DNA from: Moniliella sp. 'wahieum'
Lineage: Eukaryota; Basidiomycota; Moniliellomycetes; Moniliellales; Moniliellaceae
NCBI GenBank assembly: GCA_003971905.1
Contig: RSEE01000142.1
Coordinates: 62,001-126,000 of the forward strand
DNA: 64,000 nt
Direction: 5' to 3'
Position numbers and translations under genes: made by a program. Below, in pieces: positions 1 to 64,000 of this stretch. The notes under the pieces are model-generated. The model had not been told where the DNA came from. It did not search any database and saw only the letters and a list, made by a program, of their open reading frames with translations. How positions within the stretch are numbered: the first letter of the stretch is position 1; every line of letters starts with the position of its first letter.

Positions 1-2840
1 CGTCTGGAAAATGAATGGATCGACGGTCAGGACTTCGTCTCTTCATCCGCACCATCCAAAAAAGGGGTGCGGGAGGAGGGGGGGGTAACATACATAAGTG
101 CCTGCAGAGACGGGGTCCAAGCGGAAGCAGAGAGAAGAGTCTCTGGGGTCAGTATCTACGCTTCCAAAGCAGAAACGGGAGGAACGGAGCGTACATGGCA
201 GTGGTGGTCAGAAGCGGGGGATGGGGGTGTGGCAAAGACAGGGAACAGAGATGATCTGGATGAACAATGTTGCTCAGAGTGTGGTGGCCGTAAGAAACCG
301 ACGGGTGTGAAGCCGGAGGAGAGAGTGCTTCACGCTTAGAAAGGGCGAGGAAGGAAGGAAGGCCGAGAGGTGGGAAAGAAGGAAGAGGAGAGGAACGTGT
401 TGCGGTTGCCCAGCGTGTGGTGCGTCAGCATCTTGTAGCAGCTACGAGTAAAACCCATACCAGGCCGGATCGGCTGCTGCCATAGGAGCGGGTGTACCGC
501 TCTTCATCCTTGCCGGTTAGGGCCACTGCCAGCGCAAACACCAAAGTGTCCAGTGGCTAGTGGCAAAAGAAGCCTGAAAATCACTTGGGCCCCTCACTCC
601 GCCCAAGGCGACTGGGCACTGTGCAACCTCGAACCAGATTGGACACTCGCGGGATGCGGGATCTGCCGGCCAGGCATGAGGTGCAAGAGGGCCTGGGATC
701 TGAGACCAGAGGGCGTGGCCGGGCTCAGGAGCGGGGCCAGTGTCCACACTGTGGGCGCCCCCGCACCGCTCCGATGCGGAGGACGCGGAAGAAGCCGGCA
801 AGCACCCGGTACGCCTTGCGACGCCCTAGGGGTCGTGTCAGCATGTCAGATCGTGTCACTGTCACTTGCCCAGCCACTGTGACACGTGACATGCGACTAG
901 TGACATGAGTGACAAGGCACTATTAGTCATTCTGGTCACTGCCCTGCAGATGAAGCAGCGCCACCGGCGGTAGGGGCCTTGGGGCCGTTTGCCTTGGGGT
1001 CCGCGCTTAGCGGTTCCCGGTAACCGGTAACCAGCTAGGCGAGTGACTAGTGACGAGCTATTGGTTACGAGTGACAAGTTGCCAGTTGCTAGCTACTGGT
1101 TAGGCCGTAGGCCGTAGGGCGAAGCGCTCACACGCCAAGGTCTGCCAGTGTGGGCAGTGTGTTACACCCTGGCGGGTGGGAGCCGCAAGCCGCAAGCCAC
1201 CAACTGGCGCTGCTGGCTTCTCGCATGTCGTGGCGCACGCTGGCAACAGACGCATGTTCCGGCTCCCGCCGGGGTGTGCCCTGGCACACCCTGGTGCCAA
1301 AGGGTCTGAAGGGTCCCGGACCCAAAGCTAGCATGGCGCCGCGTGGGACGCAGCACTGACGCCGGCGCAGACCGCGGAGTGGAGAGGCTGCAAGCTGCAA
1401 CAGGGAGAAAATCGATGATCGATGATGTCGATGATGCACGATGCATGGTGGTTGTAAGAGGAAATTCAGTTGAAGCGCTGCGCAAAAGTAGCATCGGCGT
1501 CCAGTCGCCTCCAATGGCCCACCAGGGCCCAGTTCCGACCACCCCCTGGCGTTGGCAGTGGGCAGCTGGGGAACAGCACTTCTGAAAAGTGTGCATTGTT
1601 GTCGGCTCAGCCTGAGCGCTCAGCGTGCGGCCAGCAGCAGAAACGGCTCCTCTTTTTCCCCATGGCCCACACTACGTCTCGCGGCTATCCCTGGCTTTCC
1701 AGCCTCTCGTCGTACTTCAAGCTCTTCAATACGCTTGAACTTCAAGCTTCCTTTGCTCATATCTTAGCGCTTCGTAGATCTTCTCTCTCCTGAAGCCTTT
1801 TCCGGCAGATCCGCCATCTTCACACGCCATCGCCATCGTCCTGCCAGCAGCACGGAACATAATGGCAACACTAAAGCGCTGGTCCAGATTCTCAGGTCTC
1901 AGGCCTCAACGGTTGATCGAGGCCTCAGGCCTCATCGGCAGCAAGCGCCAAACACCCTACCATGTGTATACATGTCACACCCACGATCCCACGATCTGTG
2001 CTCGATGGCCGCCCTTGTTCGCCTCCCCAAGCGCCAAGCTCCGCAAGACTCTACCATTTGGGCCGGACTCGATCATGTGAAAGAGCGCCCGGTCCGAACA
2101 TGCAGGATGCATGATACATGATGCATGATGCTTGCTGGTGGTGACATTATGGCTGCGACAAGATGATATGATGATGTTGTTGGTGATAAGCGTGATGCCC
2201 TCTCCGATCTCCACACTCGCACTACCTGTGCTACCCCACACAGTGTGCTGCGCCATCTACGGAGCCTGTTTTGTCCCTCTCTCTATGTACTAGCCAACCG
2301 TCTCTGCAAGTTACCGCGAGTCTCCATGCAGAGGTACTCCAGTCTACGCTCATGCTTACCAACTTATCCCACCGCACCTGTTACGCAGTCTGGGATCAGA
2401 GTATCGTAGATCACAGGGCCCTCCCTCTGGCGTTCTGTATTTAGCCCAAGCTTGCATGTGACATGGATCACTTTCGCGCAGTGTTACAAGCGATATGGTT
2501 AGAGTTAGTAGTTACTCAAGTACTCAAGGTTTAAGAGCCTCAAGCTTCAAGTTGAAGCTTCAACATCTGTTGGGTGCTCAGACTGAGCACTGCTCAGCCA
2601 CAGTGAGCGCAGCTGACTGAGTTACTGAGCTCAGCCCGCTCAGTCTAAGTAACTCGTACGCAGTACTCAAGTGCTCCACGTCGGCGCGTCAACGTATCAA
2701 CCGAGTTCCCAACAGAGCTTTATTGTGGTTAACGACATTAATAAAGGGAAGTGCTGAGACATGCCCAGTGCAAGTGTGCAAAGTCCCAGTTGACCGTTTG
2801 GAAAGCTAGCTGTGACGCCCAAGGGGTATGGGTATACAAA
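1..2840. other. gene-poor left flank
   Basis: I see no convincing gene here. The stretch is made of short words repeated in both orientations: GTGAC/GTCAC between about 840 and 1080, TGCATG around 1430-1450 and 2100-2135, CTTCAAGCTTGAAG-like words near 1730-1760 and 2540-2570, and TGAGTACTCAG-like words at about 2515-2690. Open frames in it are short, overlap one another and lack the G/C-ending codon habit of the clear genes further right. Confidence 0.6.
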
Positions 2841-2935
2841 GGCAATGTGCCCGAGCGGTTAAGGGGATTGATTCGAATGCGCTTCGAACTATCAATTAGG
2901 CTTTGCCTGCACAGGTTCGAGTCCTGTCATTGTCG
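2841..2935 (+). tRNA. tRNA-Ser(CGA) with 13-nt intron
   Basis: The 7-bp acceptor stem pairs 2841-2847 with 2928-2934 (one G-U pair). The D-arm holds the box-A-like word TGCCCGAGCGGTTAAGGGG, and a long variable arm (about 2897-2909) marks a class II tRNA. The T-arm (2911-2927) is canonical. The anticodon stem ATTGA/TCAAT encloses TTCGAA, giving anticodon CGA at 2874-2876, which reads UCG serine codons. Thirteen bases (2878-2890) sit after position 37, where eukaryotic tRNA introns lie, leaving an 82-nt mature tRNA. A T7 run follows directly and should terminate Pol III. Confidence 0.93.
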
Positions 2936-2941
2936 TTTTTT

Positions 2942-3999
2942 TGCCTCGAAATAGCAGCGTGGAAAGAAAGCCACGAAGACAGCGAGTTGGATTGAGGTGA
3001 TTGTATGGTGCACAGAGAGGCGGGTCGGCGAAAAGGAATGTTATTAGGGCCTACACGGCCCGCGGAGGACCGGTGAACTTGGGCCTTGTTGAGTTGAACG
3101 CCAAAACGTATATAATAGACTTGAACGTAAGAGTGGACTCGGCTGAATCGAGTCACCAGGGATGGAGAGGAACTACATTTTACGCTCAGCGGAGTGAGTC
3201 ACTGAGCCCCACGATTGAACTCACTGCCGGTACGCGTTTTTTCGTCAAAAGGGATAGAATGATCTTTGGGAGGGTAGCGCACCATGCCCACCAATGCTGA
3301 AACTGAGTATAGTAGTGTTCCGTAAAGCTCTCAGATGCAAGCGCACGAAACGCGTTTGACGTACATGGGAAATTCTTTTCGCTCTCTATTTGGTAGCTAC
3401 TTGGTATGGTGTGTGCGGGTGGGCGCGGCCCGAGAAGAGGGAGGAAAAAGGAGAAAGGAGCAGGGCCAGGGTCAGGAAGGAGAGGCATGGGCGGCATGGA
3501 CATGCGCATACTTGGCAGGGGGGAACATCAGGACTTCTATAGGGAAAGAAATGGCGGGGAGGCACTTGGGGTCTGGTCAAGTGCTATGAAAGAGATGAAG
3601 AAAAGAGGTAAGCACCGAGTACTGGTGAGTGAAGAGTAGGGTAGCACAAACATTGGCAAATGGACATATGTGTCAAGGCAGGAGGCAAAAAAGGGTCACG
3701 GGGGTAAACGTAGATGTGAAAAGACGGTAAGGGTGGAAACGGGAACGGCAAGGAAGAAGGTGCGGAAGGGATGGGATGCGTGGTGGTGGTGGTGGCGACG
3801 GACGGGGGGAGGGGGTATGACGGGAGGGCGAGGAGGTCAAAGGCCAGCCTCACATGATCCCATGGTTTTGGTCGGGAGTAAAGGGGACGTATGACTGGTT
3901 CCGTCAGAAGAGGGAGAGGACTCTTCACTGGACAATTCGTGGCACAAGATCGAACGGGCGCGTACCGTCGGGCCCGAGGGCAACGGCGAGAAAGCAGGT
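2942..3999. other. intergenic, no clear gene
   Basis: The stretch lies between the tRNA and a doubtful gene. It is purine-rich on the + strand from about 3420 to 3800. The minus-strand frames here are proline-rich and unlike any family I recognise. They may include the 3' end of the doubtful gene to the right. Confidence 0.4.
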
Positions 4000-4922
4000 T
4001 CCCGTCCCATCGTCCGTGGAGGGTGGGGGAGAACGTGGCTCCCCGTGCCCTGCGACTGGTGGGGAGGGGCGGAAGCGGGATTTGAGGCGGCGGCGTGGCG
4101 GCCAAATGGGGTGGTAGGTCATTGAAAAAGAGCAAATCCGTCAAGCCCGTGACAGAGGTGAGGTTGGTTATGCTGGGACGACGGAGCGGGGAGAGCGGGG
4201 AATAAAACGAGCTTGCCTCCGCCACCTCAGGAAGGGGCGGTAGAGCCGGAGCCGAGCCGACTGTTCGTGCCCGTGGACGGCCGCCTCTCCACATCTCTGT
4301 TTGCTTGGACAGGCCCCTGGCCCTCCCCTCGTACGGTGGATGGGGGAGACAGCTGCCCCGGCTCTCTCGCGCAGAGGAAGATACAGCTGGGCCATGCTCT
4401 CCTCCAGGGAACGGAGGGCAGATTGGGTGCGCTCACTGGGCCGCAGCTGGGGGGAGGAGGCAAGCTGAAGCAGGCCGAGGGTGGTATCGCTCAGAGGAAG
4501 GAAGGTGCGCTGGCGCGGGGTCTGGCTGGCTGCGTCTTCGGGGGCCAGTTCGCTGTGCCCGTCGTCGTCGTCTTTAGGCAGGAGGGGCAGGGCATGAAGA
4601 GACAAGATGGGAGAGGGTGGTTGGGCACCACCGTGCCGGGCGGCACGATGGACTGAGAAGGCGGGAAGAGGCGGCAGAGGAATGTTGGGTGGCCCGCCAG
4701 GGAGCGGAGCGGGGGAGGTGAGGCAAAGTCGGGCGGACGCTGGGTGGGGTGGGAGATGGATGCGCTGCGGCGGTGGGGGGTGGGGGTGGGAGTGGCAAGG
4801 GGCATGGTGGGCTGTTGTGGGCAGGCAGGGACGAGGGGCGTGTGGGTGTGGGTGTGGCTGCGGCGGCGCTTGACCTGGGCGACAAACTCGCGGCGGCGGC
4901 GCAAGAGCAGGTCGGCGTCCAT
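4000..4922 (-). CDS. possible hypothetical protein, frames broken
   Basis: A minus-strand start at 4922 opens MDADLLLRRRREFVAQVKR, written in the G/C-ending codons typical of this window. Convincing pieces continue in shifting frames: a Ser/Pro/His-rich part, an acidic DDDDGH stretch, then LSDTTLGLLQLASSPQLRPS and a helix-like SLEESMAQLYLPLRER, and finally SPLRRPSITNLTSVTGL around 4220-4100. I do not recognise the family. The frame changes match those seen in certain genes elsewhere, so a real gene with small indels is possible, but so is GC-rich non-coding DNA. Both ends are guesses. Confidence 0.3.
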
Positions 4923-5086
4923 GCCAGCGAGCGGGGCGGGGAGGATGGTGGAAGGGGGGGGTGTGGCGGGGAGGAGCGCCAGCGGCGTGCGCATCCAGGA
5001 TGCATCCACGCAGCTTGTCGCGTGTGCTGCCTTCGAAGACACTCTGTTGTTGACATGGGAAGGGGTCCTGTCATGTCACATGTCAC

Positions 5087-7460
5087 CGGTCACCGGCCAC
5101 ACCACTGGCCCTGTGCCGATGCCGAGGGTGGATCGCCGCAGGCCGGCGTGCATAAATGATGCACATTGCATCCCAGCGCATGTGCGGCTCCCACGTCAGC
5201 GTCAGGCAGCTGCAGCCCAGCGCCCGGCCCTGCCCGGCCGCGCCCGATTTGCCGCAGGCTGCCAGGGGACAGTCGGGAGAGTGGGAGGCCCTTGCACGGG
5301 ACACTGCGTCCTGCATGCGCACTGCACTGGGCACTGCACGCGCACCGCACTGGCACTGCACTGGCACTGCCCTGGCGACCCAAGCTCCAACGTACTCCAA
5401 CGCTGCACATTGTGAATGGGTGACAGCGGTATGTGACAGCGTCGCACAAACAAAAAACAGCCCAATCGCGCCGGGACGAGACAGCAGGCACGCGCACTGG
5501 GGCAGCGCAGCCACCCACGCCCACCCGACGCCCACCCACGCCCGCCCAGATCCACCCCCTGGCGCATGCCCAGCTCCCACGCGCACTGACGTGCTTGCGC
5601 CCCCAGCCAGCTGGCTGCGGCCTACGCCACCCTGACTGTCATGTGCGGGGTACACAAGCGTACATGGTACACCCCCTGCAGCCCCCCCCCATGCGTTGCC
5701 CCACTGCTTTCCCAAGGCATGCACATTGCATGCAGCTCATGCAGGCCTTCCACAACGGCACCACTCGCCCGGTTCCCTCCGATCGCCAGGCGCCGGAGGA
5801 GGTGTCTCTACCACAGTCAGCACCGTCTGTGACATGCATGTGACACGGGCCATGTTAGAATCAGTGATCAGGATCATCGATCAGACCGATCGGGGATGGA
5901 GGATCAGCGATCGCATCTCAGGTACCAGCCAACCCAGAATCCCAGACCCAGGCGTCTTCGATCATCGACAGGCGGACCCCGGTCCGTGATAATGGGCGTG
6001 GAAACGCTCGGCATTTTGTCCGTCTACCTCTACTCGACTTTTTTCCCACCGATCACTAGTTCGTCCGCGCCCAGGCGCTCAGGCTGCCTCTCTATAAAAC
6101 GACTACGGCCTGTGAGATCGGAGATTTCTGAGGGACTCAGGGAAGCTTGAAGCTGGAAGGCTTGAAGTGAGGCCGCCTGGGATTGATTTTCTTCGAAAAA
6201 GAACAGTCTCATCATCGGTCCTAACCCGTCGCGGCTAGCTCCACGACCCTTCGTGTGTCCAGGGCACCAGCGATCAACGCATGGACGTCAGCACGTCAGC
6301 GCTGCGTCAGCACTCTGTATACTCTGTTCCTCCGTATACCGATTCTATGTGCTCTGCCATTCCTGATGAGGCTTTTGATGATGCATGGCCGGTGTTGGCA
6401 TGCATGAAAATAACCCCTCCACATTTTGTTTTTTGGTTTCCTTGGCGCCAAGGGCTCGTGGCAGAAACCGTATATAGCACCAGTGATGCATGGTGCATGA
6501 TGCAGATGCCCGGTGGAGGGAACTATAGAATGTGAGAGAGGGTATATCGTGCTCGAGAGGATTCCTCTGCGCGAGGTCCTCTTCTGATTGATCGGTGTCG
6601 CTCGCTTAGTGCGCTTAGTGGACAGAAGGGTTCCACTCGCACACCACTGCGCACGCTACGTCCTTGCTCTGCCGATCGGTCATCGCCGCTCTGTGTCTCC
6701 TCTGTCCTTCGCCTCAGATCAGTGTGCTTGAAGCTTGCAGGCTTGTGGCTGGCTCACCACCACGTTGCCTTCGCGCCTTGTCGGGGGCTCTGAAGGCCGC
6801 TCTATACTGCAGCTGAACCCACATAGGATCCCCGAGTGCTCCCTCCCAACTTGCTCTCTATAGTAGACTGCATATTGAACCATGCAGCTTATAATTGTGC
6901 CCCACACAGGACAATCCCTGCGGTTTCCCTTCTCTTTGTGGAAGCCCCTTTTTTCCCACCGTTTGCCCCCATCGGTTATGCAGAAGGCGAATATATAACG
7001 CTGTACTGACAACCTTCCCGACGGAGGCCGAGGAGAAGCCAGCCCTCTGGCACGTCGAGCAAGGGGACTAGGGCGTAGGCTCGAAGCACGAGGAGCTTCG
7101 TTGCAAAGAGTCGTTGTCCCTATGTCTTGGCTATTAGAGGTATCCTCCTGGGGCTGAGTGCTATAGCGAGTCCGACGGTGTCGAACGTTGAGGGAGGGCG
7201 AGCCCCATTTGGCTGAATCCGCCCCCAAATTAACCGATGCAAGAAGTTGGCCGCTCCCATATAAAGACGCTGCGGTGGTCCTGAACCGACTTTTTAATAT
7301 AGGAGTTGGGCGCATTCTACAAACGCCTTTTGGCCTTAGCTGGTGGGGTCGAGGGGCACTCCTTTTGACTCTATTACCACGTAACTAACATAGGCACAAC
7401 AGGGCTGATGGAAGCGAGACTCCTGTCGAGAGGCATAGAGCTTGTTCTCCCAGAGTCGAG
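5087..7460. other. intergenic, repeat words only
   Basis: No gene is supported. It contains iterated GCACTG words (about 5318-5375), GTCAC/GTGAC words (5060-5100 and 5420-5440), a GATC-dense cluster (about 5860-5930) and TGCATG words (6370-6510). A 198-codon minus-strand frame (6719-7315) is rich in Arg and Ser, has no recognisable motif and shows no gene-like codon bias. Confidence 0.5.
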
Positions 7461-8500
7461 TCAGAACCTTGTACACGAGAGCCGGATGTTCCTCCTCGGT
7501 TCGCAGCATTGAGCGGTTCCATCAATAAAACCAACCACACTCCTGCGCCAGGCCTTGGGACCAAAAGCCACGGGGAACATCGGGTTCATCAAAGACATGA
7601 ACGTCGCCGGCGGATTCTTCGTGGTCAGGCCGTTGTTCATAACAAGGTTCTCGGAGGCGCCCATCGTTGTCACCAAAACAGTCTTGGGAACGTGCCCCTC
7701 CAATACACAACCCAGATTGAAAGGGCCTGACACAGGTCAACATGTGAAGCAAATATTTTCGTCCCGTGAAGGTTGTCCAAAGCAACATCTGCCAAGAGCA
7801 GCAAAGCAACCTGCTTCTTGACAGATGCCAAGTCCAGACCCTGGTAGTTAACCACGAGAGTTATAGATCGTCCGTCTTGTTGATGTAGAACACAGGTGGG
7901 CCCTACGGTGAACGAGACCGACGGATGCATCCTCGTTGAGGTTCTCCTTGATCCAAAACAAGCCCAGTGGTCTTCGGCCTCGTCTGGGGTCAATGGGCAC
8001 GGAGGTGAGAAAGTTGGATTGGCACCGTCTTGGGTCTCAATGGCGTGGTCAAAACCTGGCCGGTGAGGGGTGAGGAGGCAAACAGTTGGCTCGACGAACG
8101 GGAAAGCCGTCAGGAAAGTTCCTCTGTACCGCTGGGGCAGTTCGCATGTGATAGTCACTTCGTCCAGGGCTAGGGTATGCTCGGGGAAAGGGGGAAAGAG
8201 ACCACTTTGTCCGTGCAAGGGCGAGTCACCTCCACCGTTGACGACTGGGGCAGAATTGACGCGTCGCTGTGGTTCTCGGCAACCACTGCGAGGTTCAGGG
8301 AGGCTATGCCGCCAATCTGTGCGTCCGGGTCCTCCTCTTGCCTTCAGACATCGTTTCCTCCCCCGCTCCGAGGCGTTCGCCAAGGCTACAACTCGCCTCG
8401 CTGAAGCTGCCAAGCGCATATAACACTATGCCAGCAATCAGAGCCTCTCCTGGCAGCTTCACTGGACTTGAAAGTCAACAAGAATGTCTATAGAATTACC
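7461..8500 (-). mobile_element. Ty3/Gypsy-like reverse transcriptase fossil
   Basis: Read on the minus strand, this stretch carries pieces that resemble the reverse transcriptase of Ty3/Gypsy LTR retrotransposons, in the expected order. An early block contains the words DGRSITLVVNYQGLDL and VALLLLADVALDNLHG, and a later block contains PPATFMSLMN. The copy is broken, with at least several disruptions. No flanking LTRs, RNase H or integrase could be recognised, so only an internal remnant survives. The material just to the right (up to about 8820) may be more of the same element but is too decayed to assign. The absence of ends and the decay suggest an old insertion. Confidence 0.6.
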
Positions 8501-9068
8501 GGCTGGACTTTTATCTTGGGACCTCTCCTCAAAGTGACCTCTTCCTTTGACCTGGCCTTGTCGATGGCCGCTCCAAACCCCCAGAGGGGCTGGCGCTGGA
8601 TATTGCCGACGGTCGGTAGACCTACCGTGTCTAGATGCTCGACTGTCGCCGGGACAGAAGGACCCACTTGTACTTCGTTAACTGGACGGGGTTTCCCGTC
8701 AACCCAACGAGTTGGTCCCAGCTTCTGAGCTCGGCCACCGAGCTCCAGGAGCGGTTGCTTTCCATCGTGACCACTCAGATGCTCTGATCCTTGTTCCCCC
8801 ATATCCCGTCGAGAAGTAGACAAGTATACCTACGCGTAGGCAAGAAGCGTAGTAAGGGGGGGGGGGGGGTAAAGCCACGGGCCGGCGACCACGCCGCCTT
8901 GCACCCAGCTACACTGCATCTACTCCCTTTTCTTTGTTCCCGCTTATCGTCTGTTGTTTCATATACCATTTCTCAAGTTCTCTATCTTTCGCTATCGTTC
9001 TCGCTATCTCGACTCGACTTCTCGTCCTCACCACGTAACCCACACCAATCGTCTCTCTGAACCGCGCC

Positions 9069-9404
9069 ATGGTCAATGCGCCCAGCGCTCCGCAGCGCCC
9101 CTTGGCCCTGCGTGCTGCACCCACACTGGCGAGCCTGCAACGCCCGTGTCCAGCGCGCCCTACACCTGTGCACCGCGTATGCGGTGGACGACGTTGGTGC
9201 CCGAACCGCGGCCACTGCCCAAATCAAGGCGCTGCGACCCAGACCGCATGCGAGTACACTCTGCGCATCGACCGGATCGTGGACATGGGCAAGGCCGCTG
9301 GCGTCGACCCCGAGGCATTCGCGTGGCAAATCCTCGCAGAGGCGCCGATCGACGATAACCGCTGCCGCCTGGCCCAGGAGCAGCACAAGGGCGTACCGCG
9401 GTAG
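9069..9404 (+). CDS. doubtful coding patch
   Basis: An ATG in a good context (CGCCATGG) opens a 111-codon frame ending at 9404. Two adjacent frames share gene-like codon use: one with YAVDDVGARTAATAQIKAL, the next with RIDRIVDMGKAAGVDPEAF. The pairing vaguely recalls the last helices of acyl-CoA dehydrogenases, but I cannot establish this. A run of 19 C (9444-9462) follows. It could be a decayed gene fragment, or a small gene with an indel. Confidence 0.2.
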   Translation: MVNAPSAPQRPLALRAAPTLASLQRPCPARPTPVHRVCGGRRWCPNRGHCPNQGAATQTACEYTLRIDRIVDMGKAAGVDPEAFAWQILAEAPIDDNRCRLAQEQHKGVPR

Positions 9405-9443
9405 CCGGCCATGACGAACCTGGGGTACGACACGAAGGTGCTT

Positions 9444-9462
9444 CCCCCCCCCCCCCCCCCCC
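9444..9462. repeat. run of 19 C
   Basis: This is the longest of several G or C runs in the window. Others are G14 at 8856-8869, G17 at 32426-32442 and G12 at 44582-44593 (the last inside an intron). Confidence 0.85.
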
Positions 9463-10171
9463 GCGACGGGCAAGCGTGCTGGGCGCGAGCGCGAGCGGGC
9501 GCCCCAGGCCGACGGCGTAGGCTACTGCACCTTCCACCAGCTCGGGGCACACGACTGCCGAGTGCCGCGCCCTCCAGCACCGCCGGGCCGAACCGCACCA
9601 TGGCCCGCCCACCTACCGCCCTGGCCCTTAGCCCTCCAGACCCGTGCTTGGCGCACCTTACTCTCCCCCGCCCAGGGCGGCCTGGTAGCTAGCACGGTCC
9701 GCGGGCCCGTGCATGCCGCCTTCGTCTCCGTCTCCGCCCCGTTCCTGCCCCTGCCCGCCAAAGCAGCAAGCGGTAGGAACTCGCGGCGGTTCCGTCGCTG
9801 GCGCCACTACCGATGCACCTGTGCTTGCGCTCACCACTTGTCGAAAGAAGCGTAGCATCCCTTTTTCAATAGGCTCGCCCTGCAGGTTTGCGTTATTACA
9901 CGCTTGTAGTCTCAAACTTCAAACTTCATGGTTGGCATGCGATTCTGCTCCGTGGGTGGGAAGCCGAATGCGGGCGCAGGGTTGGTGGATGGGACCATGG
10001 TCGTACGTGCAGGATACCATTTCTTGGAAGCCATCATCGTCGCGGGATAGGCTGCCGGTGAGCCCTTTATCGATTGTTGATTATCACGATACAGGACGGA
10101 GGGCGGCCTGGACGAGGTTAGAGAGATGGGAGAAAAAAAAGCGCAGTGCGGCGTAGGTTGAGGACGGACGC

Positions 10172-10232
10172 CACGTGACGGGCTACGTCATGGTTACGTC
10201 ACAGGCTACGTCACTGGGTAGTGGTTACGTCA
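10172..10232. promoter_or_regulatory. E-box plus four TACGTCA (CRE-like) sites
   Basis: CACGTGAC at 10172-10179 is followed by TACGTCA at 10184-10190, TTACGTCA at 10194-10201, TACGTCA at 10207-10213 and TTACGTCA at 10225-10232. TACGTCA is the core bound by ATF/CREB-type bZIP factors, and CACGTG is bound by bHLH factors. The first three CRE-like words start 10 and 13 bases apart, close to one helical turn. The nearest certain gene is the MARVEL gene, 1.1 kb to the right. Function is inferred from the motifs alone. Confidence 0.5.
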
Positions 10233-10316
10233 TAGCCCCTGGCTGAGCTCGGCGGAGCCAGCGCTGATCCCGAGCAGCCTCAGGCAGGCGACCGGCCCCA
10301 GGCTCAGTCTGGGCAC

Positions 10317-10348
10317 AGTCTGAGCAGGTCTGAGCAGGTCTGAGCCAG
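10317..10348. repeat. 10-bp tandem repeat, about three copies
   Basis: The unit GTCTGAGCAG is repeated about three times head to tail, the last copy being altered. It lies within the intergenic region left of the MARVEL gene. Confidence 0.7.
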
Positions 10349-11217
10349 CCGCCAAGATCAGCGACGACAGCAGCGATCAGTTCCACGGACAAGACGGCAT
10401 CGGATTGTGGGGATGCGAGACGAGTTTGGTTGGTTGGTTGGTCGGAATGGCTGACACGCCCGGATGGGATGGTACTGGGGAGGCCTGAGGCCTGTGAGGC
10501 GACAGTTGATGCGCCGGGGGCCGATGGCCACCAGCATCGCTGGTACTCGGACATTCCGTTCTCCGGCGTTAGGTCTTAGGCCTTACCAGTCAAACTTGCA
10601 GCTTCATGTGCTTGCCTCTGCAAGCGGCGCCTCCGGCTGGCTGGCGGCCGCGCTGGCGGGACGGGGGAGGTTGACGATGACGCCGACGCCGACGCTGGGA
10701 ACTGGAAACAAAAAAAGAACTCCCTAGAAGGGATGACCAGTGAGCGGTGACTAGTCGATCAGACCTACAAGAGCGAGCTGGGCAGGGCAGCACGCGCGGC
10801 CAGCCGCGGACGGGGAACGGCGCTCAGGCGCTCAGCGCGCTCAGCCCAGGAAGCAGGCAAACGCCGGGCGTGTCTCCGCGGGAGGGTGGGCATGTCATGC
10901 ATCACACATCACACATCACACCAGCGCTCAGCGTCCTGCCTCGGGTGCGCGTTTAGTTGGACAGGGCGCCGGGGCAGCGAGCATGCAGCGTGGGCGATCG
11001 GGCACAGGAGCAGTGCTGCGCACGGCGGCGCGCCCCGCGCATCCCCGGCTGCGGCTTGGGCTGCAGTAACTAGCAACTAGTAACTAGCAACTCAGTATTC
11101 ACGCAGCAGCCCACGCGCTGCGCTGCCCCGCCCATCACACACTGCCCCTGCGCCCGCCTTGGTCTGTGCGCCCTGCTGCTGCCGCCCGCTGGCGGCCTGT
11201 GGCAGGGCGCGAGGTAT

Positions 11218-11251
11218 AAGTATACGCTCGCCACAAGTATACGCTCGCCAC
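11218..11251. repeat. perfect 17-bp tandem duplication in MARVEL promoter
   Basis: AAGTATACGCTCGCCAC occurs twice with no spacer (11218-11234 and 11235-11251). Each copy holds the palindrome GTATAC, and the first overlaps the TATA-like word GGTATAAGTATA. The repeat ends about 107 bp before the ATG of the MARVEL gene, so it could be core promoter. Confidence 0.7.
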
Positions 11252-11357
11252 CCTCTCCACCCGCGCTTCACACGCCCTGCGTTTTTGTCTTCGCACCCCT
11301 CAGTCCATCCTCGTTCCTCACCACCACTACCACCGCCCCCCATCGCTTTCCTCCGCC

Positions 11358-11993
11358 ATGGTTGATGCCAGCACCATTGTCCGCCGCGGCGCCCCGGTCA
11401 CTCTGGGCGTGCTGTCCCTCTTCTCTCTCGTCGTTGCCATCATTGCCTCGGTCTTGGTCCACGACTACAATGCCAAGGATGCTGCCAAGGGCGAAAAGTC
11501 GTCCGTCAAGGCCCGCGTTCGCTTCTTCCTGTTTGTAGGCTGGTTCTCGTTGTCTTCTCGACAGCTTATGTGCGTCTTTTTCTCCTTGCCTCCGCGCTCC
11601 ATCCACATTCAGGGCTGGGCCGCTGGATGACTGACCGGTTAGCTGACCCGCGTACACTTACTAACCCGCCCCCTTCCTTCCCCTTCCCGCAGGTCGTCTG
11701 CTTCCTGACTGGCATTGGCGGCGTGTTTACGTCGATCGTTCGCACTTGATTTCATTTTCCTCGACTGGGTCTTCTGGCTCTCGGCCGCGGCGGCGCTCAC
11801 GTCGTCCATGGGCGGCGGTCAGAACTGCTCGCACTCGTCGTTCAAGTACTGCTCGGCGAACGAGGCGCTGATTGCGTTTGGGTTTATCAACTTTGTATTG
11901 ACAACGTGCATGTGTGCGTGGTGGACCGTCATTGGCGCCGGTGCGTTCCGTGGCGGCGACTTGAAAGAAACATTTGGCAACTCGAGGGCCTAA
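11358..11993 (+). CDS. MARVEL/Nce102-type four-helix membrane protein
   Basis: The start ATG lies in CGCCATGG. The N-terminus (MVDASTIVRRG) leads into a first hydrophobic helix (about residues 12-34), then a charged loop (KDAAKGEKSSVKARVR) and a second helix. After the intron come LTGIGGVFTSI and the MARVEL signature-like FIFLDWVFWLSAAAALTSS. A Cys-containing loop follows, then a last helix, FGFINFVLTTCMCAWWTVI. An intron runs from about 11569 (GTGCGT) to 11693, with branch site CTAAC. The frame slips near 11536 and 11743, which look like small indels. Family members are plasma-membrane proteins of eisosome/sphingolipid domains. The assignment rests on the hydrophobic pattern and the WLSAA-type motif. 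Confidence 0.72.
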
Positions 11994-12800
11994 ATCACGC
12001 CTAACGCCTAATGTCTAATGTTCAACGCCTAACGCTAAGCACTGTCTGCCCGCTCTGCTCTGCTCTGCTCTGCCCTGCGCGCTCGGCACTCCGATACGAT
12101 ACCCCTTTACCCTTGTGGCGCGTACCTCGCTGCTGGGGGTACGGGCTTTCCCCCCCTCGCTTTCTCTCTCTTTGTCGTTCTAGTCGTTAAGACCACCTTG
12201 TTTTTCTTGCTCCCTTACCGTCCCTATCTGCCTCCCTCGCCCTTGGCGCAAGTTTGTAGGAATTGTACATGTGCCTTTGGCTCGATCTGCCTTTTTGAAT
12301 GCCCTGAATGTCTTTCCCCTTACGCCTTCGACGCCGACGCACGGTTGTTGCCCGCCCGGTCCTCTACGGATGGGTGCCATGTAAATAATGCAATTGAACC
12401 AGCGTATGATGATGGGTGGGGTTCAGCCATCCATCCATCTGATCAACCTCATTTGAACTGAATATTGAATCTCGACATTGTGCAGCATGCCCTCGGTAGA
12501 GCTCATTGAGGTACGAGCTAAGTCCGACGTCCACCAGGCCAGACTAGCATGAGCGGCCAGCGCTTAGCGCTTAGAATGCACAATGAGACTTGCGATTGAA
12601 TCTCCGGGATGCCGGACTGCAGGACCGTCGCCTCGCCATGTAAAGCTGCATGTTGCTCTCTGGGGCACCACTAGAACCTAGCAAACGGGGTAGACAGGCA
12701 GGCAGATCGGCTGCTCGCTCGGGACGCCAGGACGCGTGCGCGGGACCCAAACTGGCCATCCCATCACCAATCATTAAATCATCTTACATTTTCCCCTTCG
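11994..12800. other. intergenic with CGCCTAA and CTCTG repeats
   Basis: Directly after the MARVEL stop codon, CGCCTAA-like words recur between 11994 and 12040, followed by a CTCTG tract (12051-12078) and pyrimidine-rich DNA. No gene is supported between here and the end of the TCERG1-like gene. It probably holds the 3' UTRs of the two convergent genes. Confidence 0.5.
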
Positions 12801-15138
12801 TCACTCTTTCTGCCGCACGGCCCTCTTGCTTGCGCGCAAGCCGGACAGGTACTGTTCGATCCACACGTCCCGCTCCTCGGGGCGGTGGGAAAAGGCGCGG
12901 TACCGTGCATCGTCCTTCAACACAGCACGCACCTCATCCAGATCAAACTTCATGCCCAACAGATCCTGCTCCATCTCCTCGTCCGCATCTGCGTCTGCAT
13001 CTGCATCTGCGTCCGCGTCCCCGCTCCTGCTCCCGCTCCCGTGTCCGTCGGCCGAGTCGGCCGGGCCAGGCTGCTCCGAGCCGGAAGCAGCGTGTCGGAG
13101 CTCCTTTTTGGTCTGCTGCAGGCGCCCCCAAAACTCCAAAAACGCATTCTCGCGCAGCATGGTCTGGAACGCCTCGTACGCACGTTGGGTCCGCGCCTCG
13201 TTCCACGCGACAAAGGACCGCTCCAGCGCGTGCTCGACCGCGTCCCCGTCGGCATCGGCATGGGTATCGGCGTCAGCGCCGGTGCCATGAAGGTGGAGGA
13301 CGAGCTTGTCGAGCCCGAGGCGGGCAAAGTCGCGGTCCTCGCGAACCTGGGGCACAGTTTCGTCCATGGACCGGTCGAGCGTCGGCGCGGCACGGGCAAA
13401 CAGTTGGTCCAACTGGGACTGTTTGCGGGCCAGAAGACGGGCCTGGTGCGCCAGGAAAAGCGATTGCTGTTCGCCCGGCGGAAGCGGCACCGCCCCGCCC
13501 CACACGTCGCGCGATACAGAGAGCGAAAAGGGCAGGTAGGCATCCTGCACCTTGTCCACCAGCCGTTGCTCGTACTGCGCGCGCGCCGTCTCGTGTTCCG
13601 CGTGGTGCGCCACGGAACGCAGCGTCGAGGCCAGCCCGGCCTTGTGGCGCGCGACTTTCTCCCTGCGCTGCGCAAGCGCTTCCTCTTGCTTGGACCGCTT
13701 GGCTGTCGTCGTAGGGGCTGGTGCGGGCGCCGATGCCGGAGCCGGCGCGCTCGCCACCCATTCGGCCCACAACTGAGCCCGGCGCGTCGCGCTGCCCACC
13801 GCATCGTACCGTGCATCGCGATCGAGGCCGAGCTTGACCCGGGGCCAAGCGTCGGCGACCAGCTTGGCGCTGGCGTCGGGCGCGAGCGAAGCGACGGACC
13901 GCCGGACCGCAAGCTTTTCCTCCGCCACCCGTTCCTCGAGCAAGTGCACAAACGCTTCCTCGGCCTGCTGCGCTTGCCGGCGCTTCACCTCGCCCAGCTG
14001 ACGAAGATGGGCCTTGAATGTGCGCTGGTCCGGGCGGAAGCGCGGGTCTTGGCCATGGCTCTGTTCAAAGTCGGCCCATTGGGTCCGGGTCGAAGTCACC
14101 TTGTCCTTCAACAGCGCGAGGAAGTCCCCGTCTTGGTTGCGCGACACGGTGGGGGCGGAGGTAGAGGTAGAGGTAGAGGCACGTGGTGTGGCGGGATGGG
14201 AGTCGAGGTGGGTAGGGGCGCAGGCTGAACGCGGGCCTGTTTCGCCGCTCGTTTCTCCTTCAAACGGAGCTTGCACCATTCGTTGAACGCGTCTTCCCGC
14301 TCGCCTTTGGGCATGCGGGCGTACGCGGGCAACGTATCAAACTTGCCCTTCTCCAGTTCCCAGGGCGCCATCGCGTTCACCTCCTTGGCTGTGCCCGTGA
14401 GACTGGTGAGCATCGCATAAAATGCCTGCACGGGGTCTTCCTCCTCCGCGGCGGCAGTTGTGCCTACCTCTCCTTCTGCCTCCTTGTCCTCCGTCGCCGA
14501 GGCAGTATCCGTTTCAGCCAGCCGCTGCGCCTCAGCCGCCTTGGCAGCTTCGGCAGCTTCTGCTTCAGCAGCCATCTCGGCCGCCATTTGGAGTTGCCAT
14601 TCTTGATCATCATCATCATCGTCGTCGTCTTCGTCGTTGTCGTTGTTGTTGTTGTCGTCCTGCTCCTGCTCCTGCTCCTGCTCCTTCTCTTCTTCCTCTT
14701 CCGCCCTGTCATCATTGGTATGGACAGCGGGGATTTCCCAGGCGCGTGTTGGAGGGGCTGGGCGGGGCGGGGGAGGCGGCGCGTGGGCGCTTGGCCGGGT
14801 GGTCGGGGGAGGCAGCCCTGCGCTTGGGCGGGTCGGGAAGGTGGCCAGAGACTCTGCTGGGTGTCGGGGGGAAGAAGAAGCGGTGGTGGCGGTTGGTTGT
14901 CACCCGCAGCCACGGCCGGCCGGGCACCCAGGCGTAGGACAGCGCGGTCTCCCATCGCGCGGGGGCGGCGGCAGGAGGCGGCGGCGGAGGCGGGGCAGGT
15001 GCGGAAGCCGGCGCGGAGCAGCGCAGAAGAGGGCCGCTTGTAGGTGCTGGTGCGGGAGGCCCTGTGCCAGTAGTACGTGTGGCCCTGTGGGGCCTTGTGC
15101 TCCGTCCAGCCGGCCGGCAGCGGAGGCAGCGCTCCCAT
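12801..15138 (-). CDS. WW/FF-domain protein, TCERG1/Dre4-like
   Basis: The chosen ATG (15138) opens MGALPPLPAGWTEHKAPQG, the start of a WW domain that ends in STYKRP. A second WW-like segment follows (VPGRPWLRVTT, then a frame change to PDTQQSLW). Next is a Glu/Gln then Asp/Asn run (about 14700-14590). FF domains come after it: AFYAMLTSLTGTAKEVNAMA, then WADFEQSHGQDPRFRP and an intact 492-codon stretch. The C-terminus (LDEVRAVLKDDARYRAFSH, then RPEERDVWIEQYL) is typical of TCERG1/CA150 and S. pombe Dre4, which couple transcription elongation to splicing. An imperfect hexamer repeat at 12981-13020 encodes alternating Asp-Ala before the last FF-like part. Frame slips occur only in the 5' third. 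The C-terminal half looks sound. Confidence 0.75.
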
Positions 15139-15414
15139 CGCAGCAGTTGGAAGAGCAAAATACTTCCGTCCCTGGGGGTACTTGGCCAATGCGCACCCCG
15201 CCGCACGTGACCCCTGAGGTAAGCAGCATGAACGTTCAGCTGCTGGGCCGGCACGCCTCACCGCACCGCGTCGCGTTGGCTGCCCCCGTGCCGCTGCGCG
15301 CGCGGCGGCACTGCAGGCTGGGCGGAGTGTGATTGATGACTGGTGATTGCTGCGTCGCCGCGTCGCCGCTGCCACTCGACCCGACGACACCCCCCCTCTC
15401 CCACCACCGCCGCC

Positions 15415-18400
15415 ATGTCGCAGAGCTCGGTGTTTGGCGCTGCGCCGCCGCGCCAGCGCTCCCGCCTCAGCTTCAAGGGCAAGCTCGCCAGCAAGGGCAT
15501 CAGCACCGACCGCCTCCTCCGCGACCTCAAGACCGTCCAGGCCGAGCTCGCCCAGATGGACCAGGACGACGTGGACCTCGACTCGCTCCTGCCCATCACC
15601 AAGCAGCTCGTCCAGCCCACCCTCATGCTCCACAAGGACCGCGGCGTCAAGATCGCCCTCGCGTGCTGCCTCGCCGATGTCCTGCGTCTCTTTGCGCCCG
15701 ACGCGCCCTACACCGCGCTCGAGCTGCGCGTGCGTACCCCCCCCCCCCTAGCTCGCGTCGCGTGTGCGCACTAACCCCCCCCGCCGCTTCCCCCACAGGA
15801 CATCTTCCAGTTCTTCATCCACGAGCTCACGCTGCCCGCCAAGACTGGCCACGGCTTGGCTGTGCCCCAAGGCCCGCGCTACTCGGACTACTTTTATCTC
15901 GTCGAGTCCCTGAGCACCGTCAAGTCGATCGTGCTTGTATGCGACCTGAATGGCGCGGAGGACATGATGACCGACCTGTTCCAAGGCTTCTTTGAGATTG
16001 TCTCGTACGTCCTTGGCTGCGGTGTGTGTTGATGCGGGTCTTTTTGTGTGTGTACTTACTAGCCCCGGTCCGCGCTGCGCAGACCGACGATGGCCAAGAA
16101 CCTCGAGATCTGCATGGCGGATATCCTGGCCCAACTGGTGGACGAGGCGCAGCAAGTGCCCGAGCCGGTCCTCGAGCTCTTGCTGGTCAACTTTAACCCC
16201 AGGCGATCAAGGCCAATCCCGCCGCGCACAATTTGGCCGTGCAAGTGTGCCAGGCGGCCGAGCACCGGCTGCAAAAGTATGTCGCGCACTATTTTACCGA
16301 TGTCATCACCTCGTCCCTTGACGATGAGCAGGACCGGAACGAGCGGGACGGCAACCTGACCCGCACCTACACGCTCATCATGGAGATCAACCGTTCCGTT
16401 CCGCCTCTTTTGCTCAACGTGGTGCCCCAAATGGAGGGGGAGCTAACGTCGGAAGACCAGAGCTTGCGCTTGATGGTCACGCGCGTGTTGGGCCAAATGT
16501 TTGGCGAGCGTCGTTCGCTCGCTGCGGCCGGCTCAACGTCGGAAGGTCTGGCAGAGGGCGACTTTGCGCGGACGTACCCGGGCGTATGGAAGGCGTGGCT
16601 GCGCCGTGCCAACGATAAAAGCTATCATGTGCGCATTGTTGGCTCGAGTCGGCCCAGGGCATCCTACGCTACCACCCTTCGCTCGTGCCCGATATGATTC
16701 CCATCTTGACGCAAAAACTGCTCGATCCGGATGAAAAAGTGCGCACGATTGCGGCCCGTGTGCTGGGCAGCATGGATTACGAAACGGCACTGCATCGGAC
16801 GCCCAAGGTGCTGCTGGAAGCTCTGGCGGAGCGGTGCATGGACAAGAAACGTACTGTGCGGGAGAATGCAATGAACGCGCTGGGCCGCCTATTTCACCTT
16901 GCCTTCCCTGAAATCGAGAGCCACGACCGGGCGGCATTGAGCAATTTGCCTGGATCCCAAGTGCGGTGCTTTCCGTGTTGAAAACGTCGGATGTATCACC
17001 AAGATGTGGCGGATGTGGTGGAACGGTGGATTTTGCCCTTCCCTTCGTATGGGCTGGGCTCGAACCAGACCAAACTCCGTTCCTCCCAGTCCTCTTCCCA
17101 AGGTTCGAGCCAGTCCCAGAGCCTGACGGCCGGCGTGGCGTTTACGGGGCAGCAGATGAATCGGCCTGGGTGGGTCGGCTGCTGTTGGTGCTCAAGTATG
17201 GGGATGGGTTTACCAAGTCGGTCATCTTTAAGCTGGGCAACCTGGTCGAACCGCTGAGCATCTGGGCCCGGTTTGTCGATGCGTGTGAAGCGTACAATGG
17301 GGGCACGATGGACGAGGACGAAGTGCGTAAGAAGCAGGAGCTCAAAGTGTTGCTCAAGGCGGTGGCCAAGGTGTTGGGGGAGCAACCGGGGGCGGATAAA
17401 GTGGCGAGTGAATTGCTCGAGTTTGCACGGATGAATGATCTGCGTGCGTACCGCCTGTTGCGGGTCAGTATGGACCCGAAACAGGACATGAAGAGTCTGC
17501 TCAAGGCGCGCTTGGAGCTGCGTCGTCGTCTCGAGGCCAACAACAAGTCGCTCGTCCCGACCCTGATGCATTTTTGGCGCGGGGCCAGTTTCCCGCTGGT
17601 CAACCGCACCACGGTGAGCCAGTTGCTCAAGGGCATCCAGCAAGGCCGCCTGGCTCGTCGGCCGCGAGCCAGGCCAGTGCCGATTCCCTCTTGCCCCTCG
17701 GCCCCAACAAGGTGAGCTTGGCGGGTACGAGGTGTTTGTGGAAAACGCGACGGCCGTCTTGACCCAGGTGACCAAGTCCCACCCCACTATGCTCATTCCC
17801 TTTGTGCCCGAACTGATCCGGATCGTTCGCGATGGCGAGGCCAGTGGCGACGAGAACCCGTATGCGACGACGGTGGCGCTGCGTGCGCTGGCGGTGATTG
17901 CTCGTGGGGATCGACAAGCGACCAAGTTGATGCGCGAGCCCAAGGCCATCGACGCCCTCTGCCATTTCGCCCTCGAGGGCCAAGTGGAAGAAGCCAAGTT
18001 TGCCACCGAGACGCTGGCGGCGATGAGCGAGCGCGACACGTTGCTGCGGCAAGGCGAAGGTGCGGCGCGGTACACGGCGCCCGGCGGGGCGCCGCTGGCC
18101 AAATCCGATCTGCTCACCGCGCAACACGCACTGCACACGTGCTCACTACGATTTCCGATCAACTGTGTGGTACGGGAGGGCAAGTTGGCCAGTCACCTGG
18201 CTGCGCTCCTGGCTTTGGTCAAGTACGCGCCCGATGTATTTGAGGACCGGGCCCAGTCGATCATCAAGGACGTGCTGGCCGCAATCAAGCGGCCGTGGAT
18301 GGAAGTGAAGGACGAGGCTGGCGGCATGCGCGCGGTCCAAGCCGAAGAGTGGATGGAGGAGGAGGAGCAAGAGGAGTGGGTCGAAGCGGAGGATGTGGAC

Positions 18401-19590
18401 GACAATACGCGGTCGCGCATGCTGGGCTTGCGGGTGATCACCAAGCGGGCCGAGGTGTATGCGCATACCGAGCACGCCGAGATGACCGTCAAGCCCATCT
18501 GCGGTTTTTGTACCATGCCCTGGGCGCCGGCGAAGTGGACAGCGCCACGGGCGAGCCCAAGAAACCGAATGCGTTGCCTGCCATGCCGGGCCACGCGCGC
18601 GCCTGGCTGCGCTTCACCTCGGCCGCCTGCCTGCTCAAGTTGGCGCGCCACAAGGCGTATGCGATGCTGGTGACGCGCCAAATGCTGCCGTTGGCATTTG
18701 TGGTGCAAGACCGAAGCTTTGGTGTGCGCAACCTGTTCTTGCGCAAGCTGTGCGCCTACCTCTCGTGCAACAAACTGCCCCCGGCGTTTTATGCGGTCCC
18801 TTTCCTGGTTGCGTTGGACCCCGAAGAGGAAAACTTGCATCTGGTGCGCTACTTTTTGCGCAAAGTCATCTGGGGCGTCTCGACCGCCCAACGGTTCAAG
18901 ACGGTGGAATACACCTTTGCTCGCTTCCTCCACCTGCTTGCGCACCACCCCGACTTTCACCGGGAGGACGTGACGGAAGCGCTTCAGTTTGCTCGCTATG
19001 TCGACTTTTACCTGACCAGCGTGGCCAACGAGGAGAACATCAATTTGTTCTGGTACATGTGCAGCCGGCTCAAGACGCTTCGTGCGGCAGACAGCGTCGG
19101 CGCAAGTGAGAACTTGTATGCGCTGTGTGAGCTGGCGCAGCTGCGGATCAAGCGCAAGGCACTGTCCAATGGCTGGACCATTGAACCCTGGCCGGGCAAG
19201 GTGGCGATGCCCTCGACATTTTCCGTCCCTTGCCCAACAAGGAAGTGCAGAAGGAAATTTACTCGCGGCAGTACTTGCCCGAGGTGGTGCGGCGGCTGAC
19301 GAGGACTTGGACCAAGTCTCCAGCCGCAAACGGCCGCCGGCCGAAAAAGTGATTGACCTTCCCAAACCAACCAAGACGTCCCGCGCGCTCGCGCTCGCCA
19401 GCCCAGCCCCACCGACGATTCGGACGAGGAGATGGAAGAAGCGCAAGAGCAGGCTGAGGCCACACCCAAACCCACGCGGGCGCGGCCTAAGCCTAGGGCG
19501 GCCAAGGCCACGGCCTCGCGCGCGGTCGGCGCTGCGGACGAGGTTCCGAGGACAACGAGGAAGAGGAACAGGAGGATGAAGATGAGGGGG

Positions 19591-19622
<32 letters not shown>

Positions 19623-19681
19623 CGGAGAAGGAAAGCAATCCGCCTCCTGCGAAGCGCGCGCGTCGGGCTGGGCGCCGTTGA
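15415..19681 (+). CDS. PDS5: PDS5, cohesin-associated HEAT-repeat protein
   Basis: The ATG at 15415 opens MSQSSVFGAAPP. The family hallmarks follow: LLRDLKTVQAELAQMDQDD, VDLDSLLPITKQLV, HKDRGVKIALACCLADVLRL and FAPDAPYTALELR. Intron 1 is 15730-15798 and intron 2 is 16005-16082. After them come FYLVESLSTVKSIVLVCDL and MAKNLEICMADILAQL, then HEAT-like helices to the end. The tail is acidic then basic (PPPAKRARRAGRR, stop 19679-19681), about 1,370 residues in all, normal for the family. Pds5 binds the Scc1/Wapl parts of cohesin and regulates its loading and release from chromatin. Roughly ten small frame slips interrupt the long last exon, for example one missing A at 16200-16202 in an otherwise perfect match. 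Confidence 0.88.
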
Positions 19682-19916
19682 ACCGAGAACCGATCTGATC
19701 TACGTTTGGGGTCTATGCGTCTATGAACCCGGTGGGCTGTCCTTGACTCGGCCGAGGAGGCGCTTTTAGTTGATACAATAATGAACCCGTTTTAAGCAAA
19801 CAAGAAAGAAAGGCTACAGACCCCGCGCGTAGCCGACACGCGCCATCCCACAGACAGACGCGCCATGCCGTGCCATCCACTCTACCCCAGGCCAGGCTGA
19901 ACTGATTAACCACTAC

Positions 19917-20982
19917 TCAGGCGGGCGGCGCGTCGGCATACGAGCCTATCCGACTGGCTAGTCGACTGAGGAAGAGGTACGCCACCACCGCAGCGGCAAA
20001 TGCGACTTTGCGTTGGCCTAGACTGAACAAGGTGCCGAACATGCCCCGTGGGGGCGGCGCATTCGGCATGTCGTTGACCTTGCCTCCCCGGTTGGCTTTC
20101 CGGTTGGCTCGCCGCGCCGCCGGCCCCGTCAGAAGCCGCTCTTCCGTCGCGCGGGGGGGGGAGCACGGTGACGGAATCTACCGCGGCGGTGGACCGAGTC
20201 GGGACAGGAGCGGTGGCAGGATCAAGAGAGGCAGGTGGGTCGGGGGCGCTGGACGGGGGTGGGGCGGGCCGCTGGCCCATGTTGGGCAGGGGGTGGCGGT
20301 CGCATGCGCGTACTCGGGAAAGAGCGCAACAAATTTACGTTGCTTGATGTTCCAGGCGTGGGAGGCCTGTGCGTACGCCCTCCGATCGGCAGCGCTCGCC
20401 GACACACTTCCGGTCGTCATCTCTTCGCCCGTCATGAACGACAGCAGGCCCACGAGACTAGCCCCGCGTCATCGCGTCAGTTGGGTCAGTCAGGCGTGCA
20501 TCGTGCGCGGCAAGCAGAGGGGGAAGGGACGTACATGTTGGCCACACTCCAGCTGGGGTTCCAGCTGCCAGGATGAAAGTCGCTCATCGAGGTGCAGATC
20601 TTGGTGTTGGGACTGAAACGGCCACTGGGCGTCTGCACCTTGATGCCCCTGGACACCGGCCAGGCGGGGGTCAGCGAGGCGTCGCGAGCAAGGGACCCGG
20701 GGAGGAGACGTACGGAGGCTTGAACGGGTAGTCGCTCGGGAAGAGGAGTTGGCCCCAGTACTCTCCCCGTCATAAGGGGTGTCGGGGGGGCCACGGAGAA
20801 GGAAGTGCCACTCGAGCACGTTGTCTTCGCGCGGACGGGCATAGCAGTAGGGCGGCGCATCGGCTTCCATGTTGATGGCCTCCTTTGCGAGCTGGGGGAC
20901 GGGAAGCAGCGTCAGCAGAAGAGCAATGGGGCGCAGGGCGGGATGGACAACATACGCGCTTGGCAGCGGCTTTGCTGGCCAT
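19917..20982 (-). CDS. UBC6: UBC6, tail-anchored ER ubiquitin-conjugating enzyme
   Basis: Exon 1 (20982-20956) encodes MASKAAAKR. Introns are 20955-20892, 20713-20649 and 20534-20458, all with GT-AG ends. The UBC fold follows: [31 protein letters not shown], then [15 protein letters not shown] in a shifted frame, and [20 protein letters not shown] with the catalytic Cys. Next are [10 protein letters not shown] and [18 protein letters not shown]. The C-terminus is a single hydrophobic anchor ([19 protein letters not shown]) about ten residues before the stop, as in Ubc6/UBE2J. This E2 works with the Doa10-type ligase in ER-associated degradation. Frame slips occur at about 20770 and in the Pro-rich linker. 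Confidence 0.9.
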
Positions 20983-21948
20983 GGTGGCGGGGAGCACGGG
21001 CGATGGCGGTGGCGGCTCGGCGGCGATGGTGGTGGATTGAGCTGATTTGGCCCGCCAATCGCAGCGCCTCAGCGCCAGCCGCATGCAACTTTCAAAACGC
21101 CCGCCTCTTGCGTGTGTTGCATTGCACCCCTGCGCTTCAATGTTGCAAGTAGCACGTGCAGTGCTGAAACATTCAACGTTCAAACATTCCACGCGCCACT
21201 CACTCGGTGGCGGCGCTGACCTCATCGACCTCCGCTCTCCGAAAGCTATTTATACTGAACTAGTAATACTATGTGCGGCCCGCCCTGTACGCGCCCTTTT
21301 TCGGCGCTTCGCTAGAGAAGCAAGCCCCGAAAATACTCGGTGCGTACCCACGCCCAAGTCAACCCATCTCCGATTATCGCCTCACGTCTCAAGCGCCAAC
21401 CTGTAGCGTCCCGGTCAGATTGATATCAACGGTTTATCGCGCTCAACTGAGCGTTTTGATATCCGCTACGCACTGTCCCCTGCTGAATTTCTCGCCCCCA
21501 AGAAATCGTGCAACAAAATACCTTGTGGAGGTAGTAGGGCACTTGAAATACTGATCGAACTGATCTCTGGTAGGCGCGCCTCCATTCTCGGCGCCATGCA
21601 GTAGGGAGACGAGCACATCAGCAGGGCGTGTCTATTTTCGGCCGCCAAACCCCAATCTCGGCCGTGCGGTGATCTCGGTCTTTGCGGTATTGGCACTCAC
21701 TGTGGAGGGTTCGCGGTTAGGTTAATTGCAGTAGCTCCAACAAACACATGCACACTGCAATACAATCCACGCTGCGTGGTTTGATGGTGCTCCGTGCGCC
21801 CCTTGCCCCAACAGCACACGCCACAAAGGTTTATAAACGAGGCTCTCTGGGGGCATACGCGTTTCGAGTCGCCACCAATAACTCTTTCCTTCCAGCTGCA
21901 TCCGCCTCGCCTCTTTTCGTCTGCGACCCAACACCGAACAACAACGCC
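20983..21948. other. divergent promoter region, UBC6 / LURP-one-like
   Basis: This space separates the divergent starts of UBC6 and the next gene. It is AT-richer than the genes and carries iterated AACATTCAACGTTCAAACATTC words at about 21165-21190. A TATA-like word (TTTATAAACG) lies at about 21832, 117 bp before the next start. No gene is seen. Confidence 0.5.
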
Positions 21949-23217
21949 ATGTTTCATGCTGGCTTCAAGGAAAAAGATGAATCCAGGATGGGTTCGCCAA
22001 CCCGTACTCGGATTATCACGAGCCCACAGCTTCCTCCTTCTCGGACGAAGACGAAGTTGGCTTCCCGCCGATACGAAGGAGCGCCCTTCTTCGCCCTCTA
22101 GTGCATCGCGCAAGCGATCGGCGTACACAAGTACGAGTGGGAGTGCGAGTCCTCCCGAGTACACCCGTCATGACCCCTTGTTGGCGGGTAGTGCCTCGGC
22201 CTCGGCCTCCCCAGCCCGGTGGGGACAGTCCTCGTTCGCGGGCTCAACGGCCCCTGGCAAAGTACCTGCCGGCCGCACCAACGCTCGCTAGGCCTCTTCC
22301 CCTCCTGGGCCCAGCACAACACGCAGCAAACGTTCAAGCTTACTTGTCCGCCTGCGTTTTCCTCCAAGGTATTTGCCACGGACGTGCGGAGCGGGGTGAC
22401 GCTGCTTCAGTGGAAGAGCCTGGCACGGCAGTTGCTCTCGGGCTTTCGTCCGTCAGCCTTTTTGGTGGAGAATGCACGGACGAACGAGCCGCTGCTGGAG
22501 TGCAGCACGACATGGCCTCGGAAAGGGGCGAGTGGATCCTTTCGCGTCCGACTGGCAGGATGGGCCAAGGTCAAGGCCAAGGGGCAGTAGGCGAGGTGCT
22601 CTGCACCGTCTCCCCCTCAGCCGGGGATGGGTACGGATCGACGATGCAGATGGACGTGTGCTTTGCCAACTCGGCGGGGAATGGAGCGGAAATGCAGTTG
22701 GTGCTTGTCTATGACCCTATGGAGGCGCGATGGGACTTGCTTGACATGGACGGCACCGTGCTGGGGCAAGTGGAGCAACAGGGCCAGTTTGCCAACGAAG
22801 CAGTGGTGACCAGTACGTTCCTTTTTCTCTCTCTCTTTCTTTCGGTCCGAGACTGACCACGTGGATCCACCTTCAGTACCAGCCTATGCCGATACACTCT
22901 TCTTTGTCGTCTTGGCCATGATCACGCGCGAGGAAGACTTGATCCGTCAACAGCAACCGTGCGGTACCGGCCCGGTGATGGGCGGGGGCATGGGAAGCGC
23001 CGGTATGGTTCCGGGTATGGGGGTGCTAGGTACCGTGCGAGGAGGCCTGCGCGGGGCCCTGCTTGGTCCGGGCCAAGTATGTGGGACGCCGGCGCGGCGG
23101 ATTGCTGGGGGGCGTTGTGGCTCGGGCTCCGATTGGTGGAGGCGCGGAAGTGGGGGGCCGTTCCAGGCGCCTCTGCGCGCCCCTCGCCGCATGAGGCGGA
23201 ATGGGCTGTACTATTGA
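21949..23217 (+). CDS. LURP-one / tubby-C-terminal-like protein
   Basis: The ATG at 21949 opens MFHAGFKEKDES. A Ser-rich N-terminal part follows (NPYSDYHEPTASSFSDEDE in a neighbouring frame). The core resembles the LURP-one/tubby-like barrel: FSSKVFATDVRSGVTLLQWK, LLSGFRPSAFLVENA, then MQMDVCFANSAGNGAEMQLV and YDPMEARWDLLDMDGTVLGQ. A 64-nt intron (22813-22876) precedes the last strand and helix, IPAYADTLFFVVLAMITREE. The tail is Gly/Met-rich (GPVMGGGMGSAGMVPGMG). Such proteins are membrane- or lipid-associated in other organisms, but their fungal role is unknown. The frame slips about three times. I am fairly sure it is a gene, less so of the family. Confidence 0.55.
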
Positions 23218-24131
23218 TCGAATGATGTGCTGAGGCCTGGGCGTGCTGCATTGGTCAGTCACCCAAAGGGACACGACCAGCGGCTTGCACCAGAGGGGGG
23301 TTGTGTATCGAGGAGTTCTCTTTCTTCCGCAGCCGTTCGTATAGCCGAGCAGCAATGGACACTGAACATACGAACGTTGTGAACGTAGTAGACTCTCTTG
23401 TTTTCGCTTTGTCACGCTCCTCTTAGGTAATAAGAAGGCGCCGTATCTTCTTGGCGTGCATGTTGCTTCGCCCTGCCAGCGATGCCTGGCCTGGCGTTGC
23501 GCGGGCTCTGGTTATCGATCTTGTCTGCGAGCGGGCGCTCGCTGAGCACGGACATGTGACAAGGGAGATGCAATCCACGCTGGAGGAGCCGGGGGGCGCG
23601 CGGAACACCGGACGCGGAAACGCGATAAATGAGCGGAGCGCGGGCGGTAGGGTTGCTGCTGCGCGGGGCGCGGCGTGGCTTTGCGTCTGCGGCGGCCGTG
23701 CACGAGAAGGTTTGCGCCGGCACGGGCGCACTGTGGAGCGTGACCATTCTTCTGGTGGCGGGCGCCGCACCACACCCCTGTCCACCTCACCCGTCACCAC
23801 CCCCGCCGCCCCGCACGGCGCCAGTGCGCGTGCGTTGGGGCCCACGCCCCGCTGTCTCAGCGGGCGCGCAGCGGGCGAGTGTCGGGCGGAATATCACGCA
23901 CCGCACGCCCGCTCATGCGTCGCGTGGGCGGCGTGGCAGCGTGTAGGGTTGGCCCAGGCCGCCCAGCCTGCCACACTGCTCAGGCCGGCCGCGGCGGACG
24001 ACGGACTAACCCCCTCGACACGCGACCAGCGCCCCCCGGCCTTTGCCCAACCCCCCCCATCCATCTCCCACCCGACGACGACGCCCAGACCTCCAGCCTG
24101 TTGCACTGCGTCGCGCCTCTCCGCTGCGACC
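23218..24131. other. intergenic, no clear gene
   Basis: The region is GC-rich and precedes DEF1. It has a long open frame on the + strand that runs into DEF1 by chance; its product is Arg/Pro-rich and matches nothing. I see no RNA gene or repeat. Confidence 0.5.
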
Positions 24132-26649
24132 ATGGCTCCTTCGCTCGTCTCGACGCCGCCCCGGCGTCCGACCCCTTTGTCCGCCGCCCCCTGCACGCCG
24201 TCCGCCGCGCGCCCGCCCCTCCGCCCCCGCCCGTGCCCGCGACGACACGGCCGCCGCCCAGAGTCTGCGCGCCCAGTTCCCCGACCAACTGCGCCAACTC
24301 CGTGTGCTCTTCCCGACTGGTCCGATGAAGACCTGCTCTTTGTCCTCGGCGATGCCGGCGGCGAGGTCGAGGCCGCCGCCGGCCTGATTGGCGACGGCTT
24401 TGCGACCCAGTTTGCCTCGGTCAAGACCCACCCCCCAAGAAAGAACCCCGGAGGGCACCCTGTTCCTTCCTCCAGCCCCGCCCCTGCCTCGGTCGCGCGT
24501 GCCGGCCGGCCTGTCTCCTCGGCTGCCGGCCGGGGCGGCGGCCGGGCCGGCCGCGGGGGCCGTCCCCAGGGCCCCGGAACCAAGTCGAATGCCTCGTCGG
24601 ATGGCAAGACGGCCGCTGCACCTGCACCTCCTGCATCTGCGCCCGCCCCCAAGCCCGCCGCCTAGTTGGGCCGACAGGATCAAAACGTCGCAGGCCAACA
24701 AGGCCGCTGCCGTGGCCGCCGCCCGTGCATCGCGCGCTGCGGCCCAAGCGTCCCATGAGCCCCCCAAAGCGGACGATGCACCGCAAGAGTGCCACCGAAG
24801 ATGCGTTCCCGCCAGTGAACGAGTCGGCGCCCTCGTCTTCGTCCCCGGTTGCGCCTGCGGTGCCGCCTGCGGCGACAGGCGACGCTGCATCCAAGCCCGC
24901 TATGAGCTGGGCCCAGATCGTGACCCACCCCAAGCCGCTCCCGCCGCTGCGGCCCACGAGGAGCCGCGCCCTGCCGAAACGGAAGCAACCGAGGCGACCG
25001 AATCGCACGAGACTGCACCCGCCGCCGCCGAGATTGCGCCGGAGCACGAGGCTGCCCCGCTCCCGAGGCACAAGAGAAGAACCGGCCCCTGCCGCTGCCC
25101 CCGAAGAAACCGCGGGAGCCGAGTCAGGGTCTCAACCCCACCCCGAACCCCTCCCTGAAGTCACTGAATCTGCTCCGGAACCTGCTTCGGAGCCCGCGCT
25201 AGCGCGGCGCCCGAACCGGAACCCGAGGCGGTGCAAGAAGAACCCCCCAAGGCATCCTCGCCTGCACCTGCACCTGCACCTGTTCCTGCCCCGCTCCTGC
25301 TGCTGCTCCTGTCTCTGTCTCTGCCCCCCCCAGCGCCAGCAGCCGCTGGAGGAGCCATCAAGATCCCTGCCACGCGCAAGCAAGCCCAGCCGCTCGTCAT
25401 CCCCGGTGGTCCTGCGTCGCTGGAGAGCTGGGTGTGCAGTTTGGTTCGTTGGGGGTCGAGTCGGAGGCTGCGCTGCGCTGGCTTCCGCTGCGCCGACTCC
25501 CGCCGCTGCCGCTGCACCTTCTCGGCCGCTGCCCTATGGATGCGAGCGCAGCTGTCGAGCCGCCGCGTGGCGCGGCGCCTCCCGGTGCGGCCTCGTTGCC
25601 GCCCAACCCATTGACAGGAGCGCCGGCCATGCCGACGGCCGCGCCGGGCCTGTACGACCGGTTCCATCCGTCGTTTGCGCAACCTCCGCATGCGGCGCAG
25701 CCGGCGCGCAGCGGCTGCCTCAGCCCCCTCCCGTGCCCACGCCCAATGGTGCCTTTGCCACCCGCCCATCCCGACGGCGCAGCCCATCCGCCGACTGGGT
25801 TTGAGGGGTACACGGGGTACGGGTTCCCCTCGGCGCCGGCCCCGACGGCAGCCACGGCGCCGTATGGGCTGGGCGCGACGCCGGGCGCCCCCTGGCGCGG
25901 GGCCGACCCAGCCGCCGCCGCCGCCGGCCCAGCAAGAGTACGGGTACCAAGGGCGCGATGCGCGCAACCTGAGCCACTTTTACGGCGGCGCGTACGACCC
26001 CAGTGCGCTGCACCTGCGCGGGGAGGACAAGGCGGCCGGCGCGGAGCCGGCGGCAGCCGTGCCGGGGGCAGCGGTGCCGACGCCCGGACAAGCGGGCCCG
26101 CCGACGCAGCCGCCGGCGCAGCCGCAGCAGTACCCGGGCATGATGCCGTACTTTTACCAGCCGTACTACATGCCGAACCAGTACCAGTACGGGCAGCCGG
26201 GGTACATGCCGGTGTATGGGCAGGGCCAGCCGCAGGTGGGCAAGTATGCGCCGGGGCAGGAGGGGGGCTACTACGCGACGCCGGGCACGGAGTTTGGAGC
26301 GGGCGGCGGCGGGGCCGTCGGAGTACAGCAACAAGCGTACCAGCCGGGGCTGCTGAAGCCGACGGCGCCGGCGGCGGGTGCGGGCGCGGGCAAGTCGTCG
26401 CCGGCGCTGGCGAATGCGGGGCTGGACTACCGCTTTGACAACAAGGCGGGCGCGGCGCGGCGGGGCGCGGGCGCGGCGGCGGGCGCGCTGGAGCAGGGCA
26501 CGCCGCGCTCGACGCCGGCCAGCGCAGCGCGCGCCCAGCCGGGGCAGAGCTTCTACCACTACGGCTACAACCAGACGGGCTACGGCTCGTACCCCTACAC
26601 CTTCCCGCAGGGCAACGCACGCGCTGGCGCCAGGCCTGAGGGCACGTGA
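24132..26649 (+). CDS. DEF1: DEF1-like CUE-domain protein (Pol II degradation factor)
   Basis: The CUE domain sits near the N-terminus: SLRAQFPDQLRQLRVLFP, then DWSDEDLLFVLGDAGGEVEA and AAGLIGDGFATQFASVK. The two halves are in different frames because one C seems lost from a C run near 24314. An RG-rich patch (AAGRGGGRAGRGGRPQG), a SWADRI/SWAQIV pair, acidic Pro/Ala stretches and SLGVESE follow. The C-terminus is a Tyr/Gln/Gly/Pro low-complexity domain with YPGMMPYFYQPYYMPNQYQY. This CUE plus prion-like layout is that of fungal Def1, which promotes ubiquitination and removal of stalled RNA polymerase II. There are several frame slips. The stop at 26647-26649 is 190 bp from the next gene. Confidence 0.78.
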
Positions 26650-26839
26650 CATGAATCGCATTCCATCGCCTGGGCTGCTTGGGGGAGCTAGCTACGAGCA
26701 TTCTATAGGCCACCGCACGGCGCCCGTGTGGCGTGTGCCCACCGGCTGCCCCTTCCCACCGCCACCGCCCCATAGCATGCACCCACACTTATAGCATCCG
26801 CAGCATGTAGCATCCAGGCCACCCCTCCCCCACCTCCCC

Positions 26840-29148
26840 ATGTCCCTCGCCTCCCCCGCGCCCACCACGGCGCCGTGGCCGTCGGCGACAACTACCCCGT
26901 CGTCCCCCCTGCCCTGCCCTGCCTGCGCGCCACCACCGTCCCCGCTCTCCACCGCACCCCACTCGGCGTGCCCGCCGCCCCCCTCGCGCCCGCCGCATCG
27001 GGAGGCGGGTGGGTGCCGAGCGTTGGGCCGTCGATGGCGTCGGTACCGCTTGGCTTTGGTCCGGTTCCGTCGCTCGGCCCCGACCTCGCCCTCGCCCTGC
27101 CGCCCGCGGCGAGCGGGGTGGGAAGCGGACTGCCACTGGCTGAGCCCAGTCCCGCACCTGCGTTGCTTGCTGTCGATGCGTGCTCGACGTTGGAGGGCGA
27201 GGCGCGGGCGCAGGCGACGGCCATCATCCACTCGCTCGTCACTGCCGCCTGGCAGTTGGGTTGGGACCGGACTACGGTCGCCAGCCGGATCACCGAGCAA
27301 CTCAATCAGCGCCTGGGCCGCTCTTGGTCGACGATCGTCGGGCCGTCGTTTGCGTTTAATGTGCGGGAGCGGCCGCACAGCTTGCTCAACCTCCGTACGT
27401 GTGCGCCTCGTTGATTTGCTTGTTGCGTGTATTGTGTTGTGTTGTGTCCTGTTGGGCAAGGGTTGACCGTGTACATACATGCGTGACTAGGGATTGGCGA
27501 CTGGTGGGTGGCCGCGTGGAAGGGCGAAGAGGTGGGCGTGGGCAAGTCGAACAATAAGGAGGTGGGAGTGTACCGTGTCAAGGGGATCCAGACCGAAGTG
27601 AGCAACAAGGTGATGGAGGTGGTGCGAGAATCGATGGCGCAAGCGTCCCTGGTCGGTGCCGAACTTACCTCGCACATTCTCCAACGGCTTCACCAGCTCC
27701 TCGGGCCCGGCTGGCACCTGGTACCCGAGACGAATGTCAGTCTCTACACGCAGTTCCCGTCGGCCTTCTGTTTCCGTGCGGGCGAACAGGATTGGACCGT
27801 GTGGAACGAGCGGGACGCCAGCACGCATTCCCTCGGCTCCCTCAGCACCCTTGCTTCCGGCATGGTCTTGACTGGGACCGGTGTCCGTGACGTGCGTGAC
27901 TTTAGTCTGTCCGGCTTGTCTGCCTCGCAGAAATCGTACGCCACGTCAGCCTCGACGACGCTGGTGCAAAAAGTGCAAAACTACGTGGCGAGCTACGCGG
28001 CACAAGTGCAAGCCGGGCAGGAACGGGTGCAGATTGGCTCGTCGCACATGACTGATGCGTCGTATCACAATGCGGTATTGGATGTTTCCCTGGCGGCGAT
28101 TGCCGAAGCTTCGGCTACGGTGGACAAGCAACAGACCACCACCCTTGTCACCAACCGTCTGCGTACCCTCTTTGGTCCGGCCTGGCACGCACACATTGCC
28201 ACCGACACCTTTGTGCCGGTAAATGCGCCGGCGCTGCAGGTGCTCACCTACCGTCTGGACGACAAGTTTGTTACGCTCTGGCAAGCGCAAGCCACCGCAG
28301 TGCAGACCACATCCGAACCCGAGATGGAGATGGGGATGAAGATGGGCCACGCCGCAGCCCTGCAGCACAATAACAATAGCAGCAGCCTAACGACCACCCA
28401 CCAGGCCCTGCAGCACAACAAGCCTAGTCTGCTCAAACAGGCAGCGGGAGTAGCTGGTGGAGCTGCGATGGCCGGGTTGGGGTATGGACTGTACAAGCAC
28501 CATCAGCATACCGACCACAGCGATCACAACCCTCCCCCCGCGCTCAGCCGGGATCTGGATACGGTCCACCAAACCCTCAATACCACCACACACATCCAAA
28601 CGGGACCCAGCACGACCAGCGTTGACGCCCCCAGCCCCGTGGCCGTTGGAACGTTGGCTGCGGCGCACAAAGCCATCCGGGTCGAGGAATCTACGCTGGC
28701 GGCAGCCGAGCAGGCCGTGCTGCTAGAGGTGGCGGCGGAAGCGGTGGCGTGGCACTCGATGGCCGCGCGCACGTTTGCGCTCTGGCTCGAGTCGGCGCTG
28801 AACCGGACGATGAAGTGGGATGGGTGGCACGTTGTGGTGGAACGGGGCGAGTTTGGTGCTTCGTCCTACTCGGACTACCGCGAGGCGCTGAACCGGATCC
28901 GGTTTCACTGGGACGACAAGTACGTGACGGTGTGGCAAGGCGCGCAGCCCACTGGCCGGGGCCGGGGTGTGCGTGGACGCGCTCCGCGCACCTCGGTGAC
29001 GGATACGTTTGTGTGGAGTGAGCAGGTGCCGATCGGGACGGATTGGACGTGGGTGCAGGAGGGGAGCTTGCCCCTCCCCCTCGGCAGGTTCGATTGCGGG
29101 ATCGGTGTGGGGCTCCGGTTCAGCTGGATCGGACTCGGGATCGGTTAG
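26840..29148 (+). CDS. multi-LC8-like repeat protein A
   Basis: Protein A has four segments that match the dynein light chain LC8 fold. Repeat 1 (27181-27528) holds VASRITEQLNQRLGRSWSTI and VGPSFAFNV, against LC8's [20 protein letters not shown] and VGRNFGSYV. Repeat 2 (27592-27816) holds LGPGWHLVPETN and WTVWN. Repeat 3 (28066-28293) holds FGPAWHAHIATDTF and VTLWQ. Repeat 4 (28681-28950) holds DGWHVVVERGEFGASSY and YVTVWQG. An intron (27395-27490, phase 1) splits repeat 1 before its last strand. An Ala/Gly segment and a His-rich tail lie between repeats 3 and 4. The ATG at 26840 needs one frame slip; the first in-frame ATG is 27034 (672 residues). Exon 2 is one clean 1.66-kb frame. Function is unknown; an LC8-type binding hub is inferred. 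Confidence 0.8.
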
Positions 29149-30229
29149 CTCATCCGACTTAGCGTCCTCGTCCAACTTTACAGCTTCCACCTGGTGGTCC
29201 AAGCTGTAGTCTCTATCCCTCCGAGTCATGCACGATGCGCTTTGCGTCATCTCGAGGAAACAAATGTCCCTCTCTCGCCTCTCTCTTCGCCCACGTCCAA
29301 ATCATCTATAGCCCCACAGGTTTTCTCCTTCCCCTGCCCTGCCCCGAATGTCATCACTCCTGGGCCACAATAGGGCGAATACATTTTGGTCAACTTGACA
29401 GCTTTTCTCACTGGTCTTCCTGGTCGCTTTGTTATCATCTCTCCCCCAGGGCCGAGAAGAGGTACAGTAATAGAAGTGTTGGTACAAAACGTCATATAGC
29501 GGTGTCGGTATAACCTAGACGGCTGTCCTGGCAAACTGTGAGTACCTGTCGAGGAGGCAGGCCGGGGACAGGCAGGGTGGACAGGCTCGTGTCTCCCTCC
29601 CCAAAACTCGCAGTGTGCTCTGTATGATTTAGGGGGGCTGGGTGGTGCGCTGCGGATGGCCTCTCGGGAGGGGGTCGAACACAGCACCGGTAGGGCAAGG
29701 CTTCTCTGCCCTGGAACGCTGGCCTTGTGCGAGCATATGTGCGATCCAAGAGGGGAGATGGGACGCGATCTATTCCAAGCGGTGGGGGTCATGAATATAT
29801 CAGTACTCCGTGGGCGGAGCGCACAGACTGGGCCCGTGCCCGCCAGGCGCCCAACGAGGCCGCCCACCGCAGCGGCTGTTTCTCGGCACATGTGGAGTGT
29901 GCTGGGGTGCCAGGGTGGCGCAGTGCTCCCACCAAGGAGAGATCCAAGAGCGGCTGACGTGCTGCCGTGCCAGCCGTGCGCTTTGGCTTCGCTTGGCCCC
30001 TCGTGCTCTCCTCTGCGAACGACCCCTTAGGCCGCACCCGCCCCCCCACCGCCAGCATACTAGCCTGCCCGTCCCCACCGGAAGATGGAAGCTTAAGCAC
30101 ACATCCTCTGGCCCCCAGCCCATCTCTCTCGTATCCGTTTTGCGCATGCGGTGGATTAGTAGCTGCTGTGCATCGTGCGCTCTTCTTGCTCCGTCGCTCG
30201 CATCCAATGAGAAATGAAGTTGAAGTGTC
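29149..30229. other. spacer between the two LC8-repeat genes
   Basis: This 1.1-kb spacer has no convincing gene. It is AT-richer than its neighbours, and all its frames are short and overlapping. Its right end holds the TATA box and a pyrimidine-rich leader (30250-30300) of gene B. Confidence 0.5.
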
Positions 30230-30238
30230 TATATAAAG
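30230..30238 (+). promoter_or_regulatory. TATA box of LC8-repeat gene B
   Basis: TATATAAAG lies 138 bp before the ATG at 30376 and is followed by a pyrimidine-rich tract, a usual arrangement for a well-expressed fungal promoter. Confidence 0.55.
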
Positions 30239-30375
30239 CCAAAGCACAAGCCTGTTCCCTTCCCCCACCCCTTTCCCGCAGCCCCTACCCCCTCTTCTTC
30301 CCACCGTTGCAAGCGTGACCACTCGCGCCCGTACCACCGCGCACGTCCCATCTACTGCCCCTCGCCACCATTATC

Positions 30376-32381
30376 ATGTCCTCCTCGCTTTCATCTTCGC
30401 TGTCCATCACCGTGTCCACCGTCGAGTCGACGGTGCAGGAATCGCTGACGTCGCTCGTCAGCGCCGCGCTAGCGCGGCTGAATGGCGCGCCGCTGCTGGA
30501 GCGCACGCGTGCCGAGCTGGCGCGGTACATTATCGCTACCGCCGAAGCGCGCCACGGACTGTTTTGGCACTTTGTCATGGGCAGTGACTGGGTGTATGCG
30601 TCGCACGAGCAGGCGAATGCGGCTGGGGCACGGTTGGAAGGCGTGCTGGAGTACCAAGGCGAACCGATCAAGTTTACCCTGTGGCAAACCAAGTGGACCG
30701 GCGCGGCGGGCGCAGGGGCGCCGGGTCCACCCCAGTTCACCGCCTCGACCCTCCCGGGCCCGATCCAGTCCCGCCTCGTGGTCCTGATCCAACAGCTGTA
30801 CAGCCTGCATGGCGCCCAGGCCGCCGCTCTCGCCCCCGTCTTTCTCGCCGACAACCTCAATGCCAGTTTCGGTTCGGGCTGGGTCGTCGTCGTCGGCACA
30901 GCAGCGGCGTCGTTGCAGAGCAGCGTGTATGCCACGTTTCGTACGTTTTTTTCATTCCATTTCATTTCTTGTCTTCTTGCCTCACGCCAACCTTGGCATA
31001 CACTGACCTCGCTTGCACCCTATCGACGCTCCTACAGAGATTGGCAAGGACGTGTTCACGCTATGGAAAGCCCCGGGCGGGAGCCAGGAGGAAGAGACTT
31101 CGGTGTACCTGACCGGGACGCGCTTTGTCCGCCAACAACCCATCCCTGCTCCTAGCTCCATCCTGACCCCTCGCAGTATCGACGTGGTCGTGCCCTCGGT
31201 TCAGCCCGTTCCGCAGCTGGCTCCCCAGCCGGTGGCTCCGTCTGTTTCTACAACGTCTGTTGTGGAAGTGCAGCAGGTTCCCCAGGTGGTGTACCAGCCT
31301 GCTCCTCAGCCTGCTCCTCAGCCCTTCTTCCAGCCCAGTCCGCAGCCTGCCCCGCAGCCCATCTTCCACCCGGCTCCCGCTCCGCAGCCGGCGCCTGAGC
31401 TGACCACCCAGGTGGTCCAGATCTCCCAGCCCGTTCCGCAGCCTGTGCCACGGTCTATCCCGCAGCAGCTTGTGCCGCAATCCAGTTCGCAAACGTTCGT
31501 GGGGGTGCCTGCGACGCTGGCTCCGCCTCCCGCGGTTCCGACGACGCAGACGCAGCAGTCCGAATGGTCCGAGCTGCACACTTCGATCCAACACTCGCTG
31601 GTTGTGCCCGAGGCGTCGGTGGACAAGCTGCGTTCGTCGATCGTGATTGAGCGTACGACGCTCGCTGCGTCCGAGCAGAGCCAAGTGATCAACCTTGTGA
31701 TTGCCACCTTGCTTCAGCACATCTCTGCGGGCAAGACCACGTCGCCTGCGGACTTGGCGGTGCTGAAGCAAACGCTTTCGACGCAGCTGGATGGATGGCA
31801 AGTGCTTGTCGGTCCCTACGGCTCGCACGTCCGTAGCGATGCCAAGAACCTTCTGGCGTTCTGTACGTTTTTCCCATACTCTTTTCTGCTTGCTATGGCT
31901 CCAGCCGCGTATTGACTCTGTGTGGGCAGCCATCGCGGGCTACTACCTCGCGCTTGTCCGCCCCTCGCGGAGCACCATCAAGGTGTCTCTCACGACGACG
32001 ACCGTGGGCGAGAAGGCTGTGGAGCAGGTGGGCATTGTGGAGCAGGCGGTGGATGGGCAACCGTCGGGCCAAGTCAAGGTGGTTGCCTCGGACTGGAAGA
32101 CGGCGAACGACCAGGTGTCGGCGCGCCTGTACGGGATCATTGGCGGCGCGCTCTTGTCGCAACAACAGCACCTGCTTGCCCTGGACGAGCTGGCGCACTA
32201 CCTGGGCCAGCGGGCCAGTGCCGCGCTCGGCGCCGGCTGGACGGCACAGGTCTCGGAGCAGCCGTTTGCCCCGGCCATCGCCTCGGTGTTGGGCGCGAGC
32301 TATGTTGTGGCGTCGGCGCAGGTGGGGGGCAAGACGTTGCACGTGGTGCTGTACCATTCGGCGCCGCGCCCCCATCTGTGA
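30376..32381 (+). CDS. multi-LC8-like repeat protein B
   Basis: Exons 30376-30940, 31038-31862 and 31930-32381 join to exactly 613 codons with no frame slip. Repeat 1 (about 30415-30697) ends IKFTLWQTKW. Repeat 2 (30748-31068) holds FGSGWVVVVGT and QIGKDVFTLWK. Repeat 3 (31605-31965) holds LDGWQVLVGPYGSHV, very close to LC8's WHCIVGRNFGSYV. Repeat 4 (32040-32375) holds LGAGWTAQVSEQ and LHVVLYHS. Both introns are phase 1, have GTACGT donors and cut repeats 2 and 3 at the same place, just before the last strand. A long linker (about 31090-31560) is rich in QPAPQP units and ends PTTQTQQSEW, with an LC8-type TQT motif. The gene is a tandem paralogue of gene A and lies 515 bp before ARP2. Function is not known. 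Confidence 0.85.
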
Positions 32382-32896
32382 AAGGGCGTGTTTGGGCGGT
32401 TGGATCCATGGTGTCTAGCCTCGTTGGGGGGGGGGGGGGGGGCGTCACATGAGCACCACATTCTACACGGACACCTCTTCCCCTGATGCTGGGGGCTGGG
32501 GCCATTTCCCACCAGCTATAGCGTGTGATATGATCTCTGATTGTTTTGATGCCTAGCTGTGCACGAGGAGGGCGGTAGGGGATGTGACAGGATGGCGTGT
32601 TGTGGGCTGCCTGGGGCTGGGGAGCGGGAGGAAAGAGGAGGCAGTCGCATGGCCAGCTGAGTGTATCCGTCTGTATTGGATGGGTACCAGAGGCTCTGTT
32701 CTGTCGTGCGCTGCGCTGCGCCGCTTACGTGTGCGTGCAGCTAACCCTACGCTCGCTGCACCCGGTGCGGGGGACGGGATGACATAAGCAGGCAGGCGGC
32801 TGGGCCAGTGCGCGCACCCTCGCAGCCACCCGGACGAGCTGAGCCACTCAGCACGCCGCCCCAGGCCTTCGTCCCAGCCGCCTCCATCCCTCCGCC
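32382..32896. other. LC8-B / ARP2 spacer with G17 run
   Basis: It contains a run of 17 G at 32426-32442, just after the gene B stop codon, and the ARP2 promoter. No gene is seen. Confidence 0.6.
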
Positions 32897-34213
32897 ATGG
32901 CCGACGACCGCCCCCTTGTCGTCGACAACGGCACCGGCTTCGTCAAGGCTGGCTATGCCGGCAGCAACTTCCCCGCCCACATCTTCCCCTCCATTGTCGG
33001 CCGCCCCATCCTGCGTGTCGAGGAGCGCGACCATGTCGATGTCGAGATCAAGGACATCATGGTGGGCGACGAGGCCGCCGCCGTGCGCAACTATCTCCAG
33101 GTCTCCCAGCCGATGGAGCATGGTGTGGTCAAGGACTTTGCCGACATGCGCCATGTGTGGAACTACACCTTTGACGAGAAACTCAAGGTCGACCCCCAGG
33201 GCCGCAAGATCCTTCTGACCGAACCCCCGATGAACCCCAAGCGCAACCGCGAGGAGATGTGCCAGATCATGTTTGAAGAGTATGGGTTTGACGGCGTGTA
33301 TGTGGCGATCCAGGCGGTGCTCACCCTCTATGCTCAGGGGCTGCAGACCGGCGTCGTCGTCGACTCGGGCGATGGCGTAACCCACGTGGTGCCCGTGTAC
33401 GAAGGATTTGCTCTTCCCCACCTCACTCGCCGTCTGGACGTGGCCGGACGCGATGTGACGCTACCTCATCAAGCTGTTGCTGATGCGAGGCTATGCCTTT
33501 AACCGCACGGCCGACTTTGAGACTGTGCGCGAGGTCAAGGAAAAGCTGAGCTACGTCAGGTGAGTGCCCGCCCCCCTCACTCACTCCTTGCACACCCTCC
33601 TGACCCTTCTCACCAGTTACGACATTGCCATGGACAAGAAACTGGCTGAGGAGACGACAACACTGGTGGAGCAATACGAAGTATGCAATGCGGCCCCTTT
33701 CTCCCTTCTCCCCGCTCCCTTCTCGTAGCCAGGGCCCCTAATCGCTAACGGTATATTCTCTCTTCAGTTACCCGATGGCCGCATTATCAAGGTTGGTTCC
33801 GAGCGCTTTGAGGCACCGGAATGCTTGTTCCAGCCCGAGCTGGTCGATGTGGAGCAGCCAGGGATGGGAGAGCTGTTGTTTAACACAATCCAAGCTGCTG
33901 CTCTGGACACGCGTGCTGAACTGTACAAGCACATTGTGCTTTCCGGTGGTTCGTCCATGTACCCTGGTCTGCCCAGCCGTCTGGAAAAGGAGATGAAACA
34001 ACTCTACCTCACCCCGTCTTGCACGGCGACGCTTCCCGTCTGCCTGGCTTCAAAATCCGGATCGAGGACCCACCGCGTCGCAAGCACATGGTGTTCCTTG
34101 GCGGTGCGGTGCTGGCCGACATTATGAAGAACCGCGAGTCGTTCTGGGTCAGCCGGCAGGAGTGGTACGAAAAGGGTCCTGCGGCGCTGGACAAGCTAGG
34201 CCGTGACGCTTAA
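32897..34213 (+). CDS. ARP2: ARP2, actin-related protein of the Arp2/3 complex
   Basis: The ATG at 32897 opens [20 protein letters not shown]. Exons are 32897-33559, 33617-33680 and 33768-34213. The family marks are all present: [92 protein letters not shown] and the C-terminal [11 protein letters not shown]. With the two frame slips bridged, the product is about 390 residues, as expected. Arp2 with Arp3 seeds branched actin filaments at endocytic patches. The slips are near 33460 (two bases seem lost between DVT and YLIKLL) and near 34013 (one base lost after LYLT). An essential protein this well conserved is unlikely to be truly broken, so sequence error is likely. Confidence 0.93.
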
Positions 34214-34289
34214 CTAGTCAAATGAATGCATACTTGCTGCTGTCTGCTAACGCTGGGAAAAGGGAGAGAGGAGGGCAAGGCAGTCCAAT

Positions 34290-36528
34290 TCATTCAGAGT
34301 CGTCTTCCGACGCCTCCTCTGCTTCATCATCGAGCAAGGCTCGGGCGGCCTGGCGAGATACCTTGCCTTTTGGCTGGCGTGGCTCTTCCTCCTCCGAGCT
34401 TTCATCCGACTCTTCCGACTCGTCCACAATAAAGTCTTCCAGGCTGCCGGCCTGGTCGGCTTCTTCGTCGGTTTCCTCCTCGGAATCCGATTCTTCCGCG
34501 TCGGTGGGCTGCTCTTGGCTTTCCTCTGGATCGGAGGAGGACTGCAAGGCATTATCTTCCATTGCCTCGCTACCCTCCTCGTCGCCACCCTGCTCGCCTT
34601 CTGCCTCGGAATCCTCCTCCTCGGCCGATTCAGGGCCCGAGTCGTCAGCCCCAGGGCAATGTCTTGGGTGTCCCCATCTTCTTCTGCTTGGACCACAGGC
34701 GCCTCCTCCGTCGCATCCTGAACCAGGTTGGCGCGCATCTCGAGTTGCGCCAGAATCAGGTCCAGTCGGCCACGCAGCTCGGTAAGCTTATCCCTCCCTT
34801 TGAGGCGCGCTTCCAGCGCGGCATTCAGCTCGGCCAGCCGGTCGACCCAGGCCGGCAAGGTCATTAGGTAGCGCGTGTGGGTGATGAGTACCAGTCGGAC
34901 CCACTGGATGAGGCGGTGGGTACGCATGGGTCCCGTGATCGGATTCTCGAGTCGGTCCAAGGCCGCTTGCAATACCTGGACCGCAACGGGGCCGACCAGG
35001 CGTTTGACCGCTCCCTTCATAACCGCCGCAGCGAGGTGGGCGTGGACCAAGAGTTCAGTGACCATCAGCTCATTCGAAGCTGTTACCCTTCCGTCAAGGC
35101 ACGCGCCAGCGCCGTCGCATCCATCTTGCCGAGCGAAATGCCATAGGTCACAGACCCAGTTGCCGAGTCGGAGCCGAGGGAAGCATGCATGTCGAGTCCC
35201 TTGAGGCGCGCCTCGAGCGACGGCTCGGCCACTTCCATCTCTACGTCCACCGGCGAGTCGCGCTGACTTGGGGGCAGCGCCTTTCCCACCACCACTTCGG
35301 TCGGCTGCGTGTCGATGGAGAGGAAAGAGGGGTCGAGTTGCGCCAGCTGAGCCAAAGGACATAGGGCCGGTCTGGCGAAGCACGAACGACCACCGTCATC
35401 ATTCCCAGGTTGGCTCCATTGGATACGACGAGTGTCACTTCGGTCTTGCCAGAAGAAGAGGCGGAGGGCAGGGTGGCATCCACCACGGTTTGGCCTTCAG
35501 GTACTGTCGCCTGGACCGTCGTGGTTGTGGGCACGGTGAAGCCCTTGGACTTGCGTCGCTTTTTGCTCGAGCCAGCTGCGTCGGAATCAAACGTGCTGGG
35601 CACGAGAAAGAGATACGTTGTGCCTGTCACATCGACCGGCACGACCCTGGTCGCGCCCGTCGCGTCGGGCCCGTACGCGCCAAGGGCGTAGATGGGGGCT
35701 GAGGTGACGAGGTGCGCTTCAGGAACGGGGTGCCTGCTTGCTTCTTCTGGTACGGACCAAATCCGTGCTTCGTTCGACCCACGGGTGGTAGAGATAAATC
35801 GCCTGGGACCGATCCAGGTCAACTGCGTGAGCGGTTCGCCATGGCTCGTGAACGTGTGGGAAGGGGCGGGGGAGCGGGGAGCCCGGAGCAGCAAAGGAAT
35901 ACAAGTGCACGTCCGTGTCGCCCACAAGGAGCCCCGTTGCGTTAGAGGCGAGTACCTTGGGCAACTTGGAGTCTGGCACCTCGATCCGGCCCAACGGAGA
36001 GCAGGTCGTCGCCGCCCCGTCCTGAACATCAAACATGCGCACCATCCCGTCCGCATACCCAGCGTAGAGATAGTTCCCCTCGGAGGTGATACTGATTACC
36101 GACCGTTCCTCCGCAGTCAGGAGATCGTCGACCAGAATTTGGGTCACCACAGCCCGGCTAGGGCTCAAGAGCAGCACACGGCCATCGTGCGTGCCAAGCG
36201 CCAGGCGGGCGGGAGGGGTGCTGGTCTGTGTGCCGAGGGAGCGCCGTTTGGCGTGCTTGGCCACGGGGGGCGAGAGCCAGGCGAGACAACGTGTGTGTAC
36301 GTCGGCAAGTTCAAAGTCGGACAGGAGCTTGGTGGGCGTCTGGGCGCACTGGCCGGCGTCGGTGTGTGGCGGGGAGGAGAGGGAGAAGACGCGCAACCGG
36401 TCCTTGCCCGTCTGGGGGAGCAGGGAGGCGAGCAGGCTCCCATCTGGCGAAAAGGCATGCAGATCGGGGCCAGAAGAAGCGGACTGGGACGACCGGCGTG
36501 CCTTGCGGGCCGCTTTGGATTTGGCCAT
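34290..36528 (-). CDS. UTP5: UTP5/WDR43-like small-subunit processome protein
   Basis: The ATG at 36528 opens MAKSKAARKARRSSQSAS. WD-repeat-like blades follow: LHAFSPDGSLLASLLPQTG, LALGTHDGRVLLLSPSRAVV, VISITSEGNYLYAGYADGM and LTQLTWIGPRRFISTTRG. A basic SSKKRRKSKGF patch lies in the middle. The C-terminal half is the Utp12 domain: LEARLKGLDMHASLGSDSA, VGPVAVQVLQAALDRLENP and IQWVRLVLITHTRYLMTLP. The tail is strongly acidic (ESEESDESSEEEEP-like), ending at 34290. This order is that of Utp5 (human WDR43), a t-UTP subunit needed for pre-rRNA transcription and early 18S processing in the nucleolus. About four frame slips occur. MYG1 lies just upstream on the same strand. Confidence 0.85.
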
Positions 36529-36815
36529 GGCGTGCAGGCTGGGGAAGAGAGGGGAGTTGGACTTGTAGAGAAAAAATAACCCAGTAGTGGGTGAGCGTTG
36601 AGGGCATCAGAAAAAAAATGGCGGAACTGCGGCCATTCCGCCTCGGCCGGGCGATGATCGCGTACTATCCCTATGTGGTGGCGCCCAGGACGGGGGGTAT
36701 CTGGCATGACCATGACCTATGAGTTCCCCGCCATCCTCTTTCCTGCCGTACTTGTCTCGACAATACAATGCCATGGCTGTTGGGCCCTGAGAATCACTAA
36801 GGAACCATGAAAAAC

Positions 36816-37908
36816 TTACTTCCAAGCCAGAGCCTTGCGAGCCATAGCCAGCGCGCCCTCCTGGGTTTTGTTTCCTCCAATAAAGCCCGAGGCGTGGACG
36901 AAGACGCCGCCAGGAATGCCCGTGACGTCCGACAGCTGGTCATCCCGCACACCGCGCCACGGCTCGGGGAGAGCCTTGCGGGAGATGAAGCTCGATTCGG
37001 AGACGGGGACCGCTTGAATCCGCCAGCTGCCCGCCTCGTCCGGGAAGACAACGTAGAGGATGTTGTGTCCTCGGTCAACCCCAGCTTCTTCTCCCGCCCG
37101 AAAATGTGCGACTTCCAATTGACGTACTCGGTGAGGAGGAGAATGCGCCCATCGGCGTCGGGAACGAGCTCGGTGCGCTTGGCCAGAGCCGCGTCGACAA
37201 GTTCCCGAGCAGGCAGCCAGGACTTCATCGTCCACTCGACGCGGTTCCAGAACTCGGTCCCGGCCATAGCGCTGGCCTGCTCAAAGCGCTCCATCCGGCT
37301 CGCATCGTTCTTCAGCTCGGGCTCGTTCCAGGAAGGGTTGAGCGTGCCCACGCGCGCGCTTAGGTCCGTGCGCGACGTGTACCGCGGCTCCCCATCAAAC
37401 GCCGAGATGCCATTGTCAATCCCGTCGATGGCCTGCACAAAGTCGTCGTACAGCTTAAGCCACAGTTCCTCCACCAACTCCTTGTCCAGCTTGGGGAAGT
37501 TGTGAGCGAGGATTTCTTGGCCAAAATGCCTGTCCTTTCGTTAGCATCGAAGGGTAATCGGTCGGCGCGCCGGGAGCTGGCGCGCGCACGGGAGGAGTGA
37601 AGGGGGAGGGGGGGGAGGTACACATACTTCCAAGTCAGACCGGCCGAAGAAAGCTTAATGGCGTGGTTGTCGTCAAAGGTGGTGTTGAAGCCGCGCTGGT
37701 GATGGTCGAACCGTTGCTTTTCCGGCTCGTACGTGGCACCTACATCGACCACAATCGTGCCGCGGTCGATGAGTGCCGGGTCACGAGTGCGGGTAAGGGG
37801 GAGCTGGCTGAAGCGGGGCAGACGGCGCAAAAGCGATACGGCCAGCGCCTCGTCAGCGTGAAAGTCGCCCGAGTGGGTCACGATTCCGAGGGGCTCTTGG
37901 GCGGACAT
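36816..37908 (-). CDS. MYG1: MYG1-family metal-dependent hydrolase/exonuclease
   Basis: The ATG at 37908 opens MSAQEPLGIVTHSGDFHADE, the family's N-terminal metal-binding motif (HSGDFHADEALA). RFDHHQRGF follows, a DHH-like motif. A 98-nt intron (37627-37530, branch GCTAAC) separates SSAGLTWK from HFGQEILAHN. Conserved blocks continue: QAIDGIDNGISAFDGEPRY, LSARVGTLNPSWNEPE, WTMKSWLPARELVDAAL and the end, LPEPWRGVRDDQLSDVTGI, VFVHASGFIGGNKTQEGALA. MYG1 proteins act in nucleus and mitochondria and have been reported as 3'-5' RNA exonucleases. One frame slip lies near 37070, between KKLGLTED and the VVFPDEAGSW segment. The stop is at 36816-36818. Confidence 0.9.
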
Positions 37909-38321
37909 AGTGGTGGGGCTGGGCCGGTGCGAGGACGCTTGGGAGAAAAGGAGTGGCCATGGGGTTTAGGCGGACGTTGCGATTTTGCGAAGAAAAAAAA
38001 AGAGGCAGCGAATGGGTGCGGTCGGCCTTTGCTTGAATTTACCAGTGCTGGCCCCAACACCAATTTCTGCGGGGGAGGGTAGGGTTTGCAATTAGTAATA
38101 GATGAAATTGCAACACAGACACACTGCCCCTGTGGGATGGCTTTTGTGTGGTGTGTCGACTGGGCGAGGCCATCCTTGGTCCGTCCCCAGAGACGTGCTG
38201 AAGGCGGGGCGAGGCGTCGCGAGCGCAAGCTCGCGTGCGTGCAAGCCAGCGGCAGGCGTCTGGCCGGACGCGGCCGGTCCGTCCCTCTGCCGGTCCTCAG
38301 CATCCCAGCCAGGCACTGCCC

Positions 38322-39118
38322 GCTATGCTCTCCCTTCGCTCTCCCTGGGAGCCTACCTCTGCGCCGTTTCTCTCTCTTCACCTCTGCCCAAAGGTACGTC
38401 TCCTTCCACGCCCCCGTTCCTGATACTGACTTGTCTAGCACAGCGCTGATCCAAGCGTGCAAGCAAGCTACGGCTCAGATGCCCCCGCTTCTGCTACCAC
38501 GAGCGCCTCAACGTGGCCGATAATTGCTGCATGTGTCTGGTAGAGAGCAATGGAGGAGGCGCTGGCGGGCTCACCTGGATTTGCGCAAGCGTTCCAGGCC
38601 GCGCAGAGGGCCATGATCGTGGTGGGCAGCGCGGTACTGGAAAATGCGGACGGCAAGCACATTCTTAGCGGTATTGCCTAGCACATCAAGGATCGCTTTG
38701 CCCAATTTTTCGCGCCTGAATGGAACGGACTGAGCATCCTGCAACGCACGGCCTCCCGCAACGACGCGAACGAGCCTCGGCCTTGCTCTTTCCGAGGCAG
38801 CAAAGAAGACGGAGCCCAAGTTCATGTACCTGCTCGACGCGACCGACTTTGGCCCTGCCTCGATTCCCGAGGAGGCGTTTGCTGTGTACCAAGGACATCA
38901 CGGCGACATGGAGGCGCAGTATGCGGATGTGGCCCTGCCGCCGGTGCTGTTACACGGAGAAGAGCTGATTGCGGGCGGCAACTTGGCGGAGGGAATGGGT
39001 GTGCCATTGATCAACCCGATCAAGAACTTTTACTAGACCGGCCACATCAGTCGTGCATCGCCGACGATGGTCAAGTGTGTCAAGGCCTTCATCGAACAGT
39101 TGCCGCGGGAGCCGATCG
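38322..39118 (+). pseudogene. NDUFS1 (complex I 75-kDa subunit) pseudogene
   Basis: A possible first exon (MLSLRSPWEPTSAPFLSLHL, 38324-38392) and a GTACGT...CTAG intron (38393-38438) precede [14 protein letters not shown] and [19 protein letters not shown]. That is the N-terminal [2Fe-2S] ferredoxin part, with Cys-x10-Cys-x2-Cys intact. About 420 family residues are then missing, including the 4Fe-4S clusters. The match resumes near the C-terminal third: [61 protein letters not shown] further block is missing before PLINPIKNFY. In-frame stops lie at about 38680 and 39035; after the second, SPTMVKCVKAF still matches. The retained intron argues for a decayed gene copy, not a retrocopy. Family identity is clear, and the large internal losses cannot be single-base errors. 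Confidence 0.8.
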
Positions 39119-39549
39119 AGGAGCCGCTGCCCGCCGCACGCCCACCTTGTGTGAAGCGCACGGAGGGCACCTGTGCGGTCCGCCGCAGGGGAGCTCTTGC
39201 TATAGTATTCTGCATTGCATTGCGTTGGGCTTGCTTGGCTTGTCCTGGTTTGAAGGGCCATCGGGCGTTGAGACCATCGAGGCCGTCGGGGCGGAGAGGG
39301 AAGACAAGGGCCGAGGCGAGCGCATAGGATGATTATAGCACCCGCCGAAGCAAGCGGGCGGTGGAAACTGCTGATAGCACGTGCGATTTGGATTGATGTC
39401 CGTCGCGGCACTAGGCCAGTCTCTGGCCTCCCCCGTTGCCAATTTAGTCAGTCCATGGACCAGAATGAGCTTGCGTGAAGCTTGACTCGACGGGCGGACA
39501 ATTTCTGCCGTTTGCCTCCCACCCCTTCCCCTTCCCTCCCCCCACCAGC
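39119..39549. other. intergenic before MET2
   Basis: No gene is seen beyond the fading end of the NDUFS1 relic. A pyrimidine-rich tract (CCCACCCCTTCCCCTTCCC) lies just before the MET2 start at 39550. Confidence 0.55.
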
Positions 39550-41135
39550 ATGTCCGCCGAGCAGCCGTGGAACCTGTACGAGGGCCACCGGGTGCCCGCT
39601 AACCTGCTCCCGCGCCCCATCCCCGGCCCCACCTCAGTCCAATCCAGCATCCTGGCCAGCGGCCAGTCCTACCTCCTCTTCCCGCGTTTCCGCCTCGACA
39701 GCGGCACGGTTTTGACCAATGCCGTCGTGGCGTACAAGACGTGGGGCGAACTCGACCCGATCAGCAAGGGAAACGCGCTGGTTGTCACGCATGCCCTGAC
39801 AGGCAGTGCCGACGTGGAGGACTGGTGGGGACCGCTTTTGGGCCCCGGCAAGGTCTTTGACCCGACTCGCTACTTCATTGTCTGTGCCAACGTTCTCGGC
39901 TCCCCCTATGGCTCGTCGGCGCCCACTACCCACAAGGGGGGCGAGCTGACTGACCGTGCCTCGCCCACTGCGAAAGATGGGTCGGAGTGGTGGGGGCCTG
40001 ACTTCCCGGAAACTGTGGTGCGTGACGATGTGCGTCTGCAGAAGGCGCTGTTGACTACCTTGGTGTTCACCACGTGGCCGCCGTGATTGGGGGTTCGATG
40101 GGCGGCATGGCCGTGCTGGAGTGGCCCCTGTGTTCCCTGTGCGCTACTTTGTGCCTGGGTCGAATGAGAAGCAAGAGCGGTACATTGATGCCATTGTGCC
40201 GATCGCCACAGCTGCCTCGCATTCGGCATGGGGAATTAGCTGGGCCGAGACTCAGCGGCAAGCCATCGCATCGGACCCAGCCTACCACGACGGATACTAC
40301 GATCCTGCTGACCCTCCGCGGTCTGGACTAGCGGCGGCTCGTATGGCCGCCCTGCTTACCTACCGCAGTCGCGAGAGCTTCGAATCTCGCTTTGGCCGGC
40401 GTACGGGCAACAAAAAGGCGCCGCCGTCGCCGCCCAAGGAGGCTCCCAAGGATGGGGAAACTCCGGACGGGCGAAATGGCGAACGAGCCCCCGCCCAAGA
40501 ACGTGTTTAGTGCACAGTCGTATCTGCGCTACCAGGGTGACAAGTTTGTCAAACGGTTTGACGCCAACTGCTACATGCACCTTAGCCAGAAGATGGACTC
40601 TCATGACGTGGCCCGCGGCCGTCGTACGTGGGGCTCGGCTGGCGGACAGGAGCACGAGTGGGCCGGTTTCTCTGATTTCTGGTGGCGAACTGGCCTCGGT
40701 GGGGTCTGCGCATGCGGACAATGTTCCGTTTGGCTCGGACGACGAGCACGCAGCCACGGTCCAGTCCGTTTTGGGAGTCCTATCGACCGGCAGCACGCGT
40801 TTTGGGGCGCGGGCGCCTGCTGTGCACATTGTCTCGATCGAATCGGATGGTCTGTTTGCTCCGCCTGAGCAAACCTTTCTGGCCAACAGCATCAAGGGAA
40901 GCGCATTTGACTCGGTCCGCAGTTCGGATGGGCATGACGGCTTCCTGCTCGAGTTTGAGCAGATGGACGATTTATCCAACGCTTCCTCCACGCCCATCTT
41001 GCATCGATTTACGCCACACCTCAGGGCGCAGGCTGGACCAAGTGGCATGATTGGCCCCAAACTGCTGAGGCGGGTCCGAACCACAAGGTCAAGGAGTCGA
41101 CCTTTGGCGAGGTGGAAGACCCGACCCGCTGGTAA
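39550..41135 (+). CDS. MET2: homoserine O-acetyltransferase (MET2)
   Basis: The ATG at 39550 opens MSAEQPWNLYEG. The alpha/beta-hydrolase core follows: VVAYKTWGELDPISKGNALV, VTHALTGSADVEDWWGPLLG, FDPTRYFIVCANVLGSPYGS. The nucleophile elbow is GGSMGGMAVLEW (catalytic Ser), then ATAASHSAWGISWAETQRQA and FSAQSYLRYQGDKFVKRFDA. The Asp is in VSIESDGLFAPPEQ and the His in GHDGFLLEFEQMDD. The end, EVEDPTRW, stops at 41133-41135. The enzyme makes O-acetylhomoserine from homoserine and acetyl-CoA, the first committed step to fungal methionine. Three or four frame slips (near 40063, 40120, 40490 and 40970) break the frame but not the motifs. Fungal MET2 proteins carry a similar variable insertion before the Asp. 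Confidence 0.9.
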
Positions 41136-42516
41136 CTTTGATTAACCCAGCAGGGCCGCCCCATTCTTCAAATCGTTTTACCTGCTCCCAACATAATGAT
41201 ATCGGAGCGCTCTGAGCCGCTCCCTCTAGACGACGTCCAACCGTTCGCCTTCACCCACTGTGTATCCAACATTGCATCTGTACTTTGCGCATGTATCAAC
41301 TACCATGTCCGCGCGTCCCGCGTGTATCCAACTACATGGACACTTCCCAATCATCATCATGATATCCTTCTCTTATACCTTTATACAGCCTGCAACGCGC
41401 AAAGATTAGTTCCTACTACTATACATGCTGTACATAGGTTTGTTCCCTCTGACAGGTTAGAAGAACCCCTTGCCGTCTCGCACCAAGATCAGCGCTCAAT
41501 GGCGGATAAGGACCACAACTGTGTCGTTTTCCTCGTTTCGGTTTTCCTCGTTTCGGTGTCCTCGGGGTCTCTTGCGCCAGCTCCGTGCCCTCGAGGGAGA
41601 GGCGAGTTCAGCAGTGGACTTGGCCTGGCCCCCATGTTGCGATTCGTAATTTCGTATGGGATTTCGTTCACCTGCTTTTCGCCTGTGTTTCCAACTGCTC
41701 TTCGTCATCTCCCCGAGAGGACCGCATTATATCTCCTCTCTATTGAAAGACATGCCAGCCTGTGGCGAGTATCAAGAGCGCCAGTTCTCGGTTTCTACTG
41801 CTCTCTCCGGGCCGGGGAACCACGCCTTGCAGATGGCGAACGATGGGGCGTATCTTCTCTCATCGACCTTGGTTCATGAGACGCATGTGAAAGGACGTTG
41901 TGCTGCGATGAGAAAAAATGCGTTTTGGCTGATGTGGTCTCTCGGCTTCTTCATCACCTCGGCTGCGGTCTTATCACTGAGTATTGAGAGAGGGCTAGCC
42001 TTTTCCCAATGGTCGTGTCATTTGTGCCTTCCCCAATCCAACCACCAGCAAACTACTATAGCGGCGTGCATCCCCGTCTGTGCACACGCCAACGTTCGCG
42101 CCAATGTAGTATGTATACCGCGCGCGTCAAAACCGATTTTCGCGCCTCTCCCTTTTTTGGCCATTCAACTGGCATGCCTTGCCCACATGCATTGACCATA
42201 GTTAGTCGACTCGACAAGAACACTGCAGTAAGTCACCCTTTTGCCAGGTTTTCTTTGCCCCGCTTGCCGCTGATTCCCCACCCATATAGACTTGAAAGCA
42301 GGACTAGATAGCAGATAGCAAACAGGCATGGGGGCACTCTGTACGGAGATAGTTGACTTGCAGTCAAGTATTTTTTCCCAAGCACAATTCGCCGCCTTCT
42401 TGGCGGTTCGGTGGCGACGTAAGATTGCTTCCATCGCATTCGGGTTAGCCCCCTATCCTACAGTCCATTCGCTTCTTTCGCCATCTTTCCCACCAACTGT
42501 TTTGTTTGTTGCAACG
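41136..42516. other. AT-richer intergenic region
   Basis: This 1.4 kb is clearly lower in GC than its neighbours. A 227-codon + frame (41196-41879) lacks domains and has no gene-like codon bias, so I do not call it. Its right end is the upstream region of the MarR-GNAT gene. Confidence 0.5.
42353..42367. promoter_or_regulatory. inverted repeat upstream of MarR-GNAT gene
   Basis: TTGACT and AGTCAA form a perfect 6-bp inverted repeat around TGC, 150 bp before the ATG at 42517. MarR-type repressors usually bind short inverted repeats near their own genes. The link is inference, since a 6-bp arm can arise by chance. Confidence 0.25.
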
Positions 42517-43519
42517 ATGGCAGCCCTGAACGACCTGAACCCGATGCCATGGTCCTCCGTGTGCGCGCTTTCAATCGCTTCTATACGCACCAAGCTGGCG
42601 TACTCGACCGGTACTTGGGATCAGATCTGAGCCTGACCGAGATCCGTATTATGTACGAGTTGGCTCATGCCGGTCTACCCCCGGCACAGATGGCCACAGG
42701 CCCCAGTCCCGGCTTAACCTCCACTCAGCTTTCCACTCAGCTCGGATTGGATGCCGGCTACCTTTCCCGCCTACTCAAAACCTTTGTCTCCCGCGGCTGG
42801 GTGGCGCGCACGCCGGACCCAACCGACAAACGACGCGCACTGCTCCATCTTACTCCCTCGGGATGGGAAGCGTATGCTCCTCTGCTCCACAAGTCCAATG
42901 AAGAGGTCGCTGCTCGCCTCGCCCCCCTGCCTCCTGATCAGCAAGGTGAGCTGGCTCAGGCCATGGATACGATTGAACGTGTCTTTTCCATGGCCCCACC
43001 GGCGCTGGAACTACGGGAGCCAGGGCCTGGCGATCTTGGCTGGGTAGTGTCCCAACACGGAGAGATATACGCCAAGGAGTACGGGTGGGATGCGTCGTTG
43101 AGGCGCTGGTCGCCGACCTTGCGGCTGGGTTGCTCCGCACCCTCGACCCTGCGTATGAACGTGGATGGATCGCGGACCTAAACGGACAACGGGTGGGATC
43201 TATCTTCCTTGTCCGTTCCCAGCCTGGCGTCGCCAAGATTCGCCTCCTGCTCCTCACCCGGGCCGCACGCGGCATGGGCCTGGGCTCCACCCTGGTAGAT
43301 GAAGCGTTGGCGTTTGCTCGCTCCAAGGGCTACACCCGCGTGGAGCTTTGGACACACTCTTGTCTCCAAGCTGCACGCACCCTCTATTCGCGTAGAGGGT
43401 TCCAGCTGGTGGAGGAGAACCCGTACGTTGGGTTTGGCGGGCACGAGCTGGTGGGCGAACAATGGTCGTTGGATTTGGAGGCCGCGCCTTCCTCCCCCTC
43501 GGGAGCAGCCAACATGTGA
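42517..43519 (+). CDS. bacterial-type MarR HTH - GNAT acetyltransferase fusion
   Basis: The ATG at 42517 opens MAALNDLNP; a frame slip at a C run near 42541 leads to RVRAFNRFYTHQAGVLDRYL. The MarR winged helix follows: SLTEIRIMYELAHA, STQLGLDAGYLSRLLKTFVS and the wing WVARTPDPTDKRRALLHLTP. A linker helix leads to GDLGWVVSQHGEIYAKEYGW, then the GNAT domain: RGWIADLNGQRVGSIFLVRS, ARGMGLGSTLVDEALAFARS (acetyl-CoA loop) and LYSRRGFQLVEENP. One T seems lost near 43099, between the halves. This HTH-GNAT layout is common in bacteria and rare in eukaryotes, so transfer from bacteria is likely. No intron is seen. Substrate and DNA target are unknown. The stop is at 43517-43519. Confidence 0.85.
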
Positions 43520-44257
43520 ATTAGAAAGCGATTCCGTTCCCTTCGTGTTGAACAAGCTGCCCTTGCACCACTTTGGCGAGGTGCTAGTCACGCCTCTCAA
43601 GGAGGCCATCCATTTGACACCACTCATCTTGCTTTCTCCTTCTCATGCTTTCTACTAGAGATGTGCTCCAGACTTTTTGTGCTAATACTTGCTATGTTTC
43701 CCATTTTAAGGAACCTCTCAACTTCTTGAGTCTTAGGTCCCACCAGTCCGTCGCAGAATACGCCTGTGTTGTATAGCTTCCCCTTCACAAAAACGCCAAC
43801 CTCTGCGTCAGGACTTCCCCACATTACTCCTACGAATTGGCACTTGTGGAGGATATACACTACTGCTGTAGCCGCACAACCATAATCCCCAAAAATGGAA
43901 GGAATACTGCAAGCGGAGGCAATAAATGAGAGAGAGTTATGATCACAAGTTGCAAGTATGGCGAAGAGCGGCCTGTTGCGCAGGCGCTAAGGCAGCTAAG
44001 CTAGCTGTGCTTATATGTCACCGTCCTATGGGAGTTGGAAACGTTAAAGCGCGTCTCGAAGCACCCGAGTACATAAACAACTAGCGAGGGACAGCCTAAC
44101 AAGATGGCTGGTACACGACCCACCCTAGCACTTATGTGCCCGTGTTAGGGAACTGCTGATGGATACATAAGTGCATTGCGCAATTGTGGACCTTGGCACC
44201 CAGGCCCCAGCCCGACTCAGGCGTCATGAGAGCTGTCAAGGTCAAAGGCGCTGCTAT
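43520..44257. other. AT-richer intergenic region
   Basis: The region lies between the convergent MarR-GNAT and AKR genes. A 78-codon minus frame (43624-43860) has odd codon use and no known motif; it could be a relic, but I cannot assign it. No RNA gene is seen. Confidence 0.45.
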
Positions 44258-45366
44258 TTAGAAGGACAGTTTCAATCCACTCGGGATGTAGCGCTCGCCT
44301 TCAGTCGTAAACGTCGCGAGGACACTTTCGATTTCCGCCAGATCCTCCTTCGAGAGGGTAATGGTCGCAGCGGCTACATTCTCGTCAATGTGCTTGATGT
44401 TGGTCGAACCGGGGATGGGCAACACGTCCTCTCCCTGCGCAAACAGCCAGGCAAGCGCCACCTGTCCCGGCGTGTACCCTAACTTGTCTGCAATCTGTAA
44501 GTAGAAAAAAACGTCAGTTCTTGCTTTTCGTCTCGGGAAGTTTGTGGGTGTGGAAGGGGGGGGAGGTGGGAGGGAAAGGGCGGGGGGGGGGGGACGCACA
44601 GCCTTGACCTTGTTGACCAGAACCAAGTTCTTGGGGAAGTTTTCCTCGCTAAAGCGTGGGTTGGAAAGACGGAAGTCGTCAGGCGTAAAGTCCGCGCGGG
44701 ACTTGATCTGGCCCGTGAGGAAGCCACGTCCCAAGGGCGAGTAAGCAACAATTGCCGTGCCGTTCTTCTTGGCCCAGTCGTAGATGCCATTGGTGAAAAT
44801 GTTGGGCGTAAACAGACTAGCTTCGACCTGAAGCGCATCAATGTGGACGATCTTCTCGGCGCGTTCCAGCTGCTCCAGCGAGTACTCCGACACGCCCACG
44901 TACTTGGTCTTGCCGGCCTCCTTGAGCGCCTTCAAGCCTTCAAGCGTGGGCTCAATCGGCTCCACAGCCCGGTGGGCATAGTATAGATCGACGTGATCCG
45001 TGTTGAGACGCTTGAGCGACTTTTCCAGGGCCTGGAGCGTGTACTCGGTTGAGGGCGGAGTGATGCCCCTTTCCCCCGTTTCGGAGATGGAGAAGATATG
45101 CTTGGTAGCGAGGAAAAACGAGTCGCGTGCGCCTGGATGGCGCTGGAAAAAGGAGCCAATCTGTTCTTCATTTTCTCCCAGCGAAGGACGCGTGCTGTAG
45201 ATGTCGCTGGTATCAATGTGGGTTACCCCTGCTTGATGAGATGGGCCAGGACAGCGTCGACTTCGTGCTGGGTTTTGGGCGCGCCGTAGAAGGCGGCGAG
45301 GGACATCAACCCGGCACCCAGGTTGGACACGGACGTTGTGCCGATCTTGCGTTGCGGAAGAGGCAT
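44258..45366 (-). CDS. aldo-keto reductase, pyridoxal-reductase/YakC-like
   Basis: The ATG at 45366 opens MPLPQRKIGTTSVSNLGAG. The AKR tetrad is visible: Asp and Tyr in HIDTSDIYS, Lys in FFLATKHIF, His in DLYYAHRAVEP. The barrel continues with YVGVSEYSLEQLERA, IVAYSPLGRGFLTGQIKSRA and, after a 105-nt intron (44599-44495), LGYTPGQVALAWLFAQGE and LPIPGSTNIKHIDENVAA. The end, GLKLSF, stops at 44258-44260. Exons sum to one base short of 335 codons; the loss is at a G run near 45227, where QG should join VTHIDTSD. Members reduce aldehydes or ketones with NADPH; yeast and S. pombe relatives reduce pyridoxal. The exact substrate is not known. Confidence 0.87.
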
Positions 45367-45435
45367 GCTGGGGGGAAGGCGAGAGAAGGTGGTGGGGAGG
45401 GCAGACGCAGCAGGAGGACTGGGGATAGCCTACCC

Positions 45436-45441
45436 TTTATA
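45436..45441 (-). promoter_or_regulatory. TATA box of aldo-keto reductase gene
   Basis: On the minus strand TATAAA (within GGGATATAAAGGG) lies 70 bp before the ATG at 45366. Confidence 0.5.
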
Positions 45442-46969
45442 TCCCGCCCAGGCGCCCCACATACTTTTCCGCGGACGCAGCACCTGGCGTTTTCTGCTGA
45501 TGCGTGCTGACGTTTGTGCCAGTGGGGCGGACGCACGGACGGCATGGCGATATCCGCCTGCCGTTGAACGGGCAAAGCAGGTGTTGGTGTGACGAGGGGG
45601 TGATGCAAGATTGTAGCTTTGGCTGATGCTGTGGCCGCCAGCACGGGGCCACTCAGCGCCACCAGAGGCTCGGCCTGGTGCGTGGTGCGGGCAGCCCTGC
45701 GCAGCCCCTTTTTCCCCATTCTGTCGGTGTGCGCTCGTGTTGCGTGTCTCCCGGCGTCTCCTCGCCGCCACGACACCATTCGCTCGTTTGCTTCGCTCTC
45801 CTCGGATAGGCGGCGTGCTCGCTTCTTGCACCCGTTGGACATGCTGGAAGCTGGACCTGCCTTCTAGCTTACAGCCTGTGCGCCCGAGAGAGTGCTCTGA
45901 TTCACGGGGTGCAGCAGTGGTCGACACTCAATGATTGGATACTCGATTAAAGATGGCGTGCACGCGTGCACATCGTCCGGTATTGGACGTTGGGGCAGGC
46001 AGAGATTAATTCGATTAATGAGTACTCAGTGAGTGTAACTCAGACTGAGTACTCAGGTACTGAGTCACGAGAGTCACATGTCAATTGCCAACTCAGTCTC
46101 GAGACACACGTTGATCGGGTTGATCAGCAGCATCATCGATGGAGCATCGACCTCATCCATCTCATTGCGCCACCACCTCTCGCCAGCTCCCAGCGCGGAA
46201 TGCGGCCATCGTCCCTTGTCGACAACAGCCGTGCCACTGCGCCGAGGGCGGCCGGGCTAGGCCTGCCCCGAACAGGCGCTCGTTCAATCGTTTACGCGAG
46301 CAACGTGCGCGCCGCGCTTGGGCGCAACCATTGTGCATTGCAAGGGAAGCGGACCGCCGACCGGGGCCGGCAGCGGCCGCCTTCCATATAAGATCTAAGA
46401 TCGACCTTTATCAGATTGTGGCTGTCTAACGTGCTCAACGCTACACACTCCGACTAAGTTATCAGTACCGAGTACTACTCAGTACTCAGTTGGTTCCGCC
46501 CGCTCGAGTCTCCATCTTCTCTCCCAGTTCCCTTCTCTTCCAAGTTCCGAGCACCGACGATGCGCGGATCGGCCAGCAGGTCGCCCTGTTCTCAAATCTT
46601 ACTTTGTGCCCTGAGTGGTGAGACGGCAACGCGACCGCACGACGTACTACCCTTGCCTCCCCCCGTAACGCGTAACATAAGCAGCAGAAACCCGTCCCCA
46701 GCAACTTGGATGTGCAAACACTCAACATACGCAACAGGCAATGGCCCAGCTCTGCTCCGCTCCCGCTGCTGCTCGTTAAAACCTGATCTACTGTATCTGG
46801 GAGCTGGATCGCCCAGAGCGCGTTCGAGCCGAGGCCGAGCTGCGTTTATTGTGCCCCAAGATCGTGCCATGGCGGGAATCGACTACGGAGAAAGGGAACC
46901 CCCATGGTGAGATGGATGAAACGCAATGAATGCCATTAGCCTTGGGGAAAGTGAGTGAGGCCGCAACGA
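45442..46969. other. intergenic with TGAGTACTCAG word clusters
   Basis: This 1.5 kb lies between two minus-strand AKR genes and has no supported gene. TGAGTACTCAG-type words are dense at 46018-46090 and 46461-46490, and GATCGATG-type words lie near 46105-46150. The left part is the upstream region of the first AKR; the right end is the 3' side of the second. Confidence 0.5.
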
Positions 46970-48016
46970 TTAATCCAGCTTGGACTGAGCCTTGTCGTTG
47001 TACTCGGGGTGCTTGTCCTCAAAAATGTCATAGTTGCAGTCGTCCGACTGGTCGCACACACGCGAGGGCGGGTGCGCGTTGGCGGCCGCCTCGATCGCGT
47101 CGAATTCGGCCTTGGTGAGGGTAATGTAGGCCATGTTGGACTCGATGCGGGACGGGGTGACACTCTTGGGCAAGACCACCAGGCCACGGCTCAGGAGCCA
47201 GGAAATGACGACCGTAGCAGGCGGCACGCCGCGTGCCTTGGCCACCTCCTCAATCGCCGGCGACGAGTTGTACTTGGCACCGGTCGAGCCAAGCGGCGAG
47301 TAGGCCTCGACGACAATGTCGTGGCGCTGCAGCCAGTCAATCAGGTCGGGTTGCGGGTTGCCAAAGTTGACCTCGATCTGGTTGGCCACCGGCTTGATTT
47401 CCGGCGTTTTGGAGAATGTAGCGCGTCTTGCGCACATTAAAGTTGGAGATACCAATGCTCTTGACCAAGCCCTTCTTGACCAGCGCCTCCATCTTGCGCC
47501 ACGTGGGCAGAGGGTCATCGGACATCTCCTTGTTGATAATGTACTTGCCCTCGCTCGTCTTCTTCTCCTCAGTGGGGAGCGAACCATCCGAGGTGGGCAC
47601 CGGCTCAAAGGCAACAGGCCAGTGCACGAGGTAGAGGTCAAGGTATTCCAGTCCCAGGTCACTGAGCGTTTTGCGCACCGCCGCCTCGGGGTCGGCGTGG
47701 TGGATCTCGTAGCACTTGCTCGTCACAAAGATCTGGTCGCGCGGCACGCCCGAGTCCTTGATGCCTTGGCCCACTTCATTTTCGTTGCCGTAGCACCAGG
47801 CAGCGTCAATCAGCTTCTGGCCGTGGGTCAGGGCGTGGGCCACAGCCGTCTCCACCTGGCCGGGGGCACTCTTCCAGGTGCCGAGGCCCAGAGAGGGGAT
47901 GGTGTTGCCGTTGGACAGCTTGTAGGAAGCAACAGGCCTGATGGCAGAAGACGTATCAGCACCTGGGGCAGAGAAGAGAGGGAGAGGCGTGGGACATACT
48001 CGTGGTAGGAAACCAT
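46970..48016 (-). CDS. aldo-keto reductase, GCY1/glycerol-dehydrogenase-like
   Basis: A 17-nt first exon (48016-48000, MVSYHE) is followed by a 62-nt intron (47999-47938). The second exon gives PVASYKLSNGNTIPSLGLG, LIDAAWCYGNENEVGQGIK (catalytic Asp and Tyr), IFVTSKCYEIHH (Lys) and YLDLYLVHWPVAFEP (His). GLVKSIGISNFNVRKTR and VANQIEVNFGNPQPDLIDWL follow, then AYSPLGSTGAKYNSSPAIEE, RGLVVLPKSVTPSRIESNM and the end KAQSKLD (stop 46970-46972). This is the classic AKR layout of fungal glycerol/aldose reductases. An extra G near 47401 shifts the frame once. It is only distantly related to the AKR 1.6 kb to its left, so the two are not recent duplicates. Confidence 0.88.
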
Positions 48017-48088
48017 GGTGGAGAAGAGAGGTGTGTGGTAGAGGTGGTGGTGGTGTGGAAGACGAGTGCATGGCACGGGGCCGAGGTG

Positions 48089-48095
48089 TTAAATA
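48089..48095 (-). promoter_or_regulatory. TATA-like box of second aldo-keto reductase
   Basis: TATTTAA on the minus strand lies 73 bp before the ATG at 48016, the same spacing as in the other AKR gene. Confidence 0.4.
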
Positions 48096-48902
48096 GGCCC
48101 AAGGGCCTGGGGAAGCTGCCGAGCTACCTACGCGCAGAGATAATCGATCCAGCGATAGTCGACAGTCGGGGGTGGATCGCGGGTGGCACGGACCACAACC
48201 ACACCTGCCTCTTGGGGGGAGCCGAGGGAGGGAGGACACTGGCGCTGTGCCGCCATCGGGTAATTCTCACGTCGCAATATAGCCGGCCGGCAGCCACGTG
48301 GCGCTGCAATTGCTAATTGAGTGGGCGTTTGGTTTGGCGCTGGGCGCTGGGTGGGGGCCATGTAACAGTTGGCCACACCCAGGCCAGGCGGCAGATCCCT
48401 GACAGATCTCAGCTCGCGGCGCAGAAGAGACGGTGCCTGTCCCTCTGGCCTCAAGCTCAAGCCGCCTGCGCCGACCCACTCGGTCGCCTCATCCATCCAT
48501 CGTCTCGCCTTGCCGGCCGCCACAGCCTATCTCGGGGGCCATGCCCGCTGCCCCCCTTTTCCAATTCTCTCGTCGGATATACACTGGCAGACAGACGCAC
48601 AACCCGCGGGCCTACCGGCCTACCCCGCCTCCTCTCTCCATCAACCGAACAAGAGCTTGTGACGCGGCCCCCATCTCGCGCGCCTGCCTTGCGTTGCAAC
48701 AAGCCGCCAGCTAATTCTATGCTTTAGTTGTATCACTGTCTGGAGAGCCAGCCCTGCCAAGTCACTATAGTACCTGTGCCCGCACTCGCCGTGCCCGGAA
48801 GGATGAACGTGGAATGAGCGACTTCGGCCAGATCCCGCCTTGATCAACGATTAGATTAGAACGGTGTGTCCCTCGATGGATACAATCGCCAAAATAAAAA
48901 AG
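48096..48902. other. intergenic, no clear gene
   Basis: I find no gene between the AKR promoter and the tRNA. All open frames are short and mutually overlapping. A T6 run on the minus strand (about 48895-48902) serves as the Pol III stop of the tRNA. Confidence 0.55.
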
Positions 48903-48998
48903 TGGTCAATATGAGGCTTGAACTCATGACCTTGGCATCACCAACACTCCGAGGCGGATGTATTAGTACCACGCTCTGACCAACTGAGCTAATCGACC
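48903..48998 (-). tRNA. tRNA-Ile(AAU) with 22-nt intron
   Basis: On the minus strand the 7-bp acceptor stem pairs GGTCGAT with ATTGACC. The D-arm is TTAGCTCAGTTGGTCAGAGC. The anticodon stem TGGTA/TGCCA encloses CTAATA, giving anticodon AAU at 48964-48962, and the T-arm is CATGAGTTCAAGCCTCATA. A 22-nt intron (48960-48939) follows position 37. The mature tRNA is 74 nt. It is divergent from the TilS-like gene, whose reading frame begins about 100 bp to the right. Confidence 0.93.
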
Positions 48999-49114
48999 GA
49001 TGCTACTCTCCGCCAGCACGCACATCGTATGCCGACAGCTGCTTTGCCTCGCTCGTTCGCTGGCTTGCTTCTTCTTGCCTGGCCTTGGCCACCTGCTGGG
49101 CGGGCGAGCGCAGG

Positions 49115-50639
49115 ATGCCACCTCCTTCGCGTCTGGGTGTCGTCGTTGCCGCGTCGGGCGGGAGCGACTCGGTGGGGCTGCTGCTGCTGTGTGCGCAGGT
49201 GGCCCGCGCCGCGCCCTGGCTGCACGTGGAGGCGGTGACGTGCGACCACGGGTTGCGCGCCAGCAGCGCGGAGGAAGCGCGCGGGGTGGCGGGCCTGGCC
49301 GCGCGCCTGGGCCTCCGCCACACCACCTACCGTCTCCCCGCCGCCCCCGCCGGCAGCAGCAGTGGTGCCAGTGTGGATGCGCGCGAGGACGCGCTGCGCA
49401 CGTGGAGGTACCGCTGTCTGGCGTCGCATCTGCACACATCCCGCGCCCACGTCCTCCTCACCGCCCATCACGCCCAAGACCAAGTGGAGACAATGGCTTT
49501 GCGCTGGGCCGGCGGCTCGCGATCCGCCTCGGACGGGCTGGCTGGCATGCGTACCGTCACCCGTCTTGCGCCCGCTCGGTTTGGTCTGCCCCCCTGGCCG
49601 TTGGCGCAGCAGGCGGAGCAAGCGGCGGCGGCGGTGGGTGGCGACGCGGTGCGGGCGCATGGGGTGGCGCATCGCATGCTCGTTGCGGACCAAGCGCCCG
49701 GGATGGAAGAGCAGTTGCTCGTTCGTCCGTTTTTGCAGGTGAACAAGACGACGTTGCGCAACGTGTGTCTGGCGGCGGGGAGCGGTGGTTCGAGGACGAA
49801 AGCAATACCGATCCCACAGTCGGCGTGCGCAACGAGATTCGTGCGTTTCTGGCCGACCCAGAGGCGGACAAGGTGAGTGAAGCAATGCGGTGCAAGTACA
49901 CGTCCCTTTTCCAGGATCTTGGCTCGGCGTTCGAGCTGGAGGACTGGAGTCCCCAGGGTTTGGCCCGCCTCGCGCAACTGGCCGCCCAACGCAACCAACT
50001 GGACTGGAGGCGGAAGCGGTAGCGATGGCCATGCAAATCCGCCTGCCTGCCCCGGTCTGGATGCCAGACACGACGCGTTGGGGGCTGCCGGCGCATCCAC
50101 GTTCGAGTCTGCTGGTTGGACCGTACCCGGCGTCAGCACCGGCGCCGGTCCGCGCCCACGCCCTCGCTCTCCTGCTCGATGCCGTGTCACCGTTCCCCAG
50201 CGGCAGCCCCGAAGCGCGCGGCCGCTCTTCGCGCTCCTGGGACGCGGCATGTACCTTGTTGGACCCCGGCCCCGACCCCGACCCCGACCCAGCCCTCCGA
50301 CCCGGCCCAGGCAAGCTGACCTTGGCCGGGGTCCAAATACGAAGGACAACGATCCGTACCCGAGGCCAGCCCGTCACCAGGGCCATCGTCTTGTCGCGCC
50401 AACCGCCGACGCGGGAAGAACAGGCAATCGCAACGAGTGCGCTGGCTCACTTGCCCGAAGCGTGGACGCTGCTGGACCAACGCCTGCTCCTTCGTCCCTC
50501 GCGACAGGCACAGGGGGTGGAACAGTACTGGGCTCGGCCCGGGGTGCAACTCCAGTCCACCCTGCCTCCGCTGGTTGGCGAGTTGGTGGTTCGGCTGCAA
50601 CAGGCTGCGGAGCTCTACCGCCACGGTCCTGGTCGGTAA
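49115..50639 (+). CDS. TilS-like tRNA(Ile)-lysidine synthase family PP-loop ATPase
   Basis: The N-terminus MPPPSRLGVVVAASGGSDSV carries the PP-loop motif SGGSDS. LHVEAVTCDHGLR, ARLGLRHTTYRLP and VLLTAHHAQDQVETMALRWA match TilS, which has HHxDDQAET there. LLVRPFLQVNKTTLRNVCLA and, in the next frame, WFEDESNTDPTVGVRNEIRA complete the TilS core. The C-terminal part to GPGR (stop 50637-50639) is poorly conserved. A 42-nt segment (49875-49916) with GTGAGT and TTTTCCAG ends may be an in-frame intron. TilS converts C34 to lysidine in tRNA-Ile(CAU), which in eukaryotes is a mitochondrial or plastid need. A mitochondrial site is therefore likely, but no clear targeting peptide is seen. The frame slips near 49780 and 50010. 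An upstream ATG in another frame (49000) is less likely. Confidence 0.75.
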
Positions 50640-51002
50640 ACGGATAGGCATCACCGCGTCTCCTCCTCTCTCTCGCCTTGCGGGCGTTCATCGACGTGAC
50701 CTTTCGGTCAATCCATTAATTACTATTCAAATGAGCGACAGGGCTCGGATCGAGGGATCCGCAGCGTTCGTTAGCGCTACGCGGGGCTGGCAAGAAGGGT
50801 AAAGAGAGCCAAGGGGGGAAAGGGATTGCAAGGAGTGCAAGGAGAATAGGGTAGACAAGGGGAATAAGAGGGAAGGAGGGGGCAGGCAGGGGAAAGAAGG
50901 GGTCAGCACGGCATCGGACTGACCAGCAGTCCCTGCGTCGTAGCCACCGCTGCCGTCTGCTCAGCCAGTGTTCCGAGCCAGGCGTTCCAGAGCGCTTGAC
51001 GT
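50640..51002. other. convergent intergenic, TilS-like / SPA2
   Basis: The 360 bp between two convergent stops is purine-rich (AAGGGGGGAAAGGG-type). No gene is seen. Confidence 0.6.
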
Positions 51003-54000
51003 TCACGCCAAGTCAGGGGGGGGAGGCTTGGGCCGATCCGGACCAAGTAGCGATTCGAGTGCTTTGAGCGCTTTGGCCAGCGCGTAGCACGCGCGTGCCA
51101 AGCTGGCCTTATCGCCGGCGCTCACCTCGCCTCCGGCGCGCGTACGCTCCTGGACAGCGACCAGGACATCACATGGTCCCGCCAAGGCGCTCAGCACCCG
51201 CTCCGCTTCCGGATCGGTGCCCTTCTCCCGACCGCGTAGCCGAGGCAGATGGTCCACCGAGATGGCCTGGATGGCCATGGCAAACGTGACGATCTGTCCC
51301 AAGGAACTGGTCAGCGCCTCACCCGTTGGTCCCGTCGGTCCTGCACTGCGCAGCAGGCCGAGCAACTCGGACACACTACCAAAAATGGCACGGGTTTGCA
51401 CCTCAATGTACCGTCGCAACTCGAACGTTTCCGCCTTGGGACGTTGGTGCACGGGCAAGGTGCCTTGCGACCAGACCGACATGCGGCCCGCCCCGGACGT
51501 CGCCGTGCTCGTCCGTGCTCCTGCCGGCTCCGCACTCGTCTCATCCAGCTCGTCGTCCCGTCCCGCGGAGCCGGTGGGGGTGGTGGCAACCTTGGCTCGA
51601 GCGGAGGCGAACGCGCCTCGTCCCGTTTTGGCAGCGATCGGTCCTGCTCGGCCCACGAGGGCGAGACGGGATTGGAGTGGTAGGCACAGTGGTATCGGGC
51701 GAAGGCGGGGCCGAGGGGGGATCTTTAGTGGGAGTGAGCTTTCGTATTGGCGGGCGGGAGAAGAAGGCCGTGTCACCGGCCGAGGTGGAAGTGGAAGCGG
51801 ATGAAGTGGAGGCCAAGGGGTGCTCGGGCTCGGGATCGCCATCCAAAGTCAAAGGCGTGCCCAGCATCTGGCCCAATTGGTCCAACAAGGCTTGCACCGC
51901 CCTGTCGAGGTGTCCTTGGGTCGTGGGCGTAGGGTTGTCCCCCCGTTCCCGCACCGAGGAAATCAGGTGCTCCAACACGGGCCCCACCGCCGCGCAACGT
52001 TCCGCCGTCTGGCCGCGGCACACAGTCGTCACAGCCTTGGCGACTTGTTGAACGGCGAGGAGAACCTCGTCAGAGGCACCTACATGGTTGGCCGCTTGCA
52101 GCTCCTCCACACTTGCCAACAGGTAAGCCACGTCGCTGCCCGTATCGGGCAGGTGCGCTTCCGTTCCGCCCGGGGACGAGGCGAGGCGGATAGTAGCGCG
52201 CAAAGCACGATATTTGCGTTGCCACGTCCGAAGTTGTCGTTGGGCCTCGTCGAGTTGCCGTCCTTGGCGCTCATTCTCGCGCAGCAGCTCGTCGTTGGCC
52301 CGGCCTAGGGCTTGCATCTCTGCCATCAACGCTGTTACTTTTTCTCGTGCCGCCAGCACGCTCGGGGGAACCTCCACGGCACGCGGGGGCAAGGCCAACT
52401 TGGTCTCCAATGCAGCCTTGTTCGATTCCAACTGGGCGCGCACCTGGCTCTCCTCTTTAAGCGCATGCTGGCATTTTGTCAAGGCAGCATGGGCAACTGA
52501 AAGGTCGGAACGCAACTCGGTTTCGGTGTGACGGAGGGATTCCAGTTGTGTTCGAACGAGGTTCAACTCGGTCCTCAGATCCTCTTTGCTCCCCGCAGAC
52601 GCTTGTGGCGGAAGGGCCAAGGCAGTGTTCGAAGGTGGACTCGACGCACTCGGCGCACTCGGCTCTGAGGACGCAGGGGCCATTTGAGCCAGCTCCAATT
52701 CCAGGGCAGCCATCGCATCTTCGGGCTGCTGTCGCGTATCTGTAGGTGATACTGCATTCTCGCGAGCCTGCATGCCTTGCTTGTCCCACCCCCATGATTT
52801 CAATCCGCCAATTCCCCTCAGGGGGGGGGGTAGGCCAAGCCGACTTGGCTTGGTGTGGGGCGAGGGGTCGACCGGTGAGGCGTCCGAGTCTGGCGTGGTC
52901 TGCGTAAGGGAAGGGCGAGGCGCCGGATGGCTTGGGTCCCAGGTAAGTGAGGTGGGCGTGGTGGATGAATCGTCACTTTTCCTGTCGAGGAAACGGGGCG
53001 ATGGAAGAAGGCGGGGCGCCCATAGCGCTGGCGGTCGCAGCGCCTGCACTGGCGGATGCGGGCGGGCCCGGAGCCGAGCGGGAAGCAAGCGGCAACGCGG
53101 CGACGGGGCGTTCTACCGACGTTTCCCGCGACAAGACGCCCGAGGAAGATTCTCCCCACGAGAAGCGCCAGGTGCCATGGGATGAGCGGGGAGAGTGCCG
53201 CGGCCCGGCAGCTTCGTCATGGGACCCAGGTTGAGGCGAGGAGGAAGTCCCCAAAGCAGCAGCAGGGGTGGGATCAGGGTATGGACGAGAGCGATCCGGC
53301 CGATCCGGTAGCTCGTGGACAGAGTCGAGGCGTTCCGAGGCAAACTGCTCCGAGAAGGTGTTGCTGTGACCCGAGTGAGCATAGGCCGGGTTGATGGGCG
53401 GCAAAGGAGGGACGGTAGTGTCGTCGGACAGCCGCCAAGGCTGGTGGGATGGGGTGAAGGAGGATTGGCTGGTGGCCGAGGACAGGCCCAGGGACCGCCA
53501 AGAGGTAACCGCGTCGGGTTCGGACGTCTGGCGGGCGAGGATATGTGGGTAAGAGTCGGAATGCGGTTCAAGCATCTGTTCTTCTAGGCCCGAGCCGTCG
53601 TGGCCGTGGGCGTTGCCGTGGGGGTCGTGCTCTGCGTCCGGATCTGTGTCCGGCTCGGGGGGGCGTAGGGCACCTCGATCACAGCATCCTCGACGGTGGC
53701 CTTGGAAGGGGAGGGAAGGATGTGCTGGGTGCTGACGCTAGGGGCGGCCGAGGCAGGCGTAGTTGGGGAGTAGGGGAGGGAGCGAAGGCGGGGACGGGGC
53801 CGGGGGTGGGGGTGGGGGCCGAGGGTGGGACGGGGGTGGGCGGGGCAAGATGGGGGTTGCGGCGCTCAATCTCGAGGTAGACGTCGGCGGCAAGGTCCTT
53901 GAAGCGGCCGTTGGGCAGAGCAGAGAGTTTGGTGCGCGTGGCGTTGCGTTTGGGATGGTAGGTGGGCACGGGCGGCAGGGGGGGGGACGGGGGGGGCGGT

Positions 54001-54460
54001 AGGAGTGGTGCGCGCGCGCGCGAGGGCGTCGCGGCGGAGAAGCTCGTCGTAGACATCGGTGCTGAGCTCGCCAAACTGGTTGGGGGAGAGACGGAGGAGC
54101 TTGCCGCGGGCAGCGCGGCGGTCGTTGGGCGGGGCCGAGGGCGGGGGCAGGGGGGGGGGGGGGGGCGAGGGAGGCATGGAGGTTGTGGCGCCTGAGGAAG
54201 GCGTCGAGCGCAGCGTGGTGCTCGGCGGCGATGCGCTGGAGACTGCGGGTGCTGCGGCGGCGGGTGCGCTGGCGGGCGGGCGCCGGGGCGGGGCCGGGGG
54301 CGGGGGCGGGGAGGGTCGGCAGAGGGCGAGTGGGTGCGGCGGAGGGCAGAGAAGCTGAGGCCGCTGCTGACGCTGGCGCGCATCTCGCGGAGCGTGCGGT
54401 GGGTGTGGAGGGGCGAGGCGGGGGGGGGCCAAAGCCAGCCCCAGTGGGATCGGCGTTCAT
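51003..54460 (-). CDS. SPA2: SPA2-like polarisome scaffold
   Basis: The ATG at 54460 (MNADPTGAGFGPPPPRP) is chosen; 54580 is possible. A helix (SLQRIAAEHHAALDAFLRRH) precedes two Spa2-homology repeats: LLRLSPNQFGELSTDVYDEL and, about 120 bp on, LSALPNGRFKDLAADVYLEI, the hallmark of Spa2/GIT proteins. A long Ser/Pro-rich part follows, then a coiled coil (about 52560-52200: ALMAEMQALGRANDELLREN, ERQGRQLDEAQRQLRTW). The C-terminal domain holds LRRYIEVQTRAIFGSVSELL and ends PPPPDLA (stop 51003-51005). Spa2 gathers Pea2, Bud6 and formins at growing tips and links them to MAP-kinase kinases. There are several frame slips, mainly in the Pro-rich 5' part. Confidence 0.82.
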
Positions 54461-55057
54461 GGGTGGGGGGGCGGCGGCGATGGAGGGGAGGGCGCTGCGG
54501 GTGGCGAGCGGGCCCTTGGAGATGGCGCGGCGGCTGTGGGTGCGGGCGGCTGGCGGTGCCGCCTGCTCTGCATGCATCACACTCGCCGTGGCGCCGGCAT
54601 GGGGCCGCTGCTTACCTCAGCACGCGCCGGGGGGTGCGCTGAACGTTTCACATCACCGCTGGGAATGGGAGAGCCCCACATTGTACGTAGCTGCGCCCAC
54701 ACCAGTGTATTTAACCCCGCTCCATCCGTCGGCGCTCGGCGGCCACCGTTGGTTGCACGCACAGCACGGCGCCCGGGCAAGTGGGCAGCTGGCCCGGCCG
54801 AGCCACGCCACGTGCAACGCCGCCTCGCACACCCGTCCACCGGGTGTAGAGCGGCACATCCGCATGCAGTGCAGTCAAACCAACCAAGGTGTGTGTAGAT
54901 GTCGGCGCCTCTTCGGCTGGGTTGTAGACGCCCCCCGCTTGGCCAGGGGCAGTCTATAACCCCCCTGGGCGTGGTGCTGGCTAGCCTCCAGATGGGGCGG
55001 GCAGGATCCCTACCCTCGCTCCTGCCCCCCTCCTTTTCCCCCCACTGTCCCACGCGC
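54461..55057. other. divergent promoter, SPA2 / coiled-coil gene
   Basis: This space separates divergent starts. TATA-like words lie at about 54710 (TATTTAAC) and 54952 (TCTATAACC). The SPA2 coding part could begin as far right as 54580. No other gene is seen. Confidence 0.5.
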
Positions 55058-57895
55058 ATGTCGACGCCTTCCCCCCTCCCCAACCCGTGGCCGAGGCGTG
55101 CGCCCCCCCGCCGCGAGCCTGCCAGTGGTCCAGACCGCGCTGCAGCAAGCTGAGGCGGACCGCGATGTGGCGTTGGCCGAGCCGGCGGAAGCGTGTGCGG
55201 AGCGGGACGTGGCGTGTGCAGAGCGGGACAGTGCGCAGCAGGCGCTCGCGCTCGCCGAAACGCGCGGGCACCAAGCCGCTCACGAAGCGCAGACGCAGTT
55301 GGAACGGATGCAGAAGGCGTATGACCAAGCCAAAGTCGAAGCGCACGATGCGTTGGGTACTCGCGACCATGCACGGGCCGAGCGCGATCTGGCATGGAGC
55401 CGGAGAGACGAGGCGATGGCAGCGCAGCGCGCATTGCAGGACGAATTGCAGAGTGCGCAATGGAAGCGCGACGAGGCGCTCCAGTGGGCCGAGCGCGCCC
55501 GCCAAGACCAAGAGACGCACAAGCACGTCGAAGCACAGCGCCAACGTGACCTAGACCAGCTTCAGCAGTCGCTCCGCCAAGCAAGGAACGATATGGCCCA
55601 GCGGAATGAGGAGCTGGAACGGGTGCGCGCCCAGCACGCCAGTCTCGAAACAGCCCAGCTCCGGACGGTCCAACGTCTTTCCCAGGCCCAGGCCCAAATC
55701 ACGGCCCTGGAGCAAACCCTGGCTGAAATGATGAGCCAAAGGGAGCAAGAGGACCAAACGTGGTCCCGCACGGTCCAGCAGGGGGAAGCGGCGGTACGTC
55801 AAGCGCAACAAGAGCGGGACGAAGCGATGGCCACCGTCGCGCGTCAACGCAAGCAGATGGAGCAAGTGCAACGTGCACTTACCCAGGTCCAGGCCACTCA
55901 CGAGGCGGACCGGGCCACGTGGAACATCCAACTCGCGCACGAAAAGCAGGACAGGGAGCACTTGCAGCACCAGCTCACCCAGCAACGGCACAAGGTACTG
56001 TGGCGCAGGAGGGAAAGAGGTGGAGACCGAGTTGGTTGCCGCGCGCACGGAGCGGGATGAGGCGGTGCAGAAAACGCACGAAGTGCAAGCCGCTGCGGAG
56101 CGAACGTTGAAGAAGACGCAGGAGCAAGGGGAGCAATGGTATGCCCAGCTGGCCAAGGTGGAGAAGGCATGGGAGGAAGCCGTGCGCCTGGGCCAGCACG
56201 CCAAGGGCGAGCGCGACGCTACGCAGAGCCAGCTCCACACCACGCGCGACGAGAACTATCTCAGTGCCAAGCCAGGCTGACCACCGCCGAGGAGGCCAGC
56301 AAGAAGCTTCGCGAGGAGAAGGAAGTGCAGGAGAAGCAATGGAAACGTTCGCTTGCCATCGCGCACGAGGGTCGGCACAAGTGGGCGGTCAAGTTCCGGC
56401 TGAGCGAACAGGGCCGGCAGCAAGGCGAAGAGGAGTTGCTGTCCGCGTTGGACGAACGGGACCAAGCCAAGGCCAGTGCGCAAGCCGCGGAGCACACGCG
56501 CGCCGACACGGAGCGCGTGTTGAACAATGTCATGCAAGCCCGGGAGTTGCTAGCGCAGCAACTGGCCAAGGCTGAAGATGGGTGGGACGAAGCGGTGCGC
56601 AATGCACAGGCCACCTATACCGCCCAACTAGCTCTCTTTCACAGGGCAAGGGACGAAGCAGCTGATGCCAAGAACCAGGTCAATCAGCTTACCCAGCGCA
56701 TTACTCATCTCGAGGCCCAGCTGACCCAGGCCCAGTCCGATCACGCAGTGCTAAAGGGCGAGCGCGATCGCGCCCGGTGCCTCCACCTGGAAGGGCAGGA
56801 CGAGTTGGAGGAGGTGCGGGACCGTTGGGAAGCGGCGCAGCTGGCGTTCGAGTTGGATACCAAGGCAGCCTGGGCCCAGGTCGCATCGGCGGACCAACAT
56901 GCGTCTCGTCTCAAGGAGAAAATTACCAAACTGCAAGACCAAGTCCGGCGGCTGCGCAACCCCGAATCGTACGTGGACGGACCGGATGATGAGGACGGAT
57001 ACCTATGCAAGTTGATTGTCTCCCGGGCCCAGGCGCTGCAGCGAGCGTATGAGTCTGAGGAACGGGCTCAAGAAGCACGTGAGCAATTGGTGGATGCGTT
57101 GGAACGGGCACGTCAGCTGAGGAAGACTTGGAACGGGTAAAGAAGAAGGCGGTGGAGGAGCAAGGTCTGCTGCGTCTCTCTCGTTCCACTGGACATGCCC
57201 CTTCACCTCCGCTGACAGATCCGGTCTGGACCCGTCTGTTGACCACAATGGGCGAGCGAGATGATCTCCGGGCGGCAGTCAAGACCCTTGTGGCTCAGTT
57301 GGATCAGTTGGCAGGGCGAAACGAGGAGAGACAGCAGCAAGGACACGTAGCTGGACACGACCCAGTTCCCGCAACACCTCCTTCTGACGGAGTGAAACTA
57401 GCAGGCCCCCAGGACGAACCAGCAACATGGTCTGTGCTCCTCTCCGAGCTGAACCGGCTGCATCATGAGTTGGACGTGGCGCAGCGGGGTCAGGCCAAGG
57501 TCCAACGGGAGCGCGAGTGGGTGCGCAACAAGAATATGTGGGCGCACCGGCGCCGGCCGACCGGTCTTGTATCTACTAAGGACCGCTTCTGCCCCCCGGG
57601 TCGAGGGCACCGCCTCACACTTTTCTGTTGTTTAATTGGTCCCAACAATGCCTTATCAGCATGGATTCCCGCGAGTTCGAGGCACAAACGAACCCCCACC
57701 GCATGGTGCACGCAGGCTATGAGGGAAATAATAGCGTTTAGACTAGTGTGGTCCAAAGCAGAAGAGAGGGAGCGAGGTTGCGCAACGGAGGAAACCATGA
57801 ACAGCAACGACACGGGGAGGTTATTAGGGCAGACTCATTACAGCGGCTGCCAGAGGGGCATAAGTCATCGGATCGGATCCCATGCCGTCAAGTAA
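55058..57895 (+). CDS. long coiled-coil protein, unknown
   Basis: The ATG at 55058 opens MSTPSPLPNPWPRRAPP. A C7 run then shifts the frame into an almost continuous coiled coil to about 57120: QTALQQAEADRDVALAEPAE, ARAERDLAWSRRDEAMAAQR, QARNDMAQRNEELERVRAQH, ITALEQTLAEMMSQREQEDQ and more, with many ERD/RDEA units. The C-terminal part (DPVWTRLLTTMGERDDLRAA, LLSELNRLHHELDVAQRG) is helical. Frame slips occur near 55995 and 56270-56280. I do not recognise the family; myosin-like, spindle-pole or tip-growth coiled-coil proteins all look like this. The end is uncertain: sense-like sequence fades near 57560, and the open frame closes only 8 bp before the stop of the convergent malic enzyme gene. Confidence 0.65.
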
Positions 57896-57903
57896 AACTC
57901 GGT

Positions 57904-60166
57904 TTACCACTGACCGGGGTCGGCGGGGCGCAGTTCGCGGTAGAGCGGTACCCAGGCACGGTGCCGGGCCAACTTCTCCATTTCCTCGAGCGTGTCGGGC
58001 AAGTCTTCGACCCGAGCCAGCCTTCCTTGGCAGCCAGTGCGACGGCAGCCGAGACCTTCATGCTGACGTTGCGCATGTCGGTCAGGTCGGGCAAGAGGGA
58101 CGCATCCGGGTCCTTGAGCGCCGGGCTGAGCGAAGCAATCGCATCTACCCCGGCGACAATCATGCTGTCGGTCAAGTGCTTTGCCTTGGCCAAGATCACG
58201 CCGCCGCCCAAGCCAGGGAAGCCAAGTGCATTGTTCGATTCGGCCACCGTGTACATCTTGTTCGAGTTGGGGATGGGCACGGGGGGAAGGGGAGCCGGTA
58301 GCGATCAAGGCACGGCCATGCGACCATTCGTTGATCTCGTCCGGCCGGGCTTCGGAGAGACGGGACGGGTTGGAGAGCGGCAGGATGGCGGGGCGCTCGC
58401 AGTGCGCCGACATTTCCCGCACCACAGCCTCGGTGAACGCCCCCCCCTGGCCCGATACGCCAATCAGAACAGTAGGTTTCACTTGCTTGACCACTTCCAG
58501 CAGGGGGAACCCATGCCCCTCTTTGGGCGCGGGCCAGTTGGCCACCTCTTCCTTCTCTCGGGCAAAGGGAACTTGCGCTTCGCGCAGCTCAACCTCGCCC
58601 TTGACCAGCAACCCTTCCCGGTCGATGAGCCACAGCCGCTTGGCAGCCTCTTCCTTACTCAGACCCTGGCGGATGGAAATGGCATCGCGAATTTGGGCTG
58701 CAATGCCGAGGCTGGCAGTGCCCGCGCCAAAGATAATGTACCGCTGGTCCTTAAGCGTCGACTTGGTCACCTTGACCGCCGACAAGACCGCAGCCAGCGT
58801 CACAGCCGCTGTGCCCTGGAGAAAACGAAAACAGGTGAGTCTGGGTTCAGGGGATGGGAATGGGAATGGGAAGGGGGACGTGGCCAGTTCCAACATACCT
58901 GCTCGTCATCCCAAAAGACATTGTACTGCGGCCGGTACTTGAGCAGCAGACGGTGGGCATTTTGGGTGCCAAAGTCCTCGTAGTGAAGCAAAGCGTTGGG
59001 GAAGCAGGTGCTGGCTACGCTGGTGTAATCGTCCATAAAGGCATCGTACTCAGCTCCACGCAGTCGAGGGTTCCGCCAGCCCAGGTACAACGGGTCGGCG
59101 AGCATACTCGCATTGTTGGTGCCGACATCCAGGCCGATACTAAGCATGCGCTGGGTCAAAGCCGCCGCCGACGGCGTAGATGGTGTTCTTGCCAATGGCA
59201 ATGTTAATTCCGCCAACACCTAATCGAAACGGTTAGCAGTCGTGTGGGATGGGTGCTACCAACCAAAAGAGCCGAGGAGAGAAGAGAAGCGGAACACGTA
59301 CCCTGGTCGCCAATGCCCAGAATTCCTTCACTGTCTGTGCACGTCAGCAAATCATAGTCCGGTCAAGTGGCCATAGTGCGTGATGGCGTCCTGGATGTAC
59401 TTGCGTCCGGCGTCGCGGTCGCCACCAGAAGCGTCAATGGCAGCCTTGTACGCCGGGTAGGAGAGGGTAGGAGATGGGTGCCATCGGGGCGGCGGAAGAT
59501 GCGCGAGTAGTTGGTGATCGCAGACCCGACGACGGGGGTGTAAATGATGCGCAGGGTTTCCTTTAGGTTGCGGAACAGCAGCGCATAAAATAGAATCGCA
59601 TTCTGGTCCTTCAACGAGCGCAGAAAGGTGTACTGCATAATGTCACCGTCGTCCTCATTGCCGTACTTGGCGATGCGTTGGCGCAGCTTGAGCTGGTTGT
59701 ACGCCCGGTCCACCTGGGTGGACAGGGTGTGGATGCTGTGGGGCAAAAAGGGGCTGAGACCAAGCGACTCACGCTCGGCCCAACTGTGCGCGGCACCGTA
59801 GTTGCTCATCGGGTCTTCCAGCACCTCGCCCCCGCGCTTGTGGACATACAACACCGGCAGCGGCGGCGAGCCAGGCGGGTTGCTTGGGTGCACCGTGCGC
59901 TCGGACGAGGAGCCGGGGGCCCCGGCAAGCGCGTGGGGCGCCGGACGCGCACGACGCGACGGACCGTAGGGCTGCTCTTGCTTGGGCGCCGCAGCGCCTG
60001 CCTTGGTGTGCTTGGCCTCGGTCGCATAGCGACGACGATGGGCCGACGGGTCGGCAGCGGTGGTGGAGAGGACACGCCGGGCAGCCACGAAGACGGGAGG
60101 GGGCGCGCGGGCGGTGGTGGCCGCCGCGGCCGCGTGGACGGGGCGTGCGAGGCGCGGGAGCAGCAT
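57904..60166 (-). CDS. MAE1: NAD-malic enzyme, mitochondrial
   Basis: The ATG at 60166 opens an Arg/Ala-rich leader (MLLPRLARPVHAAAAATTAR) typical of a mitochondrial presequence. Next come RIAKYGNEDDGDIMQYTFLR, IIYTPVVGSAITNYSRIFRR (active-site region) and EGILGIGDQGVGG, then ISIGLDVGTNNASMLADPLY and AEYDAFMDDYTSVASTCFPN. An intron of about 105 nt (near 58900) precedes GTAAVTLAAVLSAVKV and the nucleotide-binding YIIFGAGTASLGIAAQI. LPLSNPSRLSEARPDEINEW and FPGLGGGVILAKAKHLTDSM lead to the end, RELRPADPGQW (stop 57904-57906). The enzyme decarboxylates malate to pyruvate. The presequence suggests the mitochondrial NAD form, but cofactor choice is not proven. About five frame slips. Confidence 0.88.
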
Positions 60167-60875
60167 GGGGGGAGGAGGAGGAGGTTGCTGCGCACCGACG
60201 GGAGGACGGCAGATGGGAGTCTGGCAAGAGCGGTCGAGCCACTGGAACGGGGCAACCGGTAAGATCGTAAGAGAGCACAGCACGGCACACATATCCCACG
60301 CCACACTGCCCCCTGCGGCGGCCCTAGCATCGAGCATCTAAAAGGGGGTCGTCAGGTCAAGTGGCGCAGTGCTGCGGCCGAGACGCGAGGCAGGAGGCGA
60401 GTGCGGCGGCCCGGCGGCTGAGCGAGTTCTTCGCCGCCTCGCCGCCCCAAGTTCGCGCTGAGATTTGGGCCTTGGAGCCGTGGGATCGTGGGAGCCATGG
60501 GAGGCCTTGGGGGCTACGTTTGCCGTCTGAACCTCCGCTACCACCTTCCGTCAGTTTCGTTGGCGCTCATCTTGATGGCCACGACGCAATGGAATACATT
60601 TTGTACACAACAGCACAACAGGGGGCAGACACACATCGCAGGCGGCTAGGGCAAGCTAGAGCCCACATGCACACATCGTGTACGCAACGGCAGGCAGATC
60701 AGGCACAAGAAAAAAAAACACAGGCAGCAAACAGGGGGGGGGGTAGGTAGCGATAGATGTAGAGCAAGAGCAAGGCAGTGGGGAGGATAAGGTGGGGGAG
60801 AGCAAGACAGGACCGGCGCCACCCGAACCAACGTCGACATCACCTTGTCCGCATAGGCCCCAGCCTACCACCGGC
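60167..60875. other. intergenic, no clear gene
   Basis: This is the space between the malic enzyme start and the stop of the next minus-strand gene. It includes an A8 run (60711-60718), a G9 run (60736-60744) and no supported gene. Confidence 0.55.
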
Positions 60876-63800
60876 TCAGTCGTCGCGGTGGCCCCGGTGG
60901 AGGTCCTGGCGGCGGCGGTGGGCCGCGAACCCGCGCCCGACTCCCCAAGGGCGACCAGGACGCGGTGGATAGCCCACCGCGTCTCCGCGTGGGTCACGAG
61001 GATCGCGTGGGTCGCGTGGATCACGAGGGTCGCGAGGTCGCGTGGGTCACGAGGGTCGCGTAGGTCGCGTAGGTCGCGTGGGTCGCGCAGGTCACGCCGC
61101 GGCGCATTAGGCACCCAGGGAGGAGGATAATACGGGGGTCCGGGGGGCGGGCCGACCGAGTACGGGGCATGCCAGCGTGCGCGGCTGGATGGGGCGGCAA
61201 GTGCGGTGGTCGGTCTCGCTGCAATCGACGGGCCTCGGCAGCGGCCAAGCCCATCGGTCGCTCGTCCATCGCGGCCATGTTGCTCCGGGGCCCCATGTCG
61301 TCCCGTCGGGGACCAGGAGGGAGCATACGCGGGGGCGGCGGAGGAGGTGGACCGGGTGGGTTGGTCGGCGCGCCGCGTGGGCCCTTGGGAGGGTCAAAGG
61401 CGCCTGAGCCTGGGCCGGGGCGCATTGGCCGAGGACCACCCAAGGGCACGTCAGGTGGTGGCGCCGAGCCAAGTACGGGAGAGATACTGGGCCGAGCAGT
61501 AGGCAAGCCCGCAGACCCGAACGAAGATGATGGGCTCGGCCCGGGCAGGGGGAATGGGCCAGGGGGCGGGGCGGCAGCGCACGGAACGTCGGGGCGGGGG
61601 GAGAACGGACTGGCATGGCTGGAGAGGTCGGCAGAGACAATCCCCCCCGCACACTCGGGGAGGGCGCATGTTGCGCTGCAGCCGAGGGGGAAGCGACGGC
61701 GAGGGGGGACGACGCATCGTAAAAGAAGGGAGCGAATTAAGCGGAGACTTCTTCTTGGGAGGCGCAGGCGAAATCGCACCATCTTCCGAGGCGGGCTCGA
61801 AACGCGACCTCGGCACACGCGACCTGGGGGATGGGAATGGGCACACTGGTTTCAGAGCTCAGCGAAGGGGTCGGAGCCGATGCAGCAAGCGGAGCCTCTT
61901 CGACACCCGACATGGGCTCAGGCTCGGGGGCAGGACGAGGAGGCACGTCTCGTTCGACTGGGTCATCGGCCGCTGCCTGGCGCTTCTGTGCCATACGCTG
62001 CCGGTACGCAGTCAACGACAGCTTGGTCCGTTGGGGTTCTGGATCCGGCACAGGCGCGGGGACAGGACCGGGGGCAGGACCAGGAGCAGGACCAGGACCG
62101 GGAGTAGTAACGGGTGTTGCAGGCCCAGATTCCTGTGGCAATGCCGTGAGAGGAGCCGCAAGAGAGGCACAACCGCATCGCGTGTGGGGGCCGGGGTGGC
62201 AAGCGTAGGTGGGAGCGGAGGCGGACCTGGAGGAGGAACAACGGCCACATGCGAAGTCTCTGCCGACCTGAGCTCGTTCTCATCTTCCTCTTCAGAAAAG
62301 TCAAGCACGCGTCGCTTTTTGGGGACGTGGAGAGAAATCGACTCGCGAGCCCGCTTGTGGTTCATTCGCTCTGACGGAATGTCCCCGTCTTCCTGCCCAG
62401 GACTCTTCCCTCCCGGCTTCCCTCCCGAGATGGGCGCCGGCGAGAGAGAAGGAACCTGCTCTGCTTCTTCGCTCTCCTCAGCGTCATTCTGCTGCGCCTC
62501 CTTCTGCTGCGCTTGCAACTTGGCCGCCCGAGCCCGCTCTCGCGCCTCACGTTTGCGTTTACGGTCACGAGCGCGTTCCCGCTCTCTCCGCTCCTCAATC
62601 TCCTCTTGAGTCAGTTCCTTCTTCCGTCTCCGGACCGGGGACGAGGGGCCTGAGGTTCCACCTCTTGTTCTTGCTCTTGCTCTCGCTGTGGCTCTTGCTT
62701 CCCCTCGTGCCGAGAAACAAGTTTCTCCCCATCCTCTCCACCCGAGGAAGAATGAGACTCCGTGTCGCTTCCAGCCAACTGTTGCAGCATCCGGCGTACC
62801 CGCACAGCTGCTGCCGACTTGCGAGCCTGAAACGCGCTCGGCGCCGGGTCACGCCGCCGAGACCGACGCCGATCGTCACCGGATTCGGACGCGGGCTGCG
62901 TCCTCCTGCCGGAACTGCGACGACGCGAAGCGTCGCTCTCGCCCGAACTGCTCTCGGCCTCCTCCTCCTCTTCCTCATCCGAGTCGGTGTAAGTGCGGGA
63001 ACGGCGGGGCGGGCGCCGTCGGGTGCGACTTTTGGCCTCGCCCTCTTCTTCGCCAAAGTCAAACATGCGAGGCAAGTTCATATCGGTCCGAAGGGCTTTG
63101 CGTTTCCCCCGGGTGCGGGACGAGAAGGTGGAAGCGGCAGCAATGGAGGCCTCGCGGGTAGCAATGTGTTGTTGGTGCATAGCTACTTCCGTTTCATCAG
63201 CTTCCGAGTCCGAAGAAGACAGCGAAGCCTTGATCCGCGTTCCTTGCACCCGCTTCTTGAGCGGTAAGACACTGTGGGTGCATCGATCACCATAGCTTTC
63301 GCCGGTGGCGTATGCGCCAACTTGGGCAACGAAAGAATCGTCTCGTCCGCCGTAGGATCGGTTGGAACCTCATCGTACTCTGGGTCGCTCAGCCCCGATA
63401 GGGGGTCGGTGTCATATGCTTGCTCAGGCGTGGGCGAAGGGACGCGAGAACGCGAACGAGAAGCCGAACGCGAGGTTGGGCCGAAGGCGGAGCCTAGTGT
63501 CTCGGGATCAATTGGGCCCGATGAAGGGACAGGGAAAGAACTGCGGCCCCTGCTGGCACGTCCCTTGCTAGCAAGCCAGCCGCGACGCTGGTCGAGCAAC
63601 GGTCGAAAATCAGGGGGTTTCGGCCGACGCTTTCGATCGTTTCCTGTCGGCAGGTCAGGTGCAGCTGCCAAAGGGTCCACGATTGTTTGCGACAGAACAG
63701 ACGCTGCAGCCGCATCCAGAAGTGGCATGCCTTGTCCCACACGTAGCATCTGGGCTACTGCGCAATCTTGCCTCCGGGCCAGGTTGGACGCTGTCGTCCC

Positions 63801-64000
63801 GCCGCCTGCCGAGGCTCCCACTGCGTTCCCAACACAGGCGCAGAGTGTCGAACCAAGCAAGTCTCGACTCGCTGCATTCATCCGCCGGCTAAGCAATGTG
63901 CCTTCATAAGGGAAGTCCCCCTTCGCCGCCAAGGCTGTGTGCGCAGCGGCGCGCTCTGTAGGGGTCAAAGAGACGCCCATTCCATCGGATGGTGTGAACG
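60876..64000 (-). CDS. probable Set3/MLL5-like chromatin protein, C-terminal part
   Basis: The gene enters from the right edge; its start is probably outside the window. The first part, LSRRMNAASRDLLGSTLCAC followed by DCAVAQMLRVGQGMP, resembles the Cys-rich tail after the SET domain of fungal Set3 proteins. The rest is disordered: SR- and acid-rich stretches (TYTDSDEEEEEEAESSSGES), a Lys/Arg/Glu helix (ERERARDRKRKREARERARA) and KLSLTAYRQRMAQKR. The last recalls KVSLLEYRKRK of MLL5/SETD5. A Pro/Gly-rich part and an Arg-Asp-Pro repeat tail follow, to HRRRQDLHRGHRDD (stop 60876-60878). No SET or PHD domain is inside the window, so the name rests on two weak motifs. Many frame slips. Confidence 0.4.
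60985..61110 (-). repeat. tandem repeat coding for Arg-Asp-Pro units
   Basis: Imperfect 9- to 12-bp units (GGGTCACGAGGGTCGCGT-like on the + strand) repeat about ten times. In two minus-strand frames they encode RDPRD or RDLRD strings near the end of the Set3/MLL5-like protein. Length change by slippage is likely here. Confidence 0.7.

Follow-up and report, generated by a model that had tools for sequence, protein, structure and literature searches.

Adjacent genes in a Moniliella genome encode chains of LC8-like modules and belong to a poly-LC8 family

Results

Two adjacent genes with repeated LC8-like modules

The window, a 64,000-nucleotide stretch of contig C142 from Moniliella sp. 'wahieum' with a GC content of 62%, carries two neighboring genes, A and B, whose products contain repeated LC8-like modules. 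An earlier note on this DNA had described two adjacent genes of this kind, and we confirmed both genes and their repeats at the coordinates listed below. Scores of modules alone are against the Pfam family PF01221 (Dynein_light, curated cut-off 29.1 bits); leave-one-out profiles were built from the other repeats plus canonical LC8.

27034..29149, plus strand: gene A, encoding 672 aa; exon 1 (27034-27394) has an uncertain start, and exon 2 (27491-29149) includes the stop codon
27178..27528, plus strand: LC8-like domain A1, split by the intron; 31.9 bits alone, leave-one-out 38.2 bits
27395..27490, plus strand: gene A intron, inside A1, phase 1, preceding the last strand of the module
27565..27813, plus strand: LC8-like domain A2; 16.0 bits alone, leave-one-out 27.9 bits
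28039..28290, plus strand: LC8-like domain A3; no PF01221 match alone, predicted LC8 fold
28420..28509, plus strand: Ala/Gly-rich hydrophobic segment between A3 and A4
28663..28947, plus strand: LC8-like domain A4; 14.7 bits (profile positions 4-85), leave-one-out 38.4 bits
30230..30237, plus strand: TATATAAA, read from the sequence 146 bases upstream of the B ATG; possible promoter of B
30376..32381, plus strand: gene B; exons 30376-30940, 31038-31862 and 31930-32381 with stop; 613 aa
30400..30696, plus strand: LC8-like domain B1; 17.0 bits alone; 72% identity to its paralogue, dN/dS 0.2
30742..31078, plus strand: LC8-like domain B2 (30742-30940 and 31038-31078); 17.8 bits alone, leave-one-out 43.8 bits
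31541..31579, plus strand: TQT-type motif (TTQTQQSEWSELH) in the linker preceding B3
31634..31967, plus strand: LC8-like domain B3 (31634-31862 and 31930-31967); 15.7 bits alone, leave-one-out 35.7 bits
32070..32366, plus strand: LC8-like domain B4 (tentative); no PF01221 match, leave-one-out 9.8 bits

The intron of gene A is GT-AG and phase 1, and the frame is open once spliced; the two introns of gene B are each GT-AG and phase 1. The modules of A are spaced by 12, 78, and 129 residues. The 5′ end of A at 27034, the first ATG in the frame of the domains, is uncertain, because the ATG at 26840 that had been proposed as the start lies in a different frame from the LC8-like domains and because the copy of A on contig C68 has GTG at the position of 27034. 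We treat A and B as two genes on the grounds of the 1.2-kb intergenic gap and the presence of TATATAAA before the B ATG.

Downstream of B lies a gene at 32898-34127 that, by eye, we take to resemble actin-related protein 2. Pfam scans of ten open frames in the window found PDS5 at 17618-18670 (74.4 bits) and Utp12 at 34250-35395 (38.4 bits), both over cut-off, and a sub-threshold Tn5 dimerisation match at 18196-19791 on the opposite strand, which overlaps PDS5 in part and is probably due to chance; the other seven frames had no Pfam match. Upstream of A, at about 24329-26649, are frames rich in Pro, Gln, Tyr, and Gly (PGMMPYFYQPYYMPNQYQYGQ). This region shows short DNA matches, and a comparable stretch lies beside the A paralogue on C18, which suggests a segmental duplication.

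Homology of the modules to LC8

Once spliced, both genes exceed the PF01221 cut-off, each in three stretches (A, 56.5 bits, E 3.8e-15; B, 38.0 bits, E 2.2e-9). Unspliced, A exon 1 scores 22.8, A exon 2 30.1, and B exon 1 25.9 bits, so that A exon 2 is the only single exon to exceed 29.1 bits; the remaining two unspliced pieces of B gave no PF01221 match, and neither window gene appeared in a whole-genome PF01221 search (unspliced, E<=0.001). Searching each repeat against Pfam, as the earlier note had suggested, succeeded for A1, with the other seven of eight below the cut-off (A2, A4, and B1-B3, 14.7-17.8 bits) or without a match (A3 and B4).

Leave-one-out profiles gave 27.9-43.8 bits for seven of the eight repeats, whereas the best of 3000 shuffles per repeat scored 8.5-11.5 bits, and by this comparison LC8 homology is shown for seven modules. 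B4 reached 9.8 bits versus 9.0 for its best shuffle (3000 shuffles). The proposed count of four LC8-like segments per gene holds, the fourth module of B being tentative. When the model was trained solely on six canonical LC8s, none of 3000 shuffles reached the score of six of the eight repeats, with narrow margins over the best shuffle for A2 (9.0 vs 7.8 bits) and A3 (10.4 vs 8.9 bits); for A4 and B4, 11 and 337 of the 3000 did so.

A profile of the seven repeats, leaving out B4, matched 43 PDB sequences at E<=1, namely 42 dynein light chains, Dyn2 included, and CaBP4. Aligned with hhalign to five canonical LC8s, the repeats gave a probability of 96.6%. A single-sequence PDB search with A1-A3 was weak (nine matches, best E 0.054); eight of the nine were to a dynein light chain or CaBP4 and one was unrelated. 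The structure prediction, carried out for one module, gave an LC8 fold for A3, from an alignment that held five full-length and one partial canonical LC8 and may favor that fold.

The repeats share 13-24% identity with canonical LC8, in agreement with the view that they are too diverged to be recent copies. Across 15 aligned repeats, letters unlike canonical LC8 are Ser-Thr for Val-Asp before helix 1 (9/15 and 10/15), Gly-Trp for Thr-Trp (10/15), and Thr in the last strand (11/15).

On contigs C124 and C7, the canonical LC8 genes are interrupted ahead of the last strand by a phase-1 intron, between HFIYFY and LGDYAF. We found a phase-1 intron at this site in A1, B2, and B3, in A1 of the C18 paralogue, in B2 and B3 of the C117 paralogue, and in one unit each on C67 and C21. 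Ten of 14 junctions were resolved by script, all ten in phase 1; the script did not find the other four, and three of the ten also allow an alternative, though less probable, junction or donor. By manual count, the split codon lies nine residues ahead of the conserved Trp column in nine of the ten (the tenth, on C67, has no split codon given and is thus outside the count). The common site and phase support descent from an LC8 gene that was duplicated together with its intron, as the origin of what we call the poly-LC8 family. The profile scores over shuffles, the PDB matches, the predicted A3 fold, and the intron site together bear out the LC8 homology claimed from the letters alone.

A poly-LC8 family in the genome

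The genome searched comprises 69.5 Mb in 223 contigs, and the whole-genome PF01221 search gave 16 matches. By reading, nine are canonical-like (C7, C124, C114, C28, C40, C71, C30 twice, and C49), some of them in broken frames, and seven are divergent (three on C21 and one each on C36, C18, C57, and C67). Further canonical-like copies with matches split across frames were seen at L023, L024, and L025.

Paralogues of the window genes comprise a collinear A-B block on C68, A-type genes on C18 and C9, and B-type genes on C29 and C117. Of the four LC8 units in the A paralogue, the fourth gives a weak match and the other three good ones. The main stretches of the contig pairs C142/C68, C29/C117, C18/C9, and C21/C36 are about 85-96% identical in DNA and contain many gaps. 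These contigs are probably haplotype or duplicate-assembly pairs with one copy poorly polished; taken as such, they leave a single paralogue each of A and of B. A first look at the C68 copy gave 53-64% identity, a figure depressed by frame breaks, and we set it aside for the DNA-level values of 94% (A) and 96% (B) in the main coding stretches.

Other members are longer. The C21 array gene has seven LC8-like matches, three clear and four weak middle units (E 0.013-0.9), the latter assigned through their mutual similarity (75-89% to one of themselves) and, for one, the intron site; there are at least four copies of the middle unit on C21 and at least three on C36. In the stretch fetched from C67 (L059 1-8801) we counted 15 LC8-like units, taking split matches once and including several weak units. 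Its repeat blocks are spaced by 1447-1451 bases, a 1.45-kb unit that exceeds the period limit of 500 of Tandem Repeats Finder. C57 (L021 and L057) has nine units by reading, with a tenth possible at the edge, and its aligned stretch is shorter than that of C67 by about 2.96 kb, equal to two blocks of three units. Assembly collapse could account for the differences in unit number within C57/C67 and C21/C36. The giant C57/C67 gene has a long N-terminal part rich in Glu, Thr, Val, and Gln, and several of its units follow an Ala/Gly hydrophobic segment; by eye, segments like that of A are found in the genes on C18, C21, and C57/C67. Elsewhere on C67 (366500-372500, at about 2938-3550) there is one more LC8-like match and a weak second, in Pro/Thr-rich frames.

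Smith-Waterman z-scores link repeats across genes (A4-B3 12.9, B2-C21a 12.4) as well as within A (A2-A3 11.7), and the closest repeat to A4 is B3. A and B do stand in tandem, as the earlier note had it, but they belong to this wider family and are not an isolated duplication.

In a library of 5.8 billion proteins, we found no relatives of A exon 2 at E<=0.001 and none of B residues 1-215 at E<=10; these searches scored the 8000 candidates sharing most short exact words and could miss distant relatives. A profile that included canonical LC8 returned 12 LC8s; four of these carry an organism name and all four are basidiomycetes, in keeping with a basidiomycete origin of the window.

Groove residues and linker motifs

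The client groove of LC8 is lined by the GSYVTH strand and by a lysine that precedes the second helix. In the 15 aligned repeats, Gly58, Ser59, and Tyr60 (numbering of the trimmed domain) are kept in two each, Val61 in five, and Phe/Tyr57 in nine; at Thr62, His63, and Lys31 the commonest letters do not include the canonical residue. Mostly replaced groove residues speak against the idea of a pre-assembled multivalent hub, put forward when the genes were first noticed.

We nevertheless weighed a hub in which working LC8 grooves hold several TQT-, IQT-, or VQT-type clients per chain, the clients possibly being the chain's own linkers or those of kin. The LC8 homology of the modules is in its favor. 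A review (PMC12017986), in the excerpts we draw on, describes LC8 as a hub formed by two small subunits that dimerize and gives TQT, or IQT or VQT, as the client anchor; VQT and IQT, anchors named there, occur in the A linkers. The B paralogue (C29 and C117) retains the TQT before B3, as VTQTQQAEWSELH, while not retaining much of the linker; this TQT adjoins a conserved block, however, and may be retained for another reason. Upon shuffling, the strict pattern [TIV]QT is not significantly enriched in the linkers (A p 0.06, B p 0.53) or in the C57 N-terminal part (p 0.34), and the looser [TIV]Q[TVIC] is nominally enriched in the linkers of A only (3 vs 0.72 expected, p 0.04). With the canonical groove residues mostly replaced, we consider such a hub rather unlikely.

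Discussion

Alternative roles and origins

That the chains take the place of the LC8 dimers that stack along the dynein intermediate chain seems to us very unlikely. According to excerpts of one study (PMC10886578), intermediate chains carry LC8 dimers, with two of them in yeast dynein-1 and three in dynein-2. A dynein heavy chain is found in this genome. However, the genome retains ordinary LC8 genes, heavy-chain matches lie on two contigs only, and arrays of 4 to about 15 units suit no fixed stoichiometry. The heavy-chain matches on just two contigs, together with the lack of a radial-spoke match in the genome (in a search without a working positive control), give no support for a ciliary role.

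It is highly improbable that the modules are decayed, functionless LC8 copies, as their low identity to LC8 and the many frame breaks of the C68 copy might suggest. The frames in the window are open, as is the B paralogue on C117 throughout its domains. Identities between B and this paralogue are 72%, 74%, 74%, and 52% for B1-B4 and 43% for the linker; dN/dS (Nei-Gojobori) is 0.21, 0.23, 0.22, and 0.19 for the domains versus 0.71 for the linker, where the C117 model contains doubtful introns. The domains of B are thus under purifying selection, with dN/dS of about 0.2. For A against its C18 paralogue, A1 and A2 are 42% and 39% identical with dN/dS of 0.49 and 0.28, at dS values (1.4 and 2.1) near saturation. 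Between the C68 copy and the window, gaps and substitutions are about equally frequent: the main A stretch has 54 gap positions and 71 mismatches, and B has 44 of each. Poor polishing of the C68 copy would fit this pattern, although that copy itself may be decayed.

A different alpha/beta family merely resembling LC8, such as Tctex-1/DYNLT (PF03645), is strongly disfavored. In its favor, seven of eight single repeats fall under the Pfam cut-off and B4 has no LC8 match. Tctex-1 gives a lower structural match than LC8, no PF03645 match was reported by Pfam for A, B, or the single repeats, and the one PF03645 match in the genome is on C6.

Concatenated LC8 modules as a possible scaffold

We favor, with a probability of about 0.55, the reading that A and B are each a chain of four LC8-fold modules with low-complexity linkers between them, drawn from a poly-LC8 family, whose modules would dimerize and give the proteins a role as covalently concatenated cross-linkers or scaffolds. 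This dimerizing scaffold is preferred to a TQT hub because groove residues are mostly replaced and strict motifs are not significantly enriched. Dimerization, scaffolding, and anchoring are what we infer: neighboring modules may pair within a chain (B1-B2, B3-B4) or pairing may occur between chains, and A would perhaps be anchored through its Ala/Gly hydrophobic segment. In LC8, according to excerpts of the review (PMC12017986), beta-3 lacks structure in the monomer and gains stability from beta-2 of the partner. Such pairing of modules is a guess; beta-3 residues differ among the repeats, and the spacings within A do not suggest a second pair there.

More tentatively, LC8 concatemers might form a new class of structural repeat, with unit number varying between near-duplicate contigs, that builds a dynein-independent scaffold, cross-linked or membrane-tethered, by strand exchange.

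Comparison with known systems

The earlier note knew of no described LC8 chain. In one library of open-licence papers we found no LC8 array, though LC8-type domains joined to EF-hands were found, and nothing related to an expansion of the LC8 family in fungi. The joined type is represented by the trematode TAL/CaBP proteins, to whose EF-hand/DLC group CaBP4 belongs, as given in literature excerpts. They resemble A and B in placing an LC8-type domain within a longer protein, and CaBP4 is among the PDB matches; they combine EF-hands with a DLC domain, whereas A and B have several LC8 modules and no EF-hand match in Pfam scans at E<=10.

With LC8/DYNLL/Dyn2 (PF01221), A and B share domain homology, the predicted fold of A3, a Trp-centered core, and an intron site that is the same in the canonical LC8 genes of this genome. 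They differ in having four modules per chain (672 and 613 aa) rather than one 89-residue domain, in their low-complexity linkers, and in the replacement of most groove residues. A natural LC8 chain shows an evolutionary outcome of making a dimer covalent and multiplying it, and its modules are at hand for tests of strand-exchange assembly and of groove specificity. The poly-LC8 genes present a known domain in a new architecture, a dynein light chain recruited as the building block of a repeat protein.
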